The notes beneath the pieces were generated by a model. It did no database searches. It saw nothing but the letters and a program-made list of their open reading frames with translations, and was not told the DNA's origin. This document shows, piece after piece, positions 1 through 64,000 of a stretch of DNA of 64,000 nucleotides. The DNA lies in NCBI GenBank assembly GCA_016787705.1, contig JAEUTP010000010.1, positions 248,001 through 312,000 of the forward strand, given 5' to 3'. This DNA comes from Bacteroidia bacterium (GTDB lineage: Bacteria; Bacteroidota; Bacteroidia; B-17B0; Aurantibacillaceae). Each line of letters opens with the position of its first letter. Position 1 is the stretch's first letter. The position numbers were made by a program, and so were the translations under genes.

Positions 1-650
1 ACTACTGATACATTACTGCGCACATTGTTACCGTATGAATTATTCTTAAAACGGTTCTTTACATCTTCTGCTTCATCTTTAAACGATTTAAAAATGTTAT
101 TGATGTTGGCCGATTCGCCACGCATAGCAAATTTATCGGCAGTGGTTTTAGCTTCGGGAATAATGATCCATAAAATAATATATACCCAAAGACTTAAGCC
201 GCCAAAAAATATTAATAAAAACATAGCTAAACGAATCCAAACGGTATCTACATCAAAATAAGCTGCTAAACCGCTACAAACGCCACCTACGGCTTTGTCA
301 TCAGGATTACGGAATAAACGACGTTTTATTTTTTCTTCAGAAAAATCGTTTTGATTTTCTTGTTTTTTATTTTCCGTTTTGGTTTGTTCACCACCAAAAT
401 CTTCTGGCTTGCCCATTACTGATTTTACATGATCAACGTCTGCCATTAAAACAACTTGTTTTACAGCATTAATTTTTTCCTGTAATAGTTCAGCAATACG
501 AGCTTCTATGTCGCTCATAATTTCGTTGCCGCCATCAGTATTACTAAAGTATCCTTTTATTGTAGCCAGGTATTTACTTAAGCTATCGTACGCATCCTCT
601 TCTATATGAAAGATAATGCCGCTAATGTTTATGGTTACTGTTTTATTCAT
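1..650 (-). CDS. PspC-domain membrane protein (3' end outside window)
   Basis: Reading the minus strand from ATG at 650 gives an open frame to the window edge, about 216 residues. Residues 1-100 are a soluble charged region. Residues about 109-168 are a PspC domain: a basic start with RRLFRNP, then VGGVCSGLAAYF, then two hydrophobic stretches (WIRLAMFLLIFFGG and WVYIILWIIIP). PspC proteins are cytoplasmic-membrane proteins linked to envelope stress. The gene lies 11 bp downstream of a PadR regulator on the same strand, a pairing common in Bacteroidota. Its C-terminus is not seen. The domain call is secure; the physiological role is inferred from the family. Confidence 0.88.
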   Translation of the reverse strand, partial: MNKTVTINISGIIFHIEEDAYDSLSKYLATIKGYFSNTDGGNEIMSDIEARIAELLQEKINAVKQVVLMADVDHVKSVMGKPEDFGGEQTKTENKKQENQNDFSEEKIKRRLFRNPDDKAVGGVCSGLAAYFDVDTVWIRLAMFLLIFFGGLSLWVYIILWIIIPEAKTTADKFAMRGESANINNIFKSFKDEAEDVKNRFKNNSYGNNVRSNVSV

Positions 651-661
651 TGTTTAATATT

Positions 662-1045
662 TTAAATGTTATTTTTTCCTTTTTCAATTGTTTTATTAAC
701 GGCATCAACTAATTCTGCCCAGGATAGTTGAAGTTCTTTTAAATACTGTTCTCCTATTTCTGTGAGCTTGTAGTATTTTCTTGGCGGACCGCTGGTGCTT
801 TCTTCCCATCTGTATCCTAAAAGCCCGGTGTTTTTTAATCGTGTAAGCAATGGGTATAAGGTTCCTTCAACTACTACTAACTTAGTATCTTTTAGCTTAT
901 CTATTATTTCTGTTGGATAAGCATCTCCTTGCAAGAGGATAGAAAGTATGCAGAGTTCAAGAACACCTTTTCGCATTTGGGCCTGCGCTGTTGCTGCCCG
1001 TTCTACCCCCCCATCGGGTTTATCTGTATTCTCTGAGTTTCCCAT
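662..1045 (-). CDS. PadR-family transcriptional regulator
   Basis: This 127-residue protein has a winged helix spanning most of its length: the N-terminal helix VLELCILSILLQGDAYPTEI, a recognition region with EGTLYPLLTRL, and a wing with SGPPRKYYKLTEIG, all hallmarks of PadR. PadR proteins are usually dimeric repressors acting on their own operon. It sits just ahead of the PspC gene and after a small secreted-protein gene on the same strand, so it probably controls this short operon. The effector is unknown. The first 20 residues are charged and poorly conserved; a later start at the internal Met near residue 23 cannot be excluded. Confidence 0.9.
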   Translation of the reverse strand: MGNSENTDKPDGGVERAATAQAQMRKGVLELCILSILLQGDAYPTEIIDKLKDTKLVVVEGTLYPLLTRLKNTGLLGYRWEESTSGPPRKYYKLTEIGEQYLKELQLSWAELVDAVNKTIEKGKNNI

Positions 1046-1076
1046 GTTCTGTTTTAATTTTTTTTATTAATACTGA

Positions 1077-1427
1077 TTAAACTGTTTTAATATTTAATGT
1101 AATGCTGTGCACAACATTACTTTTAATTTTTTCGAGATTTAATTTTAAAAACTGTTTTTCGATCTCGGTTTTTAAATATTGATCGTTTGTTTTGGCAAGT
1201 ACAAAATCCACATGTCCGTTTGTATTAGTTGTAAAAAGAACTTCTACTTTTTGCGACTCATTAACAGGGATTACAATTTGTGGAAATTTAAAATAATCTT
1301 TAATCGTTTTTTCTGTTTCAATTGCTTCCGGATTTAATCCTGTTTTTGTATTTGGCTTTACCGTTAGTGAGATCATTAATAAACCTCCCATTAGTATAAG
1401 TGTTGTAATTTTATTTCTTGTTTTCAT
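1077..1427 (-). CDS. Small secreted protein, possibly TonB-C-like
   Basis: The 116-residue protein starts with a signal peptide (KTRNK, then a hydrophobic run to about residue 24). The remainder looks like a small alpha/beta domain, with a strand VEVLFTTNTNGHVDFVL followed by a helix KTEIEKQFLKL. This pattern recalls the C-terminal domain of TonB-like proteins and related Bacteroidota secreted proteins, but the match is weak and no membrane anchor precedes it. It is the first gene of a run with padR and the PspC gene. A periplasmic location is likely; no function is assigned. Confidence 0.7.
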   Translation of the reverse strand: MKTRNKITTLILMGGLLMISLTVKPNTKTGLNPEAIETEKTIKDYFKFPQIVIPVNESQKVEVLFTTNTNGHVDFVLAKTNDQYLKTEIEKQFLKLNLEKIKSNVVHSITLNIKTV

Positions 1428-1485
1428 TTTATTTAAATTTTTAATTTCTATATCAGTACTTTCAAACCATAGCTATTTGGCGATA

Positions 1486-1493
1486 CAAACATA
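1486..1493 (-). promoter_or_regulatory. Bacteroidota-type -7 element for the small secreted protein/padR/pspC run
   Basis: The minus strand reads TATGTTTG here, matching TAnnTTTG. A TTG lies 21 nt upstream (plus-strand CAA at 1515-1517), where the -33 element is expected. The start codon at 1427 would give a leader of about 50 nt. This is a consensus match only. Confidence 0.5.
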
Positions 1494-1601
1494 CGTAAAT
1501 TATTAAGTACCTTGCAACGCATAGTACTAAATATTTTGTTAAAAAATATAACTATTTGATTCTCAATAGTAAAATTTAATATATTAATTCTTAAAATTTG
1601 G

Positions 1602-1609
1602 TATCTTTG
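1602..1609 (+). promoter_or_regulatory. Bacteroidota-type -7 element for the terC-like gene
   Basis: TATCTTTG matches TAnnTTTG exactly. Transcription would begin around 1613-1616, after the GTG at 1611, so the ATG at 1626 is the likely start of the downstream gene. No clear -33 TTG was found at the right distance. Confidence 0.5.
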
Positions 1610-1625
1610 TGTGAAATTTTATAAA

Positions 1626-2417
1626 ATGCACAGTTGGTCTGCGGATTTTGCCGCTTTACTTTCACTAAATGGTCTTATTGGTTTATTAACTCTTTCAGTT
1701 TTAGAGATAATATTAGGTATAGATAATATCATCTTTATATCTATTGCTGTAAATAAACTTCCTGTATCTCAACAAAAAAAGGCCCGCACTATAGGCCTTA
1801 CTCTGGCGCTGGTTGTGCGCTCAATACTTTTATTATTTATTGGATGGATAGCCGGTTTAAAAGCCGCTCTTTTTCATATTGGCGATTGGGGTGTTAGTGG
1901 TAAGGGACTTATCTTAATTGGCGGTGGCGTTTTTCTTTTAATAAAAACCTGGCAAGAGATAATGGAAAAGATCTATACCGATGAAGATGAGATAGAACAT
2001 ACAACAGGTAAAGGAAAAAGCACTTTTAACGCTATTATCATGCAAATAGTGATTATTGATTTTGTATTTAGTTTTGACAGCATACTTGCCGCTGTTGGTG
2101 TAAGTGGTGTTGTTTTAATAATGATTAGCGCCGTTATTATAAGTATGGTGCTAATGATCTTATTTAGCGGATATGTTGCCGAATTCATAAATAAAAATCA
2201 AGGTATTAAAATGATAGCTCTAACTTTTTTATTGGCAATTGGAGGAATACTATTAGCCGAAGGAATTATTGATTCGTATAATTTTTCAGTGCCTGAAGAA
2301 AAACATATTGAATTAAATAAAAACTATGCGTACATAGCCTTAGCCTTTGCTTTGTTAGTTGAAGTGTTTAACATGAAAGAAAAATCTGTTAAACGTAAAA
2401 AAGATCTTGGGTTATAA
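1626..2417 (+). CDS. TerC-family integral membrane protein
   Basis: This 263-residue protein has about seven to eight hydrophobic segments. It carries the two acidic motifs of the TerC/YkoY family: LEIILGIDNIIFISIA in the first membrane segment and IDFVFSFDSILAAVG midway. Members are thought to export metal ions such as manganese, supporting metallation of exported proteins. The frame is open from GTG at 1611, but the promoter-like TATCTTTG at 1602-1609 makes the ATG at 1626 the better start. The gene converges on the glycan locus, whose last gene ends 12 bp away on the opposite strand. Confidence 0.9.
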   Translation: MHSWSADFAALLSLNGLIGLLTLSVLEIILGIDNIIFISIAVNKLPVSQQKKARTIGLTLALVVRSILLLFIGWIAGLKAALFHIGDWGVSGKGLILIGGGVFLLIKTWQEIMEKIYTDEDEIEHTTGKGKSTFNAIIMQIVIIDFVFSFDSILAAVGVSGVVLIMISAVIISMVLMILFSGYVAEFINKNQGIKMIALTFLLAIGGILLAEGIIDSYNFSVPEEKHIELNKNYAYIALAFALLVEVFNMKEKSVKRKKDLGL

Positions 2418-2429
2418 ATAAACTTATTA

Positions 2430-3551
2430 TCAAACCGATATCAATTGCTGATATTGCAGTTTATAGGTTTGTTTTGAAAAAAGCCGAACGGCTTCTGCGG
2501 AAATTTGTAGTTTTGTATTTAGGTGAGGTTTTACTGCCGCTTCGTTAAACTCATTATAAATATATCCCCAGCCTTTTTCTTTTGATAGTTGGGTATAATC
2601 TCCTAAATTTTCTGATATAATAACTTTTAATCCGCTTGCTAAATACTCAGCAAACTTTACCGGCGATGCTACTTTGTTTGTTGTTGATTGTTCGCGAATA
2701 AGCAAACCATAATCACCCAACAATAAATATTTTGAAACAAGATCAGGACTCAAATGTTTACGAATAACCTGACCAGGAAAAAGTTTTTGTAGCTTTTCAA
2801 TACCTGCATCGCTGGGTGAAAAGAAAACTATTTTTGTAGAACTACTGTTTTTTAAAATTGGTTGGATAAAAGAAAAAATCATCTCAAACGATTGCCATCC
2901 GGCAACCATACCTGAATAAACAAAAACAATATCATTTACATTTATACCAATCTCCTTTCTTTTCTCAAGAATTTCTCCCGTAGAGATCTGTATTTTTTCA
3001 AAATCGCTATTTAGTGTACATGGAATAATAACGTGTTTTAAACTGTTATACGAAAAAGTTTCTTTCCAAAATTGCAACAAAACGTTTGAGACCGAAATTC
3101 TGAAATCAGAATTTAATATTACTTCTTTTTCATAAGCATGTATATTATTTAAAAGTTGCTGATCTGTTACAACTTTATACTCATGCCATTCGGCTTCTAT
3201 AGCACCTCTTCCATCATAAACAATTTTCACTTTGCTTTTTAACTCAAAAGCCAATTTAGTTGCCATTACACTTCTTGCAATAATTGTTTTTGGTTTATAT
3301 TTTAGAAAAAACAAATTCAATACAAATTTATTTTTTTTCCAGTTCTTCATTTTTGGAAACATAGGAAGTACAATGGAATTTGGTAGTTGTTGTTTTATCT
3401 TTCTTTTATTTTCTAAAAAACCCCTCAACGAAATAAAAGCCAGTAACCTGATCTCGGTTTTTAAATCATGATCTAAAAATTTTACAACGTCAATCACCTG
3501 TGATGAAAAAATTCCTGATGGTGCTTCGTTAAAAGTTAAATAAAAGATCAC
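2430..3551 (-). CDS. Glycosyltransferase, GT4-like (last gene of glycan locus)
   Basis: This 373-residue protein has a two-Rossmann-domain layout. A strand near residue 208 reads DIVFVYSGMVAGWQ, typical of the start of the GT-B C-terminal domain. The region SPVKFAEYLASGLKVII near residue 310 occupies the nucleotide-sugar-binding E-x7-E position of GT4 enzymes. It presumably transfers a sugar in the cytoplasm during glycan assembly. Its ATG overlaps the stop of the wecB-like gene by 4 bp (ATGA), so the two are translationally coupled. Donor and acceptor cannot be predicted. Confidence 0.8.
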   Translation of the reverse strand: MIFYLTFNEAPSGIFSSQVIDVVKFLDHDLKTEIRLLAFISLRGFLENKRKIKQQLPNSIVLPMFPKMKNWKKNKFVLNLFFLKYKPKTIIARSVMATKLAFELKSKVKIVYDGRGAIEAEWHEYKVVTDQQLLNNIHAYEKEVILNSDFRISVSNVLLQFWKETFSYNSLKHVIIPCTLNSDFEKIQISTGEILEKRKEIGINVNDIVFVYSGMVAGWQSFEMIFSFIQPILKNSSSTKIVFFSPSDAGIEKLQKLFPGQVIRKHLSPDLVSKYLLLGDYGLLIREQSTTNKVASPVKFAEYLASGLKVIISENLGDYTQLSKEKGWGYIYNEFNEAAVKPHLNTKLQISAEAVRLFSKQTYKLQYQQLISV

Positions 3552-4642
3552 AGCTTATTATTAATTACATTTAAAATACGTTCTGTAGCTTTGCCATCCC
3601 ACATAGCAGGTATTTTACCTTTCTTGTAGCTTCCATCTTCAATTTTGGCAATGTAACTTTTAACCATATCAATATCGAAAGATAATAAAGTATTAGACCC
3701 ATCGGTAACTGTTATGGGCCGTTCGGTATTTTTGCGCAATGTTAAACATGGCTTTTGGCGGAACGTTGATTCTTCCTGGATACCACCACTATCGGTAAGA
3801 ATGAATGAACAATTTTTAACTAATTTCTGAAACGCAAAATAATCAAGAGGTTCTGTACAAATTAAATTTTTATTGTTCCTGATCCTATCATGTAAGCCAA
3901 AATCTTTTGCATTTTTTACTGTTCGCGGATGAATTGGAAATACAACTTTATATCTTATTGAAACATGATCTATCAATTGAATTAGTTTTTCAAATTCCGT
4001 CTTATCATCTACTGTTGCTGGCCTGTGCATGGTCATTAATACAAATTTATCTGAATTAATTCCAAGTTCTTTTAGCACATTTGAAGATTCGATCTCTTTT
4101 TCATAGGCCACCATGGTATCTATCATGGTATTTCCAACAAAATAAATTTTTGAAGCATCACGCTTCTCATTTATTAAATGTTGCTGTCCACTTGGTTCTG
4201 TAATAAAAAAAAGATCAGTTAATTCATCTGTTACCAATCGATTAAATTCTTCAGGCATGGTTCTGTCAAAGCTCCTTAAACCTGCTTCAATATGCCCTAA
4301 TTTTATAGCACTCTTGTTTGCAAACAATGCGCCAGCCATTGTTGAGTTCACATCGCCCGGCACTAATAAAAGATCAGGCTTTCCCTTTTCAATTACAAGA
4401 TCTTCGAGCTTTGCCATTATTTCTGCAATTTGCTTATTTGCCGAACCTGGAGCAATATTTAAATAATAGTCGGGGATTAAATTAAACTGCTTAAAAAAAA
4501 TGTCGGCCATTTTTTCATCATAATGTTGCCCTGTATGAATAATGGATATCTTAATTGCCGGGTTTATTTTAGCAGCACAATTTTTAAATTGTGTTACTTT
4601 AATAAAATTAGGCCGCGTACCTATTAATATATATATATTCAT
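3548..4642 (-). CDS. wecB: UDP-N-acetylglucosamine 2-epimerase (non-hydrolysing)
   Basis: This enzyme interconverts UDP-GlcNAc and UDP-ManNAc, giving the donor for ManNAc-type sugars. The 364-residue length is normal. Family motifs are all present: GTRPNFIK at 8-15, VPGDVNSTMAGAL near 94-106, GHIEAGLRSFDRTMPEE at 116-132 and TDSGGIQEES near 283. The gene overlaps the GT4 gene downstream by 4 bp and follows a FemAB-like gene by 2 bp. It indicates that the glycan contains ManNAc or a derivative such as a mannosaminuronate. No UDP-ManNAc dehydrogenase is in the window. Confidence 0.95.
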   Translation of the reverse strand: MNIYILIGTRPNFIKVTQFKNCAAKINPAIKISIIHTGQHYDEKMADIFFKQFNLIPDYYLNIAPGSANKQIAEIMAKLEDLVIEKGKPDLLLVPGDVNSTMAGALFANKSAIKLGHIEAGLRSFDRTMPEEFNRLVTDELTDLFFITEPSGQQHLINEKRDASKIYFVGNTMIDTMVAYEKEIESSNVLKELGINSDKFVLMTMHRPATVDDKTEFEKLIQLIDHVSIRYKVVFPIHPRTVKNAKDFGLHDRIRNNKNLICTEPLDYFAFQKLVKNCSFILTDSGGIQEESTFRQKPCLTLRKNTERPITVTDGSNTLLSFDIDMVKSYIAKIEDGSYKKGKIPAMWDGKATERILNVINNKL

Positions 4643-4644
4643 AT

Positions 4645-5646
4645 TTATAAAATTATCTTTTTATTTTTTTCCTGGTCAATAATATCTAAGGGAAATTTTG
4701 TTCGTTTTAATTTGCATTTAATTTTAAGAAGATTATCGTATGCACTACATCTTGGTTTATCAATATCCATTTTCCACAAATAACCTTTAATAAGTTGAGG
4801 ACCAAAACGTTTTTTAAAATTTTGTATTCCTTCCAATTTCGTTCCGCTTACATCACTTAAGCGTGCGCCAACAAAATCATAATGCATTACGCCTTTATCC
4901 TGCATCATACACATAATTTTATAATGTAAGTATTTTATTGCACCAGAAGCCTGGGTAGTATGTGCTGATGCACCATGAAAGTAGTAAGCGCAAAATTTTG
5001 AATACATTATGTACAAACCGCCTTGTATGTTATTATCAATGTATACAGTAGCTAAAATGGTATTATTTGGCGCTGAAGTTAATTCTTTTTTTAAAGAGTT
5101 GTAATTTTCAGAATAGGCATTTGTTCTATCCATTGTTTCGCTATGCAACTTTTGAAAAGTTTGTAATTCGCTAAGGCCATATTTGATCTCAACGTTTAAC
5201 TTTTCTGTTTGACGGATCGCACTCCTATATCTTGCCTGCATAGCTTCAAGAAGTTTTTCACCGGTTTTACCAGTAAGAACAATTCTATAAGTACCAAATG
5301 GACAAGATTTAACTTTATCAGGCAACACATTAAATAGTACGTAATTTTTTGGTTGTATTATTCTATGTGCCAGTTTATTTTTGATTATAAAATCAATAGC
5401 CTTTTCTAAAAAAATTCTCTCTTCTTTTTTCTCTAGACTAATTCCATTTAAAAAAAGCGGAGTAAACTGAAACTGAAGGGTCTTTAAAATTTTGTTTCTA
5501 TTTATTTTTACAGGCGCAATAGTGTCATTATCTAAAAGAAAAAAAATGCCCGATTCGGCAACCAAATAGTCTTTTTGAAAACAAAATGGGAAAACATCCA
5601 GATCGCCGGCAAGAGTGAGAAATTCTTCTTTACTAATAAGTTTCAT
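4645..5646 (-). CDS. FemAB/GNAT-fold acyl- or aminoacyl-transferase
   Basis: This 333-residue protein resembles the FemAB-like branch of GNAT proteins. Around residues 135-260 it has a basic RYRSAIRQTEKLNVEI segment, a strand-rich LATVYIDNNIQGGLYIMY and a later HYDFVGA followed by LEGIQNFKKRFGP. That last part matches the KxxFG ending of FemAB domains. In peptidoglycan these enzymes transfer amino acids from aminoacyl-tRNA; in glycan loci they probably attach amino acids or acyl groups to amino sugars. The N-terminal 110 residues are divergent. Family is fairly sure; substrate is unknown. Confidence 0.72.
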   Translation of the reverse strand: MKLISKEEFLTLAGDLDVFPFCFQKDYLVAESGIFFLLDNDTIAPVKINRNKILKTLQFQFTPLFLNGISLEKKEERIFLEKAIDFIIKNKLAHRIIQPKNYVLFNVLPDKVKSCPFGTYRIVLTGKTGEKLLEAMQARYRSAIRQTEKLNVEIKYGLSELQTFQKLHSETMDRTNAYSENYNSLKKELTSAPNNTILATVYIDNNIQGGLYIMYSKFCAYYFHGASAHTTQASGAIKYLHYKIMCMMQDKGVMHYDFVGARLSDVSGTKLEGIQNFKKRFGPQLIKGYLWKMDIDKPRCSAYDNLLKIKCKLKRTKFPLDIIDQEKNKKIIL

Positions 5647-5649
5647 TAA

Positions 5650-6393
5650 CTATTTTTTAGTAGCAATAAGCAGGTAACCATTTTTAAATGTTTTAGAATC
5701 TGTTGGATATGGTTTTGTATCATAAACACAGGTGTTCCTATCATCATAACTATGCTTATTTTCAATAATGTTAAAATACTTTGAAGCAACTTTTGTTATA
5801 AATGCAGGAGAGTAATTAATATAATTTCTATCAGGGTAAAAAAGATCAATTTTATTTAGCGCATGTGGATATTGTATCATTAATAAACCTTTACTATTTA
5901 GTAGCTCTGAACACTTTTTGAAAAAAGCATCGATCTTGCTTACCGGAATATATTCTAAAACGCTAATTGAGTATATAGCCTGGTAGGTTTCTTCAAAGTT
6001 TATATTTAAAAAGTTTCCAAGGTAAAATTTATTGGCGGGCATTAACTCATGAGCAGATCTTAACATTCCTTCGCTAATATCAACTCCTATAACATTGTAA
6101 TCTGATGAAAGCATTTTCATATAAATACCCGGGCCACAGCCAAAATCAAGTACATTGCTATTTTGCTTAACATGAGTTTTAAGCTGTGTTTTTAACTTTA
6201 TTTTTACCTTTTCCAACGATTCTTCTACTTCCTGAGAATGCGAAAAGCCTGCATTTTGCTGAACGGATTTAGAGTTATCGTATTTAAAGGCTTTCCATTG
6301 CCCAACGGCTAATTCCTTTTTAGCATCAAGGCCTGTTGCAATTAAAATATTATTAACAATAATATTATTTGTTATCTTAGAATATAAACTCAT
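5650..6393 (-). CDS. SAM-dependent class I methyltransferase (tandem copy 1)
   Basis: The SAM-binding motif I is VLDFGCGPGIYMKML near residue 82. Motif II follows as NVIGVDISEGML, and post-motif strands end in YLLIATKK. The upstream gene encodes a clear paralogue: both share a QxNAG(F/Y)S segment just before the fold, a hydrophobic N-terminal tail, a (L/Y)PHA stretch and the YLLIA ending. A local duplication is likely. The target is probably a sugar hydroxyl or amino group of the glycan. The stop overlaps nothing; the start overlaps its paralogue's stop by 4 bp. Confidence 0.82.
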   Translation of the reverse strand: MSLYSKITNNIIVNNILIATGLDAKKELAVGQWKAFKYDNSKSVQQNAGFSHSQEVEESLEKVKIKLKTQLKTHVKQNSNVLDFGCGPGIYMKMLSSDYNVIGVDISEGMLRSAHELMPANKFYLGNFLNINFEETYQAIYSISVLEYIPVSKIDAFFKKCSELLNSKGLLMIQYPHALNKIDLFYPDRNYINYSPAFITKVASKYFNIIENKHSYDDRNTCVYDTKPYPTDSKTFKNGYLLIATKK

Positions 6394-7157
6394 TTATTTT
6401 TTTGAGCAATTAATAAATATGAATTTTTATATGTACGATGTGTATCAGGATTTAGACTTTTGTAGGGTGCGGTATCATATTTTTCTACTCTTCTTCCATC
6501 AAAAGCATGTTCATGTTTAATAATTTTAAAATATGGCGCTATCCATCGTTCAATTTCCTTGGGCGAATATTGTATATAAGTTAAATCATTGTAAACGGCA
6601 TCAAACCAGCTTATTGCATGTGGATAGTTAAGGTACAAAACCCCATCAGATTCAAGCATATCATATATTTTTTTAAAGAAATCTTCAATACTCTGTCTAG
6701 GTATGTATATTAAAACACCAATACAATAAATAAAATTAAATTGCCTATTGAAAATCAAATTCATGAAATTACCATGTACCAGCATTGCATTTGGAACATT
6801 TTTTCTTGCTTCATCCAACATTGCACGATTAATGTCAGTTGCAGTTAACACATAATGTTGGTTATTAAAAAGTTGAAGATATAATCCCGGGCCACAACCA
6901 ATATCAAGGATTTTACTTCCATTAGTACAAAATTTAGAAACTATTTGCCGCAGATCGGATTTTGATTTTTCAATTACCTCATTAATTTCAGGCCTGTTAG
7001 AATAGCCCGCGTTTTCCTGAGTGCTTTTTATCGTCTTTGGTTCAAACACTAAATATGGATTTTTATTATGATAGATCGTTTTTTCTAATCCAAAGAAGCG
7101 AACAAAAAAGTTAACAATAAAATTATTAACAAACAGTCTAAATGCCAGTTGTCTCAT
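6390..7157 (-). CDS. SAM-dependent class I methyltransferase (tandem copy 2)
   Basis: This 255-residue protein has motif I KILDIGCGPGLYLQLF near residue 83 and motif II TATDINRAML. It aligns end to end with the next gene downstream, which encodes a diverged duplicate. An N-terminal hydrophobic segment (NNFIVNFFVRFFG) may attach both copies to the membrane surface. Two related methyltransferases in tandem suggest methylation of two positions or two residues of one repeat unit. The start abuts the preceding glycosyltransferase stop at 7158. Function beyond methyl transfer is inferred from context. Confidence 0.82.
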   Translation of the reverse strand: MRQLAFRLFVNNFIVNFFVRFFGLEKTIYHNKNPYLVFEPKTIKSTQENAGYSNRPEINEVIEKSKSDLRQIVSKFCTNGSKILDIGCGPGLYLQLFNNQHYVLTATDINRAMLDEARKNVPNAMLVHGNFMNLIFNRQFNFIYCIGVLIYIPRQSIEDFFKKIYDMLESDGVLYLNYPHAISWFDAVYNDLTYIQYSPKEIERWIAPYFKIIKHEHAFDGRRVEKYDTAPYKSLNPDTHRTYKNSYLLIAQKNK

Positions 7158-8417
7158 TTAATTTTCAATCACTTCTTTTATCAGTTTTTGTGTTATTAAT
7201 GAAAGATCGAATCGTCTTTTCTCTTCATTGGTAACTGCTGACGAAATTTTTATTTTTCGGATTAATTTTTCAAAAAAATCTTCCGGATTTGATCCATCAA
7301 ACCCTAAGCCGATATTGTGTTCCTCTATATAACTATCGAAATGGCCTTTAAATCCAATGGAGAGAATGAACTTATCGTAAAATAAATAATCGGAAAACTT
7401 TGTAATAAATGAATTTTTGTATTCCTCAGACAAAATGACAATACCAACATCTATTTTGCTTAATTTTTTGTAATACTTATCTATATCTAATCCTTTATTA
7501 TCTATAGTTACTGTATTAAGCTTTAAGTTTTTTATTTCTTTAACAAGGTCTGTATCAATTTCACCGTATATTGATATTGAAAATTTATCAAATAAATCTT
7601 TTCTCGATTGTAAAAGTTCGCGATATGCAAAAATAAAATTCATTAACAATGCGTTAAGATCTGAAGAAATACTCCCGGCAAAAAAAACATCTATAACATT
7701 TCCAGTATTTTCATGTTTATAGCCACCAATCAAATCGTTTTTATCAAAACCGTTATGTATTATATAAGTCGAAATGTTGTTGTTAGTAATTCTTTTTTTT
7801 ATAATAGATTGAAGGTAGTCATCAACAAATATTATCTTGTTGCAATTATTCACAGCATAATTTTCGGCATATTCAAAAAACAATTTTTGCTTTTCTTTAA
7901 GCAAAACATTTTTCTTATAAAAAGTGTGATCGTTCCATAAATCCCTATAATCCAATACAAGATCAAAGTTTGTTTTCTTTTTAAGTAAACAGGCATAATA
8001 AAACAAATATGGATCGCCACTTACTATTACTTTTTTTATATTTTGGGATTTGATAATATCATCTACCTGTTTCCAGATTGCTTTATTTGGCAGAGATGTA
8101 ATAATACTAGGGTTATACTTTGTTTTGCTAATAAAAAAAAGAATGCCTTTTCTGAATACCTTATCAATAAAAGATTTTGGATGCTTTAATATTCGTTGAA
8201 AGGTAAATTTAACCTGTATAAGTTTTAATTTATCTTTCATTACGTCTTTATCCCAAAACGAAACATGATCCTGAAAATTTTCAGCACTAACAACAGTTAT
8301 ATCATATCCCTTTAAAACAAGAAATTTTGAGAATTTAGCCCATCTTCTACCCCCAATTCCGGGATGCGGTGGAAATGAATAGCAAATTAACAGTATCTTA
8401 TTATTTTGCTTCAACAT
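7158..8417 (-). CDS. Glycosyltransferase of the GGRRW group (GT4-like)
   Basis: This 419-residue protein begins with ILLICYSFPPHPGIGGRRWAK. The same signature, FPPxxxxG(G/S)RRWxK, opens two other proteins of this locus (8401-10716 and 15123-16361). A C-terminal half starting near NVIDVFFAGSISSDL and the SFITKFSDYLFYDK region fit a GT-B fold in which the donor-binding acidic pair is weakly conserved. It presumably adds one sugar to the lipid-linked glycan. Its start overlaps the stop of the fusion gene upstream by 17 bp, so translation is probably coupled. Confidence 0.75.
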   Translation of the reverse strand: MLKQNNKILLICYSFPPHPGIGGRRWAKFSKFLVLKGYDITVVSAENFQDHVSFWDKDVMKDKLKLIQVKFTFQRILKHPKSFIDKVFRKGILFFISKTKYNPSIITSLPNKAIWKQVDDIIKSQNIKKVIVSGDPYLFYYACLLKKKTNFDLVLDYRDLWNDHTFYKKNVLLKEKQKLFFEYAENYAVNNCNKIIFVDDYLQSIIKKRITNNNISTYIIHNGFDKNDLIGGYKHENTGNVIDVFFAGSISSDLNALLMNFIFAYRELLQSRKDLFDKFSISIYGEIDTDLVKEIKNLKLNTVTIDNKGLDIDKYYKKLSKIDVGIVILSEEYKNSFITKFSDYLFYDKFILSIGFKGHFDSYIEEHNIGLGFDGSNPEDFFEKLIRKIKISSAVTNEEKRRFDLSLITQKLIKEVIEN

Positions 8418-10716
8418 TCTTTAAAATTTGTTTGTAATCGGTTTCTGTTTTAAAATTTTTTAAAAGGAATTTCAAATATTTTTCGAAGCAAAAAATATTA
8501 TGTTTATCGAGCATTTTAGGGTGAGTTATAAAATGAATGTATGAGTTATTTCTCGTATAGTTTTTATAAATTTTTAATTTTGGCATAGTCAGCAGTTCTA
8601 TTGAAGTCATTTCAATATTTTCATTGCTATTGCTAATAAATGAATCGCTCATTATGGTTTCTTCCTCTTCAGGTTTAATAACTGCAAGGCCATCTCCAAA
8701 ACTATGATAATTTAATTTATATAAAACCTTTAAGAAAAGTTTACTCCTGACCTTCTCTTTATTAGAATAGGTAACGTTAGTGATCGAAAATTCAGTAAAC
8801 TTTCCATTTTCATCTGTATTTTCAATCTCTGAGTTAAATCTGTAAATTTTTTCCTTCGGAAAATTCACAAAGTTGTAAAAGAACTTATCGTTAAGTAATT
8901 TAAAATTAGATAAAACAGAAAAATCATATTTAATGTTATACTTCTCAAAAAAAGGCTTAAAATCAGCAAATGGCTGTATACACCAACCTCCTGCTCTATA
9001 AGAATCAATTTCGTAAAATACGTTAGCACTTTTTTGTATTTCTTTAATAAAATCTATCGAACTTTTAAAGAGTTGCTCCCTTTCTTCATTGGTAATGTTG
9101 TGAAACCTATATTTTTCAAGATCTTTAAGTGTCCATTGCTTAGATTCACGATTATATGTTGCGCTAAGCCAATGTGGATGAATGTGCGGAAAAATAAAGT
9201 GCCCGTTTTTTAAAACCTGAATCAGTTGATCAAAGATTAAACGGTAATCATCTTTAGCACTTTCATCATCTGTAACACCTACAAGGCGCATTAAATAAAC
9301 TGTATCTACAAAAAAAAGACTTTTTTTTATATTATATTTATTTAATAAATCAAGTATACTATTTGTTGGCTCGATGATGCAGTTTTTTGCCGTTCCGGAT
9401 TTAGATCCAAGAAATAATTCATAATCAAACGTAATTAGCAAATTTTTTAATTTACTATCTTTTGTAATTACAGGGGTTGTATGTAATTTTTGATCAATTA
9501 TATTAATTACATTATCAATTGAGTATTCATTTATGTTATAATTATCATTAAATATAAAATTTGTTCTTTTATTGATCACATCGTGAAACTTTTTATCGAT
9601 ATTCGAAAGATCTGAATGAATACCGAGATTATTCTCCACTAAAAATTTAGGACCTAGTCCATCATCACAAAAGATAAAAATTGGTGTTTTTGTATATATG
9701 ATCTCATAAAATTTAGTAGATATATTATCTTTATTATAATTTGGATTTAATAAGAAAACAAAATCATATTCTGAAAATTTATTAAAAAGCTCCTTTGCAG
9801 GAATTTGGTTATAAAAATTTACATTATCAGCTCCAGCTTGTTTAAAGTACTTTTCATATTGAAATTTATCTGTATAAACATCTAATGAAGTATGGCCTTT
9901 ATATTTAGCAAATAACTCTATTGTTTTATTTATGTAGGGTTCAATATTATGATAAATATTTCCATACATTATAAATCTTACGTTTTTTGTTTCTTTTTTC
10001 GGCTGTATATTAAGCTTTAATTCTTCCGGGTCAAAAAAATGGGGAATTCTAATAAATTTATGAGAGCAATTTGGATACTTTGACCTCAAAAAATCACGCA
10101 TATCATCGCTTGGAACAGAAATAATATCAGACTCTTCCATAGTCTCTCGTTCCATATTTTGTTCATGAGCCATTCGCTTTTTTGACAAGCTTGGGAAACC
10201 CCAGTTGGGACCCCATGTCCACGGATCTCTCAAATCATTTATTATAAAAAGATTTCCAAATTTTTGCTTTAACATTGTAGAAAATCTCATTACCCCAAAA
10301 GGTCCACCGGTGCATATTACATGTGTTATTTTATTGTCACGGATAATAGATGTAGCTTTTTTTAGCATTGGCCTTTTCCAAAAAATAGTTCTGTCTAGAA
10401 ATGAGCCTTTTGTAAAAAAAGGTAACACTGTTATCCAAAATTTATAAATAATTTTTTGAAAAAAATTATGTTCAAAATTAACGAGTACTTTAGGATACCA
10501 TGCCGGCAGCTGATGTAAAATTATATTAGGATTGTTTTTTACGATATCGTACCAAAGTGAGGTTTTTTTAAATGGATTTTTAGCACAAATGACATGAACT
10601 GTATATCCTAATTTGGTTAAACCATTAGCGTGTTTAGCCCACCTTCTGCCCCCAATTCCATAATAAGGCGGAAATACATAAGAAATTAAAAGAATATTTT
10701 TAGATCTATCTGGCAC
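8401..10716 (-). CDS. Fusion: GGRRW-type glycosyltransferase + WbmS-like polysaccharide deacetylase
   Basis: This is a 771-residue two-domain protein. Residues 1 to about 415 are a GT-B glycosyltransferase opening with SYVFPPYYGIGGRRWAKHA, related to two neighbours. Residues about 424-771 start LLITFDYELFLGSKSGT (the DYELFLG at 431-437), followed by a region with FPHIHPHW and YRAGGWCIQPF. That is the layout of WbmS-like members of the NodB/CE4 deacetylase group found in O-antigen loci. No signal peptide is present, so both activities would be cytoplasmic and act on intermediates. The single frame is continuous and the fusion is real as sequenced. Metal-binding residues are not fully assignable by eye. 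Confidence 0.8.
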   Translation of the reverse strand: MPDRSKNILLISYVFPPYYGIGGRRWAKHANGLTKLGYTVHVICAKNPFKKTSLWYDIVKNNPNIILHQLPAWYPKVLVNFEHNFFQKIIYKFWITVLPFFTKGSFLDRTIFWKRPMLKKATSIIRDNKITHVICTGGPFGVMRFSTMLKQKFGNLFIINDLRDPWTWGPNWGFPSLSKKRMAHEQNMERETMEESDIISVPSDDMRDFLRSKYPNCSHKFIRIPHFFDPEELKLNIQPKKETKNVRFIMYGNIYHNIEPYINKTIELFAKYKGHTSLDVYTDKFQYEKYFKQAGADNVNFYNQIPAKELFNKFSEYDFVFLLNPNYNKDNISTKFYEIIYTKTPIFIFCDDGLGPKFLVENNLGIHSDLSNIDKKFHDVINKRTNFIFNDNYNINEYSIDNVINIIDQKLHTTPVITKDSKLKNLLITFDYELFLGSKSGTAKNCIIEPTNSILDLLNKYNIKKSLFFVDTVYLMRLVGVTDDESAKDDYRLIFDQLIQVLKNGHFIFPHIHPHWLSATYNRESKQWTLKDLEKYRFHNITNEEREQLFKSSIDFIKEIQKSANVFYEIDSYRAGGWCIQPFADFKPFFEKYNIKYDFSVLSNFKLLNDKFFYNFVNFPKEKIYRFNSEIENTDENGKFTEFSITNVTYSNKEKVRSKLFLKVLYKLNYHSFGDGLAVIKPEEEETIMSDSFISNSNENIEMTSIELLTMPKLKIYKNYTRNNSYIHFITHPKMLDKHNIFCFEKYLKFLLKNFKTETDYKQILKNVEAK

Positions 10717-11824
10717 GCTTAAATTTGAATTTTAGAATATTTAAAAAAGTAAAATAATTATTCCACATTTTAACTTCCGTTTTAAAGGCGGTATGAGGTC
10801 TTTCAGGTTCAGCCATTAGTTTATCAAATTCTTCTTTACTTAACTCCAACTTTTTTAAAACATACTCTTTTTCCAACTCTAACTCATTTTCAATATACAA
10901 TGGCTTTTGCAATTCGATTATAGCTTCTTCTTTTTTTATTTGGTTACTACAAATCAAATTTGAATAATGTGCCAAACGTTTATCCACACCAAAACGTGTT
11001 GGTAAAATATATGCCTGGTAAAATTTCGTGAATATCGATTCGTAGTGCTTACCGCCATAATCGCGCCAACTTAATTTTTCAGTTATAATTTTTTTCGCCT
11101 CTGCTTTATTATAGGAAATATAGTTTAACACCTGAATGGACTCAAGCTTTAGAAACCAATGATAGTAGAGTTTTTTGTAAAAACTAATGTGAGGAAATGT
11201 ATCTATTGATCTACCGCGTCCAAATTTTTTATAAATATCTTTTATATTCTCCCAGTCGCCTTTATCAAATACCCAGCCTTTTGGCATAACAGCCTCAGTA
11301 GCATAATTAAATCCGCTAATAGTATATTTTAATTTATGCTGCCTGGCAATTTTATAAATCGTTGCCATTATTGCATGATCGGTTAATGCTTCAATATCAA
11401 TTACGCCTGCTTTGAGATAAGCCAATTGCAACTCTTTAAATTCATGCCAGTTAATAACGTGCGTATTAAGCTCAAATCCTAACTTCTCGCAAATATTACG
11501 GATATTTTCTGTAGCCAGCTCGCTGTTCCATCCATTATCAAAATGCACTACCAAAGGTCTTAATCCGTTCTCTTTAGCCCAATATGCAAGGTATGAGCTA
11601 TCTACACCACCACTTACTCCTAAAATACAATCATACTCTTTTCCGGCACCAGATCTTTTTATCTCTTCAATTTTTTTTGTGATCCATGCTTTTCGCTCAT
11701 TTATATTACCCAGCTTTGCATTTACTTCAGTATAATAATTGCAATAGTTGCATATTCCATTTTCATTCACTGAAAACACTTTTGACACCGAGCTATTCAA
11801 AAGACATTGTTTACATTGAATCAT
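10706..11824 (-). CDS. WbpG-like N-acetyl sugar amidotransferase (copy 1)
   Basis: The enzyme is an ATP-pyrophosphatase-type amidotransferase. The PP-loop is GVSGGVDSS at 69-77, preceded by four cysteines (C4, C7, C25, C28) placed like a zinc knuckle, as in WbpG/WbuX/PseA proteins. In Pseudomonas O-antigen synthesis WbpG takes ammonia delivered by dedicated HisH/HisF proteins and converts an N-acetyl group to an acetamidino group. HisH- and HisF-like genes are at 35295-36661 in this locus, along with a second WbpG-like gene at 29151-30302. The 372-residue length is typical. The start overlaps the downstream fusion gene's frame only at its 3' end, by 11 bp. Confidence 0.9.
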   Translation of the reverse strand: MIQCKQCLLNSSVSKVFSVNENGICNYCNYYTEVNAKLGNINERKAWITKKIEEIKRSGAGKEYDCILGVSGGVDSSYLAYWAKENGLRPLVVHFDNGWNSELATENIRNICEKLGFELNTHVINWHEFKELQLAYLKAGVIDIEALTDHAIMATIYKIARQHKLKYTISGFNYATEAVMPKGWVFDKGDWENIKDIYKKFGRGRSIDTFPHISFYKKLYYHWFLKLESIQVLNYISYNKAEAKKIITEKLSWRDYGGKHYESIFTKFYQAYILPTRFGVDKRLAHYSNLICSNQIKKEEAIIELQKPLYIENELELEKEYVLKKLELSKEEFDKLMAEPERPHTAFKTEVKMWNNYFTFLNILKFKFKRAR

Positions 11825-11830
11825 ATAAAT

Positions 11831-13054
11831 TTATTTTAATGCCAATAATTGGCCGGAAAATTGATTATAGTTTTTTTGTGCAGAAAAATTTTCATGCCAA
11901 AATATTTTTACTTTTTTTCTGAAATCAACACTATTAAGATCTGAAATTTTAAAGGAGTTAATTTTATCTGCTAGTTCTTTTTCAGTAATGTCTTTTTTAA
12001 CAAGCCAACCTGTTTGAGACGTTATTATTTCAGAAGTACCGCCTACATCGGTTCCAATTACCGGTATCCCAAAGCTTATAGCTTCCATAACCGATACCGG
12101 CAAACCTTCTGTTTCACTAACATTTATAAAAACAGATACAGGGTTAGTTTTATAAAAATCAAATATTTCTTTTTGCGAAACATGTCCCTTGAATTCTACT
12201 TCTATGTTTTGAGCAAACCGGTTTGTTATTTTTTGCAATTCTTCTTTATTTTTATTGTTTCCATCACCAAAATGATACCACTTAACAGGAAATTGAATTA
12301 ATGCAATTGCCTTTGCAAGCAGATCAAGTCTTTTTAAAGGTATTATTCCTGAACAGGTAACAATAATAAATAGCTTATCAGAAAACGGATTAATGCCATG
12401 ATCAAGAGTTCCTAAATATGAATAATTTGCTTTTTCAGAAAATGAGAATCGTAACTTTATATAATTTAAGCCCAATTTAGAAACAGAATAAATACCCGAA
12501 CTGTATTTGTAATTTCTTTCGCGAAAAGGAATATAATTATACGGCCTTCGTTCTTCGTAGAGATCAAATCCGTGAACTCTGAATGCGTAATTTGTTATTT
12601 GTTTTTTTTGCTTCAGAATACTAAGACTTAAAACATAGTCGTTCATCCAAAATGAATAGTGAATAGCCGGTAGTGTTTCTTTATCAATAAGTGTTTTCAT
12701 TTTTTCAGATAAAACAAGCGAATATAGGATCTCGCTAAGCGTTAATCTAAATCTTGAAAAAAAGAAAAGCTTGGCTTTACAGTTAAAAAACTCTGCTGCC
12801 AATATACCTGCAATTAAAAAAAAATTCTTTAAAAAAAGCTTTTTTTTAGTTGAATGAAAAGCAATATCCTGGGCGCAAACAACTTCTACATTTTCGGGTA
12901 AAACATTATTTGCTTCCCGCTTTTCGCTTGGTACAATTATTATTTTTTTGAAATAGGTACACAATATTGGTAATTCGTTGAATAAATACGGTTCAATGTT
13001 CCCGTATGGAAAATCTAATGTGTATAAAAAAAGTATTTTTGATGTGCTGCTCAA
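11831..13054 (-). CDS. Glycosyltransferase family 4 (GT4)
   Basis: The GT4 nucleotide-sugar site is clear: VSETEGLPVSVMEAISFG, with the two Glu in the E-x7-E spacing, then IPVIGTDVGGTSEII. An ATG exists at 13162, but using it would overlap the upstream gene by over 100 bp with unconserved sequence. The TTG at 13054 begins 5 bp after the upstream stop and gives SSTSKILFLYTLDFPYG, a normal first beta-strand, so I prefer it. The product would be about 407 residues. The acceptor is unknown. Confidence 0.82.
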   Translation of the reverse strand: MSSTSKILFLYTLDFPYGNIEPYLFNELPILCTYFKKIIIVPSEKREANNVLPENVEVVCAQDIAFHSTKKKLFLKNFFLIAGILAAEFFNCKAKLFFFSRFRLTLSEILYSLVLSEKMKTLIDKETLPAIHYSFWMNDYVLSLSILKQKKQITNYAFRVHGFDLYEERRPYNYIPFRERNYKYSSGIYSVSKLGLNYIKLRFSFSEKANYSYLGTLDHGINPFSDKLFIIVTCSGIIPLKRLDLLAKAIALIQFPVKWYHFGDGNNKNKEELQKITNRFAQNIEVEFKGHVSQKEIFDFYKTNPVSVFINVSETEGLPVSVMEAISFGIPVIGTDVGGTSEIITSQTGWLVKKDITEKELADKINSFKISDLNSVDFRKKVKIFWHENFSAQKNYNQFSGQLLALK

Positions 13055-13058
13055 GAGG

Positions 13059-14006
13059 TTATAGTTTTTGCCAGTCCAAACATTTCTTTTTATTGTGATG
13101 GTATGTTTTGGAGATATTTGAAAAAGTTGAATTGCCCTGGTAGAATAATTCTTTACACTCACTTAATAAAAACATTTCTATAACACTTTCTTTATAAATG
13201 ATATATTTAAGATTATCCTCATTATTGTATAAGGCCCATTGATGCAAACCCTCCCCAGACAATTCCGGCTTTATTTTTGGAAATAAAATAACATTACTAA
13301 ACGCTTTTACGAACAGGTCTTCGATGTAAGCAGAATCTGTTGCTAAAAAAATATTTTCTTCTTGTTTTTTTTTTAAATGCTCTATTAATATTTCAATTTT
13401 TTGTGTCGGCTTTTTATCAGTATATCTAACATGCACACCTGTTACGTTATTTAAATCTTTTTTCAGTCTGAATTCTTCTATTTCTTTTTTTACTTCAGGC
13501 TTCAGCTCAATATATTCAGGCATTTCGTTGTAAGAAATTTCAGGTAAAAAATCTACAAAATATACCACATCTTCTTTCAGATCATTTTTAAGGTCTCCGC
13601 CAAAAGATAAAGATTCGTAATTTGCTTTTTTTGGCTTCCATTTTTTTCTTAATCGCCTTAATCTTCCTTTTGGAAAAAGCTTAACCGGGAGGTTGTAAAA
13701 AAAAGGTGTTTGCTGTTCTAAGTAAATGTCATAAATACCTTGTAGTTTATTTATTTTAAATAATTCGGAGCTATGAGAAAGATTATCCCAATTTTTAATA
13801 CTTTCAAGCAACTCGTATTTAACAGCATCACTAATATTGAAACACTTATTAAAAGCATTCTCTCCTTTTACATCAAACTGCCCATCTGCCCAATCTACAA
13901 TTAATGTACGTTTACTTATTTGGCAATACCTGATCGCCGCCATTACTGTTACTAACCTGTTTCCAAGACCGGCACATCCTTTTACGATCAAATACTTTTC
14001 TTTCAC
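13059..14006 (-). CDS. Fucosyltransferase-like (NodZ/O-FucT-fold) glycosyltransferase
   Basis: This 315-residue protein has an N-terminal VKGCAGLGNRLVTVMAAIRY and a central NVTGVHVRYTDKKP. These resemble the GxGNRL and HxRxxD motifs of GDP-fucose-dependent transferases of the NodZ/GT11/GT23 group. ATDSAYIEDLF afterwards fits the donor-binding region of the second Rossmann domain. It probably transfers a deoxysugar to the glycan. No GDP-fucose synthesis genes are in the window, so donor identity is open. The 5' end overlaps the next gene upstream by 4 bp. Confidence 0.65.
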   Translation of the reverse strand: MKEKYLIVKGCAGLGNRLVTVMAAIRYCQISKRTLIVDWADGQFDVKGENAFNKCFNISDAVKYELLESIKNWDNLSHSSELFKINKLQGIYDIYLEQQTPFFYNLPVKLFPKGRLRRLRKKWKPKKANYESLSFGGDLKNDLKEDVVYFVDFLPEISYNEMPEYIELKPEVKKEIEEFRLKKDLNNVTGVHVRYTDKKPTQKIEILIEHLKKKQEENIFLATDSAYIEDLFVKAFSNVILFPKIKPELSGEGLHQWALYNNEDNLKYIIYKESVIEMFLLSECKELFYQGNSTFSNISKTYHHNKKKCLDWQKL

Positions 14007-15133
14007 TTTTGAGTTGATCCGTTCTTTTTATTTATCTGGTCCAGCAAACGCTGGGCCTGCGCCTTTGGTGAATAATTATTTAGAACCCATTCCCTGGCTT
14101 TTATTGAAATTGCTTTTATGCTCTGTTCATTTAATTTTGAAAAATCCTTTTCAACATTCTCTGCAGAAAGAGAACTGATCGAAATATAATGCTCATTTGG
14201 TACTGGCATTACAGGCAATTTAAAACTCCAAAAAGCCAGGTCAAGATTAATTGCAATTGAACCGCTATACAAAACTTCCCAAAAACGAAAATTATCCTGC
14301 TGAAAAATAAAAACCTGTGAAGAAAAATCTTTTTCTGAATTTTTTAATTTTTTATAGCGCCAATAATATGGTTTTCTTAAAATTTTATCAATAGTGCCAT
14401 ATGGATGATATTTTACAGGTTTAAATTCATAATAGCCGCCAAATGCCATAAAACATTGTGTATTACAGAGAATTTTATAATACTCAGGGTTATGCCTGCG
14501 CGTAGAAGCTTTATTGTAAGCTTTATCCTGCTCTTCTATAGGTTCGGTGTTTGTAAATTTTTGAAGAGCAGGATATGTTTTTAAATTACCGATTAATTTA
14601 TTTAGTACATAGCCTCTCATATTATGATCAACCCTGAAATTATAACCGGTGACTGGCTCACGCTTTGTATTTACATCATAAAATTTATCAATACATTTTA
14701 TTATTCTATTGGTAAGACCAATTGCCCAAGGTTTTACATTTTCAGGATACTGAATATTATTATATAGATTTCCGGCAAAAATATAATCAAAAATATTATA
14801 ATGCTTATTGTTCCACCATATAGGTTTTATCCAATCATTACGATCTATAAGAATATGTTTTTTACCTTTTTGAAAATTAGGGTACCCATCTCTGAATAAA
14901 AGGTGCGCAAATGAGGTTACATAACGGTAATCATATATAGCAATATCAAAATCTTCATTATTGTTATCGCCTTTAATCAGATAAGTATTTTCTTCGGGTA
15001 TCCACCAATAATCGGTGTTTCCAAAAACAGCATACCCTAACTCAGCGAAGCCTTCAGCCAACGCAATTATTTCGTGATAATAATGATCGTTACCATATGG
15101 GTAAACAGGGGTTATAAAAAATTTAATTTTCAA
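14003..15133 (-). CDS. Putative glycosyltransferase (GT-B, group-1-like C-terminus)
   Basis: The C-terminal half contains FRFWEVLYSGSIAINLD and a tail SIKAREWVLNNYSPKAQAQR, a layout seen in divergent group-1 or CgeB-like glycosyltransferases. The N-terminal half starts KIKFFITPVYPYGNDHYYHE. The open frame extends to 15214, but that would overlap the upstream gene by 92 bp; TTG at 15133 overlaps by 11 bp and gives a clean first strand. ATG at 15163 is the other option. Sugar specificity is unknown. Confidence 0.6.
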   Translation of the reverse strand: MKIKFFITPVYPYGNDHYYHEIIALAEGFAELGYAVFGNTDYWWIPEENTYLIKGDNNNEDFDIAIYDYRYVTSFAHLLFRDGYPNFQKGKKHILIDRNDWIKPIWWNNKHYNIFDYIFAGNLYNNIQYPENVKPWAIGLTNRIIKCIDKFYDVNTKREPVTGYNFRVDHNMRGYVLNKLIGNLKTYPALQKFTNTEPIEEQDKAYNKASTRRHNPEYYKILCNTQCFMAFGGYYEFKPVKYHPYGTIDKILRKPYYWRYKKLKNSEKDFSSQVFIFQQDNFRFWEVLYSGSIAINLDLAFWSFKLPVMPVPNEHYISISSLSAENVEKDFSKLNEQSIKAISIKAREWVLNNYSPKAQAQRLLDQINKKNGSTQK

Positions 15134-16361
15134 TTTCCGCTTCCAATAAATGTGTAACTGCATCAAAAGAATATTTTGTAATATCAGATCTTTTGATCCC
15201 TTCTTGGGCTTCACTTAATAGTTTTTTAAAATTAGTAATCGTATCTGTATTAAGATGAAAACCTAAATTTTCTTTTTCGATCAGATCAAGCGCGTCTCCT
15301 TTATTTCCAAGATAAACAATAGGCTTTTTTGATGGCAAAAAATCAAAAAATTTTGAACTTAAAAAATTGCTGTCATTATCCAATGTACTTCTCATATATA
15401 TTAGCGCATCGGCTTCTGAATTCATTTTTTCAGTAAATTCTTTTATTGGCAGTGGCTTTAAATAAGTTACCCTTTTATTGATCGCTTCGTGATTGAAGAA
15501 ACTTTTATAATCTTCTGTAAACGTATAAAATTTAATATAAATATTCTTGTTTGAAAGCAGAAGATTAGCTAATAGTTTCATATTGCCTTCCATGTTTTCG
15601 TACATCGATCCGGCGTAGATCAAATAAATGCCATCGTTGTTTTTTTTATGATCGCAGTTAACTGTATTATTTATAAAATCATCATTATCATAAGCATGAG
15701 ATATTAATTTCATTTGGTGTTTTTTTTGAGGATACTTCTCTTTCAAAGTATCCAAAATGCGTTTTGCCGGCGAAATAATAATATCAGAATTTAAAATTGT
15801 AATTCTTTCCAGTTCTTCTTCATAACCAAGCGCTTTTACGTCAAGATGTTTCATCCAGTCTGACCAATAATCACGCAGATCAAAAATAAACTTGATGTTA
15901 TTATATTTTTCTTTTAAAGTTGAAATATGATAAGCCAAATGATTTGGTGAGGCCGTGAAAATAATAGTAGTTATTTTTTTATCCTGTATTATTTTTTCAA
16001 TTGCGCTTAAAAAATCTGGCGCATATCTTTCACTTCCATCACTCGGATTGCCTAATGCTTTTTTCTGGTCACTTTCTAATTTTTTACTTATTTGCCATTT
16101 AATTTTTGAAAAAAAGGATACCGGCAATTCGCGTTTATAATATGGAACCCAGTACTTAAAATGAATGCGTGTGGTTAAATGCTCTATTTCCTTTGCATCA
16201 TCATCCCAAGGGCTTTTTTTATCAACATCCATTTGCGCAGCTAAAACATGTATGTTGGTTTTGTGGCGGTTTAAATACTTTGCAAATTTTACCCAGCGGC
16301 GGCTTCCCACTTTTGGGTATGGAGGATAATAAAAAGCAACAATTAAAACAGATTTTTGCAC
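15123..16361 (-). CDS. Glycosyltransferase of the GGRRW group (GT4-like)
   Basis: This 412-residue protein starts VLIVAFYYPPYPKVGSRRWVK, the third protein here with the FPPxxxxG(G/S)RRWxK opening. NDGIYLIYAGSMYENMEGN marks the second Rossmann domain, and NFLSSKFFDFLPSKKPIVYLG matches the same place in its two paralogues. It follows asnB by 2 bp. The three paralogues probably share an ancestor duplicated within the locus and may act on successive sugars. Confidence 0.75.
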   Translation of the reverse strand: MQKSVLIVAFYYPPYPKVGSRRWVKFAKYLNRHKTNIHVLAAQMDVDKKSPWDDDAKEIEHLTTRIHFKYWVPYYKRELPVSFFSKIKWQISKKLESDQKKALGNPSDGSERYAPDFLSAIEKIIQDKKITTIIFTASPNHLAYHISTLKEKYNNIKFIFDLRDYWSDWMKHLDVKALGYEEELERITILNSDIIISPAKRILDTLKEKYPQKKHQMKLISHAYDNDDFINNTVNCDHKKNNDGIYLIYAGSMYENMEGNMKLLANLLLSNKNIYIKFYTFTEDYKSFFNHEAINKRVTYLKPLPIKEFTEKMNSEADALIYMRSTLDNDSNFLSSKFFDFLPSKKPIVYLGNKGDALDLIEKENLGFHLNTDTITNFKKLLSEAQEGIKRSDITKYSFDAVTHLLEAEIEN

Positions 16362-16363
16362 CG

Positions 16364-18193
16364 TTATTTGCAGTTTAAATAATACATGTTAACGAGTGTC
16401 CAATTATCTGCTTTTTTTAAATAATCCTGATCAAATATTTTTGTAGCGTCTAATTTTGACCTAATATGTTCAAAAAAATCAGTTGCTCTTTTTGTTTTAA
16501 ACCAGATTACCTGTGGCGCTTCATATCCAATTTTTTCTTTTCTCCAGCATATTTCTTTTGGCAACCGGTGTGTTTGCGAACGCCTTAGTATATATTTACT
16601 CCAGCCATTCTGCATTTTTAAATTGGAAGGTAAAGTAAAAGCAAATTCTACCAATTCGTGGCTTAAAAACGGCAAACGTACTTCGCGTGAATGAGCCATT
16701 GAATTTCTATCTGCAAAACGCAATAATTCTTGTAGGCCTGAAAATAATGTTGATTGTTTTAGCGTATCGTTCAAATTCTCAAATAAAATATCATCTTTAA
16801 TAATGCTGTTTGAAATGCCCTCCTGAATATCAGTATTAAGTATTTTTGGCAAATGTGCTTTTTTTGAAGGAACTGCCATTTTTTTTGTTTTACTCAAAAA
16901 TTTATGAGTTCCAGGATAGCGCAACATCAATTTCAAATTATTTCCGGGATTATGATCAAAATTTATGAGGTTATGTACGTTTTGCTTTTCGGCATTATAA
17001 GAAGGATCTTTAGATGCGAAGAGTTGATTTAAAAGCACTACCCAATATTTATTATAACCTCCAAGATATTCATCGGCACCCTGACCATCCAACAGAACAG
17101 TGATACTTTTTTGTTTTGCAAGTTCCATCACTTTATACTGAGCATAAATACTTGTAGAACCTATGGGCTCATCATGATGAAAGAACAATTTATCTAGCTC
17201 ATCAAAAAAACCATCCGAAGATGGTTCTACAAAATAAGAATTTACATTACTATACTTTTCATTAAATATCTTTATATATTTAGATTCATCTTTCTCGAAA
17301 TTTTTGAAAGTAGCAGTAAAAGTATTAAGCGCTGAATTGGGTTGAAAATCTCTACAAATATACGATGCTATTGTTGTAGAATCTAAACCTCCACTTAAAC
17401 TTGTGCCAACCGGCACATCTGAACGAAGACGCTTGTGAATAGAGTTTGCCAAGAGTTCACTAAATCTTTCAACTGCTTCATTTTCTTTGATCTTATAATT
17501 AATATTAATGTCAATATCCCAGTATTTCTTTATTTCAATCTTGCCTGAAAAAGAAATAACTGCATAGTGCGAATGTGGCAGTTGACAAATGTTTTTATAA
17601 TACGTTTGCTGCAATTGTTTATGATCTGTAATATTTCCGGTTGCGGCATAATAAAATAACCTGCTTTCATTAATCTCTTTTTTTATACCAAATGCAAATA
17701 ATTGTTTTATTTCTGAACCAAAAATAAAATTATTCTCATAAATTGTATAATAAAACGGTTTTTCTCCAAATCTATCCCGGGCGCAAAACAATTGCTTTTT
17801 CTCATCATCCCAAATTGCGAAAGAAAACATGCCTTCAAGATCTTTTAAACAACTCGCGCCTTTTAAATGATAGCACATTAAAAGGACTTCTGTATCAGAT
17901 TCTGTTTTAAATTGATATCCCTTTAATGTAAGTTCTTTTTTTATTTCAATATAATTATATATCTCTCCATTAAACGTAATGGTTAAATGACCAAAAGACA
18001 TGGGCTGATGACCATTACTGCTCAAATCAATAATAGATAAGCGCCGATGGCCTAAAAGAACATTTTCTTCAGGATTTGACCATTGGCCAAATCCATCAGG
18101 CCCACGATGAGAAATTATCTCTGTCATAGCATTTAACTTTGACAAAGGAATTTTTTGCTGGTTAAAATTTAAAATGCCGGCAATACCGCACAT
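16364..18193 (-). CDS. asnB: Asparagine synthase (glutamine-hydrolysing), class B
   Basis: The protein starts MCGIAGILNF, with Cys2 the glutaminase nucleophile after Met removal. The N-terminal Ntn domain contains SHRGPDGFG and FNGEIYNY. The C-terminal synthetase domain has SGGLDSTTIASYI as the pyrophosphatase loop and LLDGQGADEYLGGY. Length (609 residues) is typical. In glycan loci such AsnB-like enzymes may amidate sugar carboxyl groups or amino-acid substituents instead of making free asparagine. The start shares one base with the stop of the aminotransferase gene upstream. The activity class is certain, the substrate is not. Confidence 0.9.
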   Translation of the reverse strand: MCGIAGILNFNQQKIPLSKLNAMTEIISHRGPDGFGQWSNPEENVLLGHRRLSIIDLSSNGHQPMSFGHLTITFNGEIYNYIEIKKELTLKGYQFKTESDTEVLLMCYHLKGASCLKDLEGMFSFAIWDDEKKQLFCARDRFGEKPFYYTIYENNFIFGSEIKQLFAFGIKKEINESRLFYYAATGNITDHKQLQQTYYKNICQLPHSHYAVISFSGKIEIKKYWDIDININYKIKENEAVERFSELLANSIHKRLRSDVPVGTSLSGGLDSTTIASYICRDFQPNSALNTFTATFKNFEKDESKYIKIFNEKYSNVNSYFVEPSSDGFFDELDKLFFHHDEPIGSTSIYAQYKVMELAKQKSITVLLDGQGADEYLGGYNKYWVVLLNQLFASKDPSYNAEKQNVHNLINFDHNPGNNLKLMLRYPGTHKFLSKTKKMAVPSKKAHLPKILNTDIQEGISNSIIKDDILFENLNDTLKQSTLFSGLQELLRFADRNSMAHSREVRLPFLSHELVEFAFTLPSNLKMQNGWSKYILRRSQTHRLPKEICWRKEKIGYEAPQVIWFKTKRATDFFEHIRSKLDATKIFDQDYLKKADNWTLVNMYYLNCK

Positions 18194-19329
18194 TACTTAT
18201 TAAAAAAATTAAGAATCTCTGCTGAAATAAGTTCTACTTCTGCAACAGTAAGATCATAAAACATTGGTAAACGCAATAAACAATCGGTATACCTGTCTGA
18301 ATGTATCAGGTCACCGCCATTATGCTGGCCTTCATAAAACGGGCTTTTATGAAGAGATAAATAATGAAATACTGTATTAATATTTTTTTCTTTTAGAAAT
18401 TTAATCAAAGCCGTTCTTTCTTCAAGACTATTAAGCACAATGTAATACATGTGTGCATTATTTGTAGCATAAGAAGGTATAAAAGGACGTTTTAGTATAC
18501 TTTTATTTTCCAGGCTTTCAAGATTTTTATGATACGCATTCCATAATTGTTTGCGCTTGTTCTGTATCATTTCTATATTTTCGAGTTGTGCAAATAAAAA
18601 AGCTGCAATAATTTCAGAAGGTAAAAAAGATGATCCTATGTCTACCCAACCGTACTTATCAACTTCTCCTCTAAAAAAAGAAGATCTGTTTGTTCCTTTT
18701 TCCCTGATAATTTCGGCGCGATTAATAAATTGATGGTCATTAATAGATATCAAGCCGCCTTCACCCGCAATTATATTTTTTGTTTCATGAAACGAAAATG
18801 CGCCAATATTACCAATAGAACCCAAAGGAATATTATTATAGTAACTATCGATGGCTTGTGCAGCATCTTCAACAACGTAAATATTATATTTTTTTGCTAT
18901 TGCCATTATCTTATCCATATCGCAGGCAATACCAGCATAATGAACAGCAATTATAGCCTTGGTTTTTGGTGTAATTAATGCTTCAATAGCATCAGGGTCA
19001 ATATTAGGGTTAATTGAATTACTATCAGCGAAAATAATTTTAGCTCCCCTTAAAACAAAAGCGTTTACGGTTGACACAAAAGTATAAGATGGAGATATAA
19101 CTTCATCACCGGGTGAAATATTTAATAATATTGCTGCCATCTCAAGGGCATCTGTACAGGATGTTGTAAGAAGAGCTTTTTTAAATTTGTATTTTTCTTC
19201 AAAAAAACTATTACATTTTTTTGTATAAATACCATCGCCAGATATTTTGCCAGAATTTACAGCGTCATATATGTAATGTGTTTCTTTTCCGGTTAAAAAT
19301 GGTTTATTAAATGCAATGTGTTTATTCAT
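18193..19329 (-). CDS. rffA: dTDP-4-amino-4,6-dideoxygalactose transaminase-like aminotransferase
   Basis: This is a DegT/DnrJ/EryC1 PLP enzyme of 378 residues. The opening IAFNKPFLTGKE, the EDAAQAI around Asp155 and the PLP lysine in SFHETKNIIAGEGG (Lys184) are characteristic of the WecE/RffA branch, which makes dTDP-Fuc4N. It would introduce an amino group at C4 of a 4-keto-6-deoxy sugar. The PglD/NeuD-like acetyltransferase at 22808 could then N-acetylate it. No RmlA/RmlB genes are in the window, so the dTDP-sugar precursor must come from elsewhere. Confidence 0.88.
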   Translation of the reverse strand: MNKHIAFNKPFLTGKETHYIYDAVNSGKISGDGIYTKKCNSFFEEKYKFKKALLTTSCTDALEMAAILLNISPGDEVISPSYTFVSTVNAFVLRGAKIIFADSNSINPNIDPDAIEALITPKTKAIIAVHYAGIACDMDKIMAIAKKYNIYVVEDAAQAIDSYYNNIPLGSIGNIGAFSFHETKNIIAGEGGLISINDHQFINRAEIIREKGTNRSSFFRGEVDKYGWVDIGSSFLPSEIIAAFLFAQLENIEMIQNKRKQLWNAYHKNLESLENKSILKRPFIPSYATNNAHMYYIVLNSLEERTALIKFLKEKNINTVFHYLSLHKSPFYEGQHNGGDLIHSDRYTDCLLRLPMFYDLTVAEVELISAEILNFFNK

Positions 19330-19339
19330 AATAATTTAT

Positions 19340-20260
19340 TTAATTTATTAGTTGAGCTATTCCAAAACCTGTTTTGCCATAACCGTTTCCATTATAGAGC
19401 ATATAAAGCTTGTTTTTTAATGTAAACACTGAAGGATAACAAATCATTTCACTATCCCAGCCATTTAAAGAAACATCTATATTAACCTCATCATCTTTGC
19501 GTATCCAATTCTGAGAATCTACAGATTCAGCATATCCAATACGATAAGTTTTAATTTTACCGTTGGCTCTATATGAATACCACATTTTAAATATGTTTCC
19601 TGATTTAATAACCCAAGGTTTTGATAAGGCGTATTCATTTTCATGGATCAATGGTATATGCACTTGCCCTTTACGTACCCAAGTAATCAGATCATCACTT
19701 TCGGCATATTTGATCACATGCTGCATTTCACTCTGATCAACTCCCCAAGATAAATTAGATCCATACCACATTTTATACTTGCCATTATCTAATAATATGG
19801 ATGGATAAGAAATGCTGTAAGGATCTTCATTACTGCGATCCAATAAAGGGGCCATACTATATTTTTTAAACTCGCTGTTAACAGAAGATGCTTTTGCTAA
19901 CCCAATTGTATTTAGCCATGGTACAGTTACTTTTAAATTCCATCCTAAATAAAAAAGAAAAATTTCAGAATCTTTTTCAATTAAATAGCCCATAGCGCTG
20001 CCGCTATCATCAAACAAGCCAAGCGCACCCGGCTGAACCACAGGTTTTTGAGAAATGTTACATACTTTAAAACTATTTAAAAAATCAACATCAACAAATC
20101 CAATATGAGAAATATTCTTAGCATTTCTGCAAGTAAAAAAAACCCTTACTATTTGCTTGTCTTCATCCAGGATATAAGGAACAGGATTAGCTGCATGAGA
20201 AATCATCCATTCAAAATTATTTTCAGGTGAAAAGATTTGTCCTTTTTTTTCCCAAACCAT
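19340..20260 (-). CDS. Five-bladed beta-propeller, GH43/GH32-like, within glycan locus
   Basis: The 306-residue protein shows repeated blade-like motifs: WMISHAANPVPYILD, ISYPSILLDNGKYKMWYGS, YALSKPWVIKSGNIFKMWYS and MICYPSVFTLKNKLYMLYNG. These fit a GH43/GH32/GH130-type five-bladed propeller. There is no signal peptide, so it stays in the cytoplasm with the biosynthetic enzymes. Similar genes occur in O-antigen clusters and could be sugar-modifying or editing proteins instead of hydrolases. Catalytic acids cannot be assigned reliably. It starts 1 bp from the stop of the PhyH-like gene. Confidence 0.65.
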   Translation of the reverse strand: MVWEKKGQIFSPENNFEWMISHAANPVPYILDEDKQIVRVFFTCRNAKNISHIGFVDVDFLNSFKVCNISQKPVVQPGALGLFDDSGSAMGYLIEKDSEIFLFYLGWNLKVTVPWLNTIGLAKASSVNSEFKKYSMAPLLDRSNEDPYSISYPSILLDNGKYKMWYGSNLSWGVDQSEMQHVIKYAESDDLITWVRKGQVHIPLIHENEYALSKPWVIKSGNIFKMWYSYRANGKIKTYRIGYAESVDSQNWIRKDDEVNIDVSLNGWDSEMICYPSVFTLKNKLYMLYNGNGYGKTGFGIAQLIN

Positions 20261-21076
20261 CTAACTGTTTTTCTTTGTATTACTCAATCTTTGCTTCCTA
20301 TAATTATTCACACTATTTGAAAGTGTGGTTTTATAACCGAACAACATGGCTAAAGTTTCGTCATCAGAATATTTACCATTTAAAAAAGCCGGCAAGTTAA
20401 TTTGCTGGCTAATTATTGGTTTTACATACACATGATTAATTCCTCTACGAATTATGTTTTTAGAGCTGTTATAACCTGCCTTATGGAATAACATACTATT
20501 AAATATAATGACTGAACCTGCCGGAGCATTAACCTGAACAGCGTGTTTCTCCATATATTCTACCGAAGGGGCTATTTCAAACTTATGCGAGAATGGCAAT
20601 AAATAAGTAGCGCCTGTTTGAGCATTAAATTCATCAAGACAATAATATAAATTACACGCAAGCGGCTCGCTGGATGTCCAATTTTGATAAGGTAAATCGC
20701 GATGCCAGGAACTTTGATGGTGTTCTTCATTGGGCATATTAATGATTCCGTTTTGCAAATGCAAAACAAAAAAATTACCTAATATTTTTTCTACGTAAGA
20801 AATTAAGCTTTTTCTTCCGGCAAGCTGTGCATACAATTCTGAATAGGCCAATGGAATTCGCGCCAAATTTTCTTCGTTAATTGATTTCAGGCTTTCTTTT
20901 CCAAATTCTTTTTCCTGTAATTGATATACATTATCAAGTTCAACTCTCAATGCGCTTAACTCCTTTTCACTTAAAGCGTTTTCGATTATTGTATAACCCA
21001 AATTATAAAATTCTTCCAAGTGAAATTCTTCTTTTGTATTTATAATTATTTTTTTATTAATACCGTATGATTTCAT
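20261..21076 (-). CDS. Phytanoyl-CoA dioxygenase (PhyH) family Fe(II)/2-oxoglutarate oxygenase
   Basis: This 271-residue protein carries the facial triad: HRD at 125-127, and His198 in LFHKAGYNSS, followed by RRGINHVYV with the Arg that binds 2-oxoglutarate. FEIAPSVEYMEKHAV and APAGSVIIFNS fit the double-stranded beta-helix. PhyH enzymes hydroxylate small molecules, and in carbohydrate clusters they can oxidise sugar or acyl side chains. Position between a GH43-like gene and a methyltransferase suggests a tailoring cassette. Product is unknown. Confidence 0.85.
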   Translation of the reverse strand: MKSYGINKKIIINTKEEFHLEEFYNLGYTIIENALSEKELSALRVELDNVYQLQEKEFGKESLKSINEENLARIPLAYSELYAQLAGRKSLISYVEKILGNFFVLHLQNGIINMPNEEHHQSSWHRDLPYQNWTSSEPLACNLYYCLDEFNAQTGATYLLPFSHKFEIAPSVEYMEKHAVQVNAPAGSVIIFNSMLFHKAGYNSSKNIIRRGINHVYVKPIISQQINLPAFLNGKYSDDETLAMLFGYKTTLSNSVNNYRKQRLSNTKKNS

Positions 21077-21097
21077 TTTTATTTTAGTTTGGTGATT

Positions 21098-21871
21098 TTA
21101 TTTATTTGATAATTCAAAATACATTACCAGGGATTTTTGATTTTTAAGGTTTAACAATTGTAAAAAATGAAAAGGCAATAAAACAATTTCATTTAATACA
21201 ATATTGAGATAAGCCGGAAATACGGTTTTATACTTTACATTTCTATTACCCGTATAAACCGTTTTTTCTAACTCTGTTTTTTCTTTTAGATGCGCTTCAT
21301 TTTTATCTACGATTCTATTGCTTAATCGCAACAACCAATTTGAAACCGGGTAATTGAGCCCGCATTTAAAATCAACTTTTAAGTTATTTTTTTCGGCAAG
21401 CATATCTATTTCTTTAAATGAGTACCTTTTTACATGGCCGGCAATTTCATCTTCTATACCCCATGCAGCCATATTAGATGGAACCAGAAATATGAATTTA
21501 CCGCCGGGTTTAACAACACGTTTGGCATTTTTTAAAAATTCAGCAAGGTTATTATCCGGTATATGCTCAATTACCATTGAAGAAATAAGAAAATCAAAAT
21601 CTGTATTTGGCTGATCATTAAAATCACCATTGTAAACAGTGTATTTTTTTTCGTTTATAAATTTATCATTTAAAACAATATTGTTATCGCAGGCAGATCT
21701 GTTAAGATCTACACCAAAGCCGGTATATCCCTGTGTTAAAAGTAAATTAGACAGGTTTCCATTTCCAGAACCTACCTCAATAAAACGTTTGTTTGTACCG
21801 AAGATTTTTTTTAATCGGTTTCTTATAAAAATAAACTGCAATATTGTACCTGGCGCTGCTCCTTTTATCAT
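21098..21871 (-). CDS. SAM-dependent methyltransferase
   Basis: Motif I is FIEVGSGNGNLSNLLL near residue 31, followed by GFGVDLNRSA and FDFLISSMVIEHIPD with the typical acidic and aromatic residues. FLVPSNMAAWGIEDEIAGHVKRY recalls class I methyltransferases of the UbiE/UbiG type acting on lipid or sugar substrates. Length is 257 residues. It lies 2 bp after the polyprenyl-phosphate glycosyltransferase gene, so it may methylate that lipid-linked sugar. This is inference from position. Confidence 0.82.
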   Translation of the reverse strand: MIKGAAPGTILQFIFIRNRLKKIFGTNKRFIEVGSGNGNLSNLLLTQGYTGFGVDLNRSACDNNIVLNDKFINEKKYTVYNGDFNDQPNTDFDFLISSMVIEHIPDNNLAEFLKNAKRVVKPGGKFIFLVPSNMAAWGIEDEIAGHVKRYSFKEIDMLAEKNNLKVDFKCGLNYPVSNWLLRLSNRIVDKNEAHLKEKTELEKTVYTGNRNVKYKTVFPAYLNIVLNEIVLLPFHFLQLLNLKNQKSLVMYFELSNK

Positions 21872-21873
21872 GA

Positions 21874-22803
21874 TTAATTAATTTTTTCGTCTATAATGTA
21901 TTTAGGACGGTTTTTTGTTTGCTCAAATGTTTTACCAAGGTAAATTCCTAAAACTCCAATACCTGTTAATATTATACCTGTAGAAAATAATAAAATAATA
22001 ATTGTACTTGCCCAACCCGACAAAAAGCCATGAGTAAAATACATTATTACAATAATTAAAATGGATAAAAAAGATATTGAGGAAATAAACAGACCAATAG
22101 CTACAAAAATTCTCAACAGCTTATCTGATTGCGAAGTAATTCCATCTAAAGCATGCTTAACAAGTTTAGAGAAATTATAACTGCTTTTACCCGCAAATCT
22201 TTCCTTATGTTCAATTGAAATATAACAGCTTTTAAAGCCCAGCCATCTTAATACCATTAAATAATGCCGCTGATAATCATTATAATTTCTAAAAGCGTTA
22301 GCAACTTTATTATTAATTAAGCTATAAGCACCAACATTATTATTGGCTTTATTGGATTTATTTTCGACCAGATAGTTAAAAACAGAGTTAAACATACTTG
22401 CCATTATATTTTTAAAGAATGAATGTTTACGTGCCTTTTTTAATGTATAAACAATATCATAACCTTCTTTGGCCTTAGCATACATTTCTGTAATATATTT
22501 TGGATCATCTTGCAAATCGCAATCCATCACAACAATGTACTCTCCTTTTGCGATGTCAATACCTGCTGTTATTGCAAAATGCTGTCCGAAATTGCGACTT
22601 AATCTTACACCTTTGATTTTTGCATTATTCTTGCAATTTTCTTTTATTCTTTCCCAGGATCTATCCGGTCCGCAATCGTCTACAAATATAATTTCATACT
22701 CATTGGTAATGGTATCCAGTACCCGGCTTAACTGTTTTACTAATTCATCAATCGTAAACTCAGCACCATATACTGGACTAACTATAGATATTAATGGATT
22801 CAT
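21874..22803 (-). CDS. Family 2 glycosyltransferase, polyprenyl-phosphate type (DPM1/GtrB-like)
   Basis: This 309-residue protein has a GT2 domain over residues 1-220: SIVSPVYGAE, IFVDDCGPDRSWE and YIVVMDCDLQDDP with the DxD-type metal site. Two transmembrane helices follow at about 235-295. That layout is typical of enzymes that load a sugar onto undecaprenyl phosphate on the cytoplasmic face, supplying a flippase and a periplasmic transferase. The 662-residue membrane protein at 24785 is a candidate partner that could use the lipid-linked sugar outside. Family call is solid; the partner is inferred. Confidence 0.87.
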   Translation of the reverse strand: MNPLISIVSPVYGAEFTIDELVKQLSRVLDTITNEYEIIFVDDCGPDRSWERIKENCKNNAKIKGVRLSRNFGQHFAITAGIDIAKGEYIVVMDCDLQDDPKYITEMYAKAKEGYDIVYTLKKARKHSFFKNIMASMFNSVFNYLVENKSNKANNNVGAYSLINNKVANAFRNYNDYQRHYLMVLRWLGFKSCYISIEHKERFAGKSSYNFSKLVKHALDGITSQSDKLLRIFVAIGLFISSISFLSILIIVIMYFTHGFLSGWASTIIILLFSTGIILTGIGVLGIYLGKTFEQTKNRPKYIIDEKIN

Positions 22804-22807
22804 TCTC

Positions 22808-23467
22808 TTAGAGATTAATTTCGGAGCTTGGTTTATCTAACTTTATAGATTTTGCAGGAACGTATACTTCTCCAAAGCCGGTACTTTTTGTAATAATACT
22901 ACCTGCCCCAATTATATTTTCTTTTCCGATTTCAACTTTATGACCTAATGTTGAATTAACACCAATAAATGAATTGGAATTTATTACACAATGACCCGAA
23001 ACAACGACATGTGAACTGATAAAATTATGATCATTAATTATTGAATGGTGACCAATGTGATTACCACTCCATAAAGTAACATTATTACCTATTTTTACAT
23101 AAGGTTGAATAGTATTATCTTCAAAAATAAAACAATTATCGCCATGTTGATAAGGTGTAAGGTAAGAACATTTTGAACTAACGTAAGAAACAAGCTCATA
23201 TCCATTTTTTTTTGCTTCGTGATATTTAGCCTCACGAACTTTATTTAATTTGGCATAGCTAACAGCTATAAACATTTTATATTTAGCGGGAGGGTATATT
23301 TTTGTGATTTCTTCAAATGGCACAACCGGCAATCCTTCAAAAGTGCTTTCTTTTATAAAATTTTTATCAACTGTAAATGCAACAACCTTATAGTTGCTAT
23401 CTGTTTTAAAGTAATAATTTGCAATTTGCGCTATATCACCTGATCCGAATATTACAATGTTTTCCAT
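22808..23467 (-). CDS. Sugar N-/O-acetyltransferase, NeuD/PglD family
   Basis: An N-terminal Rossmann-like part (VIFGSGDIAQIANYYF) is followed from about residue 105 by a left-handed beta-helix of hexapeptide repeats, with GNHIGHHSIIND carrying the catalytic His pair and a coil ending IIGAGSIITKS. This is the PglD/NeuD architecture, which N-acetylates UDP- or dTDP-amino sugars. It would act after the RffA-like transaminase at 18193 to give a 4-acetamido sugar. Length is 219 residues, normal for the family. Confidence 0.87.
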   Translation of the reverse strand: MENIVIFGSGDIAQIANYYFKTDSNYKVVAFTVDKNFIKESTFEGLPVVPFEEITKIYPPAKYKMFIAVSYAKLNKVREAKYHEAKKNGYELVSYVSSKCSYLTPYQHGDNCFIFEDNTIQPYVKIGNNVTLWSGNHIGHHSIINDHNFISSHVVVSGHCVINSNSFIGVNSTLGHKVEIGKENIIGAGSIITKSTGFGEVYVPAKSIKLDKPSSEINL

Positions 23468-23468
23468 A

Positions 23469-24092
23469 TTATTTTTTTACTGTAATGGTAAATTCATATA
23501 AAGGGTAGTCGTGGTTTAGAGCAACAAATTTTGAGAAATTGCGTTTACAATAATCAAAGATAAACAAAGGATCGGCATAATATAGATATTCTTTCATATA
23601 CCCTGCATCTGAATACTTTGTAAGCATATTAAATGAAAAACCTTTATTACTTTTTTGATTCATTGTTTTAAGTGTTTCTAAAATATATTCAAGCCAATCA
23701 TTATCTGAATTCTTTAATCTAACATTAAAAATACCGCTGGCAATTGTATAATCGGCATTAGGAACTTCATCAATTTGTGAAAACCATTTTGCGTTAGAAT
23801 CGTTTCCATGCGTTTCTTTAGCATTCTTTATCATTTCTTCCGAAATATCAAATCCAAAAAATTCAAAGTTTTTATATTTTGTTTTATAAAAATCCAGCAT
23901 TGAACCAAAACCACAACCATAATCCAAAACAGAAAACGAATCATTTATACCGATTACCGATGATAAGATTTCGAACCTAAGAAACTGGGACTCTTCAGAA
24001 TTCCAATCAACACCCTGTGGCGTTAAACCATTGGTAATAATTTTATTCGTGTAGTACGAATTTACCTCATCGAGTATACTTTTATTTTTCAT
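23469..24092 (-). CDS. SAM-dependent methyltransferase
   Basis: This 207-residue protein has motif I SVLDYGCGFGSMLDFY near residue 55, motif II FFGFDISEEMIKNA, and a later ADYTIASGIFNVRL. It is a class I methyltransferase with the compact length of small glycan-tailoring enzymes. It overlaps the WbqC-like gene by 11 bp, so the two are probably co-translated and may act on the same sugar. The target is unknown. Confidence 0.83.
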   Translation of the reverse strand: MKNKSILDEVNSYYTNKIITNGLTPQGVDWNSEESQFLRFEILSSVIGINDSFSVLDYGCGFGSMLDFYKTKYKNFEFFGFDISEEMIKNAKETHGNDSNAKWFSQIDEVPNADYTIASGIFNVRLKNSDNDWLEYILETLKTMNQKSNKGFSFNMLTKYSDAGYMKEYLYYADPLFIFDYCKRNFSKFVALNHDYPLYEFTITVKK

Positions 24093-24783
24093 CTTTAAAC
24101 GATTTCATGTATGTTTTTGCGTTTGATCCTGTATTAAAAATAAGATCTAAAATTGATACCCCGTGTGTAAATTCACCATTTAACTGAGTATACTCAGGAT
24201 ATCCGGAATAATCAAAATAGTGAACATTAATTTGTTTATCGGTGAATTTACTTTCATCCATATATGCTTTTGCAGCCGGACCCGAATAATAATCTGTACC
24301 ACCCATTTCACTACATATATTTACCAGGCGCTGTGTTCGTTCTTCGGCCAAAATAAATTCGCTTGAAAATTTAATTGGCGTTACAATTCCTAAAAAGTTA
24401 TTAATTGCATTTATAAAATGAAGATTAACTTCTGTTAAGTAATCAAAATTGCACATCATATATGTTTGCTCAATAAATTCAATTACTTCTTTATAGCAAG
24501 CCGCTTTTTTATAGCTTTGCCTTATCAGGTCAAAATGTGATTTGTTCCATGTTTTGTCGGCAATAAGTGTTTCATTTATTTTTTGAAAGAATTTACCTTT
24601 TACTTCAACAGGTATCGTTAACCATTTTACTCCAGTTTCGGTTTTTACCTGGTTTCTGTTTCTCCAATCTCGTTTTGTAAATTGCATGTCATCGTAAACA
24701 ATAAAAACATCACACATGTTAATGGAATCAAAATAACCTTTCCACGGAATATAATTAGACTGGGTAATTAATACTTTTTTCAT
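24082..24783 (-). CDS. WbqC-like family protein
   Basis: The protein begins KKVLITQSNYIPWKGYFD and continues with DVFIVYDDMQFTKRDWRNRN, the hallmark of the WbqC-like family found in O-antigen and glycan clusters. Biochemical function is not firmly known; a role in amino-sugar modification is often supposed. The frame stays open to a TTG at 24798, but the ATG at 24783 directly follows the stop of the upstream gene and gives the family-typical N-terminus. Length is about 233 residues. Confidence 0.85.
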   Translation of the reverse strand: MKKVLITQSNYIPWKGYFDSINMCDVFIVYDDMQFTKRDWRNRNQVKTETGVKWLTIPVEVKGKFFQKINETLIADKTWNKSHFDLIRQSYKKAACYKEVIEFIEQTYMMCNFDYLTEVNLHFINAINNFLGIVTPIKFSSEFILAEERTQRLVNICSEMGGTDYYSGPAAKAYMDESKFTDKQINVHYFDYSGYPEYTQLNGEFTHGVSILDLIFNTGSNAKTYMKSFKDEK

Positions 24784-24784
24784 T

Positions 24785-26773
24785 TCATTTATTTTCAATA
24801 CTCTTAAATAGTATTAATTGGTGCCCTTTATTACTATCTTTAATTATTTTTAAAATATTTTGTGACTCAAAATAGTAATTAGGATTTGCACTTTTACTCG
24901 CAAACATAAAATTAATATCATTTGCACGTATATAGTTACTAAGGTTTTCTTTATAAGAAAGATTCATTTTATAATTACGATAAAAAAGAGTTTTTTTATT
25001 AAAGTTTATTGCTTTGTAATAATCTTTACTTAAAGTATCAACATCCGGATACAATTTATGAGGATCACTTAATAGTGGCAAATGAACATTATTATTAAAT
25101 ACCATTAAGTAGTTACCTAATTGATATGTTACACTATGTCTTAATCCTAAAAAATCGGTTATTGCATCCTTTTCATCTATAAGAGATGCGCCATTCTTTC
25201 CTCGCAATTGCGTAGATATATCTTCTAATTCATTAATATATTTATAAGTTAAACCATTTTCCATTAAAAAATTCTCATCAAGATGCAGGTTCCAGTTAAT
25301 GGTCGTAAATAAAATATGATCAAAATAAATATTTCTTTTAAAGCCCATAAATATTAAAATAAAAAACAGTGCAAAGCCTACAAATTTTTTATTAATTGAC
25401 GCGTTTGATAATTTAATAGTTAAAATTATGATAAGGGCTAAAACAACTGCACAATAGCCTATAAAAGCAAATTGATACATGTTATCAAGGTATGGCACCA
25501 ATTGAAAGAGAGCTATTCCTGTAAAACATAGTAAACTTATATATATTAAAAGACTTTTAAACGTTTGCTCAAACTTAAATTCTTTAGAAAATCTTTTAGA
25601 AATCAAAAAACACACAAGGGCTATTAAAATCCCAATTTTAACCGAAAGTAATGTAAACATATATACACATGCTTTCCAAATTGACAGTGTTTTATTTAAC
25701 ATCTCTTTAAATGTTAAGGATTCAATTGTAACTGCTGCCGATGTAACACCAAATAATTTGTAAAAAAATGCTATTAAAAATATTAGCAACAAAAAAGCAC
25801 CAGTTACCAAAAAAATACCTTTTCTTTGGTTTTTTTGCTTAATGAAATCATAACTTAATTTTAATAAAAGAGCCCCCGCAATAGCCGGCACCGCAGTAAT
25901 GCTTGAAATAATAAATATAGATGACCAAATAATCTGACCGCCCCTGTTATTAGTTAAAATAGAATCGAAAACAGGTATACTGAATAGATAATAAAATATA
26001 AAATTGGGTCTTTCAAAAAAATTACTTTCAGGCACATAAGCTTCAAGTCCCCAATTACAAAAAGCTGAAATATCAATTATTAGAATTGGGATAACAATAA
26101 AAAAATATATTACACTGAATTTTGAATACTTCGAAATCAATCCAAAAATTCCAATTATAACAAGTACCCTAAAGAAATTTAAGCAAACATATATATATAA
26201 TAAATAGTTACTAAATAACTGAGAACCGAAGAGACTATTTAATTTGAAAAAAATTCCACCAAACCACATCTCAAAATAATGATATGGAGAGATTCCTTTA
26301 AAAACAGGGTTTTCAGCATTGTAATAATGATAAGGGTTTTCGATACCATAGCCAATTAAATATTCTGAAATTTTTACATAATGCGCAACGTCGTTTCTGA
26401 TTGAAACTTTTAAAATAAAATAATAAGAACAAATTACCGTTATGAATGAAATAAAAAGGATAATAAGCCATGACTTTTTACCTGACAAAGAGTTTTCATT
26501 AGCCGGTTGAACTTCTTGTTTTCTTATGTTTTTTAGCAAAAAAAAGAATACAGGAATTAAAAAAACAAAAATCGTTTTTCCTTTTGCAATAATGATTGAC
26601 ACAACTGTAACTATAAACAAAGAAAATAAAAGTGTATTATAGAATATGCGTAAAAAAATATTGTTAGATAGCTTGTCAATTTTTAGCCATTTCCACACAT
26701 AATTAAGTAAACTATCTGAAACGAAAATGTAAATCAAAATTAAACTAACTATTATTATTGTTTCAAGTAGCAT
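24785..26773 (-). CDS. Polytopic membrane protein, candidate GT-C transferase or polymerase
   Basis: This 662-residue protein has roughly twelve hydrophobic segments from residue 1 to about 470 and a soluble C-terminal part of about 180 residues. After about residue 125 a segment reads VSIRNDVAHYVKISEYLIGYG, resembling the first extracytoplasmic loop of GT-C enzymes, where an Asp is catalytic. Next comes PYHYYNAENPVFKGISPYHY. A GT-C or Wzy-like role, using lipid-linked sugar made by the GT2 at 21874, fits the context, but I recognise no family. The call rests on topology. Confidence 0.55.
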   Translation of the reverse strand: MLLETIIIVSLILIYIFVSDSLLNYVWKWLKIDKLSNNIFLRIFYNTLLFSLFIVTVVSIIIAKGKTIFVFLIPVFFFLLKNIRKQEVQPANENSLSGKKSWLIILFISFITVICSYYFILKVSIRNDVAHYVKISEYLIGYGIENPYHYYNAENPVFKGISPYHYFEMWFGGIFFKLNSLFGSQLFSNYLLYIYVCLNFFRVLVIIGIFGLISKYSKFSVIYFFIVIPILIIDISAFCNWGLEAYVPESNFFERPNFIFYYLFSIPVFDSILTNNRGGQIIWSSIFIISSITAVPAIAGALLLKLSYDFIKQKNQRKGIFLVTGAFLLLIFLIAFFYKLFGVTSAAVTIESLTFKEMLNKTLSIWKACVYMFTLLSVKIGILIALVCFLISKRFSKEFKFEQTFKSLLIYISLLCFTGIALFQLVPYLDNMYQFAFIGYCAVVLALIIILTIKLSNASINKKFVGFALFFILIFMGFKRNIYFDHILFTTINWNLHLDENFLMENGLTYKYINELEDISTQLRGKNGASLIDEKDAITDFLGLRHSVTYQLGNYLMVFNNNVHLPLLSDPHKLYPDVDTLSKDYYKAINFNKKTLFYRNYKMNLSYKENLSNYIRANDINFMFASKSANPNYYFESQNILKIIKDSNKGHQLILFKSIENK

Positions 26774-26800
26774 TTTTTTATTTTTATGATATACTAATAG

Positions 26801-27922
26801 TTACAGGGTTTTTATAACAGTAAATTTGTGTTTAAATTTTAAAAACCATTTTTCAAAGTAAAAATACGAAAAATGAGCTACTACAATTGTCAACAAGATA
26901 CTTGCGGTGTATATAAATATATCATTCGTAAAGTTTATTTGTATGGCTAATTTCATAACAGTAACAACAAGTATACCTTGAAACATATATAAACCATAAG
27001 AAATTGTGCCTAAATAATTAAATAATCTGTTCTCAAGCAAACTCTTTAATTCCTTAACTGAAGATAGGTTCAAAATAACCAATCCAAAAAGTATGCCCCA
27101 CATTTCGTTAGGAAAATACTTTGTAACAATCGGAATATAAAATTCAAATTTAAGTTCAGCGATAATAAAAAGTATTATCACGGCAAAAAAATATTTATTC
27201 ATTATATACTTTAAAATTTTTGCCTTAATAAACAAAAGATAAGCAAAAATTCCACCAATAGCCATACAATCTATATTAAACATATTCCAAAAGGTATAAT
27301 ATTTTATCCTATTCTCTATAACATACGAATAATGAGACGTAAAAAAAACATTAACAATTGTGACAATTGCAACAACAACTATTAAGCTAAGAAGTTTGTT
27401 TTTACTAAACTTTAATATCCAGGGCCAAACAAGATAAAATTGTTCTTCGGTAGAAACTGACCACGTTTGAGCTGCGTAAGGAAAGATAGCAAAAAACGCC
27501 AAATAATAATTGGATAAAAAAAAGATAAAACAAGTAATTGTTGTAAAATCATCAACTTTTACTACTGGAACATTTGGCAAACGAAAAAAATTCAGATTAG
27601 CCAAAACAAAAAACGCCAGAAAAAAAATTAAATAATAAAGCGGCCATATCCTTAGCATGCGGCGAATGTAAAATTGTTTAATACTAATTTTACCTTTTTC
27701 TTTTTCTTCAGTTAATAAAAGATATGTTATTAAAAACCCACTTAATGTAAAAAAGAGCATTACACCTAATTTTCCAATTGCCCGTATAAATGAAGATGAA
27801 GTCCATAAACTATCAAAACCAAATATAAACTTATATTGCTCAACATGATGAATAATAACTGCCAGTGCAGCAATAAACCGAATGCCATTTAAATTAGGAA
27901 AATATACGTTTGTTGTTTTCAG
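26801..27922 (-). CDS. Acyltransferase 3 (OafA/YrhL-like) with likely CTG start
   Basis: This is a membrane O-acyltransferase of the acyltransferase-3 family with about ten hydrophobic segments. The first ATG, at 27760, would begin inside the second family motif (FFTLSGFLITYLLL). Reading the same frame upstream restores 54 more residues. They include YFPNLNGIRFIAALAVIIHH, the conserved first helix with the catalytic-type His, and GKLGVMLFF. A TAA lies 10 codons before, and no ATG, GTG or TTG occurs between. The CTG at 27922 overlaps the stop of the upstream gene as CTGA, mimicking the common ATGA coupling. About 373 residues result. The enzyme probably acetylates glycan hydroxyls. Confidence 0.82.
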   Translation of the reverse strand: MKTTNVYFPNLNGIRFIAALAVIIHHVEQYKFIFGFDSLWTSSSFIRAIGKLGVMLFFTLSGFLITYLLLTEEKEKGKISIKQFYIRRMLRIWPLYYLIFFLAFFVLANLNFFRLPNVPVVKVDDFTTITCFIFFLSNYYLAFFAIFPYAAQTWSVSTEEQFYLVWPWILKFSKNKLLSLIVVVAIVTIVNVFFTSHYSYVIENRIKYYTFWNMFNIDCMAIGGIFAYLLFIKAKILKYIMNKYFFAVIILFIIAELKFEFYIPIVTKYFPNEMWGILFGLVILNLSSVKELKSLLENRLFNYLGTISYGLYMFQGILVVTVMKLAIQINFTNDIFIYTASILLTIVVAHFSYFYFEKWFLKFKHKFTVIKTL

Positions 27923-29154
27923 AATTTTAAACCTGCCCTTTCTTTTTGTTTAATATTTGATTTATACCAATCTTCATTCTGCACAAAGGCTGTTTGAGCA
28001 TTTAAAAAATCGGTTACTTCGGAAGAGGGCAAATAATCTTTTGTTAAATAATCAGGATAATAATCCGGCGTACCTTCATCTAATAGATTTTTCATCATTA
28101 ATGATACTATTCGCTCAACACTATTATTTGCTTCAACGTATGCTTTACCTTTATTTATCAAATCATTCCTAAGCTCATTATTAGTAACCAGAAGCTTTAT
28201 CTTATCCCTTACATTAATTTCGGTTATAGCAATTACAGGTGGAGAAAAGCATTGAGGCGATTTTTCGATATGCCTTGTTGCAACGGCACAGCCGCTTGCC
28301 ATGGCCTCAAATGATAATACCCCCGGGCCGTGTAAATAAAGTTCATCAACAAGTATATCTGCATCTGAAAGTTCTTCTAAAACCTTTTTATTAGGAATAT
28401 TGATTAACTCTTTATACACAAATTCTACTCCATCATTCTTTAACTCATGTATAGCTTTTCTAATGATCTCAGTTCCTTTTATTTGTGGGCTGCTAGGAAT
28501 GTGCACAACAACGGGCACCGTATTGTTAGTAATATTAAACTTAAACCTACTTAACTGCACGGGAATTTGCAAGTGGTAATAAGGGCGTAAAGCGAGTGAG
28601 GCCTGATCTGGCAAAGAATAAATTATATCTGCATATTTTTCATGCATTCTAAGCTTATTGACCAACTCTTTAAATGATTTCTTAAAATAACCATCATAAA
28701 AATTATTACTTATATTAAAATGCTTTTGCATAGTTGGATAATCACGTACATCGTCGCCTACAAACCAGGTAATAATTTTTTTGCCTTTTTTTTTAAATAA
28801 GATCAGATCACTTTCATCCGTGGCAATACCGTTCCATAAATAAATAAAAACATCACAATAATCGCTAAAAAAATTCCTTGAATAATTATATATAAAATTT
28901 TTAATTCTTGAATCGGTTTTTTGACCAAGGATCTTTAACGCTGTTTTTAATATAAATGCTTTAAACGGCTTTTTCTTTTGCAAGCACTTTAAAAAATCCT
29001 TCGCATAATTTTTGGGATCAATATCAAATTTATATTCAGGGTTAAACTTATTAGGTTCAGAGATATTTATTACTTCATGACCTTGTCGTTTAAGCTCTTC
29101 AGACAAAAGGTTTATCCAACCGCAAACGTCAACAGTACCAATAAGTATTTTCAT
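27919..29154 (-). CDS. Glycosyltransferase (GT4-like)
   Basis: This 411-residue protein starts KILIGTVDVCGWINLLSEEL. The C-terminal half has PVVVHIPSSPQIKGTEII and DILVDELYLHGPGVLSFEAMASGCAV, a GT-B donor-site arrangement. It overlaps the downstream acyltransferase frame by 4 bp at its 3' end and the upstream amidotransferase gene by 4 bp at its 5' end, so three genes are tightly coupled. It presumably transfers a sugar modified by the adjacent amidotransferase and formyltransferase genes. Confidence 0.78.
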   Translation of the reverse strand: MKILIGTVDVCGWINLLSEELKRQGHEVINISEPNKFNPEYKFDIDPKNYAKDFLKCLQKKKPFKAFILKTALKILGQKTDSRIKNFIYNYSRNFFSDYCDVFIYLWNGIATDESDLILFKKKGKKIITWFVGDDVRDYPTMQKHFNISNNFYDGYFKKSFKELVNKLRMHEKYADIIYSLPDQASLALRPYYHLQIPVQLSRFKFNITNNTVPVVVHIPSSPQIKGTEIIRKAIHELKNDGVEFVYKELINIPNKKVLEELSDADILVDELYLHGPGVLSFEAMASGCAVATRHIEKSPQCFSPPVIAITEINVRDKIKLLVTNNELRNDLINKGKAYVEANNSVERIVSLMMKNLLDEGTPDYYPDYLTKDYLPSSEVTDFLNAQTAFVQNEDWYKSNIKQKERAGLKF

Positions 29155-30302
29155 TTACTTATAGCCCGATCTTCTTTCATAACACAAAATTTATCATAAA
29201 AACTACGCGTTACATAACCCGATTTTAGTAAGATAAAAAACAAGGGGCGTAATCTTTCAAAAGTTTTTTTATAAGTTGGATAATCCGTATAATGCTTATT
29301 TGGCGCCTTTATAATATTATCCCAATCCGAATCTGAAAGTTTTAATCGTGATTTTATTTCTACTAAAAGATCTTCTTCATAAGGTTTTGGCTGTTTCATT
29401 TTTTCAAGAGCTTCGTCTCTTGTAATTGCCCCTGCACGAACAAGTGCCGAATATTCACACCATCTAAGATCAATGCCAAATTTTACAGGCAAATAATAAT
29501 TATTAATAAAATATGAAGATCTGTTTTCCATGTGATGGCCGCCATACCATTGCCAGCCATATTCTTTTGACAAAAAAACTTTTGTTTCTTCTTTATTGTA
29601 ATCTAAATAATACAATGGTCTGAATTTTTTTATTTTATTTATCACCATCCATTTTATCCATTTATTTAACCACAATAATGGTGTTGACCTTATAACGCCG
29701 TCACCAAATTGCTTATGAATGGATTTAATGTATTTTGCGTCCATATAAAACCAGCCCGGAGGTGAAACACCTTCTGTTCTGAAAGAGTGCCCTTCCCAAA
29801 TATGTTTTATACCATATTTAGACGCGGCCATATAATGCGTTGTTGCCAGGGCAAGGTCTGTTGCTGCTTCAAACTCTGGAACAGAAGCTTTTAACAACGA
29901 CTTTTGAATACCTTCAAACTCTTTATTATCTACAACATGTGTAAACAGATCAATATTTAATTTATCGAGAACAACTTTAATATTCTCAACAGCTGTTTTT
30001 GAATTATAGGTATTATCAAAATGCGCTGCCAAAACTCTCAGGCCATAAGTGTTTTTTGCCACATGAAGCATATATGAAGAATCACAACCACCACTCACTC
30101 CAATAACAACATCGTAAAGTTTACCTTTACCATCTTTTTTCATTTGTTCAACATACTCTTCAATTATTTTTTTTCCTGCTTGTCCGGTTGGATATTGAGC
30201 ATTCATTGAATCGTATTGTTCACAATAATTACATATTCCATAGCTATTAAAAGTGATTTTTGGAATAGAAGAGTTGTATATACAACGTTTGCAGGTTTGC
30301 AT
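29151..30302 (-). CDS. WbpG-like N-acetyl sugar amidotransferase (copy 2)
   Basis: This 383-residue protein has cysteines C4, C7, C24 and C27, a PP-loop GVSGGCDSS at 68-76 and a later WEGHSFRTEGVSPPGWFYMD. It is related to the copy at 10706-11824 along its full length. Family members use ammonia from partner HisH/HisF proteins to convert N-acetyl to acetamidino sugars. Only one HisH/HisF pair is visible, so both copies may share it. Neighbouring formyltransferase, epimerase and DegT genes suggest it acts on the amino sugar they make. Confidence 0.9.
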   Translation of the reverse strand: MQTCKRCIYNSSIPKITFNSYGICNYCEQYDSMNAQYPTGQAGKKIIEEYVEQMKKDGKGKLYDVVIGVSGGCDSSYMLHVAKNTYGLRVLAAHFDNTYNSKTAVENIKVVLDKLNIDLFTHVVDNKEFEGIQKSLLKASVPEFEAATDLALATTHYMAASKYGIKHIWEGHSFRTEGVSPPGWFYMDAKYIKSIHKQFGDGVIRSTPLLWLNKWIKWMVINKIKKFRPLYYLDYNKEETKVFLSKEYGWQWYGGHHMENRSSYFINNYYLPVKFGIDLRWCEYSALVRAGAITRDEALEKMKQPKPYEEDLLVEIKSRLKLSDSDWDNIIKAPNKHYTDYPTYKKTFERLRPLFFILLKSGYVTRSFYDKFCVMKEDRAISK

Positions 30303-30306
30303 ATAA

Positions 30307-31095
30307 TTAATTTATAGGATCAATACTAGCATCCCAAATGGTAATTTTTTTACCATTAATAATAGTAAAAGCCCCAGGATAAGGTTTAGTTTGGGCACGT
30401 ATAAAATTTTTGATCTTGTTTGGTGACCAAGACCAGTCAATCAATCCGTCTTCCGGTGAACGTTTTGGAAACAGCGTTGCCTGAGAATGATCTTGTTTTA
30501 TTCTTTTTGATGTTCCTGCTGCAAGAAGAGGAACACATTCTTTTAAAACTTTTAAGGAAGCTTGTGATGTTTTTTTTAAAACATTTAAAATAGTATCATC
30601 TTCAGTAATTTCAAATTTTTCCTGTTTAATAATATCGCCTTCATCCACACCATCTGAAATGTAGAAAAAAGAAACACCAGTTTCCTTTTCGCCGTTTATC
30701 ATTGCCCAAACCAATGGTGCATTTCCTCTGTATTTTGGAAGTAATGATGCGTGAATGGCTACTACACCTTTTGACGGAAGATTCATTATTTTTTGAGGGA
30801 TCATAAAATACCAACCTATAACTATTATGAGTTCGGGATTCCATCGTTCAACCCGTTCAACGTACTCAGACATTTTTCCTGTTACACTTTCTACGGGAAT
30901 ATTATGTTCTTGTTTAAAATAGTTAAAGTCTTTAAAGAGCACGTTTTTAACTTCCTTGCTTTGCACCTCATCTTTATATTTAATATTAAAGCTCGATGGC
31001 AAAGTTAATATTCCAACAACATGGTGCCCTTCTTGCACCAACATGTTACAGCAATCAAAGCCTAGCTCAGAAGCTCCAAAAAAAACAATACGCAT
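30307..31095 (-). CDS. Formyltransferase-fold protein (Fmt/ArnA-like), sugar N-formylation
   Basis: This 262-residue protein begins MRIVFFGASELGFDCC and has the N10-formyl-THF transferase core: VIGWYFMIP, VVAIHASLLPKYRGNAPL and a later GVDEGDIIKQ. The family triad is Asn-His-Asp; here His115 and Asp151 are present, but the Asn position, two residues before the His, is Ala113. It probably formylates an amino sugar made by the DegT aminotransferase at 32044, but the missing Asn needs caution. It lacks the oligonucleotide-binding C-terminus of tRNA formyltransferases. Confidence 0.8.
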   Translation of the reverse strand: MRIVFFGASELGFDCCNMLVQEGHHVVGILTLPSSFNIKYKDEVQSKEVKNVLFKDFNYFKQEHNIPVESVTGKMSEYVERVERWNPELIIVIGWYFMIPQKIMNLPSKGVVAIHASLLPKYRGNAPLVWAMINGEKETGVSFFYISDGVDEGDIIKQEKFEITEDDTILNVLKKTSQASLKVLKECVPLLAAGTSKRIKQDHSQATLFPKRSPEDGLIDWSWSPNKIKNFIRAQTKPYPGAFTIINGKKITIWDASIDPIN

Positions 31096-31096
31096 A

Positions 31097-32047
31097 TTAT
31101 AAAGTGTTCATCCAATCTGCTGTTCTCAGAACACCTTCTTCAAGATCTACTTTTGCTTTAAAATCCAATACCTCTAACGTTTTTTGAACGCTTGGTATAC
31201 GAATAGCAATGTCAGCTGACAAAGGCGGATCGAAGAGTATCTTAGAATCTGATTTTAAAACGCGGCAAACCAATTGCGCTAACCCTAAAATTGTTATAAC
31301 GGCCCGTGCGTTACCAATATTAAAGCTTTCACCAATAGCTTTTGGGCTCTCCACGCAACGAATCAAACAATCAACAAAATCATCAACAAAACACCATGCT
31401 CTTATTTGCGAGCCATCTCCATCAATATGAATATCTTCATTTTTTAATGCTTTTTTAATAAAGATCTGAATAGCCCCTTCTCCGGTTTGGCCGGGGCCAT
31501 AAACGTTAAATGGCCTTACGGTTACCACAGGTAATTTATATTGCTTAAAATAAGCGTGCGCTAAATGCTCGCCTGCCAATTTACTCACTGCGTAAGTCCA
31601 GCGAGCTTCGCCGGCACTGCCCGAAACTGTTTGATCACTTTCGGAAGATTTGAAAGCCATTGAACCAAAAACTTCGGAAGTTGAAAAATCAATGAATCTG
31701 TCTTTTATTCCATTAATCATGGCAGCCTCCAAAGCGTTGGCAGTGCCTATCATATTTACCTGCATGGTTCTTACAGGTGATTTGATAACTGTATCTATAC
31801 CTGCAATTCCTGCTGCATGAATAACAATATCAGCTCCTTTCATAGCTGCGGTTAAAGATGCAAGGTCAAGCACATCTCCTTTAATAATACTTAAATTCTG
31901 ATGTCCCGAAACCTCACTTGAGCTTAGGGTGTCTCGGTGAAAGTTATCATAAACAACAATTTTATTATCTTTAATATAATGCTTAATAAGTGTGTTGGCA
32001 ATAAAACCTGCACCACCAGTTATAAAAATAGTTTTGTTTTTTATCAT
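31097..32047 (-). CDS. NAD-dependent nucleotide-sugar epimerase/dehydratase
   Basis: An extended short-chain dehydrogenase of 316 residues: [14 protein letters not shown] binds [13 protein letters not shown] follows, and SKLAGE after the catalytic Tyr gives YAVSK (YxxxK). [18 protein letters not shown] fits the substrate region. Such enzymes epimerise or dehydrate UDP- or dTDP-sugars, giving 4-keto intermediates for aminotransferases. It overlaps the DegT gene by 4 bp, so it probably makes that enzyme's substrate. Exact reaction is not predictable. Confidence 0.87.
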
Positions 32048-33153
32048 GACAGTATTTTGTTTAAAGTAGTTGTTATATATTTTATTTGTTCTTTAGTTAC
32101 AAGATCGTAAATGGGTAAGGCCAGCCCATGTTTATAGGCCAATAAAGCGTTTGGAAAAAGTTTTTCGCAATCGTAATTATACTTTTGTTTAAATGACTGC
32201 ATAAACGGCATACATTGAGCTCCATAATTTACACCAATATTACTTTCTTTTAATTTTATTATAAGTTCATCTCTGTTAACAGATGGATCTACTATAACAT
32301 GATAGGTTTGCCAGGTGTGACTTGTATAAAATGGTGTGAATGGTAATTGAAGTTTTTTTTGATCAAGCTCTTTATTATAGATCAAGGCTAATTCATTTTT
32401 ATATTCAATGCTTTTTTGTAAGCGATCCATTTGCGAAACTACAAGAGCAGCCTGAAAATCAGTTATTCGATAATTAAAACCAAACTCGGTAAAATCCATT
32501 TTACCATCAATTATTTCTGTACCGTGATTGCGAAGTAGTTTAATTTTTTTATCGTAAGAATTATTATTTGTAATTAAAACACCTCCTTCGCCACTGCTGA
32601 TTGCCTTACGAGGATGTAAAGAAAAGGATCCAAATTCGCCAAATGTGCCTACATGTTTATTATTATACTTTGCTCCTAAAGCGCAGGCTGCATCTTCTAT
32701 TACAAAAAGCTTGTGTTTTTTTGCAATGCTCATTATAGCTTCAATATCACACGCTAAACCAAATTCATGCACCGGAATTATTGCTTTTGTTTTAGACGTA
32801 ATAGCAGCTTCGATCTTTGTAATATCTATATTAAATGTTTTTATATCAATATCAACAAAAACAGGTTTTGCGCCAACCAGCTCAACCACATTTGCTGTTG
32901 CCATGTAAGAAAAAGCCGGTACAATAACCTCATCACCTGCTTTTATATCAAGCGCTTTTAATGCGAGATGAAGTGTGGCCGTACCGTTGCTTAAAGCGCT
33001 TGCATGTTTAGCAGATAGCAAATCAGTAAATGTTTTTTCAAGTTCTGAAACATATTTTCCCTGAACCAACATGCCGCTTTTAAGAACCTCAACTACAAGG
33101 GCAATATCTTTATCTAAAATATTTGGTTTTGCGAGTGGTATAAATTTATCCAT
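32044..33153 (-). CDS. DegT/DnrJ/EryC1/StrS sugar aminotransferase
   Basis: This is a 369-residue PLP enzyme: opening [42 protein letters not shown] (Asp154) and [16 protein letters not shown] with PLP lysine 183. The sequence is nearer to perosamine- and GDP/UDP-4-keto sugar aminotransferases than to the RffA-like copy at 18193. It should convert the 4-keto product of the coupled epimerase/dehydratase to an amino sugar, later formylated or amidinated by the next two genes. The nucleotide of the donor is unknown. Confidence 0.9.
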
Positions 33154-33154
33154 A

Positions 33155-34432
33155 CTAACTTATTTGCCATTTTGCATTAGGTCTTACGTAACCTAATTTA
33201 AAATCATATATCAATCCTTTTTGATTGTCTTTAGTAACATTTAATATATTTATTTCCAAAATATTCTCAAGATAATCAAGGGTTGCGCCATCACTAAGAT
33301 GTACACCAAAAGTAAGAAAGTACTTACCCGGCTGCAATTTATTTTCTAATACAATTCGCGTTTTAACCATCCCTGTTTTAATGTCACGAAGATCATTATC
33401 ATACGCATTCATGGTGTGCATGAACTCTACCCCATCTGCACTTACTATTCTAAGATCAAATATTACATTAGACAGATCTTTCAAAAATTCTATTTCGCAA
33501 TTTACAGTAATTGAGTTATTAAAATAAATGCTATTTCCTTTTACAAATTCTTCGTTATCTAACTTTATGTTTCTTATAAAAACAATACCCGTATTAATGG
33601 TACGGTGGTGTTTTTCGATAAGACCATTATTTGAAGATGAATTAGCTGCTTCGAGGTATTTCGAAATACCTTCGCTTACACTTCCGTCAAAATAAACCTT
33701 GCCATTTCTTAAAACCACTGTTCTTTTACATAGTGATTTAATTGCAGCCATATTATGGCTAACAAATAAAACTGTTCTGCCCTGGCCACTAACATCTTTC
33801 ATTTTACCGAGGCATTTGTCCTGAAATTCCTGGTCACCAACTGCAAGCACTTCATCTACAATTAAAATTTCGGGGTTTAAATGTGCTGCAACTGCAAATG
33901 CCAAACGTACATACATGCCTGAAGAATATCTTTTTACAGGTGTATCAATATATCTTTCAACTCCACTAAAATCAACTATCTCATCAAAGCTTCTACGAAT
34001 CTCGGTTTTGGTCATACCAAGAATAGCACCGTTCAAAAAAACATTTTCACGGCCCGTAAGATCGGGATGAAAGCCTGTTCCAACTTCTAATAAAGAAGCT
34101 ACTCTTCCCTTAATTTTATATTCGCCAACGGTTGGTGAAGTTGTTCTTGATAATATTTTTAATAATGTAGATTTGCCTGCACCATTTTTGCCAATAATAC
34201 CTAATACTTCTCCTTCTTTTATAGAAAAATTAATATCCTGTAGCGCCCATACATAATCTGATGTTCCTTTTTTTTCGCGGTTATTTTCTTCGCCTACTTT
34301 TAAGAATGGATCATCTTTACCACGAACGTTATACCACCAGCGTTTTAAATCATCGGCCATAGTAGTTGTACCTACCTGGCCAAGCCTGTATTGTTTTCCT
34401 AAATTTGTTATTTCAATAACGTTTCGGCTCAT
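33155..34432 (-). CDS. wzt: ABC glycan exporter ATPase (Wzt-like) with C-terminal binding domain
   Basis: This 425-residue protein has Walker A GIIGKNGAGKSTLLKIL, signature YSSGMYVRLAFAVA and Walker B ILIVDEVLAVGD. Past about residue 270 a separate beta-rich domain continues to the end, as in Wzt proteins whose C-terminal domain recognises the modified non-reducing end of the polysaccharide. It works with the permease directly downstream in the order of transcription at 34434. It implies ABC-type export of the lipid-linked glycan, with the terminal modification probably made by one of the locus methyl-, formyl- or acyltransferases. Confidence 0.93.
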   Translation of the reverse strand: MSRNVIEITNLGKQYRLGQVGTTTMADDLKRWWYNVRGKDDPFLKVGEENNREKKGTSDYVWALQDINFSIKEGEVLGIIGKNGAGKSTLLKILSRTTSPTVGEYKIKGRVASLLEVGTGFHPDLTGRENVFLNGAILGMTKTEIRRSFDEIVDFSGVERYIDTPVKRYSSGMYVRLAFAVAAHLNPEILIVDEVLAVGDQEFQDKCLGKMKDVSGQGRTVLFVSHNMAAIKSLCKRTVVLRNGKVYFDGSVSEGISKYLEAANSSSNNGLIEKHHRTINTGIVFIRNIKLDNEEFVKGNSIYFNNSITVNCEIEFLKDLSNVIFDLRIVSADGVEFMHTMNAYDNDLRDIKTGMVKTRIVLENKLQPGKYFLTFGVHLSDGATLDYLENILEINILNVTKDNQKGLIYDFKLGYVRPNAKWQIS

Positions 34433-34433
34433 G

Positions 34434-35291
34434 TTACACAGTATCCATAAAAGATCTTTCTGTTTTATTAAAAACGAGAACGGATAATAACAAACAAATA
34501 AATGTAATTATAAATGTTACGCATAAATAGTACATTGAAAAACAGCCATGGCCGGTTAACACCACTCGTATTGTTTCCATACAGGTAACAATTGGATTAT
34601 ATAATAATAACGCTTGCGTTTTTTCGGAATACATGGATACAGGAAAAACAACACAACTTGCAAACATTAATAACTGTACAGCAAAGCTTAGTAAAAAAGT
34701 AAAATCACGGTACTTTGTAGTTATTGATGAGAAAAATATGCCCATGCTTAAACTAAATAAGCCAAGAATTATAACACAAAAAGGAACTAATAAAATTGCA
34801 TTAGTTTTTATTTGCAGCTCACTTGTTGTAAAATAATAATAAAGATAAATTGCAGTTAACAATATAAGTTGCAGGCCAAGCTTTATAAGATTAGAAATAA
34901 TAACCGAAAAGGGCATTACTAACCTAGGAAAATAAACTTTACCAAATACTGCGGCGTTAGCAATAAATGTATTTGAAGTTTTATTTAAACATTCAGAGAA
35001 ATAAGTCCAAAAGGTTTGCCCCATTAAATAAAATAAGATTGGCGGAATGTTATCAGTGCTTAAATGTGCGTTGGTGCTAAATGTAAAAGTATAAATGGCA
35101 GTAGTAAACAATGGTTGAATAAACATCCATAATGGCCCCAAAACCGTTTGTTTGTAAATAGCCGTTAGATCTCTTTTTACCATAAGCAAAATAAGATCTT
35201 TATAAGCCCAAACCTCGGCCAGATTAATATTAAAGAATGCGGATCTGGGTTTTATTATAATATCCCAGTCTTCATTTTTTTCTTTACTCAT
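34434..35291 (-). CDS. wzm: ABC glycan exporter permease (Wzm-like, ABC-2 type)
   Basis: This 285-residue protein has six hydrophobic segments and the ABC-2 pattern: the amphipathic stretch VWAYKDLILLMVKRDLTAIYKQTVLGPLW is read in parts as KDLILLMVKRDL and TVLGPLWMFIQPLF, typical of Wzm/TagG permeases. It is encoded 1 bp before the ATPase gene and 3 bp after the HisF-like gene. Together with Wzt it moves undecaprenyl-linked polysaccharide to the periplasm. Confidence 0.92.
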   Translation of the reverse strand: MSKEKNEDWDIIIKPRSAFFNINLAEVWAYKDLILLMVKRDLTAIYKQTVLGPLWMFIQPLFTTAIYTFTFSTNAHLSTDNIPPILFYLMGQTFWTYFSECLNKTSNTFIANAAVFGKVYFPRLVMPFSVIISNLIKLGLQLILLTAIYLYYYFTTSELQIKTNAILLVPFCVIILGLFSLSMGIFFSSITTKYRDFTFLLSFAVQLLMFASCVVFPVSMYSEKTQALLLYNPIVTCMETIRVVLTGHGCFSMYYLCVTFIITFICLLLSVLVFNKTERSFMDTV

Positions 35292-35294
35292 TTT

Positions 35295-36050
35295 TTATTC
35301 TTTGATCACAGACTCTCTGTTTGGAAAATTGATAAGAACACCCATGCCTTTTTTGCTATAAACAGCCATGCTGCCAATAGCAGCAGCATTTGCATTTGTA
35401 GTGTATAGTACCTCCTTTAAATGATCAATGTTACCACAACCTCCGCAGGCAATAATCGGAATAGCGACACTATTTAATATCTGCCCTATAATTTCATTAT
35501 CGTATCCCTGCCATGTACCATCATTATCTATACTATAAAGCATTAGTTCGCCAACACCAATTTCCTGTTCTAAATATTTTGCGTAATCTAATAATGATTG
35601 CTTTATTTTATTACCAATATATGAAAACGGCGCTTTGGCTCCAAACAAGGGCTTTTTAAAATCAATACAGCCAACCACCGCTTGTGCACCATAATGTGCT
35701 ACTACTTTTTTTATTACCTCAGGATCGTCCTGGATTAATGAATTAACAATAACTTTTTCAATTCCAAGTTTATATAATGTGGCAAAATCATTAAACGTTT
35801 TTACACCACCACCATATGCAAAAGGCATAAATGCCTCAGAGGCCATATCTGCAATTTTATCAAAATTAGGTTTTCGCTTTTGTTTTGACGCGTTAATATC
35901 TATAAGAATTAACTCATCAACCTCTTTATCATTGTATATTTTTATTGCGTTAATAGGATCACCGATATAAGATGGGTTCTTAAATTTGACAGTTTTTACG
36001 AGACCACTTCCGTCATATAACAAACAAGGTATGATACGTTTTAGTGCCAT
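35295..36050 (-). CDS. HisF-like protein, probable ammonia channel for glycan amidination
   Basis: The protein has the HisF barrel: ALKRIIPCL, LILIDINASK, GGGVKTF, SIDNDGT and IIACGGCGN. Compared with true imidazole glycerol phosphate synthase the first catalytic Asp (Asp11 in Thermotoga HisF, in CLDVKDG) is Leu11, while the second, Asp130, is kept. That loss suggests it no longer makes imidazole glycerol phosphate and instead passes ammonia from HisH to a WbpG-like amidotransferase. The start shares a base with the stop of the HisH-like gene. No other histidine genes are nearby. Length is 251 residues. Confidence 0.88.
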   Translation of the reverse strand: MALKRIIPCLLYDGSGLVKTVKFKNPSYIGDPINAIKIYNDKEVDELILIDINASKQKRKPNFDKIADMASEAFMPFAYGGGVKTFNDFATLYKLGIEKVIVNSLIQDDPEVIKKVVAHYGAQAVVGCIDFKKPLFGAKAPFSYIGNKIKQSLLDYAKYLEQEIGVGELMLYSIDNDGTWQGYDNEIIGQILNSVAIPIIACGGCGNIDHLKEVLYTTNANAAAIGSMAVYSKKGMGVLINFPNRESVIKE

Positions 36051-36661
36051 TATAATTTTGAAAAATTTTCCAGGATCTTCATGCCGAATTTTAAACTTTT
36101 TTCGGGATGGAATTGTGCTCCGAAAATATTTTCTTTATTTACCATACATGTAAAATCTGTTCCAAAATTACTGGTAGCTAATGATTGGCTTTCATTAAAG
36201 CATTTTACATAGTACGAATGCACAAAATAAAACCTGTTCTTACTTTCTATATCTATTAATGGATTTGGTCTGTTTACCTTTACATAATTCCAACCCATGT
36301 GCGGTACTTTTAATTTTAAACCGGGATCTAAGTTAAATTTTATGGTCTCAGCATCAATCCAACCCAGGCCCGGCTTTACACCTTCTTCACTTTTTTTAGT
36401 TAGTAATTGCATTCCTAAACAAATGCCGAGTACAGGCACTTTTTCATTTATAGCTTTGTTATTAAGTACAGGTATTAAACCCGATCGTTCAAGATTATCC
36501 ATTCCTGCATCAAATGCGCCCACACCGGGTAAAAGAATTTTATCTGCCTTTGCAATGATTTCTTTATCACTTGAAACTTTTACATCCTTAATACCTATTT
36601 TTTTAAACATGTTTAAAACAGATGCTAAATTTCCGATGCCATAATCTATAATAACTATCAT
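36050..36661 (-). CDS. HisH-like glutaminase subunit
   Basis: This 203-residue class I glutamine amidotransferase has the nucleophile in VLGICLGMQLL (Cys81), the oxyanion region LLPGVGAFDAG and the His-Glu pair in GAQFHPEKS near the end, so the glutaminase triad appears intact. It would release ammonia from glutamine for the HisF-like partner, which shares its stop/start junction. Location in a glycan locus with two WbpG-like genes points to amidination of a sugar, not to histidine synthesis. It begins 1 bp after the UpxY-like gene. Confidence 0.92.
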   Translation of the reverse strand: MIVIIDYGIGNLASVLNMFKKIGIKDVKVSSDKEIIAKADKILLPGVGAFDAGMDNLERSGLIPVLNNKAINEKVPVLGICLGMQLLTKKSEEGVKPGLGWIDAETIKFNLDPGLKLKVPHMGWNYVKVNRPNPLIDIESKNRFYFVHSYYVKCFNESQSLATSNFGTDFTCMVNKENIFGAQFHPEKSLKFGMKILENFSKL

Positions 36662-36662
36662 A

Positions 36663-37178
36663 CTAAATATCCAATAACAATTCTTTGGGCAATTTTACGC
36701 GAATACATTGGCCAATACTTTCAAGTAAAACATCTATCTGGTTATTTTCATTTTCGCCTACAACATAACCTTCAATTCCTTTTAAAACACCTGAACTTAT
36801 TCTTACTTTATCACCTTCTTTATAATGTTTACTAATTCCGTTTGCTTCTAAATGATAGCCCAGTTCAACCAATTGTTTTAATCTGTCAATTTCAATATCC
36901 CTTATAACAGCAATTTTCCCTTCGCTTCTTACAAAATTCACAATGCCTTTGGTTTGCAGTACTTTATCGTTTTCTAAAGAATTTATTTTCACAAATACGT
37001 AGCCGTTAAGCAAAGGCAATTCTACCATTTTTTTACGATCGCTCCACTGGCGCATTGTTTTAACAATAGGTACATACGCTTCGATGCCTTTATTGTTAAG
37101 ATTTTCGCTTATTTTTTTTTCGGTTCTTGAACTAACATATACGGCATGCCATTTTTTTATTTTGTTGGTAGTGTTCAC
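36663..37178 (-). CDS. UpxY-type transcription antiterminator (NusG paralogue)
   Basis: This 171-residue protein has an N-terminal NGN domain (KKWHAVYVSSRTEKKIS, then LPLLNGYVFVKI) and a C-terminal KOW motif (GDKVRISSGVLKGIEGYV, about residues 123-140). In Bacteroides, UpxY proteins are encoded first in capsule operons and let RNA polymerase read through the long operon. Here it lies directly ahead of the hisH-to-glycosyltransferase run of about 34 kb, fitting that role. The 5' leader at 37179-37301 would be its site of action. Confidence 0.9.
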   Translation of the reverse strand: MNTTNKIKKWHAVYVSSRTEKKISENLNNKGIEAYVPIVKTMRQWSDRKKMVELPLLNGYVFVKINSLENDKVLQTKGIVNFVRSEGKIAVIRDIEIDRLKQLVELGYHLEANGISKHYKEGDKVRISSGVLKGIEGYVVGENENNQIDVLLESIGQCIRVKLPKELLLDI

Positions 37179-37301
37179 TTTCGGTTTATTTACGGCTTCG
37201 CCTCCTCAGTCACATTGCCTGAGTAATTAATGTTAGGTTTTTAATACTTAATCTGTTAAACCATTGAGATATTTATTAAACAAATCAACTTTAACAATTA
37301 A
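37179..37301 (-). promoter_or_regulatory. Leader between the ArsR-like and UpxY-like genes
   Basis: This 123 bp stretch lies ahead of the antiterminator gene. On the minus strand it holds CTCAG-9 nt-CTGAG, a potential small hairpin, then GGCGAAGCC, another short one, 15-40 nt before the start codon. The half-site GAGTAAT (37221-37227) also occurs as a palindrome before the regulator gene. No clean TAnnTTTG was found, so promoter placement is open. Confidence 0.35.
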
Positions 37302-37838
37302 TTAAATTTTGCTCCAAAGTAAGAGCGGATGCATGCCGGGCTCTTTTATCTTATTAAGGTCAAATTCTTCTGGAGTATAGTTTACATAGCGTATTTTTTT
37401 GCCGATCTTATTTTCGGCTTTTTCAATTTGTTCTATCAAAAAGTTTTTATTTAAATTATTTCCAACCAATACCAGATCAATAATATCCGTATCCTGGCCT
37501 TGAGAAAGTTTACCAACCAGATATACTTTTTCGAGATCGCCAATGCGCTCAATAATATAATCAATAACATATTCGAGACCTACCATTTTTAGGATTATCT
37601 TATTTATATCTGAAAATAGAGGATGTTGTGTATTAACAGTAAATACTTTTTTGTTACCTTCAATAAAGGACCTTAAAAATCCTGACTTTTCGAATTTATT
37701 TAATTCCAGCCGAATGCCGTTAGTAGATTCTCCAAATTCTTCTTCAAGCCCTCTTAAATATGCCGTGTTTTTGCTGTTCAAAAAGAACTTTAGCAATAAT
37801 TTAATTCTGGTTTTTGAAGATATTAGTGTCTCTATCAT
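37302..37838 (-). CDS. Winged-helix regulator with degenerate nucleotidyltransferase-like domain
   Basis: This 178-residue protein has an N-terminal winged helix (residues about 5-70: SKTRIKLLLKFFLN, LEEEFGESTNGIRLELNKFEKSG). After residue 90 is a small alpha/beta region beginning VIDYIIERIGDLEKVYLVGKLSQG, reminiscent of the nucleotidyltransferase fold but lacking the usual GSxxxG/DxD catalytic pair as far as I can see. Similar ArsR-type proteins precede capsule loci in Bacteroidota. It lies between wzc and the UpxY-like gene and probably sets expression of the locus. A palindrome before its start may be its operator. Confidence 0.75.
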   Translation of the reverse strand: MIETLISSKTRIKLLLKFFLNSKNTAYLRGLEEEFGESTNGIRLELNKFEKSGFLRSFIEGNKKVFTVNTQHPLFSDINKIILKMVGLEYVIDYIIERIGDLEKVYLVGKLSQGQDTDIIDLVLVGNNLNKNFLIEQIEKAENKIGKKIRYVNYTPEEFDLNKIKEPGMHPLLLWSKI

Positions 37839-37843
37839 AGTTT

Positions 37844-37860
37844 GAGTAATAAAATTACTC
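37844..37860. promoter_or_regulatory. Palindrome GAGTAAT-AAA-ATTACTC, possible operator
   Basis: A perfect 7-bp inverted repeat with a 3-bp spacer lies 6 bp before the regulator start codon. Upstream at 37875-37882 the minus strand reads CATCTTTG, one mismatch from TAnnTTTG, placing the palindrome in the early transcribed region. One half-site recurs at 37221-37227 ahead of the UpxY gene. Autoregulation is a guess. Confidence 0.4.
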
Positions 37861-38001
37861 GTTATTGACTATAACAAAGATGCAAAAAATCATTTAAAAA
37901 AACAATAATACAACAATAATTAATTGATATTTAATTAATTAACTTGTAAAAATAATTTGTGAATAAGAAAAAACAACACAAAGTTAAGCTAAAACAGCTA
38001 A

Positions 38002-40413
38002 CTATTTTTTTCGGGTACCGTAGCCGGTGCCATAACCAGTACCATAGCCTCCACCATAACCAGTACCATAGCCTGAACCATACCCATAGCCGTAACCATA
38101 ACCCTGGTAATAATAACGCTTACCTAAACCAGTAACACCATTAAGAACCAATAATACATTTTCAAGATTATTTACTTCAACAATATTTTCAAGGAAAGTG
38201 ATAACGCGTTTAGAGCTTGATTTTGTATTTAGAACAAATATGGATGCATCTACCTGTTGAATTAAGTAAATTGAATCGGATAACAAGCCGGCGGGTGGTG
38301 TATCTATGATCACAAAATCATAATCTACTTTAGCCCTGTCAATAATTTCACGCAGTTTTTGAGACAATACAAATTCAGACGGATTTGGAGGGATTGGCCC
38401 AGAGTAAATACAATTTAGATTTGGAATTGGTGTTGAAGAAATAATTTCTTCATACGTATTTAGGCCCGATATGCAGGTAGTTAAGCCTATTGTCTGCGGT
38501 GGTAATCCAAAACGTTTAAAAATTCTTGGCTTATGCAAATCCAGTTCAATTAAAACTGTTTTTTTACCACTACGTGCAAATATCGTAGCCAGATTAACAC
38601 TTGTAAATGTTTTTCCTTCGCCAGGTAAAAACGAGGTAATTAAATATGTTTTTGCGCCAACTCCAATATTTGCATACTGAAGATTTGTTCGAAGGTTTCG
38701 AAAGGATTCAGATATTAGGGAGTTAGGCTTTTGTTCAACAATTATTCCGTCATTATTTTCATCTTTTACATAAGGTAAAACGCCTATTAAAGGTAAATCT
38801 GTAAGTTCCTTTAAATGCGCTACTGATTTTATTTTTGAATAAAAAAACGCTCGTAAAAGAATAATAAGTAAAGAAACCAAAAGACCCGCAGATAAAAATG
38901 ATTTTTGAATGGCTGGCTTGTCAGGCGATACAACACCAACATTACGGGGCGATTCAACGATTTTCATATCGGGCACAATACTCGCTTTTGCGATTTTGGT
39001 ATTTGCTTTCTTTTCTAATAAAAAATTATATAAATGTTCGCTTACCGCCGATTTACGCTGAATGTTAAGAATATCGCGTTGTTTACCGGGGATTAATTTT
39101 GCTTCGTTAATATATGACAAAATCTCTTTGTTAAGTCCTTCAACCTGCTGGTTAACTGCCTTACGAGTGTTAGTTATATATATTAAAAGATCTTGCTTTG
39201 TTTTTTTGATGCTCGATTTAAGATCTGCAACAATTGGATTGGTTTCTTTTGCAATATTATAAACCTTATTTAATTCGATTTGTTTTAGATATAGGTCGTT
39301 TACAGCTGTACTTAGAAAGCCTGATTTTTCAAATACAAAAATGTTGGGTGGTAAAAATTGTGGATCCTTATCTTCAATAATGTAGTTTTCAAGATCATTT
39401 AATGCTTTTAATTCTAATTGTAATTGTGATTTTTGTCCATCATAGCTTCCTATCTTAGTTAAGAAATCATTTTGTTCCCATTCAAGGTCAATAATTGATT
39501 TTCTTTCTTTATAATCCTGCATTGTATCTTCAATGCTCTTTAATGAATAAGAAATTTCATTTAACTGGCGGTCTATATAAGAAATAGTTCTTTCGTTAAG
39601 CTCAAACTTAGATTTTAATTTGCTTGATGCATAAACACTATTTAGTGTGTCAAGTATAAGTATAGCTCTTTCAGGAATAATGTCCGTTAAAGAAAGAATT
39701 AATATGTTCGTGTAATCAGGGTTCTCAATACTTAAATTACCCTGTATATTCGAAATCAGGTATTCTTTGCTGTGTATGGCAAACTGGTAAAAAATCTCCT
39801 TAAAAGATTCAATTTTTTTATCAGTAAATGTCAGGTTTCTGTTTACAGTAATTCCCAAATCAACATCAATAAGCCGTTCTCCAAATTTTCCTTTTTTTAC
39901 TTGTTTAATTCCATCTTGTTCATAGCTTATCTCATAACTATTGTAATCCAGAATTTTAAGGTCAAATATTTGCTCATAAAATCCAGGGTTAACAGAATTT
40001 ACTACAATATCTACCGGCACATTTTTAAACTGCTCTGTAGTTCTGATTTTACCAACTATGTAATATGAAACTTGCAGGTCGGGCAGCAGTTTATCTACTA
40101 CCTGACTCGACATATCGTAAGATTGTATAATACGTTGTTCATTCAAATTATCTACATAAGAGCCGTAAGAATAAAAGCTGGCATCGTTTAATACATTATT
40201 TTGATAATATGTATCATTAACCTTAAGTAAAAACTGTGTAGATGCCTGGTAAATGTTAGTTAATCGATACACATAAAATGTACCCATGGCATAAAAAATA
40301 GGCAAAATAGCAATAGGTATCCACCAATTGGTTTTTATTATTCGAAAAAGGAGATTTAAATCTTTTTGGGAAACAATCGCCTGCTTTTTAGTATTTGGTG
40401 TATTTGTAGACAC
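38002..40413 (-). CDS. wzc: Polysaccharide co-polymerase/tyrosine autokinase (Wzc-like)
   Basis: This 803-residue protein has an N-terminal Wzz domain between two membrane segments (near residue 30 and near 510), with long coiled-coil regions between about 260 and 460, as in Wzc. The cytoplasmic kinase has Walker A SFLPGEGKTFTSVNLA, Walker A' VLIELDLHKPRI and Walker B FVIIDTPPAGLL. The C-terminus is an unusual Gly/Tyr run with twelve tyrosines after residue 766, the presumed autophosphorylation cluster. The start is GTG; a promoter-like TATATTTG lies 17 bp upstream. It is the first gene of the minus-strand locus and controls chain length or export. Confidence 0.93.
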   Translation of the reverse strand: MSTNTPNTKKQAIVSQKDLNLLFRIIKTNWWIPIAILPIFYAMGTFYVYRLTNIYQASTQFLLKVNDTYYQNNVLNDASFYSYGSYVDNLNEQRIIQSYDMSSQVVDKLLPDLQVSYYIVGKIRTTEQFKNVPVDIVVNSVNPGFYEQIFDLKILDYNSYEISYEQDGIKQVKKGKFGERLIDVDLGITVNRNLTFTDKKIESFKEIFYQFAIHSKEYLISNIQGNLSIENPDYTNILILSLTDIIPERAILILDTLNSVYASSKLKSKFELNERTISYIDRQLNEISYSLKSIEDTMQDYKERKSIIDLEWEQNDFLTKIGSYDGQKSQLQLELKALNDLENYIIEDKDPQFLPPNIFVFEKSGFLSTAVNDLYLKQIELNKVYNIAKETNPIVADLKSSIKKTKQDLLIYITNTRKAVNQQVEGLNKEILSYINEAKLIPGKQRDILNIQRKSAVSEHLYNFLLEKKANTKIAKASIVPDMKIVESPRNVGVVSPDKPAIQKSFLSAGLLVSLLIILLRAFFYSKIKSVAHLKELTDLPLIGVLPYVKDENNDGIIVEQKPNSLISESFRNLRTNLQYANIGVGAKTYLITSFLPGEGKTFTSVNLATIFARSGKKTVLIELDLHKPRIFKRFGLPPQTIGLTTCISGLNTYEEIISSTPIPNLNCIYSGPIPPNPSEFVLSQKLREIIDRAKVDYDFVIIDTPPAGLLSDSIYLIQQVDASIFVLNTKSSSKRVITFLENIVEVNNLENVLLVLNGVTGLGKRYYYQGYGYGYGYGSGYGTGYGGGYGTGYGTGYGTRKK
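38014..38103 (-). repeat. Short tandem repeat coding for Gly/Tyr tail of Wzc
   Basis: These 90 bp encode residues 771-800, where glycine alternates with tyrosine, serine or threonine. The DNA repeats a GGnTAyGGn(A/G)C(T)-like unit of 6-12 bp. Such runs can change length by replication slippage, altering tyrosine number in frame without inactivating the gene. Confidence 0.7.
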
Positions 40414-40429
40414 TACAGAGTTTAGTGAG

Positions 40430-40437
40430 CAAATATA
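40430..40437 (-). promoter_or_regulatory. Bacteroidota-type -7 element for wzc
   Basis: The minus strand reads TATATTTG, a full TAnnTTTG match, ending 17 bp before the GTG start at 40413. No TTG is found at the -33 position. It lies in the 84 bp between the divergent wzc and PID-CTERM genes. Confidence 0.45.
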
Positions 40438-40497
40438 AAGTTTTAAAAGATATTCTTGTTTGGTTTATTTTTTTTTTATACATTTATACTCTTAATA

Positions 40498-40716
40498 ATG
40501 AAAAAATTTAAGTTAATACTAACTATTACACTATTGCTATTTGGTAGCAATATTATGTTTTCTGCCCCCCCTCCTCCGCCTTCAGGAAGTCCTGGCTGTT
40601 GGCCACCTCCATGTGTGCCGATTGATGGTGGGGTTACTTTTTTAATTGCTGCAGGTGCAGCATATGGCGCAAAAAAATTAATTGACGCTCGCAAAAAAAC
40701 AAAATCAATAATTTAA
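40498..40716 (+). CDS. Small PID-CTERM-type protein, candidate XrtF substrate
   Basis: This 72-residue protein has a signal peptide (KKFK plus a hydrophobic run to about Ser22), a 21-residue proline-rich segment (23-43: five prolines in a row, then SGSPGCWPPPC) and a C-terminal sorting signal. The signal comprises PID at 41-43, a hydrophobic GGVTFLIAAGAAYGAKK segment and a basic end. That three-part layout is what exosortases and sortase-like enzymes recognise, and the motif matches what I know as PID-CTERM. Cleavage at PID would leave a peptide of about 20 residues with a CxxxxC pair that could form a disulfide. The ATG at 40498 is chosen over one at 40456, which would add an unusual lead. 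Confidence 0.78.
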   Translation: MKKFKLILTITLLLFGSNIMFSAPPPPPSGSPGCWPPPCVPIDGGVTFLIAAGAAYGAKKLIDARKKTKSII

Positions 40717-40729
40717 GTTTTATGGTTAT

Positions 40730-41278
40730 ATGAGGGCTGTATTTAAACAAAATGCCTTTATTAAGTTTGTTTTTACAGCCGGTCTTATTTACCTTTTATT
40801 ATATTTTATTTATCAATTTGTAATAAAAAGATATACTTACTACGATCAAAAATTTATTGGCTCAATTATTAATGCAGTAGATTTTTTATTACAAACCTTT
40901 GGCTATAAAACATTTACCGTTTTGCAAGATCGTGATTATCAGGTTATTGGAATAGACGGATCAAATGGCGTTTGGATAGGCTCAAATTGTAATGCTATAA
41001 CTTTATTTTCACTTTTTACTGTTTTTATCATTGCTTATCCGGGCAAGCTAAAAGATAAACTATGGTATATTCCCACAGGTATAATTATTATTCATATTTT
41101 AAATATTTTACGTGTTATAGCCTTGGTATTAATAGCTTATCATTATCCACAATATTTAAATTTTAATCATACCTACACCTTTACTTTTTTGGTGTATTCA
41201 TTCATCTTTTTATTATGGATGGTTTGGGTAAATAAGTTTTCCGGAAAATTAAATCAATCAAAACATGAAAATAAGTAA
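40730..41278 (+). CDS. xrtF: Exosortase XrtF-like membrane transpeptidase
   Basis: This 182-residue protein has about five transmembrane segments. The putative catalytic residues of the exosortase/archaeosortase family are in order: Cys87 in GSNCNAITLF, Arg128 in HILNILRVIAL and His138 in IAYHYP. These lie at the outer membrane face. XrtF enzymes in Flavobacteriia are thought to remove sorting tails such as that of the neighbouring PID-CTERM protein. Genes for the candidate substrate (13 bp upstream) and the associated membrane protein (14 bp overlap) support the function. Confidence 0.88.
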   Translation: MRAVFKQNAFIKFVFTAGLIYLLLYFIYQFVIKRYTYYDQKFIGSIINAVDFLLQTFGYKTFTVLQDRDYQVIGIDGSNGVWIGSNCNAITLFSLFTVFIIAYPGKLKDKLWYIPTGIIIIHILNILRVIALVLIAYHYPQYLNFNHTYTFTFLVYSFIFLLWMVWVNKFSGKLNQSKHENK

Positions 41279-41735
41279 GCTCATTCTATTCCTTATTTTA
41301 TTTGGTTGCCTGGGTTATTTTCGAGAATTTTTTTTTGTGAATCTCAATAATATCATGTTCCAAAAATATTATAACCATACCGATCTACCAATTCCCTGGG
41401 TAATGCACATATTTGAATCTTTTTCATATAAAACGCTTTATTTTTCAAAATATATTTACACTGCCATTTGGGTTGGCATCTTCTTTTTTGTAAACTATAT
41501 GGCAATAAAAACACTTTGTACACAAAAAATATTAGTAAAATTTCTTATCTATTCTTATGTCATTTTATTATCTTTAGCCGCAATAGCTATGCTTTACGGA
41601 TATTTTATCAACGGAAGGTTACAGGATGATGAATATACAATTAGCAGATGGTTATTAGGAATTGTACAATCACCAATTATTTGTTTAATATTAATTGCCT
41701 CTGAAAACCTATATCCAAAATCTACAACATCATGA
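41265..41735 (+). CDS. Exosortase F system-associated membrane protein
   Basis: This 156-residue protein has four to five hydrophobic segments. A conserved early stretch, [19 protein letters not shown], and later [19 protein letters not shown] match what I know of the small integral membrane protein that always accompanies XrtF. Its role is unknown; it may hold the substrate or the enzyme. It starts inside the 3' end of xrtF and its stop overlaps glyA by 4 bp. Confidence 0.82.
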
Positions 41736-43009
41736 TAAAAAAAGATTCAGCCATTTTTAAATTTATTAAAGAAGAGCTACACCGCCAAACCGAAGGTATT
41801 GAATTAATTGCCAGCGAAAATTATGTAAGCAACCAGGTTATGCAGGCTATGGGCAGTGTGTTAACTAATAAATATGCAGAAGGCTTGCCCTTTAAACGTT
41901 ATTATGGCGGCTGCGAAATAGTTGATAAAGTTGAGCATTTAGCAATTGACCGCGCCAAACAATTATTTGGTGCAGAATGGGTAAACGTACAACCGCATTC
42001 GGGTGCACAAGCCAACGCTGCAGTTATGCTAGCTTGCTTAAAACCGGGTGATACCATTTTAGGTTTGGATCTTTCGCACGGTGGGCATTTAACGCATGGC
42101 TCTGCTGTTAACTATTCAGGCAAACTATACCGTCCTACATTTTATGGTGTAGAAAAAGAAACAGGTTTAATTAATTACAATACTTTAGAAGCAACTGCAA
42201 AAACCGAAAAACCAAAAATGATCGTTTGTGGTGCCAGCGCTTATTCTCGCGATTGGGATTATGAACGTTTACGCAACATTGCCGATAGTGTTGGCGCCAT
42301 TCTATTGGCAGATATTTCTCATCCAAGTGGCCTAATTGCAAAAGGAATTTTAAATGATCCGTTGCCACATTGCCATATTGTTACTACAACAACGCATAAA
42401 ACATTACGCGGGCCACGCGGCGGTATGATCATGATGGGCAAGGATTTTGAAAATCCGTTTGGAGAAAAAACACCAAAAGGTGAGACAAAAATGATGAGCA
42501 ATATCTTGGATATGGCAGTATTTCCGGGGATACAGGGGGGGCCGTTAGAACATGTTATTGCTGCAAAAGCTGTTGCTTATGGTGAAGCGTTAACAGATGA
42601 TTATATGCACTATTGCATTCAGTTGGTAAAAAACTCTCAGGCTATGGCAAAGGGCTTTATAGATCTTGGTTATAATATTGTTTCAAAAGGCACAGATAAT
42701 CACATGTTCTTAATCGATCTAAGAAATAAAAACCTTACAGGCAAAGAAGCGCTAGCTGCTTTAGAGCAGGTAAATATTACTGTAAATAAAAACATGGTGC
42801 CATTTGATGATAAATCTGCTTTTGTTACATCGGGTATTCGTATCGGTTCTCCGGCAATTACAACTCGCGGTTTAAAAGAAAAAGAGTGCTTAAAAATTGT
42901 TGAACTAATAGATAATGTTCTAAAAAATAAAGACAATGCAAAAGAACTGGCTAAAATTAAAAAGAAGGTAAATACCATGATGGTGAAATACCCGCTTTTT
43001 AAAAGCTAG
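41732..43009 (+). CDS. glyA: Serine hydroxymethyltransferase
   Basis: This 425-residue PLP enzyme converts serine and tetrahydrofolate to glycine and methylene-THF. [21 protein letters not shown] and [16 protein letters not shown], with the PLP lysine in THKTL, are all present, as are the N-terminal helices. Length is normal. It overlaps the exosortase-associated gene by 4 bp, so a housekeeping gene is apparently transcribed with the sorting module. No separate promoter is visible inside that overlap. Confidence 0.97.
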
Positions 43010-43067
43010 ATCTAAGAAACAAGATTTTAGATTTTATTTCTTACTTCTAAATCTCAATTATTAAATG

Positions 43068-43919
43068 TTATATCTCAAACTCCTGTTTAGCCAATTGCTT
43101 TTCAGGAGTTTTTAGCTCTATGCTGTATTTACCTTTTGTCAAACCTTTTAGCGGAATATTCAATTCATAATCCTTATTTGAGCAAGGCATTAACCACTGA
43201 CTTTTTATTTCACAAACAGGCATTCCTTTTTCATCAAACACATACAACGATACATAATCTTCTTTATCATTCGAATACTTTAATTTTCCCTTTAAATACA
43301 AAGGATAGGTTTTCATATTTCCACTGGCATAAAGAATAGTTTTTGTAATTAATGAATACCATGGCAGTACTTCGCCTTTTAAACCAGACACCAGTTGTTT
43401 TAAGGGTAGCAATAAAGAATCGTTCGTTGAAGCAATATTTGCTGTTGATTTTTTATCGCTTATAGCCCATATGGCTTGTTGTTCAACATTGGGCTCAAAA
43501 TTATTTGAATTTAAAAATGTGGCCAGTTTTACAAGATTACTATCCGCCAATTTATTTACATCATACTTTGCGCCTGCAAATGGCGAATTATTGCTCGCCT
43601 GGCAACAATAGCCTTTTACATGAAAGCCTTTTTCCTCCAACTTGCTCATGGCAATTACTTCCTGTCGGGTAATTAAAATATCCTGGGTCTTATCATCTAA
43701 TGAATTTAACCTTCTTCCCGCTTCAACCAATACGATCAACGAATCGGCACTTAAATTTTTTAAATTCATTTTCACGCAAAAACCCTGATAACCGCCAATA
43801 CTCTTGGCTTCAGCTTTTACCAACTTGAGATCAAGAGCCTTTTGCAAATTCATTTTTTGATGTTTTGCCTGCAACGGTAAACTCAATATTAAAATAAATA
43901 GTGTTATTGCGCGAATCAT
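43068..43919 (-). CDS. Secreted protein of unknown function
   Basis: This 283-residue protein has a signal peptide (IRAITLFILILSLPLQA). The middle contains a short EQQAIWAISDK segment and two adjacent cysteines in GYCCQASNN. The last 70 residues look beta-rich (GKLKYSNDKEDYVSLYVFD, LKGLTKGKYSIEL), as in small Ig- or C-terminal-sorting-like modules. I do not recognise a family. It converges on glyA and lies next to the transporter gene on the opposite strand. Confidence 0.7.
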   Translation of the reverse strand: MIRAITLFILILSLPLQAKHQKMNLQKALDLKLVKAEAKSIGGYQGFCVKMNLKNLSADSLIVLVEAGRRLNSLDDKTQDILITRQEVIAMSKLEEKGFHVKGYCCQASNNSPFAGAKYDVNKLADSNLVKLATFLNSNNFEPNVEQQAIWAISDKKSTANIASTNDSLLLPLKQLVSGLKGEVLPWYSLITKTILYASGNMKTYPLYLKGKLKYSNDKEDYVSLYVFDEKGMPVCEIKSQWLMPCSNKDYELNIPLKGLTKGKYSIELKTPEKQLAKQEFEI

Positions 43920-43957
43920 TTTCCCCTCCTTTTAAATAAATAACTAATAACATTCAC

Positions 43958-43987
43958 TTTGGTTACAATTTATATTTTAGTACTTTG
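43958..43987 (+). promoter_or_regulatory. Putative promoter of the nucleoside transporter gene
   Basis: TTTG at 43958-43961 is followed after 19 nt by TACTTTG at 43981-43987, one base shorter than TAnnTTTG. Transcription would start near 43993, so ATG at 44003, not the GTG at 43985, is the natural start. Confidence 0.4.
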
Positions 43988-44002
43988 GTACATATTTTAA
44001 GC

Positions 44003-45268
44003 ATGGATAGATTTACAGGCATAATTGGCATTATCGTGATCTTTGGCATTGCTCTTCTAATGTCAAATAATAGAAAAGCAATTAATTTACGTTTGGTACT
44101 TAGTGGTTTGGCATTGCAAATTTTAATTGCGGTGTTAGTTCTTAAAGTTACTTTTATTACTAATTTTTTTGCCTTGCTTGGCCGAGGCATGGGAAAAATT
44201 GAACAGTTTGCCGTACAAGGCGCCTCGTTTGTTTACGGTGGCGTTATGGTAGATAAACACGATGGCACTTCTGTTGGTTACGGTGCCCCTCATACTTTTG
44301 TTTTTGCTTTTAGCGTAACAGCAACTATTATTTTAGTTTGTGTGCTTGTTGCTATTTTATATCACATTGGTATTATGCAACGCGTGGTTGCTTTAATTGC
44401 ACGTGTAATGAATTTTGTAATGCGCGCCAGTGGTGCCGAAGCTTTAAGTAATGTAGCAAGCGCTTTTGTTGGACAAGTGGAAGCTCAGGTAATGATCCGT
44501 CCTTATCTACCAAGCATGACAAAAAGCGAATTGCTTTCATCTATGGCTGGAAGCATGGCCTGCATTGCCGGTGGTATTTTAATTGTATACGTAAATATGG
44601 GCGCAAAAGCTGAATACCTTTTAACCGCCAGCTTAATGGCAGCACCCGCAGCAATTGTTATTTCAAAAATTATTTTCCCGGAAACCGAAGAGCCTGTTAC
44701 AAAAGGAAAAGTAAAACTGGAAGTAAAAAAAGAACATACTAACTTAATTGATGCCATATCTCATGGCGCCGGCGACGGAATGAAAATCGCCATTAATGTT
44801 TTAGCTATGCTTATTGGCTTTATTGCCTTAATTGCTTTGATCAATTATTGTCTTGGCTTTATACATTGGAGTGAATATGTTAACGGACAGCTAACAACCG
44901 TACACTTATCACTCGATTATCTTTTTGGAAAATTATTTTACCCTTTAGCCTGGTGCATGGGTGTACCCATGGATGACGTGCAGCAGGTTGCCACATTGAT
45001 GGGACAAAAATTAACCATCAATGAATTTGTTGCTTTTGATACCATGACACATCACCTTGCAAAACCTTTAAGTGAAAAAGGATTGATCATTGCCAGCTTT
45101 GCCATTTGTGGCTTTGCTAACTTTAGTTCTGTGGGTATGCAAATTGGTGGTATTGGGGCTTTAGCGCCTGAGCGTAGAGCAGATCTTGCCAAGCTTGGTA
45201 TACGTGCATTGATAAGCGGCACATTAGCAAGTTACCTATCTGCTACTATTGCCGGCATGTTGATATAA
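44003..45268 (+). CDS. Concentrative nucleoside transporter (CNT/NupC family)
   Basis: This 421-residue protein has about ten hydrophobic segments. GASFVYGGVMVDK, SEALSNVASAFVGQVEAQ-like text (read here as GAEALSNVASAFVGQ), GSMACIAGGILIVYVNMGA and GFANFSSVGMQIGGIGALAP are typical of the CNT family that imports nucleosides with sodium or protons. The upstream in-frame GTG at 43985 lies within the promoter, so ATG 44003 is used. It is followed after 5 bp by a PAP2 gene. Confidence 0.9.
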   Translation: MDRFTGIIGIIVIFGIALLMSNNRKAINLRLVLSGLALQILIAVLVLKVTFITNFFALLGRGMGKIEQFAVQGASFVYGGVMVDKHDGTSVGYGAPHTFVFAFSVTATIILVCVLVAILYHIGIMQRVVALIARVMNFVMRASGAEALSNVASAFVGQVEAQVMIRPYLPSMTKSELLSSMAGSMACIAGGILIVYVNMGAKAEYLLTASLMAAPAAIVISKIIFPETEEPVTKGKVKLEVKKEHTNLIDAISHGAGDGMKIAINVLAMLIGFIALIALINYCLGFIHWSEYVNGQLTTVHLSLDYLFGKLFYPLAWCMGVPMDDVQQVATLMGQKLTINEFVAFDTMTHHLAKPLSEKGLIIASFAICGFANFSSVGMQIGGIGALAPERRADLAKLGIRALISGTLASYLSATIAGMLI

Positions 45269-45273
45269 CCTGG

Positions 45274-45891
45274 ATGAAGAAAATTGTTTTTATATTTCTT
45301 CTTTTTTTTACAAAATTATTTTCGCAGAACATTGATGTTGATATTTTAAAAACGATCAATAGAAATGATATGCCTTGTTGGGATAAAACTATGAAAGGCT
45401 TTTCATTCTCCGCTTATCCTGTTGGAATGGTTTCTCCTTTAGGAGTTTTAGCACACGGTTACATTAAAAAAGATAAAGTTTTAATTAGAAATGGTTACAA
45501 AAGCTGCATTACTTTAGGTGTTGCTATGTCAATTTCAACCGCCTTAAAATACTCTATTCAACGTGAAAGACCTTTTAAAAAATATCCATTAGATATTATT
45601 CGACGCGATGAGGTTGGCACAGCCTCTTTTCCCAGCGGGCACACTACATCTGCATTTGCAAGCGCAACTGTTTTAAGTCTTTCATACAAAAAATGGTACG
45701 TTACTATACCTGCTTATGCCTATGCAGGTTTAATGGGCTATTCGCGCATGCGTTTAGGAGTGCATTATCCAAGTGATGTGTTGGGCGGAATGGTTTTAGG
45801 AATTGGAACGGGTTTGCTTACCTGGCAAATTGATAAAATGATACAAAGAAAAAAGAACAAGGAGGTAACAAATTCTTCTGTTGCTGAATAA
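45274..45891 (+). CDS. PAP2-family phosphatase (membrane/periplasmic)
   Basis: This 205-residue protein has a signal-like start KKIVFIFLLFFTKLFS. The phosphatase motifs are KYSIQRERPF (KxxxxxxRP), FPSGHTTSAFA (PSGH) and SRMRLGVHYPSDVLGG (SRxxxxxHxxxD). Such enzymes dephosphorylate lipid phosphates, for instance undecaprenyl pyrophosphate or phosphatidic acid. Placement beside a nucleoside transporter gene does not tell the substrate. Spacing to the neighbour is 5 bp, suggesting an operon. Confidence 0.9.
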   Translation: MKKIVFIFLLFFTKLFSQNIDVDILKTINRNDMPCWDKTMKGFSFSAYPVGMVSPLGVLAHGYIKKDKVLIRNGYKSCITLGVAMSISTALKYSIQRERPFKKYPLDIIRRDEVGTASFPSGHTTSAFASATVLSLSYKKWYVTIPAYAYAGLMGYSRMRLGVHYPSDVLGGMVLGIGTGLLTWQIDKMIQRKKNKEVTNSSVAE

Positions 45892-45895
45892 ATTA

Positions 45896-47008
45896 TTATT
45901 TGTAATCTATAAATTCAGAGAAAGGACGTTCAAAAACACCATTATTAGTTCCAACAAAAACCCTTCCATTTGACATTGTAATTGCATTTATTAATTTGTT
46001 ATCCAAACCATCATTGCTTAATTCTTTTATGGCTAATGTGTTGTTATTAATAATAACTTCCCACATTTGACCAACATAAAATGCAATTAGCTTATCACCT
46101 ACATTTACATAATTTAAATTTTGAAATTGATAGTTTAATCCTGAAGAAACTATTTGCCAGGTTAAACCTTCATCACTTGTGGATAAAAGTTTTGTATCTC
46201 CGCCTAATGCCACTCCCCCACAAAAAGAATAATACAGATTATTGACTTTAAAAATGCAATTGTACACATTGCTATTTATATAAATAGTGTCAAGATCATT
46301 ATTTACAATATAATTTTTATTATTGCCACAGGTAAAAAATAAATTATTACCAATTACACCGGTCAATCTGTTTGTGCTTACGTAATTTAAATTTGTTATT
46401 GTTTTAAATGTATCAATTACAATTGCATTATCAGGAAAAGAACTAGATGTAGGTTCTTTTTTAATTTTTATTATTGCGTATTTACTTTTATTATCTTTTG
46501 TAAAATACGGATAAACAAATTTATTTGAATTGCCTACCAGGTCGCCAGACAAATAATTATTTTTAAAGTCATAAGCAAGGAAATTAGAGTCGATATTTTT
46601 TGGAAGCAAAAGCCCGTTAATATAGCCCAAAACATTTCCATTGATCTTATCGGTATTATAAATGTTAATGGCATAATCATTCACTTCAAGATAATACTCT
46701 TTTGTAATAAGTGGCCTTACTTGTTTTTCATAAGAATAGCGCTGAGTTACAGCCGAAAATTTATTTTGTGCAGAATCATACAGAATATTATAATTATTTG
46801 TTGTGAACAAAATTAAACCATCAAATAAGCGCCTTGAATTTGTAATAGTTGTAGAAAAATTTTTATCAAAATAAATATTTCTCTTCCATTTATAACCTGG
46901 TTCCTGGTAAACAATAACTTCTTTTTCAACTTCTACAATAGTTTCTTTTTTCTTGCATGAAAAAAATAAACCAATCATAATTACTAAAAGTAAATTTTTG
47001 AATTGCAT
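45896..47008 (-). CDS. Lipoprotein with Asp-box beta-propeller character
   Basis: The ATG at 47008 gives a lipoprotein signal: QFKNLLLVIMIGLFFSC, with Cys as first mature residue, then charged EVEKEV. The rest is beta-rich, with SDEGLTWQIV (an Asp-box) and repeated NxxxxGV blade-like motifs, so a propeller is likely. It lies 26 bp after bioA on the same strand, and a TATATTTG at 47012-47019 could start a very short transcript. An ATG-like start further up at 47023 is less likely. Binding partner is unknown; surface or periplasmic location is inferred. Confidence 0.75.
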   Translation of the reverse strand: MQFKNLLLVIMIGLFFSCKKKETIVEVEKEVIVYQEPGYKWKRNIYFDKNFSTTITNSRRLFDGLILFTTNNYNILYDSAQNKFSAVTQRYSYEKQVRPLITKEYYLEVNDYAINIYNTDKINGNVLGYINGLLLPKNIDSNFLAYDFKNNYLSGDLVGNSNKFVYPYFTKDNKSKYAIIKIKKEPTSSSFPDNAIVIDTFKTITNLNYVSTNRLTGVIGNNLFFTCGNNKNYIVNNDLDTIYINSNVYNCIFKVNNLYYSFCGGVALGGDTKLLSTSDEGLTWQIVSSGLNYQFQNLNYVNVGDKLIAFYVGQMWEVIINNNTLAIKELSNDGLDNKLINAITMSNGRVFVGTNNGVFERPFSEFIDYK

Positions 47009-47034
47009 AACCAAATATAACAAAAAAGATATGC

Positions 47035-48300
47035 CTATCTTAAAAATTTTTCAATTGCCGAATAAATAAAATTCAATTCTTCTTTAGTAATAACATAAGG
47101 AGGAAGGATATAAAAGATATTTCCTAGTGGTCTTAATAAAATTCCTTTTTGCAAAAAGAAATCAGTGATTGTTTGTGAAGCGTTATTTAAGTAATGGGTT
47201 TGCTCGTGTGTATTTAATTCAAAAGCAATAATTGTTCCTTTTACACGCACATCTTTTAATTTAGAATTACTTTTTATTTTACTTTTAAATGCCAGATGTG
47301 CTTCTTCTATCATTTTAATTTGCTGGCGGCATTCTTCTTTTTCTAAAAGATCTAAACTTGCTAAAGCTGCGCTACAAGCAGTTGGGTTAGCTGTATAGCT
47401 ATGTCCGTGAAAGAATGTTTTTGTTCTTTCTTCGCTTAAAAAAGCGTTGTAAATAAATTGCGCGCAACTGGTAACACCCAAGGGCATATAACCACCAGTT
47501 AATCCTTTACTCAAGCAAATAATGTCTGCTTTGTTTTTTAAATGATCGTTTGCAAATAATTTACCGGTACGGCCAAAGCCGGTCATTACTTCATCTGCAA
47601 TAGTAATAATATTATTTTCATTACAAATTTTAATTAATTCGTCTAACAAGTCTGCTTCGTACATTAACATGCCAGAAGCACCCTGAACCAATGGCTCAAA
47701 AATAAAGCCGGCAATGTTGTGCTGTTCGCTCCATAAATTAATAATGCTTTTTAATTCTTCAATATTTTCTTTGGTTGGTAGGGGAATATGGGCAACTTCA
47801 AATAATGAATTCTCAAAGGCGTTATTAAATACGTTACGTGCCCCAACGCTCATACCTCCAAACGTATCGCCATGATAAGCATTCTCGAAAGCAATGAATA
47901 ATGTTTTATTTATTTTTTGATTATGCCAATACTGAAGCGCCATTTTTAAAGCAACTTCTACTGCAGTAGAACCGTTATCTGAATAAAAGATCTTTGATTG
48001 ATTTTTCGGAAGATCTCCTAAAAGCCTTTCTGCTAAATTAACAGCGGGCACATGTGTAAAATCAGAAAAAATTGAATGTTCTAATTGCAAGAGTTGCTCA
48101 CTCACTTTTTTTGAGATGTATGGATGACAATGCCCATGCAAATTAACCCACCAACTCGAAATTGCATCAATAAATTTATTGCCTTTATCATCAAAAAAAT
48201 AAACACCTTCTCCTTTTACAATATTTATTGCAGGTTTAGCATTTAACTGATGCGTAAACGGATGCCATACAAATTGCTTATCTTTTTCTGCAATATTCAT
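47035..48300 (-). CDS. bioA: Adenosylmethionine-8-amino-7-oxononanoate aminotransferase
   Basis: This 421-residue PLP aminotransferase converts KAPA to DAPA in biotin synthesis. WHPFTHQ, SSWWVNLHGHCHP, NAYHGDTFG, ITIADEVMTGFGRTG and CLSKGLTGGYMPLG (PLP lysine in SKG) match BioA closely. It shares one base with bioD, completing a bioB-bioF-bioD-bioA order. Confidence 0.97.
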   Translation of the reverse strand: MNIAEKDKQFVWHPFTHQLNAKPAINIVKGEGVYFFDDKGNKFIDAISSWWVNLHGHCHPYISKKVSEQLLQLEHSIFSDFTHVPAVNLAERLLGDLPKNQSKIFYSDNGSTAVEVALKMALQYWHNQKINKTLFIAFENAYHGDTFGGMSVGARNVFNNAFENSLFEVAHIPLPTKENIEELKSIINLWSEQHNIAGFIFEPLVQGASGMLMYEADLLDELIKICNENNIITIADEVMTGFGRTGKLFANDHLKNKADIICLSKGLTGGYMPLGVTSCAQFIYNAFLSEERTKTFFHGHSYTANPTACSAALASLDLLEKEECRQQIKMIEEAHLAFKSKIKSNSKLKDVRVKGTIIAFELNTHEQTHYLNNASQTITDFFLQKGILLRPLGNIFYILPPYVITKEELNFIYSAIEKFLR

Positions 48301-48923
48301 TAATTCTCAAATAAGCTTAGATCTACTTTTTGCGCCAATACTGAAATTGTTTCTTTTGAAATTTCGTTAACCTCCGGTAGCTCCGCAATAACAGGCAACT
48401 CGGCATAATTAACAATCGATGTTCTTACTGCCGGATCAAAATTTCCGATCAATATCAAACCTTTTACATCAAAACCATTTTTAGTTAAGTAATCAATACT
48501 TAATAACGAGTGATTAATGCATCCTAAATAATTTCTTATAACCAAAATAATTTCCGCCTCAAAAAAAGTGGCCATATCAATCACAAAATACTGTTCGTTT
48601 AATGGCACTAAAATACCGCCGGCTCCTTCAATAACCATTCTATTACTGGTCATTGGTATCTCCATCGATTCCATTATTATTTTATATCCTGCCATGGCCG
48701 CCGCCAAGTGCGGAGATACAGGTTCTTCCAGACAATGTTCTTCGGAATGAATAACAGTTTTTGAATTGGAGATCAGATTTTTAACCGTCTCTTTATCTGT
48801 ACCATCTTTAATACCACATTGCACCGGCTTCCAGTAATCGGCTTCCAAAGCCTCCGTTAAAATTGCCGAAACAAGGGTCTTCCCAACTCCGGTTCCAATA
48901 CCTGTAATAAAATACTTATTCAT
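48300..48923 (-). CDS. bioD: Dethiobiotin synthetase
   Basis: This 207-residue ATP-dependent carboxylase forms the ureido ring. The P-loop is TGIGTGVGKTLVS; KPVQCG, EPVSPHLAA and MVIEGAGGILVPLN are family motifs. It lies between bioF and bioA with 4 bp and 1 bp junctions, so it is translated as part of one operon. Confidence 0.97.
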   Translation of the reverse strand: MNKYFITGIGTGVGKTLVSAILTEALEADYWKPVQCGIKDGTDKETVKNLISNSKTVIHSEEHCLEEPVSPHLAAAMAGYKIIMESMEIPMTSNRMVIEGAGGILVPLNEQYFVIDMATFFEAEIILVIRNYLGCINHSLLSIDYLTKNGFDVKGLILIGNFDPAVRTSIVNYAELPVIAELPEVNEISKETISVLAQKVDLSLFEN

Positions 48924-48927
48924 AAAT

Positions 48928-50058
48928 TTATTTAAGTAATTGTTCTATTAAAACGTCTGTTTCCTGTTTTGTATTAAACGCATGAATGCAAAAACGTAAA
49001 CGCTCCGAGCCTTCTTTTACCGTTGGGTTTTTAATGGCCTTAGCATAAATGTTTTTTGCGGCCAGTTTTTTTTCAAGGGTGTCAGCTTTTTCATTACTGC
49101 CAACAACAAGGCAATGAATGGCACTTTGGCTTTTGATCATATTTTTTATGCCTGATGTTTTTGAATAAAAATAAGAGATGTTATTTTGTAACACATCCTT
49201 TTGATCCGTTTCAATTAACAACTGGTAAGCATTTAAAATAGCGCTTACACTATGATTTGGTAATGCTGTGGTATAAATAAATGAACGCGAAAAATTGACA
49301 AGGTATTTTCTTAGTATATTATTTCCAACAATGGCGGCGCCGTGACAACCCATTGCCTTACCATAAGTGTAAATGCGGGCAAAACAGTTTTTTTCTATAC
49401 CTAAAGCATTACATAATCCTCTGCCCTGTTTACCAAACACACCAATAGCATGCGCTTCATCTACAATTAAAAAAATATTTTCAAATGGTTTAATAAATTC
49501 TGTTATCTCTATTAATGGTGCTGTATCACCGTCCATCGAATAAACACTCTCAACAACTATATAAATATTTTTAAAATCTTTTTGGTGACGTTGTACAAGA
49601 TCTTTCAATGATTCAAGATTGTTATGTTTGAATTTATAATTTTTAGCCAAACCTAAGCGCATACCATCGTGAATGGAAGCATGAACTAATTCATCAAACA
49701 AAATAAGGTCTTCTTTTTGAGGAATGCTTGATAACAAACCAAGATTAGCATCGTAGCCAGAATTAAATATCAGTGCACTTTCTGCATGATGAAACAAGGC
49801 AATTTGTTTTTCTGCCTCTTCAATAAAAGTTGAATTACCACTAATTAAACGAGAGCCTGTTGAACCGTAAGCGGATTCTTGTTTCTGGTTTAAAGTTTCT
49901 AGTTTTTTTGAAAGCAATCCTAATTTAGAAAAACCTAAATAATCATTACTGCAAAAATCTATTACCGGATAATTTGTTGCGAGTTTGCGTAACATTCCTT
50001 TTTGTTCGCGCTCAATAAGGGCTTTGAACAAATGGGATGGAATGTTTTTATCTGACAT
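48928..50058 (-). CDS. bioF: 8-amino-7-oxononanoate synthase (alpha-oxoamine synthase)
   Basis: This 376-residue PLP enzyme condenses pimeloyl-ACP/CoA and alanine. IDFCSNDYLGFS, GSTGSRLISGN, DEAHAIGVFGKQGRG and IYTYGKAMGCHGAAIVG (PLP lysine) are typical. KBL, a close relative, is ruled out mainly by the context within bio genes. The gene starts 1 bp after bioB. Confidence 0.93.
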   Translation of the reverse strand: MSDKNIPSHLFKALIEREQKGMLRKLATNYPVIDFCSNDYLGFSKLGLLSKKLETLNQKQESAYGSTGSRLISGNSTFIEEAEKQIALFHHAESALIFNSGYDANLGLLSSIPQKEDLILFDELVHASIHDGMRLGLAKNYKFKHNNLESLKDLVQRHQKDFKNIYIVVESVYSMDGDTAPLIEITEFIKPFENIFLIVDEAHAIGVFGKQGRGLCNALGIEKNCFARIYTYGKAMGCHGAAIVGNNILRKYLVNFSRSFIYTTALPNHSVSAILNAYQLLIETDQKDVLQNNISYFYSKTSGIKNMIKSQSAIHCLVVGSNEKADTLEKKLAAKNIYAKAIKNPTVKEGSERLRFCIHAFNTKQETDVLIEQLLK

Positions 50059-50059
50059 G

Positions 50060-51040
50060 TTAGTGAATTATTTCTTCTTCAACCGGCTTATCCGCAAATG
50101 CTTTTTTTGGTGTTAAGCCTAAAATCTTAAACATCTCCATATCCTCATTATATTTAGGATTTGGTGTGGTTAATAATTTATCGCCTGCAAAAATAGAATT
50201 AGCGCCGGCCATAAAACAAAGTGCCTGTCCTTCCATACTCATAGTTAAACGACCGGCGCTTAAACGCACTGCGGTTTTTGGCAACACAATTCTTGCCGTT
50301 GCTATCATGCGTACCATATCCCAAATTGGCACAGGTGGCTGATCTTCCATTGGTGTACCTTCTACGGCTACTAACGCATTAATAGGTACACTTTCAGGTT
50401 GCGGACGAAGAATACTTAGTGTATGCAACATACCAATTCTATCTTCCGCACTTTCTCCCATGCCAATAATACCGCCTGAGCAAACAGTCAATCCGGCCTT
50501 GCGAACATTTTTAATTGTATCCAAACGATCGTCAAATGTTCTTGTAGAAATAATTTTATCATAATTTTCTTCTGATGTATCTATGTTATGATTATACGCA
50601 TACAAACCTGCTTCAGCTAATTTTTTTGCCTGCTCTTCCGTTACCATTCCTAATGTAGCACATACTTCCAAACCTTTGCTGTTAATAGTCTTCACCATAT
50701 CCAGCACTTTATCAAAATCTTTATTATCGCGCACTTCTCTCCAGGCAGCGCCTAAGCACATACGGCTTGCGCCACCTGCTTTTGCATTATCAGCACATTT
50801 ACTAACTTCTTCAACACCCATTAATTTATGCACTTTTACTTCGGTGTGGTAACGCGCTGCCTGTGGGCAATAAGCGCAATCTTCAGGGCAACCACCTGTT
50901 TTAATAGATAAAAGAGAGCTAACCTGCACTTCGCCCAATTTATGGTAAGTTTTGTGAACTTCGGCAGCTTTAGAAATTAATTCCAGTAAAGGCGTATTAT
51001 ATACATCAAGAATTTCTTCTTTGGTCCAGTTTTTGATCAT
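50060..51040 (-). CDS. bioB: Biotin synthase (radical SAM)
   Basis: This 326-residue enzyme inserts sulfur into dethiobiotin. [20 protein letters not shown] holds the CxxxCxxC motif for the 4Fe-4S cluster, and [11 protein letters not shown], the GTPMEDQPP stretch and [18 protein letters not shown] (cluster-2 ligands region) are family traits. It is the first gene of the operon; a -7-like element is 17 bp upstream of its ATG. Confidence 0.97.
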
Positions 51041-51057
51041 AACACTTTAAATATAGG

Positions 51058-51065
51058 CAAAAATA
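51058..51065 (-). promoter_or_regulatory. Bacteroidota-type -7 element for bioB operon
   Basis: The minus strand reads TATTTTTG, matching TAnnTTTG, 17 bp before the bioB start. No well-placed -33 TTG was found. The downstream genes overlap or abut and would share this promoter. Confidence 0.45.
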
Positions 51066-51111
51066 AATATTAATTCAAAATAAAAAATGTGTCAATTTGA
51101 ATAGTTATTCA

Positions 51112-51765
51112 TTAAAGAACAATTTTGCCATCCCGCATGGTGAGGGTTCTGTCGGCCATTTCGGCCAATTCGGAGTTATGTGTCACAATTACAAAGGTTT
51201 GGTTAAATTCATCGCGTAACTTAAAGAAAAGTTTATGCAATTCTTTAGCATTTACACTATCTAAATTTCCGCTTGGCTCATCGGCAAAAATAACTTTAGG
51301 GTCGTTAATTAAGGCTCTGGCAACGGCAACACGCTGTTGTTCACCACCGCTCAATTCAGAAGGTTTATGGTTAATGCGATCTTTGAGATTAAACAACTCT
51401 AATAATTCCTGCGCACGTTTTTCAGAATCTTTCTTGCTTTTTTTTGCGATCATGGCAGGAATGCAAACATTTTCAATAGCTGTAAATTCAGGCAACAACT
51501 GGTGAAATTGAAAAACGAAGCCAATGTTTTGATTGCGAAAAGCCGATAACTTCTTTTCGTTTAATTTAAAAACCGATTCGTTATTAATAATTACTTCACC
51601 GTCAGATGCACGGTCTAAAGTTCCTAAAATGGTTAACAACGTTGTTTTGCCAGCCCCCGAGGAACCAACCACCGAAACGATCTCGCCCTTGTTTATCTCC
51701 AGGTCAACGCCTTTCAGGATTTCTAGTTCACCAAATTTTTTCCTAATATTTTTTCCAACAATCAT
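51112..51765 (-). CDS. lolD: LolD-like ABC transporter ATPase
   Basis: This 217-residue ATPase has Walker [17 protein letters not shown], signature [15 protein letters not shown] and Walker [13 protein letters not shown]. These match the LolD/MacB-type family, whose complexes extract lipoproteins or drive mechanotransmission. A LolC/E-like permease lies at 54957 on the same strand, but the two are not adjacent. So the pairing is only suggested. Confidence 0.9.
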
Positions 51766-51894
51766 TATTCCGTTTCAAATTTACTAATTAGTTTTTCATG
51801 AAGCGCAAAATTGCTCTACGCCTCTTTAAATACTATAAAAAGTTAAAGTCTGCATGAAGATAATTTAAATATTCATTCCCTTTAAAAATTTTGT

Positions 51895-51902
51895 TAATTT
51901 TG
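51895..51902 (+). promoter_or_regulatory. Bacteroidota-type -7 element at yihY
   Basis: TAATTTTG matches TAnnTTTG and ends 7 bp before the ATG at 51910. Transcription would then start at or very near the A of the ATG, suggesting a leaderless or nearly leaderless mRNA. Confidence 0.4.
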
Positions 51903-51909
51903 TTTTAAT

Positions 51910-53232
51910 ATGGCTAACATAATTTCTCTTATTAAAAACACTCGTCATTTTGTTTCAGAAAAATTGTGGCATATCCGTCTTGATAAGGTGGATAAAAGGC
52001 AAGGCTTTTTATTAAGGCAATTACGTATTTTTTCTCTGGCTGTTCAGGGTTTTAACCAGGATAAATGTTTGATTAAAGCCACGGCATTAACTTTTTATAC
52101 TTTATTTTCAATTGTTCCCATACTTGCATTAGGCTTTGCAATTGCAAAAGGGTTTGGTTTAGAGAAAGACCTGCAAATACAAATATTAAAAGAAAATCCT
52201 GAATACAGTGAAATACTCACCAATGCATTTGTATACGCCAACTCCATGCTATCTAATGCTAAAGGTGGCATTATTGCCGGTTTTGGTATAGTTTTATTAT
52301 TATGGAGTGTTCTTAAACTATTAGTGAACATGGAAACCAGTTTTAACGAAATATGGGAAATAAAAAAAGGAAGAAGCTGGGTTAGAAAAATAACCGATTA
52401 TTTAACGGTAATGTTAATAAGCCCTTTATTATTAATTATTTCAGGAGGTTTAATTGTTGCTATACAAAATAAGATCGGCAATGTTGGCATGCTTGGAATT
52501 TTTGGTACTATCTTAATTAAATTGCTTGCCTATTCTTTGATAACAGGCGTATTTACATTTTTATATCTTGTTTTACCAAATACAAAGGTAAACTTCCGGT
52601 CTGCTGCTGTGGCTGCAGTGATAGGTACTATTTTATTTGAATTACTTGGTTGGGCCTATGTAAAGTTTCAGATTGGCGCCAGCTCGTTAAGCGCTATTTA
52701 TGGCGGTTTTGCAGCATTACCCTTATTCCTTATCTGGGTTCAATACAGCTGGTATGTTGTATTATTTGGTGCCGAAATTGCTTTCGCTAACCAAAATGTT
52801 GATCATTATGAATTAGAAAATGAGATAACAAAATTAAGTGTGCGTTACAAAAAAGTAATTGCGCTAATGATCGCCAATCTTGTTGCAAAAGGTTTTTACC
52901 TTGGTGATAAACCAATGACCGCTATTGAAATTGCCCGCAAGCTTGACTTGCCGGTAAGATTGGCGCGAAATATTATTAATGATTTCGTGTCTGCAGGAAT
53001 TTTTATGGAAATGAAAACCGATAAGGATAAAGAAATTGTTTACCAACCCGGCGTTACCGAAAGTAAATTTACAGTTAAAACTGTTATTGAAGCCTTAGAA
53101 AAAAATGGTGTAAACACTTTGCCTATTGGCGATACAAATGAATTAATTCACATCAACCAATTGATGCAGGATCTTGAAAAATCGCTTGACACCGATCTTG
53201 GTAACTCCAATATAAAAGATATTGTAAAATAA
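51910..53232 (+). CDS. YihY/UPF0761-family membrane protein with C-terminal winged helix
   Basis: This 440-residue protein has about six hydrophobic segments. ATALTFYTLFSIVPILALG, WSVLKLLVNMETSFNEIW and PLFLIWVQYSWYVVLFGAEI are typical of YihY (formerly called RNase BN). The C-terminal 130 residues include a winged-helix-like region (PMTAIEIARKLDLPVRLARN), as in Bacteroidota members. Function is unclear; it is a cytoplasmic-membrane protein. It ends at a TAA directly before the next gene. Confidence 0.88.
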   Translation: MANIISLIKNTRHFVSEKLWHIRLDKVDKRQGFLLRQLRIFSLAVQGFNQDKCLIKATALTFYTLFSIVPILALGFAIAKGFGLEKDLQIQILKENPEYSEILTNAFVYANSMLSNAKGGIIAGFGIVLLLWSVLKLLVNMETSFNEIWEIKKGRSWVRKITDYLTVMLISPLLLIISGGLIVAIQNKIGNVGMLGIFGTILIKLLAYSLITGVFTFLYLVLPNTKVNFRSAAVAAVIGTILFELLGWAYVKFQIGASSLSAIYGGFAALPLFLIWVQYSWYVVLFGAEIAFANQNVDHYELENEITKLSVRYKKVIALMIANLVAKGFYLGDKPMTAIEIARKLDLPVRLARNIINDFVSAGIFMEMKTDKDKEIVYQPGVTESKFTVKTVIEALEKNGVNTLPIGDTNELIHINQLMQDLEKSLDTDLGNSNIKDIVK

Positions 53233-53817
53233 TTGGTACGACTTTTTATAATACTTGTTTTTACTTTTTTTGCTTTTGGATATCATGCTCAAAGTGATAC
53301 AATTGTATTGGGCAAAGATACCACCACTCAAACCAAAGTGCAGAAAAAAGCCATTTATTCAAGCGCGCGCAAAGCAAGTATAATGAGTGCCATTATACCG
53401 GGGCTTGGACAAGCCTATAACAAAAAGTACTGGAAAATTCCTATCATATACGCCGGGCTTGGTGGCTTTGGTTATATGTTCTTATCCAATAATACAAAGT
53501 ATAACGATTACCGAAAAGGTTTAATTGCTTCAGTAAACCATGGCGATTCTTCACAAATGGTATATGGTGATTATTACAGTCAAAGTCAATTACAATCACA
53601 AAAATTATACTACCGTAAATACAGAGATTTTGCAGTAATTGGCTTTAGCATTGTTTATATTATAAATATTATTGATGCGAATGTGGATGCACATTTACGA
53701 ACTTTTGATGTAAGCGATGATCTGAGCCTTCAGGTTGATCCATGGCAAAATGTGTATCGCACAGCTTCGGGATACAAAACAGCAACCGGAATATCTTTAA
53801 AATTAAATTTTAAATAA
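53233..53817 (+). CDS. DUF5683-domain secreted or membrane protein
   Basis: This 194-residue protein starts at a TTG immediately after the yihY stop; no ATG fits. It opens with a hydrophobic signal (LFIILVFTFFAFGYHAQ). SARKASIMSAIIPGLGQAYN and KYWKIPIIYAGLGGFGYMFL, followed by a later RDFAVIGFSIVYIINIIDANV, are DUF5683 hallmarks in Bacteroidota. Function is unknown; it lies with dapB in an operon. Confidence 0.88.
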   Translation: MVRLFIILVFTFFAFGYHAQSDTIVLGKDTTTQTKVQKKAIYSSARKASIMSAIIPGLGQAYNKKYWKIPIIYAGLGGFGYMFLSNNTKYNDYRKGLIASVNHGDSSQMVYGDYYSQSQLQSQKLYYRKYRDFAVIGFSIVYIINIIDANVDAHLRTFDVSDDLSLQVDPWQNVYRTASGYKTATGISLKLNFK

Positions 53818-53818
53818 A

Positions 53819-54526
53819 ATGAATATTGCATTATTTGGTTATGGTAAAATGGGTAAAGAAATTGAGGCCATTGCCATAAAAAGAAACCACAACATTATAC
53901 TAAAAATCAATAAGGCTAATGTGGAGAGCATTACCGTAGCAGATCTAAAAAAAGCAGATGTGATTATTGAGTTTAGCACACCACATTCTGTTTTAGAGAA
54001 TATTAAAAAATGTATTAACGCGCAGGTACCAGTGATTGTTGGCACTACAGGCTGGTACGATAATTTTCCGGACATAAAAAAATTATGTTCAGAAAAGAAC
54101 GGTGCTTTATTTCATGCTACAAATTTTAGCCTTGGTGTAAATTTATTTTTTAAAGTAAATACTTATTTAGCCGAATTAATGAATAAGTATAATAATTACG
54201 AGGTAAGCATGGAAGAGATACATCACATTCATAAATTAGATAAACCCAGTGGAACAGCCATTACCTTGGCAGAACAGATTATAGATAAAATAGATAAAAA
54301 GAAAAAATGGAGCATTGAGGAAAGTAATGCCGAAACATTATTTATTCACGATGTAAGAGACGGTGAAGTGCCCGGTACGCACATTATTAAATACCAATCG
54401 GAAGTGGATGATATTGAAATAATGCACAAAGCCCATAATCGTAAGGGATTTGCATTAGGTGCGGTTATTGCTGCTGAATTTTTAAATGGCAAAAAAGGAA
54501 TTTATACCATGAGTGATATTATCTGA
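53819..54526 (+). CDS. dapB: 4-hydroxy-tetrahydrodipicolinate reductase
   Basis: This 235-residue enzyme of lysine/DAP synthesis reduces HTPA. MNIALFGYGKMGKEIE binds NAD(P)H; IVGTTGWY, FSLGVNLFF, EIHHIHKLDKPSGTA and HKAHNRKGFALGA are DapB features. The N-terminal domain is short, as in other Bacteroidota. Its end overlaps the Rieske gene by 14 bp. Confidence 0.95.
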   Translation: MNIALFGYGKMGKEIEAIAIKRNHNIILKINKANVESITVADLKKADVIIEFSTPHSVLENIKKCINAQVPVIVGTTGWYDNFPDIKKLCSEKNGALFHATNFSLGVNLFFKVNTYLAELMNKYNNYEVSMEEIHHIHKLDKPSGTAITLAEQIIDKIDKKKKWSIEESNAETLFIHDVRDGEVPGTHIIKYQSEVDDIEIMHKAHNRKGFALGAVIAAEFLNGKKGIYTMSDII

Positions 54527-54911
54527 TGAATTTTTACTCTTTAATTTAAAATTTTTAATTTATCTGAGTTATCACTGGTTCAAAATATTCGAAAAAGAAG
54601 AAAGTACCGAAGATTATCTTCAACCCAATACCTTTATTAATTTTGAATTTAAAAACGAAAAAATTTGTGTAACAAGAACTGAAAAAGGACTGTTTGCCTT
54701 TGGAGATCGTTGTCCGCACAATGGCGCACGTTTAAGCCAGGGTTTTTGCACAAAGAAAAATGAAGTTGTTTGTCCGTTGCATCGTTATTCATTTGATCTT
54801 GAAACCGGTAAAGCTACATCAGGCGGTGCTTTTGCATTAAAATTATATCCAATAAAAACAACTGATGATGGCATTTACGTTGGCATTGCCGCTAAGTGGT
54901 GGGAGTCTTGA
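54513..54911 (+). CDS. Rieske [2Fe-2S] ferredoxin-like protein
   Basis: This 132-residue protein carries the cluster motifs GDRCPHNGA and VVCPLHRYSFD (CxH and CxxH). The first ~18 residues are hydrophobic. The GTG at 54513, overlapping the dapB stop, is the only start that includes a full N-terminus. Small Rieske proteins of this kind are usually soluble electron-transfer components, but its partner is unknown. Confidence 0.85.
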   Translation: MILSDEFLLFNLKFLIYLSYHWFKIFEKEESTEDYLQPNTFINFEFKNEKICVTRTEKGLFAFGDRCPHNGARLSQGFCTKKNEVVCPLHRYSFDLETGKATSGGAFALKLYPIKTTDDGIYVGIAAKWWES

Positions 54912-54956
54912 TGTTTCCGGTTTAGAACAAGAAACTAAAAACAAGAAACTTGAAAC

Positions 54957-56168
54957 TTAGTGTACAAGGTCCATCTTCGTAAAAACACGCACCGGATAAA
55001 GTGCTGCAAAAAAACCAATCAACATTATCAATCCAAAGATCCAGATAAAATCTTTTAGTTGTACATCTATTGGGTAATATGGAATGATAAACTCATCGCC
55101 AAACTTCACCAAATGAAATTGCACCTGTAGCCAGCAGACCAATAGACCAATTAATAAACCAATTATAGCACCTACGCCTGTAATTAAAAAACCTTCGCGC
55201 ATAAAAATATTGCGTATAAGATTTATACTGGCACCCATACTATACAAGGTTTTAATATCTTTTCTTTTCTCAATAATAAGCATAGTTAACGCCCCAATTA
55301 TATTAAAGGTGGCAATTATTAAAATAAAAGCAAGAATAATAAATGTTGCCAGTTTTTCGGTCTCTAATGTTTTAAAAAGCACATCGTTTAATTGATAACG
55401 GTTCTTTACTACAAAAGCAGCGCCAAGTTTTTCCTGCAAGGCCAGCTGTACTCTTTCGTATGAATCTTTATCACACAATATCTCTACTGCACTAACTTTA
55501 TCGGGCTCATCAAATACTTTTTTTGCCGTTTCGATGTTTACAAACGCGTACTGAAAATCAAATTCATCATTTAATGAGAAAATGCCGGTTGGTGTGCAAT
55601 ATACCTGGTTAAAATTATCTTCAGGGTTTAAGCTGGTACTTTTTCCTTTAACAGGGCTAAAAATACTAAGTTCATTTACAAATTCACGGATGTTTACCTG
55701 TAACTGATTGGCAATACCGCGGCCAAGTAAAATATTATTTTTTTCCGGATTATTCAACCCGTAAATGCCATCTTCAATGGCACTTTCAATAGCAGCTACT
55801 TTATTAAAATTATCATCTACGCCTTTAATTGTAACAAGCGTTTGTTTATCAATATTCTTTAGCAAAGCTTTATCGCTGAGTGTTTTCGAAATAAATTTTA
55901 CACCTTCAATACTTTTTATTTCTGACATCAACTTTTCATCAGCATTAAAATATTTTCCTTTTGCAGTGGTTATTTTAAGATCTGGCTCAAAAATATTATA
56001 CAAATTTGCAACAGTTCCTGTTAAACCGTTCATAGCAGATAAAATAATAATTAAAGCGGCTGTAGTAATTGCAATAGCAATAATGCTTATCCAGCTAATA
56101 ATGTTAATGGCATTATTAGATTTTTTTGATACTAAATAACGTTTGGCTATGTAAAATGAAAAATCCAG
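54957..56168 (-). CDS. LolC/E-like ABC permease with likely CTG start
   Basis: With ATG at 56033 as start, the first membrane helix would be missing. Upstream in the same frame lie 45 residues, FSFYIAKRYLVSKKSNNAIN then a hydrophobic helix (IISWISIIAIAITTAALIII), the exact start usual for LolC/E-type permeases. A TAA, the stop of rbfA, is two codons before. Between them no ATG, GTG or TTG exists, only CTG at 56168. This gives 403 residues. A periplasmic domain lies between helix 1 and three C-terminal helices (from about residue 270). It may function with the LolD-like ATPase. Confidence 0.87.
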   Translation of the reverse strand: MDFSFYIAKRYLVSKKSNNAINIISWISIIAIAITTAALIIILSAMNGLTGTVANLYNIFEPDLKITTAKGKYFNADEKLMSEIKSIEGVKFISKTLSDKALLKNIDKQTLVTIKGVDDNFNKVAAIESAIEDGIYGLNNPEKNNILLGRGIANQLQVNIREFVNELSIFSPVKGKSTSLNPEDNFNQVYCTPTGIFSLNDEFDFQYAFVNIETAKKVFDEPDKVSAVEILCDKDSYERVQLALQEKLGAAFVVKNRYQLNDVLFKTLETEKLATFIILAFILIIATFNIIGALTMLIIEKRKDIKTLYSMGASINLIRNIFMREGFLITGVGAIIGLLIGLLVCWLQVQFHLVKFGDEFIIPYYPIDVQLKDFIWIFGLIMLIGFFAALYPVRVFTKMDLVH

Positions 56169-56171
56169 GAA

Positions 56172-56510
56172 TTACTTTTTTAAAAGTTCTTCTATTTTCA
56201 TGGCATAATCTAAAGAATCATCAATGTAGAACATTAGTTCGGGCACAATTCTCAATTGTTTTCCCACAATTAATCCTAATTTTTTTCGGATAACACTGGT
56301 TTGATCCTGGATCAATTTAAACACAATTTTTTTCTCTTTGCTACCCATTATGCTTAAATAAACCTTTGCAGAACTAAGATCGGGACTTACACGTACTGTA
56401 GTTACGGTTATAAAACCACCTCCAAAAAGCGAGCGTGCTTCGCTTCTAAAGATCTCTGCTAATTCTTTTTGCAATAATTTATTTACTTTTTGTTGCCTCA
56501 GGCTTTCCAT
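56172..56510 (-). CDS. rbfA: Ribosome-binding factor A
   Basis: This 112-residue protein has the KH-like domain of RbfA: SLRQQKVNKLLQKELAEIF at the start, VTTVRVSPDLSSAKVYLSI in the middle and RIVPELMFYIDDSLDYAMK near the end. It acts in 30S maturation. The permease gene follows with only 3 nt between the stop and its CTG, so the two are probably co-transcribed. Confidence 0.95.
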   Translation of the reverse strand: MESLRQQKVNKLLQKELAEIFRSEARSLFGGGFITVTTVRVSPDLSSAKVYLSIMGSKEKKIVFKLIQDQTSVIRKKLGLIVGKQLRIVPELMFYIDDSLDYAMKIEELLKK

Positions 56511-56578
56511 ACTGTAAATGTACTGAGATTTTTGTAGTATCTTCGCTAATATTTCAAATAAATTCGCGTTAGCACCAC

Positions 56579-58426
56579 ATGAAAAAGCTGTTTTCTGTTT
56601 TAAAATATGCCAGAAATTACAAAGGTTATCTTACCGCTAATGTGACCTTTAACATACTTTTCGCATTATTTAACGCTGTAAGCTTAACACTTGCCATGCC
56701 TTTTTTAAAATTATTATTTGAAGACTCTAATTTGATAGAGAGCGGGCTTGTTTTAATGAAGGGGAAACCCCAATTTGCTTTAAATGCCGATTACATTAAA
56801 GATGTTTCTAACTACTACATTACCGGCCTTATTGTAACCCAGGGCGGAAAAATGAAGGCGCTTATCATTATTTGTGTGATCATTTTTGTAATGACATTTT
56901 TCAAGAATTTATTCCGTTACCTGGCCATGTTCTTTATAGCGCCCATTCGTAATGGTGTTGTACGTGATCTTAGAAATAAAATGTACAAAAAATCCTTAGA
57001 TCTGCCTTTGAGTTATTACAGCGAAGAAAAAAAGGGGGATCTTATGAGCCGCATGACATCAGATGTTCAGGAAATTGAATGGAGTATTATGCAAACCCTT
57101 GAAATGATCTTCAGAGAGCCTTTAACTGTCATTCTTTTATTTAGCTTAATGATCTTAATTAGTGCAAAACTCACCGTTTACATTTTGTGCTTATTGCCCA
57201 TAGCAGCTTTATTTATTGTTATTCTTGGAAAAAGTCTTAAAAATTCTGCCCGAAAAGGTAAAGACACTTTAGGTGTTTTAATAAGCGTAATTGAAGAAAC
57301 ACTGGGAAGCTTAAAAGTTATTAAAGCATTTAATGCCATGAAGCCCATGCAAAAAAAGTTTGAAGAAATAAATCAAACGTATTATAAACAATCGGTAAAT
57401 GTTTACCGTAAAACAGATCTTAGCTCTCCTTTAACCGAAGTTATTGTTACCGGAATATTAATGTTTATTTTATTTATTGGCGGCAGCATGGTGTTTAATG
57501 GCGAACTAACAGGCCCACTGTTCTTAACCTATTTTATTTTAGCCTCTCAATTAATTCCTCCTATTAAACAGCTTACTACTTCTTACAGTAATATTCAAAA
57601 AGGTGTAGCCAGCGAAGAACGCATTGATAAGATCTTATTAGCAGATGATGTGATAGTAGATAAACCAAATGCAAAAACAATTTCTGATTTTACTAAAGAG
57701 ATCGAATACAAAAATGTTTGGTTTGCTTACCATAAAGGTGATGATGGCTATGTGTTACGCGATATTAATTTAAAAATCGCCAAAGGAAAAACTGTTGCCC
57801 TTGTTGGCCAAAGTGGAAGCGGTAAAACAACCCTGGCAGATATGCTGCCACGCTTTTACGAAAGCGATAAGGGCGATTTGTTGATTGATGGTACAGACAT
57901 AAAAGAACTAAGCACAGAAAGTGTTCGTAAACATATAGGCGTTGTTACACAGGAAAGCATTTTGTTTAACGATACAGTTAAGAACAACATCATTTTCGGA
58001 ATGCAAAATATTAGTGATGCAGATGTTATGGAAGCCGCAAAAATTGCCAATGCCCATGATTTTATTATGCAGTTACCAAACGGTTACGATACTATTATTG
58101 GCGATCGTGGTGGTAAATTAAGCGGTGGTCAGCGCCAGCGTTTAAGTATTGCGCGCGCCATTTTAAAAAATCCTTCTATTTTAATTTTAGATGAAGCCAC
58201 CTCAGCATTAGATACCGAAAGCGAAAAACTGGTACAGGAAGCATTAACAAATTTAATGAAGAACCGTACCAGTGTTGTTATTGCACATAGATTGTCTACC
58301 ATTTCCAATGCCGATGAAATTATCGTTATGCACAAAGGTGAAATTATTGAGCGTGGAAATCATTCACAGTTACTGGCTTTAGATGGTACCTATAAAAAAC
58401 TATGCGATATGCAGAGCTTTAAATAA
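56579..58426 (+). CDS. ABC exporter (MsbA-like, fused permease-ATPase)
   Basis: This 615-residue protein has six transmembrane segments followed by an ATPase: Walker A LVGQSGSGKTTLADML, signature LSGGQRQRLSIARAIL and Walker B ILILDEATSALD. The MsbA group flips lipid A or other lipids. It is followed after 17 bp by a large repeat protein gene, so the two may form an envelope-export operon. The substrate is inferred from family. Confidence 0.92.
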   Translation: MKKLFSVLKYARNYKGYLTANVTFNILFALFNAVSLTLAMPFLKLLFEDSNLIESGLVLMKGKPQFALNADYIKDVSNYYITGLIVTQGGKMKALIIICVIIFVMTFFKNLFRYLAMFFIAPIRNGVVRDLRNKMYKKSLDLPLSYYSEEKKGDLMSRMTSDVQEIEWSIMQTLEMIFREPLTVILLFSLMILISAKLTVYILCLLPIAALFIVILGKSLKNSARKGKDTLGVLISVIEETLGSLKVIKAFNAMKPMQKKFEEINQTYYKQSVNVYRKTDLSSPLTEVIVTGILMFILFIGGSMVFNGELTGPLFLTYFILASQLIPPIKQLTTSYSNIQKGVASEERIDKILLADDVIVDKPNAKTISDFTKEIEYKNVWFAYHKGDDGYVLRDINLKIAKGKTVALVGQSGSGKTTLADMLPRFYESDKGDLLIDGTDIKELSTESVRKHIGVVTQESILFNDTVKNNIIFGMQNISDADVMEAAKIANAHDFIMQLPNGYDTIIGDRGGKLSGGQRQRLSIARAILKNPSILILDEATSALDTESEKLVQEALTNLMKNRTSVVIAHRLSTISNADEIIVMHKGEIIERGNHSQLLALDGTYKKLCDMQSFK

Positions 58427-58443
58427 ACGTTATCGTTTACAAA

Positions 58444-61400
58444 ATGCGGTTAACCCGGCTAAAATATTTTCTTGCACCCCTTCTTTTTCTTTGTACTTCT
58501 TTTAATTTAATTTCCCAATCAGATACAATTAAAAAAAAGAACCTCTCATTGGATCTTGGTATTACACGTAGCCGCAATATCAACCTTTGGCCGTTCTTTA
58601 AAAAATATAAGAACGCTGAAAAGAAAGAACTACAGATCATATATCCTTTGTTCTCCAAACGAAGAAATTACCGCAATCACACAAAACATTTTCAGCTCTT
58701 ACCTTTTTATATTAGTGATAGCAGTAGTAAAGGAATAAGCAACCGTTTTCTTTCCTTGTATTATCCTTCTGTTTTACGAACACACAAACAAAGCGATTCT
58801 TCCGGCACATACAGTTCATTTAATTTTTTAGAGCTGGCGCCTCATATTTCTCTATTAGGCCTTAACCGTTCGCCCAATGGCCTTTCGGTTGAAAATAATA
58901 TCTTTTTCTTTATATGGTATCGTAAAGATATTTTGCAAGCCAAAACACGTTTGGTTGTTTTTCCGACCTACTGGTATTTTGCAAATAAACGTGATACAAC
59001 CAATTTATTTTTCCCTTTTTACCTTAAACGAAAAACAGAAACTTCCAAATATCTCAACGTAGCATTTTTATACAATCAAAAATATACTTTAACAGAAAGG
59101 AAAAATTCTCTTTTCCCAATATGGTGGCACAAGGTAAATTATGTTGGTAACGATACCATTAAAAAAGAACTTGTTATACCTTTTTATTGGAGCAAAAAGA
59201 GCTCAACCGAAAACCATAAGCTGATCTTTCCTTTAATTTACAATGTAAAAACGCAGCAACGCCAATCCTTTTCCTTCTTTCCTTTATTTTCTTACGGACA
59301 TCGTTACGATTCAAACAGTAATTATTTTGCTGTTACACCTTTATTCTGGCATGCAAAGAACAAAGATGGAATAAGAAATGTTCTGTTTCCTCTATATTGG
59401 CATTTTAAAGATTACTATCACAATGATACGGTTGAACGACAGGTAATCTTTCCTTTTGTGTGGACTCACAGAAGCAAAAATGCTATTAATACAACCATCT
59501 TTCCGTTCTATTATAATTATCAAAATAAATACCGTTCATCGCACACAGTTCTTCCTTTCTTTTCAACATATGAAGAATTTAAAACAGGATATGGTTACAA
59601 ATATATTTTTCCCTTTTATTGGAAAACACGTAACAGATATGAGTCAAAAGAAGCATTTTTTCCGGTTTATTTTAGCAAAACAAATTATCACGGAGGCGAT
59701 ACATCTTTCAATAAATACATTTTTCCATTATTCTTTTCGGGCCGAACGCGTACTAAAAATTACCAGATCTTCTTTCCAATAATTTATCGTTTCAAAAGTC
59801 CTGAGTATCATTCATTCACCTTCTTCCCTCTTTTTGCCAGCGGGAGTTCTACAGATTCTATAAAAAGACTTTTAAGTATTACACCGCTTTTTTGGCGCGT
59901 TAAAACTCAAACAGGGTTAACCAAAGTGTTATTTCTTTATTGGAACAACAAGCATTACAATGCAAATGATACAACTTATCATCATGGCTTTTTTCCTTTT
60001 TATTGGTCGGGCAAAAACAAAACAAAACATAATACTGTTGTTTTTCCTTTTGTATTTAAAGTAAATAATAAAAAACGTGAATCTTTAACTGTATTTCCTT
60101 TGTTTTCTTACGGGCATACAAAAGATTCGACAAGAAGTTATGTTGGCATTACACCTTTATTTTACCGCATTAAAGGTCAATACAGTTTAACGCATATTTT
60201 ATTCCCGGTTTATTGGAACAGTAAATTTTACAGATCCAGTGATACGGTTCGTACCGAAGTAATTTTTCCGTTTGTATGGTTAAGTAGTCGTAAAGACAGA
60301 ACTACAAAAGTTGTATTTCCCTTTATGTTTTCACACCAGGACAAATATAAAGAATCGTTTACCGTGTTTCCATTATTTTCTTATGGCAGGCATTACGACT
60401 CTACCAAAAGTCATTTAATGGTAACACCTTTTTACTGGCATTTCGAAAAAAGAAACAGCATAAGCAATGTTGTATTTCTTTTATACTGGCAAAAAACAAA
60501 ATATTATAATAACGATACCTCAAGGTCGTTGGTATTATTTCCCTTATTGTGGCATCAAAAAAGCAGGGAAGAAACAAGTACTTTTCTTTACCCAATCATT
60601 TACAGTATAAAAAATAAAGAAAGAAAAAGCTTTACGTTTTTACCTCTTTTTTCTTTTGGAAAAACGATCGACTCAACAAAACACCTTGTAATTACACCCT
60701 TCTTTTTGCATTTTAAAAACAAGCACAATGTAAAAACAACCCTGTTTCCGGTATATTGGTCACGAAAATATTATTTAAGAGATGATACCATTAAGAGAAG
60801 TGTGTTCTTTCCATTGTATTGGGTAAACCATTCCAACAACAAAAAAACAGACGTTTTCTTTCCTTTGATCTGGAAATTCAAGAACAATACTTACAGCTCA
60901 TTTACATTTTTTCCGCTATGCTCATTTGGACATGGAACAAATAGAAAAAAACATTTAATGATCACTCCTTTATTTGGAAAATTTGATTCGGATAAAGGAT
61001 CAAATGCATTTTTATTTCCTGTATTTAATTACAGAAGAAGTGGTGATGAAAAACATTATTCTGCCTTCCTATTTTTATTTATGCGTACCACAAAACCCGG
61101 CTATTCTAAAACAGCTGTGTTTTGGCCAATTATTGAGCAGTTAAAAGATAAAGAAAAACGTAAATTCAGGATCGCACCAATTGTATGGTTCTCAAAAACA
61201 GATAGCAGTAATATGCTTTCGGTGCAACCGCTTTTTTACTCGAATAAAACAAAACAGAAAAACACTTTTATCTTAAGCGCCTTTTTGTATAAACGTGAAA
61301 GGATCTTTGAAAGATCGGTATCTAATAGCTTTTTATTTAGATTGTATTATCAAAAGAATTACACGAATGGTGATTTTGAAAAAAGGTTTTTACATTTGGT

Positions 61401-61656
61401 AATTGCTAATATTAAAGTGGATGGCCACCGCGAAAAAAGTGTTTTACCTTTCTTTCATATTGTAAAGGAAGAAAATGGCGACAGGTCTGTATCTTATTTC
61501 TTTGGAATGTATAACCGCTTTAAGGAATATAAGCCCGAAATAAAAGATTTTTATGAAGAAGAACGTTTACTGTGGTTCATTCGCTTAAGATCGAATTACA
61601 AGCAGCTTAAAAGCGAGGGAAAAGACACATTTGTAAGAAAGAGGAAAAAACGCTAA
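58444..61656 (+). CDS. Large secreted protein with 90-91-residue beta-rich repeats
   Basis: This 1070-residue protein has a signal peptide (KYFLAPLLFLCTSFNLISQ). From about residue 190 to 860 it repeats a unit with five short aromatic strands such as FFPLFSYG, VTPLFW, LFPVYW, VIFPFVW and VVFPFMF. Anchoring prolines lie at 280, 371, 462, 552, 643, 734 and 824, so units are 90-91 residues apart. DST-type and DT-type charged turns recur. I do not recognise a family. It could be a beta-barrel or a long beta-groove carrying lipid. It follows an MsbA-like gene in the same direction. Confidence 0.85.
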   Translation: MRLTRLKYFLAPLLFLCTSFNLISQSDTIKKKNLSLDLGITRSRNINLWPFFKKYKNAEKKELQIIYPLFSKRRNYRNHTKHFQLLPFYISDSSSKGISNRFLSLYYPSVLRTHKQSDSSGTYSSFNFLELAPHISLLGLNRSPNGLSVENNIFFFIWYRKDILQAKTRLVVFPTYWYFANKRDTTNLFFPFYLKRKTETSKYLNVAFLYNQKYTLTERKNSLFPIWWHKVNYVGNDTIKKELVIPFYWSKKSSTENHKLIFPLIYNVKTQQRQSFSFFPLFSYGHRYDSNSNYFAVTPLFWHAKNKDGIRNVLFPLYWHFKDYYHNDTVERQVIFPFVWTHRSKNAINTTIFPFYYNYQNKYRSSHTVLPFFSTYEEFKTGYGYKYIFPFYWKTRNRYESKEAFFPVYFSKTNYHGGDTSFNKYIFPLFFSGRTRTKNYQIFFPIIYRFKSPEYHSFTFFPLFASGSSTDSIKRLLSITPLFWRVKTQTGLTKVLFLYWNNKHYNANDTTYHHGFFPFYWSGKNKTKHNTVVFPFVFKVNNKKRESLTVFPLFSYGHTKDSTRSYVGITPLFYRIKGQYSLTHILFPVYWNSKFYRSSDTVRTEVIFPFVWLSSRKDRTTKVVFPFMFSHQDKYKESFTVFPLFSYGRHYDSTKSHLMVTPFYWHFEKRNSISNVVFLLYWQKTKYYNNDTSRSLVLFPLLWHQKSREETSTFLYPIIYSIKNKERKSFTFLPLFSFGKTIDSTKHLVITPFFLHFKNKHNVKTTLFPVYWSRKYYLRDDTIKRSVFFPLYWVNHSNNKKTDVFFPLIWKFKNNTYSSFTFFPLCSFGHGTNRKKHLMITPLFGKFDSDKGSNAFLFPVFNYRRSGDEKHYSAFLFLFMRTTKPGYSKTAVFWPIIEQLKDKEKRKFRIAPIVWFSKTDSSNMLSVQPLFYSNKTKQKNTFILSAFLYKRERIFERSVSNSFLFRLYYQKNYTNGDFEKRFLHLVIANIKVDGHREKSVLPFFHIVKEENGDRSVSYFFGMYNRFKEYKPEIKDFYEEERLLWFIRLRSNYKQLKSEGKDTFVRKRKKR
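59266..61023 (+). repeat. Seven ~273-bp tandem repeats inside the large secreted protein gene
   Basis: The reading frame repeats a block of about 273 bp (91 codons; two units have 90). Identity between units is visible at the protein level, strongest around FPLFSYG and FPVYW, and lower at the DNA level. It probably arose by internal duplications and later diverged. Confidence 0.75.
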
Positions 61657-61664
61657 AACAATTT

Positions 61665-61771
61665 ACCACTAAGACACAGATAACACTAAGGCACGCTAAG
61701 AAAAAATTCAACAAGGAAAAACTTAGTGATCCCGATAGCTATCGGGATTGTGCCCTTAGTGCCTAAGTGGT
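61665..61771. repeat. REP-like imperfect inverted repeat with perfect 20-bp core
   Basis: Between the repeat-protein gene and rsmI there are ACCACTAAG at the left and its imperfect complement CCTAAGTGGT at the right, with CTAAG/CTTAG pairs inside. At 61729-61748 a perfect palindrome reads ATCCCGATAGCTATCGGGAT. This resembles intergenic palindromes scattered in Bacteroidota genomes. It may act as terminator; no transposase is near. Confidence 0.65.
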
Positions 61772-61851
61772 TTGTCATTAACAATCCCCTATCAATAACT
61801 ATTATATTTACTGCCTTTTTAAAGTGTCCTATATTTTAACTTCAAAGTTAA

Positions 61852-62550
61852 ATGAGCGGGCAATTATTTATAGTACCAACCCCAATTGGTAATTTAGAAG
61901 ACATTACTTTACGTGCAGTTAATACGCTAAAGTCTGTTGATCTTATTTTAGCGGAAGATACGCGCACTTCCTCTTTTTTACTGAAGCATTTGCAAATAGA
62001 AAAACCTTTAAAGTCTTATCATCAACATAACGAGCATAAAATTTTAGAAGAGTTAATTTCATCATTAAGTTCAGGAAAAAACATTGCTTTAATTTCTGAT
62101 GCAGGCACACCCGGCATTTCAGACCCCGGCTTTTTGTTGATTCGCGAAGCTATTGCCAACAATTTAAGTGTTATTAGTTTGCCTGGTGCCACAGCGTTTG
62201 TGCCGGCATTGGTAAATAGCGGCCTGCCATGCAACGAGTTTAGCTTTTACGGTTTTCTTCCGCAAAAAAAAGGAAGGCAAACACGTTTAAAATTATTGGC
62301 ACAGGAAGAAAAAACATTTATTGTTTATGAATCGCCTTTTCGTTTATTAAAATTACTTGAAGAATTTAAAACATATTTAGGTGAAGATCGTAAAGCAAGC
62401 GTATCGCGTGAGATCACAAAATTATTTGAAGAAACAAAAAGAGGAACTATTACTGAGCTTATAAAATTTTATTCTTCTAAACCTATTAAAGGAGAGATTG
62501 TTGTTGTTGTGCAGGGAAATAAAAACTTAGACACAGAAACAGATGAGTAA
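61852..62550 (+). CDS. rsmI: 16S rRNA (cytidine1402-2'-O)-methyltransferase
   Basis: This 232-residue SAM-dependent enzyme has VPTPIGNLEDITLRA at the start, LAEDTRTSSFLLKHL, SDAGTPGISDPGFLL and NSGLPCNEFSFYGFLP, all RsmI motifs. It methylates the ribose of C1402 in 16S rRNA. It overlaps corA by 8 bp. Confidence 0.95.
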   Translation: MSGQLFIVPTPIGNLEDITLRAVNTLKSVDLILAEDTRTSSFLLKHLQIEKPLKSYHQHNEHKILEELISSLSSGKNIALISDAGTPGISDPGFLLIREAIANNLSVISLPGATAFVPALVNSGLPCNEFSFYGFLPQKKGRQTRLKLLAQEEKTFIVYESPFRLLKLLEEFKTYLGEDRKASVSREITKLFEETKRGTITELIKFYSSKPIKGEIVVVVQGNKNLDTETDE

Positions 62551-63586
62551 ACTTCATGACATTGGTGCGCCCCCGGGCACTTTGTTTTACAATGGCGATG
62601 AAAAAGATGCCAAAGTAAAAATTACATTAATTGAGTTTAATGAAACTGAATATTTTGAAGACTCTTTTTACGAATTGGATACCTGCATGAACCATGTAAA
62701 AGATAACATGGTAAAATGGATTAATGTAGAAGGTGTTCACAATACTGAACTTATTGAAAAAATTGGTAAATGTTATAATATTCACCCTTTAACATTAGAA
62801 GATATTGTTCATGTAGACCAACGACCAAAATTTGAAGATTACGACTATTATATTTTATCTATTCTAAAAATGATCATGTATGATGATGGCGTTCATTCAG
62901 AACAATTATCGTTAATATTAATGGATAACATGGTTATTTCTTTCCAGGAACCTGAGGGTGGAGATGCATTTGATATTATAAGAACGCGTTTAAGGCAATG
63001 TAAGGGCCGCGTACGCAAGCTAGGAGCAGATTACTTATTTTATGCGTTAATGGATGCCGTTGTGGATTGTTACTTTGACGCGATAGAAAAAATTGGGGAT
63101 AAGGTAGAAAAAATAGAAGAAGAAATAATTCACGAACCGAAAAGAGAATCGTTAATTGAATTATATCGTTTAAAACGCGAGGTAATTTATTTACGCAAAC
63201 AGGTTTGGCCTTTACGTGATATGCTTAGTAACTTATTACGGTCTGAATCAAAATTTTTAAGCGATAGTACACATCTTTTCTTTCGCGATTTACAGGATCA
63301 CAGTACGCGCATTATAGATACAGTTGAAACCTATCGGGATCTTTTAAGCGGTATTATGGATATTTATTTAAGTACCAATGCCAATAAGATGAATGAAGTA
63401 ATGAAAGTGCTAACAATAATTTCCAGCATTTTTATTCCTGTAACTTTTATTGCCGGTGTGTATGGAATGAATTTTGAATTTATGCCCGAGTTAAAATCAC
63501 CTTATGGATATGCTGGTGTTTGGGCAGTGATGATCATCATTATCGTTGTGCAGATAATTTATTTCAGAAAAAAGAAATGGATGTAG
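62543..63586 (+). CDS. corA: CorA-family magnesium/cobalt transporter
   Basis: This 347-residue protein has a long cytoplasmic N-terminal region and two C-terminal transmembrane helices. The signature YGMN lies at the end of the first helix (FIAGVYGMNFEFMPEL), followed by YGYAGVWAVMIIIIV. It mediates magnesium uptake. The stop codon lies in the first arm of a hairpin at 63581. Confidence 0.95.
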   Translation: MSKLHDIGAPPGTLFYNGDEKDAKVKITLIEFNETEYFEDSFYELDTCMNHVKDNMVKWINVEGVHNTELIEKIGKCYNIHPLTLEDIVHVDQRPKFEDYDYYILSILKMIMYDDGVHSEQLSLILMDNMVISFQEPEGGDAFDIIRTRLRQCKGRVRKLGADYLFYALMDAVVDCYFDAIEKIGDKVEKIEEEIIHEPKRESLIELYRLKREVIYLRKQVWPLRDMLSNLLRSESKFLSDSTHLFFRDLQDHSTRIIDTVETYRDLLSGIMDIYLSTNANKMNEVMKVLTIISSIFIPVTFIAGVYGMNFEFMPELKSPYGYAGVWAVMIIIIVVQIIYFRKKKWM

Positions 63587-63609
63587 AATTTCATTCAAAA
63601 ATTCTACAT
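63581..63609. terminator. Hairpin after corA
   Basis: ATGTAGAATTT and AAATTCTACAT form an 11-bp stem with a 7-nt loop, overlapping the corA stop. It has no T-run directly after the stem on either strand, so it is a weak terminator candidate, perhaps serving both converging genes. Confidence 0.45.
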
Positions 63610-63614
63610 GTCCA

Positions 63615-63767
63615 TTAAACTAATTCAACAGCGTTTGGATATTTTGATTTCCAGTTTTTTAAACTTTCTTTTGTTCTAACAGTAATAACTGTTCTTGGAT
63701 CAATACGAAGTTTTACTAAGTAAGTACTTCCTTTCACCTCTGCCGCTTTTTTGATCTTTGCTTTCAT
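63615..63767 (-). CDS. Small basic protein of 50 residues
   Basis: The minus strand from ATG at 63767 to TAA at 63615 encodes 50 residues: a basic start KAKIKKAAEVKGSTYLVKL, then RIDPRTVITVRTKESL, ending KSKYPNAVELV. The codon use looks like nearby genes. It is not part of any larger ORF. I do not recognise a family, although small conserved ORFs with VRTKESL-like text exist in Bacteroidota. It lies between corA and the rplT terminator. Confidence 0.6.
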   Translation of the reverse strand: MKAKIKKAAEVKGSTYLVKLRIDPRTVITVRTKESLKNWKSKYPNAVELV

Positions 63768-63883
63768 CTTATTGTATTTTTGTGATCTTGGGTTCTTCTA
63801 ATAAATATAACACAAATAACCGTATTTTAGTTCGTTATTAAAGTTAATTTAAGCTAATAGTATCAACATTTCGACCTATAAAC

Positions 63884-63911
63884 AAAAACGCCCCGTATTG
63901 GGGCGTTTTTT
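63884..63911. terminator. Rho-independent terminator after rplT
   Basis: AAAAACGCCCC and GGGGCGTTTTT form an 11-bp stem with a 5-nt GTATT loop, with A-runs and T-runs at both sides, so it can stop transcription in both directions. It lies 22 bp after the end of the rplT gene on the minus strand. Confidence 0.85.
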
Positions 63912-63933
63912 ACTCATATAAAATACGTAGAAA

Positions 63934-64000
63934 TTACTTTACCTGGTTTACTACAGCTTTAAAGGCTTCAGGATGGTTCATTGCAAGATCTGCTAATACT
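63934..64000 (-). CDS. rplT: 50S ribosomal protein L20 (C-terminal end only)
   Basis: The last 21 codons are visible on the minus strand, reading VLADLAMNHPEAFKAVVNQ and then VK and a stop. This matches the C-terminal helix of L20, with LADLAMNxPEAFKAxV as its usual end. The rest lies beyond the window. A strong terminator follows it. Confidence 0.8.
   Translation of the reverse strand, partial: VLADLAMNHPEAFKAVVNQVK

Follow-up and report, generated by a model that had tools for sequence, protein, structure and literature searches.

A permease gene next to rbfA in Aurantibacillaceae appears to use a weak, long-kept CTG start codon

The rbfA-permease junction

We analyzed a stretch of 64,000 nucleotides (the window), which lies on contig C16 of a 4.5 Mb genome in 28 contigs (G000). 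On the minus strand of the window, a gene for an ABC transporter permease lies directly downstream of rbfA. On the plus strand, a gene for a Rieske protein is convergent with the permease gene and is preceded by dapB. The features are:

54957..56168, minus strand: FtsX/MacB-type (LolC/E-like) ABC transporter permease, 403 amino acids from the CTG (Pfam, NCBIfam)
56166..56168, minus strand: CTG start codon of the permease gene (from the sequence, from NTG in 38/38 orthologues, and from the homology boundary at this codon)
56031..56033, minus strand: first in-frame ATG of the permease gene (the 45 codons upstream evolve as coding sequence)
56172..56174, minus strand: TAA that ends rbfA, with 3 nt between it and the CTG
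56172..56510, minus strand: rbfA, ribosome-binding factor A, the upstream gene (Pfam RBFA, 4.1e-29; TIGR00082, 70.6 bits over 51.15)
54564..54911, plus strand: Rieske [2Fe-2S] domain protein gene, convergent with the permease gene (Pfam Rieske, 1.1e-14)
54564..54566, plus strand: CTG start of the Rieske gene (from the start column across relatives)
53819..54526, plus strand: dapB, the gene preceding the Rieske gene, with a 37-nt gap (TIGR00036, 148.4 bits over a cut-off of 122)

The permease matches two Pfam families: FtsX (1.9e-16, 60.7 bits over a cut-off of 25.5) and MacB_PCD (1.1e-7, 32.8 bits over a cut-off of 27). A preliminary description of this DNA had proposed a LolC/E-like permease. 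The FtsX/MacB type holds, but the score against NCBIfam's lolCE model (TIGR02212) is 223.7 bits, which is under the curated cut-off of 362.45, so we call the protein LolC/E-like and not LolC/E.

The open frame of the permease (54957-56171) begins directly after the TAA of rbfA. On the minus strand, the junction reads ...CTT TTA AAA AAG TAA TTC CTG GAT TTT TCA TTT TAC ATA GCC AAA CGT..., so that the CTG is the second codon after the TAA. In the window genome, rbfA and the permease are in the same frame. From the CTG, the encoded N-terminus is (start)-DFSFYIAKR, and the first downstream ATG (56033) is reached after 45 codons, with the CTG included. Between that ATG and the rbfA stop, the permease frame contains no ATG, GTG, or TTG, which leaves the CTG as the sole candidate. 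The sequence thus confirms how the preliminary description had placed the CTG: two codons after the TAA, in the same frame, and as the only possible start before the ATG.

The permease frame is coding up to the CTG

When the stretch from the CTG to the ATG was compared to four relatives, the differences at the first, second, and third codon positions numbered 6, 0, and 48 (180 codon comparisons). This is plainly the pattern of coding sequence, and the N-terminus is conserved, as the preliminary description had proposed for these 45 codons. We rejected the downstream ATG as the start because the codons upstream of it are coding. The ATG is likely to be where automatic annotation (mis)places the start. 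Starting there would cost the permease its first transmembrane segment (as judged by eye from the hydrophobic sequence).

The start column across orthologues

We aligned the junctions of orthologues, each with the DNA upstream of it; these came from the genus, other families of the class, and named public assemblies. (In two genomes, G015 and G032, there was no permease orthologue among the matches listed.) The counts that follow cover 38 rows, which represent the genus and its near kin. They leave out one locus (L040, from G024) with an ambiguous start, which could be a TTG one codon upstream or a CTG two codons downstream.

The preliminary description had asked whether orthologues have ATG or CTG. 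In the column that corresponds to the CTG, all 38 orthologues have NTG: CTG in 18, TTG in 14, GTG in 4, and ATG in 2. The second base is T in 38/38 and the third base is G in 38/38, and the first base varies (C in 18, T in 14, G in 4, and A in 2). The preceding codon takes 24 different forms across the 38 orthologues, which shows that the NTG column is not due to chance. The codons after the column vary mostly at silent sites.

In other families of the class, the column in the aligned junctions is usually NTG, mainly TTG. We also surveyed 217 genomes of the class with an HTG pattern at the junction (which by design does not include GTG). There was no match in 147 genomes; the other 70 had TTG (34), ATG (32), or CTG (4). 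The four genomes with CTG are the window genome, two others from a sister genus of the same family, and a single genome from a different family. For comparison, ATG makes up 275 of about 325 resolved starts in the window genome. So a weak start is a class-wide property of this permease gene, with CTG as its extreme form in Aurantibacillaceae. It appears that the start column stayed NUG across the class and that, within the genus, it moves among CUG, UUG, and GUG.

Could translation begin elsewhere? No canonical start comes before the ATG at 56033, and the identical frames of rbfA and the permease in the window genome might suggest readthrough or a frameshift from rbfA. But the 45 codons that lead up to the ATG are conserved and carry silent changes, and 6 of the 38 relatives have ATG or GTG in the very column of the CTG. 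Furthermore, the distance from the rbfA stop to the start varies across relatives (-4, 2, 3, 4, 10, 22, and more), so a common phase of the two frames is not maintained, which excludes readthrough or a fusion with rbfA. We consider a start elsewhere to be very improbable. One might also suspect that ATG, GTG, or TTG was misread as CTG in sequencing or assembly, as the named relatives are metagenome assemblies, but the probability of this seems negligible. CTG is present in 18 of the 38 rows, from separate assemblies, and this excludes an error; CTG is also found in the two sister-genus genomes and in the genome from another family. Error and fusion with rbfA were the two outcomes that the preliminary description had named as fatal to its proposal. 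Overall, the comparison of orthologues makes us nearly certain that CUG is the authentic start of the permease gene, and it indicates that this CTG is a real and long-kept weak start.

A second CTG start in the convergent Rieske gene

The preliminary description mentioned two cases of CTG starts in 64 kb, but it gave no coordinates for the other one. We take it to be the CTG at the beginning of the Rieske gene (54564-54566), and both cases appear to be real. For 24 of 30 Rieske loci, we could count the start column: CTG in 4, TTG in 8, GTG in 2, ATG in 8, and ATC in 2. (L160, L161, L165, L166, L169, and L170 were left out because they are shifted, ambiguous, or truncated.) In the window genome, a GTG lies in frame 17 codons before the CTG. 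However, in three relatives with CTG in this column, a stop precedes it by no more than three codons, which shows that initiation at the upstream GTG is not general. In the window genome, the CTG is 37 nt past the stop of dapB. We conclude that the CTG start of the Rieske gene is real, judging from the start column, and, with this gap, not tightly coupled. CTG starts are thus not unique to the permease. In the two loci with ATC in the start column (L150 from G029 and L152 from G015), there is no NTG after the preceding stop.

The two CTG-started genes are convergent neighbors that meet at 54911-54957, and both are located within 2 kb, whereas the sample from contig C1 (below) yielded no such gene. 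Elsewhere in the window, a plus-strand gene at 53233-53817 has a TTG start with a gap of 0 to the preceding stop, and the closest relative (G025) has CTG there.

CTG starts are rare in the genome

The preliminary description suggested that this organism tolerates CUG initiation, and it proposed a wider search for CTG starts. We examined two contigs. For the window's contig (C16), we compared 177 orthologue groups with up to four relatives, and the start was resolved for 132 of them (45 were not resolved). These starts are ATG (108), TTG (13), GTG (9), and CTG (2); both CTG starts are in the window and belong to the permease and Rieske genes. For contig C1, we compared 270 orthologue groups with two relatives, which gave 197 resolved columns (and 73 that were not): ATG in 167, TTG in 14, GTG in 12, and, before inspection, CTG in 4. 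We inspected these four by eye and dropped all of them (adjacent ATG; overlap with the upstream gene and a downstream ATG; signal-peptide region; tRNA antisense). Of the roughly 193 resolved starts that remain on contig C1, none is convincingly CTG. (A fifth column has TTG in the window genome, CTG in two relatives, and ATG four codons on.) Because 45 and 73 groups stayed without a resolved start, there could be hidden cases.

Combining the two contigs, ATG accounts for 275 of about 325 resolved starts, and CTG accounts for 2 of about 325, both from a window that was selected for such cases. So CUG use seems to be rare and gene-specific in this genome. The search did recover the two cases in the window, but a general tolerance of CUG initiation is not supported as stated.

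The initiation machinery looks ordinary as well. The gene for the initiator tRNA (a single match in a pattern search) has a CAU anticodon and three G-C pairs. As these are normal, we rejected a changed initiator tRNA in this lineage. For initiation factor IF3, we saw no sign of a change: the IF3 encoded in the window genome matches its family, seven sequences from the genus look ordinary, and one of these aligns to solved IF3 structures without obvious loss. A global relaxation of initiation is not indicated.

Other unusual starts

Outside of the window, a minus-strand gene for an ABC ATPase (G000:C1:466209-467204) has a conserved N-terminus without ATG, GTG, or TTG. At the homology boundary, the apparent start is ATT in the window genome and ATC in G006 and G018 (these three genomes only), and there is no NTG between the preceding stop and this boundary.

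The gene for IF3, infC, starts with AUU, AUC, or AUA and is autoregulated by IF3. Bacteroidia are generally without Shine-Dalgarno (SD) sites. In infC from members of the genus and from other families of Bacteroidia (L242, L250, L252, and L258-L264), we noticed that the apparent ATT, ATC, or ATA start (placed by eye) follows a few bases after an SD-like GGAGG, which is often AAAACGGAGGT. L261 has GCGGAGGCT in place of the usual SD-like motif. This is similar in spirit to rpsU of Flavobacteriales, which has an SD site. Like the permease gene, infC has a conserved non-canonical start in a bacterial chromosome, and it has one in members of this genus. In contrast to infC, with its GGAGG upstream, the permease gene shows no sign of such a site or of feedback.

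Repeated switching of the start codon and spacing to rbfA

To follow the start codon, we used a maximum-likelihood tree built from 50 permease proteins. (A partial protein, L050, and three divergent outgroups, L047, L051, and L052, were left out.) The start codon switched repeatedly. Gains or losses of CTG number at least 8, and at least 5 of these changes are forced by well-supported branches. All four start codons together require 17 changes.

In the 37 genus-level rows that have both genes, the start codon is related to the gap between the rbfA stop and the permease start. With a gap of -4 to 10 nt (30 rows), the start is CTG in 18, TTG in 8, GTG in 4, and ATG in none. With a gap of over 10 nt (7 rows), the start is TTG in 5, ATG in 2, and CTG in none. 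If kinship is ignored, then Fisher's exact test gives p = 0.008 for CTG versus gap and p = 0.03 for ATG versus gap. The two rows with ATG are sisters that form one clade, and the gap is long in their nearest neighbor on the tree as well. Because the spacing changed only 4 times on the tree (4 independent pairs), a link between CTG and coupling cannot reach significance once kinship is counted, and we view this link as suggestive only.

We also fitted the frequencies of the first base on the tree for the closely spaced rows, which gave 0 for A, 0.49 for C, 0.19 for G, and 0.32 for T. These frequencies reject both the genome's base composition (p = 0.003) and the genome's usage of start codons (p = 8e-11). 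This suggests that the permease's start column shuns AUG while it is directly after rbfA.

Why would the permease keep a weak start?

We think it probable that the CUG is a genuine weak start that is kept for low output of the permease, and that it is probably fed by ribosomes that finish rbfA. Under this model, ribosomes that end rbfA at its stop would reinitiate at an NUG that is 2-10 nt further on. The usual initiator tRNA (fMet, anticodon CAU) would decode the CUG, so that translation would presumably initiate with fMet. The position, rather than full codon-anticodon pairing, would pick the start; in other words, nearness would replace part of the codon check. The poor codon would be kept because it holds down the output of this inner-membrane permease. 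For two individual parts of this model, we are less confident: we lean toward coupled reinitiation as the supply for the permease's start, and we lean about as far toward selection for low expression as the reason that the weak start is kept.

The permease's start, with a gap of 3 nt, has the spacing of a coupled pair. As to coupling, which the preliminary description had offered as a possible explanation, CTG does go with a short gap to rbfA, but coupling by itself does not account for CTG. It is not sufficient, because, in the window genome, ATG starts 26 of the 33 genes that closely follow another gene, and it is not necessary, because the Rieske gene has a CTG with a gap of 37 nt.

Alternatively, CUG might be the start while coupling and selection for weakness are irrelevant: initiation might be loose in this lineage, so that near-cognate starts drift in and out. 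The Rieske genes could be viewed this way, with CTG in 4 rows and ATC in 2 rows out of 24 and a gap to the upstream gene that is not short, and so could the ABC ATPase gene with its apparent ATT or ATC. But loose initiation does not explain why CTG is so rare in the sampled genes and ATG so dominant, or why the permease's start column shuns ATG beyond what base composition would predict. The normal initiator tRNA and the ordinary-looking IF3 proteins also argue against it. We consider loose initiation to be unlikely, and we favor a weak start that is kept for low output.

A broader speculation, which we consider doubtful but somewhat less so than loose initiation, is that across this clade ribosomes that have just finished one gene are able to start again at nearly any NUG that is at most about 10 nt away. 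Coupling would then lift the need for AUG, and the first base (CUG, UUG, or GUG) would act as a dial for expression, with AUG kept out. SD-independent initiation would also accept AUC or AUU in a few ordinary genes. If so, then every automatic annotation would consistently truncate or lose a small set of this clade's genes.

Discussion

To our knowledge, natural CUG starts in bacterial chromosomes are extremely rare and short-lived. In the open literature, we found nothing about the rbfA-permease pair or about CUG starts in Bacteroidota. CUG starts are already known as a kind, and the alignments suggest that the permease's is unusually well conserved. A survey of prokaryotic start codons that, like our analysis, followed NUG switching on trees reconstructed about 69,000 ancestral starts and reports 4 switches to CUG among them (PMC5622118, in the text available), as compared to CUG in 18 of 38 rows for this one gene. 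In complexes from E. coli, CUG is described as less stable than the other NUG starts (PMC11497404, available text).

The closest precedent may be the FIB rep gene of IncFIB replicons, from F-like plasmids. According to the accessible part of that report, it has a natural CTG start that is kept for low but sufficient expression, and, as is likely for the permease, the start is usually misannotated to a downstream canonical codon (PMC11983097). FIB rep differs in being a plasmid gene with a good ribosome-binding site, and its start was proven by the protein's N-terminus and by mutation (PMC11983097). The permease gene is chromosomal, belongs to a class without Shine-Dalgarno sites, and lies right after another gene's stop, and the evidence for its start is comparative. 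For the proposed mechanism, there is a parallel in caliciviruses and influenza B, where termination-reinitiation uses non-canonical starts that are close to the stop just used, with lower stringency there (PMC5972666, as far as the accessible text goes). In those cases the ribosomes are eukaryotic and the RNA is viral and carries a tethering element (PMC5972666); they bear on the bacterial case by analogy.

Gene finders that are limited to ATG, GTG, and TTG will lose the permease's first transmembrane helix, and they will miss or truncate the Rieske protein in genomes from this uncultured genus of Bacteroidota. Through much of the genus, the permease start has remained CUG, UUG, or GUG, and CUG was repeatedly regained or lost. 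Because NUG is kept and CUG is repeatedly switched, this gene offers a ready test of whether reinitiation lowers the stringency of start selection in bacteria that lack Shine-Dalgarno sites.

Follow-up and report, generated by a model that had tools for sequence, protein, structure and literature searches.

The analysed DNA, referred to here as the window, is a 64,000-nucleotide stretch from a Bacteroidia genome. An open reading frame on its plus strand (58444-61656) encodes a protein of 1070 aa, as the preliminary description had stated, and follows the gene of an ABC exporter (Table 1). The adjacency to an MsbA-like exporter noted in that description is real, while its value as a functional hint found no support, because the link is not conserved. 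Sister genomes have the exporter gene (88-91% identical) and rsmI (95-97% identical) as immediate neighbours, with a clean empty site where the repeat gene would be. The repeat gene follows the ABC gene in the three carriers of the genus; elsewhere the neighbours are what we take from their sequences to be thiolase, tryptophan synthase, mnmE or WG-repeat genes. Since close relatives keep the exporter without the repeat gene and other genes stand beside it elsewhere, the exporter does not constitute evidence of function and is an incidental neighbour, not a conserved partner.

Table 1. Features of the repeat gene and its upstream neighbour in the window
Feature	Position	Strand	Basis and remarks
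ABC exporter (ABC_membrane + ABC_tran, Pfam)	56579..58426	+	17 bases upstream of the repeat gene
Sec signal peptide, residues 1-24	58444..58515	+	hydrophobic N-terminus; predicted cleavage before Gln25 (Bacteroidetes Q-rule)
N-terminal cap, residues 25-185	58516..58998	+	kept in nearly all N-terminally complete homologues; irregular modules inside
Diverged repeat unit 0, residues 186-274	58999..59265	+	spacings 17-17-21-17-17
Repeat unit 1, residues 275-365, 91 aa, five putative hairpin modules	59266..59538	+	periodicity, element spacing
Repeat unit 2, residues 366-456, 91 aa	59539..59811	+	periodicity, element spacing
Repeat unit 3, residues 457-546, 90 aa	59812..60081	+	periodicity, element spacing
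Repeat unit 4, residues 547-637, 91 aa	60082..60354	+	periodicity, spacing; modelled jointly with unit 5
Repeat unit 5, residues 638-728, 91 aa	60355..60627	+	periodicity, spacing; modelled jointly with unit 4
Repeat unit 6, residues 729-818, 90 aa	60628..60897	+	periodicity, element spacing
C-terminal cap, residues 819-1070	60898..61653	+	decayed modules, LA_1737_Cterm-like region 869-961, conserved block, basic tail
Stop codon of the repeat gene	61654-61656	+	

The predicted signal peptide ends in ..FNLISQ, followed by SDT, and Gln stands at the same place (..SQ or ..AQ) in most homologues with an intact N-terminus. This fits the Q-rule described for Bacteroidetes type I signal peptidase substrates (PMC10653852). 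No lipobox was found in the protein. Export is thus supported, with the signal peptide as the sole evidence of location.

BLOSUM autocorrelation of the protein peaked at lag 91 (z 17) and at the multiples 181 and 272 of this period; as these peaks far exceed those of shuffled sequence, the 91-residue periodicity is not due to chance. A shorter period of 17 residues was detected as well. Six regular units are arranged head-to-tail between residues 275 and 818, flanked by a diverged unit (186-274) and a decayed unit (819-909), in agreement with the seven or eight units of 90-91 residues proposed earlier, and all seven prolines of the FPLFSYG block lie exactly at the positions given then (280, 371, 462, 552, 643, 734 and 824). 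The five aromatic strands per unit of the preliminary description correspond to five 'xVxFPLYWx' elements with spacings 19-17-21-17-17; what it missed is the elementary module, a 17-, 19- or 21-residue 'xVLF-P-LYW-polar turn' element that continues through both caps. Since about 54 copies of this element, five per unit, run along the whole protein, the 91-residue unit reads as five smaller modules duplicated as one block. The N-terminal cap carries the motif 'SLDLGITRxxNINLWPxxKKYK...DSSSKG...FLELAPHIS...NNxFFF', and the C-terminal cap a conserved 'YYEEERxFWFIRLRSNYxxLKxxG' block followed by the basic tail. At the DNA level the repeats have decayed while the protein pattern persists, and dN/dS relative to the nearest relative, locus L002 of a Bacteroidetes MAG, is about 0.10, with synonymous sites near saturation. 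This implies that the protein pattern is selected and that the gene is real and under purifying selection.

About 20 relatives of up to 1830 aa are scattered over the Bacteroidia. Homologues were present in 4 of 87 genomes in a whole-genome search of the same order, in 13 of 395 genomes of the class sample (the window's own genome included) and in 9 of 64 genomes of one other family, whereas searches of phage, plasmid and viral sequences found no relatives. The caps and the module pattern are retained across distant families, and the number of modules between the caps varies among homologues. Two homologues, in G023 (L019:10077-14788) and G012 (L002:9584-11170), are split by frameshifts, in G012 together with an assembly gap; these interruptions could be sequencing errors or real decay. 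The window protein had no Pfam match at E <= 1, no PHROGs match and no significant match to a solved structure, the best being one mitoribosomal chain (E 0.02), which we took as a chance hit. Its match to the NCBIfam profile NF047486 (LA_1737_Cterm, named from Leptospira interrogans) reached 19.9 bits over residues 869-961, below the curated cut-off of 60 bits. Concordantly with the earlier statement that no family was recognised, the protein therefore falls into no curated family.

The same profile matched 5 of 16 homologues, in several of them in the C-terminal region and always below the cut-off, the highest score, 37 bits (E 3e-9), being that of L059, where the alignment covers profile positions 7-155 of 158; in one homologue it also matched the repeats and not only the C-terminal region. 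A genome search with NF047486 missed G416, although hmmscan gives the protein of that genome 37 bits, so the genome tallies from this search are uninformative. A literature search for LA_1737 found no useful paper and no function for the family. Distant kinship to the LA_1737 family is likely on these profile matches, and we claim no membership. Altogether, the repeat family is almost undescribed and patchy in distribution, and its length changes by gain and loss of modules.

Proline spacings between 15 and 25 residues, scored with equal weight for 17, 18 and 19, were overwhelmingly odd (537 of 584, with 47 even). Odd spacing in steps of two fits a β-hairpin with an even turn in which the prolines face each other. 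Charge anti-correlation within the turn, computed after subtraction of the module-class means, was strongest where the two offsets x and y add up to the spacing. At this proline-opposite register z was -4.3 for spacing 17 and -3.1 for spacing 21, and a pooled repeat gave -4.0; for spacing 19 the best register was two off (z -3.4, versus -1.8 at the symmetric register). The open ends of successive strands gave no pairing signal (z +0.5 and -0.3). Because the spacings are overwhelmingly odd and covariation peaks with the prolines opposed across the polar turn, each module probably forms a β-hairpin with the polar turn at its tip, an assignment made indirectly, from covariation. Across the proline, the symmetric register gave a charge signal of z -2.4, weak given the number of registers tried, which suggests that the chain may fold back there too. 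Direct-coupling contacts across the proline were also considered; they largely vanished after module-class correction and left a weak charge signal.

Around the proline, positions -3 to +3 are hydrophobic on both faces. The hydrophobic span comprises 7-8 residues with Trp at +3, and charge starts at about +/-6 with a basic excess. K+R make up 16% of the residues versus 6.7% for D+E, the net charge of the window protein is about +100, and it is positive in all tabulated homologues. Hydrophobic runs of 6-9 residues occur 2.96 times per 100 aa, compared to 0.39 in LptD, 0.28 in FhuA, 0.18 in TamA and 0.16 in TamB. Strands with two hydrophobic faces are at odds both with an ordinary porin-like barrel and with a TamB/RBG groove. 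The protein resembles the outer-membrane barrels LptD, FhuA and TamA in antiparallel hairpins and in aromatics near the strand ends, and differs from them in having 8-16 times more short fully hydrophobic runs, strands that do not alternate between hydrophobic and polar residues as in classical barrels, and odd element numbers.

Two homologues that are 91.5% identical differ by a single clean 55-residue indel of three modules, and between fixed anchors the module counts are 42, 52, 62, 56, 80 and 83, the last two belonging to sisters. An even strand number, which would have pointed to barrel closure, fitted the first four counts and was broken by the pair 83/80. A classical outer-membrane barrel has an even number of alternately oriented strands, whereas the sisters differ by an odd number if one module equals one strand. 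In an up-and-down sheet with one strand per module, five modules per unit would invert every second unit, and odd insertions would invert everything downstream. The simplest view of these counts is that all modules have the same orientation or that the two rims are equivalent. A conventional form of the very large barrel envisaged in the preliminary description is accordingly disfavoured.

Structure prediction gave a pLDDT of 27 for the full-length protein with a three-row alignment. The AlphaFold model of units 4 and 5 (mean pLDDT 53) was all β with short turns where predicted; some strands were continuous through the proline and others were broken there. Foldseek found no significant match for this two-unit model (best E 0.012), the leading matches being outer-membrane barrels, including the best one, and lipid-binding β sheets, including apoB and MTP. 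Following this weak lead, the repeat protein is like the β-belt of apoB in being a long β ribbon with lipid-binding potential; in the apoB belt, however, the sheet is amphipathic and surrounds a core of lipid (PMC12419007), and the match was not significant.

We propose, with a probability of roughly 0.4, that the protein is an exported envelope component whose modular hairpins form a ribbon or superhelical rod, hydrophobic and aromatic along the spine and basic at the tips, and which serves as an adjustable scaffold or coat. In each 17/19/21-residue module the tip would be a polar, usually basic turn of two-residue type and the base a hydrophobic aromatic 'VLF-P-LYW' core. The proline would connect one module to the next, and the conserved caps would enclose the chain, in which every 91-residue duplication unit holds five modules. 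Since any number of modules, odd numbers included, can be gained or lost, the modules are expected to point the same way, and stacking of such hairpins would yield a ribbon or superhelical rod. Hydrophobic aromatic residues would then form an unbroken strip along the spine, which coiling or lipid would bury, and positive charges would line the edge, where the basic tips may attach to lipid head groups or to anionic polymers of the envelope. In the periplasm or at the cell surface, the assembly might serve as a scaffold or coat of adjustable length. MORN and choline-binding (CW) repeats are likewise tandem β-hairpin modules of about 20 residues in which any number is allowed. This resemblance concerns only how such repeats work, as no Pfam match was obtained (E <= 1) and the repeat protein differs by its xVLFPLYW motif, its five-module super-unit and its Bacteroidota export signal. 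Against the ribbon or rod, strands running through the proline, as in parts of the low-confidence two-unit model, would favour a sheet of long strands.

Such a sheet is the main rival and, although somewhat unlikely, has to be taken seriously: a giant outer-membrane β-sheet of about 55-95 long strands, in the form of a closed barrel or a flattened one, in which the prolines would lie at the mid-plane, aromatic residues would form a belt at either level and charged turns would occupy both rims. Odd spacing would put all prolines on one face of it, the length of the hydrophobic span, the Trp at position +3 and the onset of charge at +6 suit an outer-membrane core, the AlphaFold model contains 14-16-residue strands linked by short turns, and the best, non-significant Foldseek match is an outer-membrane barrel. 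On the other hand, with five strands per unit, nearly identical units would alternate in orientation although the membrane is asymmetric, a three-strand indel separates sisters, the open ends lack a pairing signal, the strands are not amphipathic as they are in LptD, FhuA and TamA, and the C-terminus has a basic tail and no recognisable outer-membrane signal. Because both faces are hydrophobic, the lumen of such a barrel would have to hold lipid or collapse to a double layer. The resulting membrane-embedded β wall, with lipid on both faces, mid-plane prolines and charged rims, would amount to a super-barrel of 55-95 strands, either filled with lipid or collapsed, that grows hairpin by hairpin, which we consider unlikely; to our knowledge, this structural class is known from no envelope.

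Slightly less probable still is a parallel β-solenoid of the curli- or RTX-like type, in which each module would make one coil of a surface fibre. Modules of 17-21 residues have a normal coil length and a solenoid would tolerate any module number, but charges on the two sides of the polar turn covary in an antiparallel register, no in-register parallel charge-avoidance signal was seen, and length steps of two residues suit hairpins better. We also doubt the TamB-like lipid groove suggested in the preliminary description. RBG/TamB/LptA-type grooves are likewise long repeat-built β proteins, RBG domains share the five β-strands per repeat, and a TamB/VPS13-like lipid conduit would suit an exported protein whose length tracks unit number. 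The RBG/TamB groove is defined by a hydrophobic inner and a hydrophilic outer face, a five-strand meander plus a helix or loop that crosses the groove, and a unit of at least 150 residues (PMC7613979), whereas the unit here has 91 residues with a longest regular-unit spacing of 21, lacks a sixth element that would cross the groove and has no outer face of hydrophilic character. Moreover, the aromatic content is 21% versus 5% in TamB, and TamB, AsmA and RBG models all gave no match. Finally, a gene that is in decay, or is accessory and does little, and is retained by chance in few genomes would explain the patchy occurrence in the order, the absence from sisters with 88-91% identical flanks and the interrupted, possibly mis-sequenced frames of two relatives, yet is very improbable given the dN/dS of the gene, the caps and pattern kept across distant families and the intact copy in the window.

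The preliminary description thus holds in its outline of a large exported all-β repeat protein, for which signal peptide, repeat anatomy and the lack of a curated family speak. The hairpin ribbon or rod proposed here would be an all-β modular architecture that looks unlike both the canonical barrel and the lipid groove, and the family offers a testable sequence code of odd 17/19/21 spacing, FPLYW spine and basic tips. Large exported repeat proteins missed by family databases are a blind spot of envelope biology, and in this case scattered Bacteroidota proteins are tied, through a sub-threshold match, to an orphan family named from Leptospira. A single solved structure would reveal how a hairpin that is hydrophobic on both faces is accommodated outside the cytoplasm.

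Several further observations concern the surroundings of the homologues and of the window gene. In three genomes of one family a WG-repeat-like protein is encoded immediately upstream of the homologue (L056:4883-6007, L057:9946-11067 and L058:4359-5576) and is possibly its partner in that family. Beside an N-terminal fragment of the repeat protein, L021:1538-7605 (G001) contains about 7 tandem paralogous proteins of roughly 240-270 aa that start with 'MKxKTFxLKIxxPCxxxWDEM...CxxCxKxVxDFS'. A small exported protein with near-perfect 17-residue repeats 'TIQNSSYSTVGYIKSDG' is encoded at L055:4419-4829 (G219), two genes from a giant homologue. Within the window, a long run of glycan genes on the minus strand (2430-40413) was read from the sequences as a surface polysaccharide cluster with glycosyltransferases, aminotransferases, an ABC-2 exporter pair, a HisF/HisH-like set and a tyrosine-kinase/Wzc-like protein (38002-40413). 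It is adjoined by an exosortase-like protein (40730-41735, Pfam Exosortase_EpsH) that overlaps a small membrane protein with no Pfam match, and the two are possibly an exosortase and its partner.
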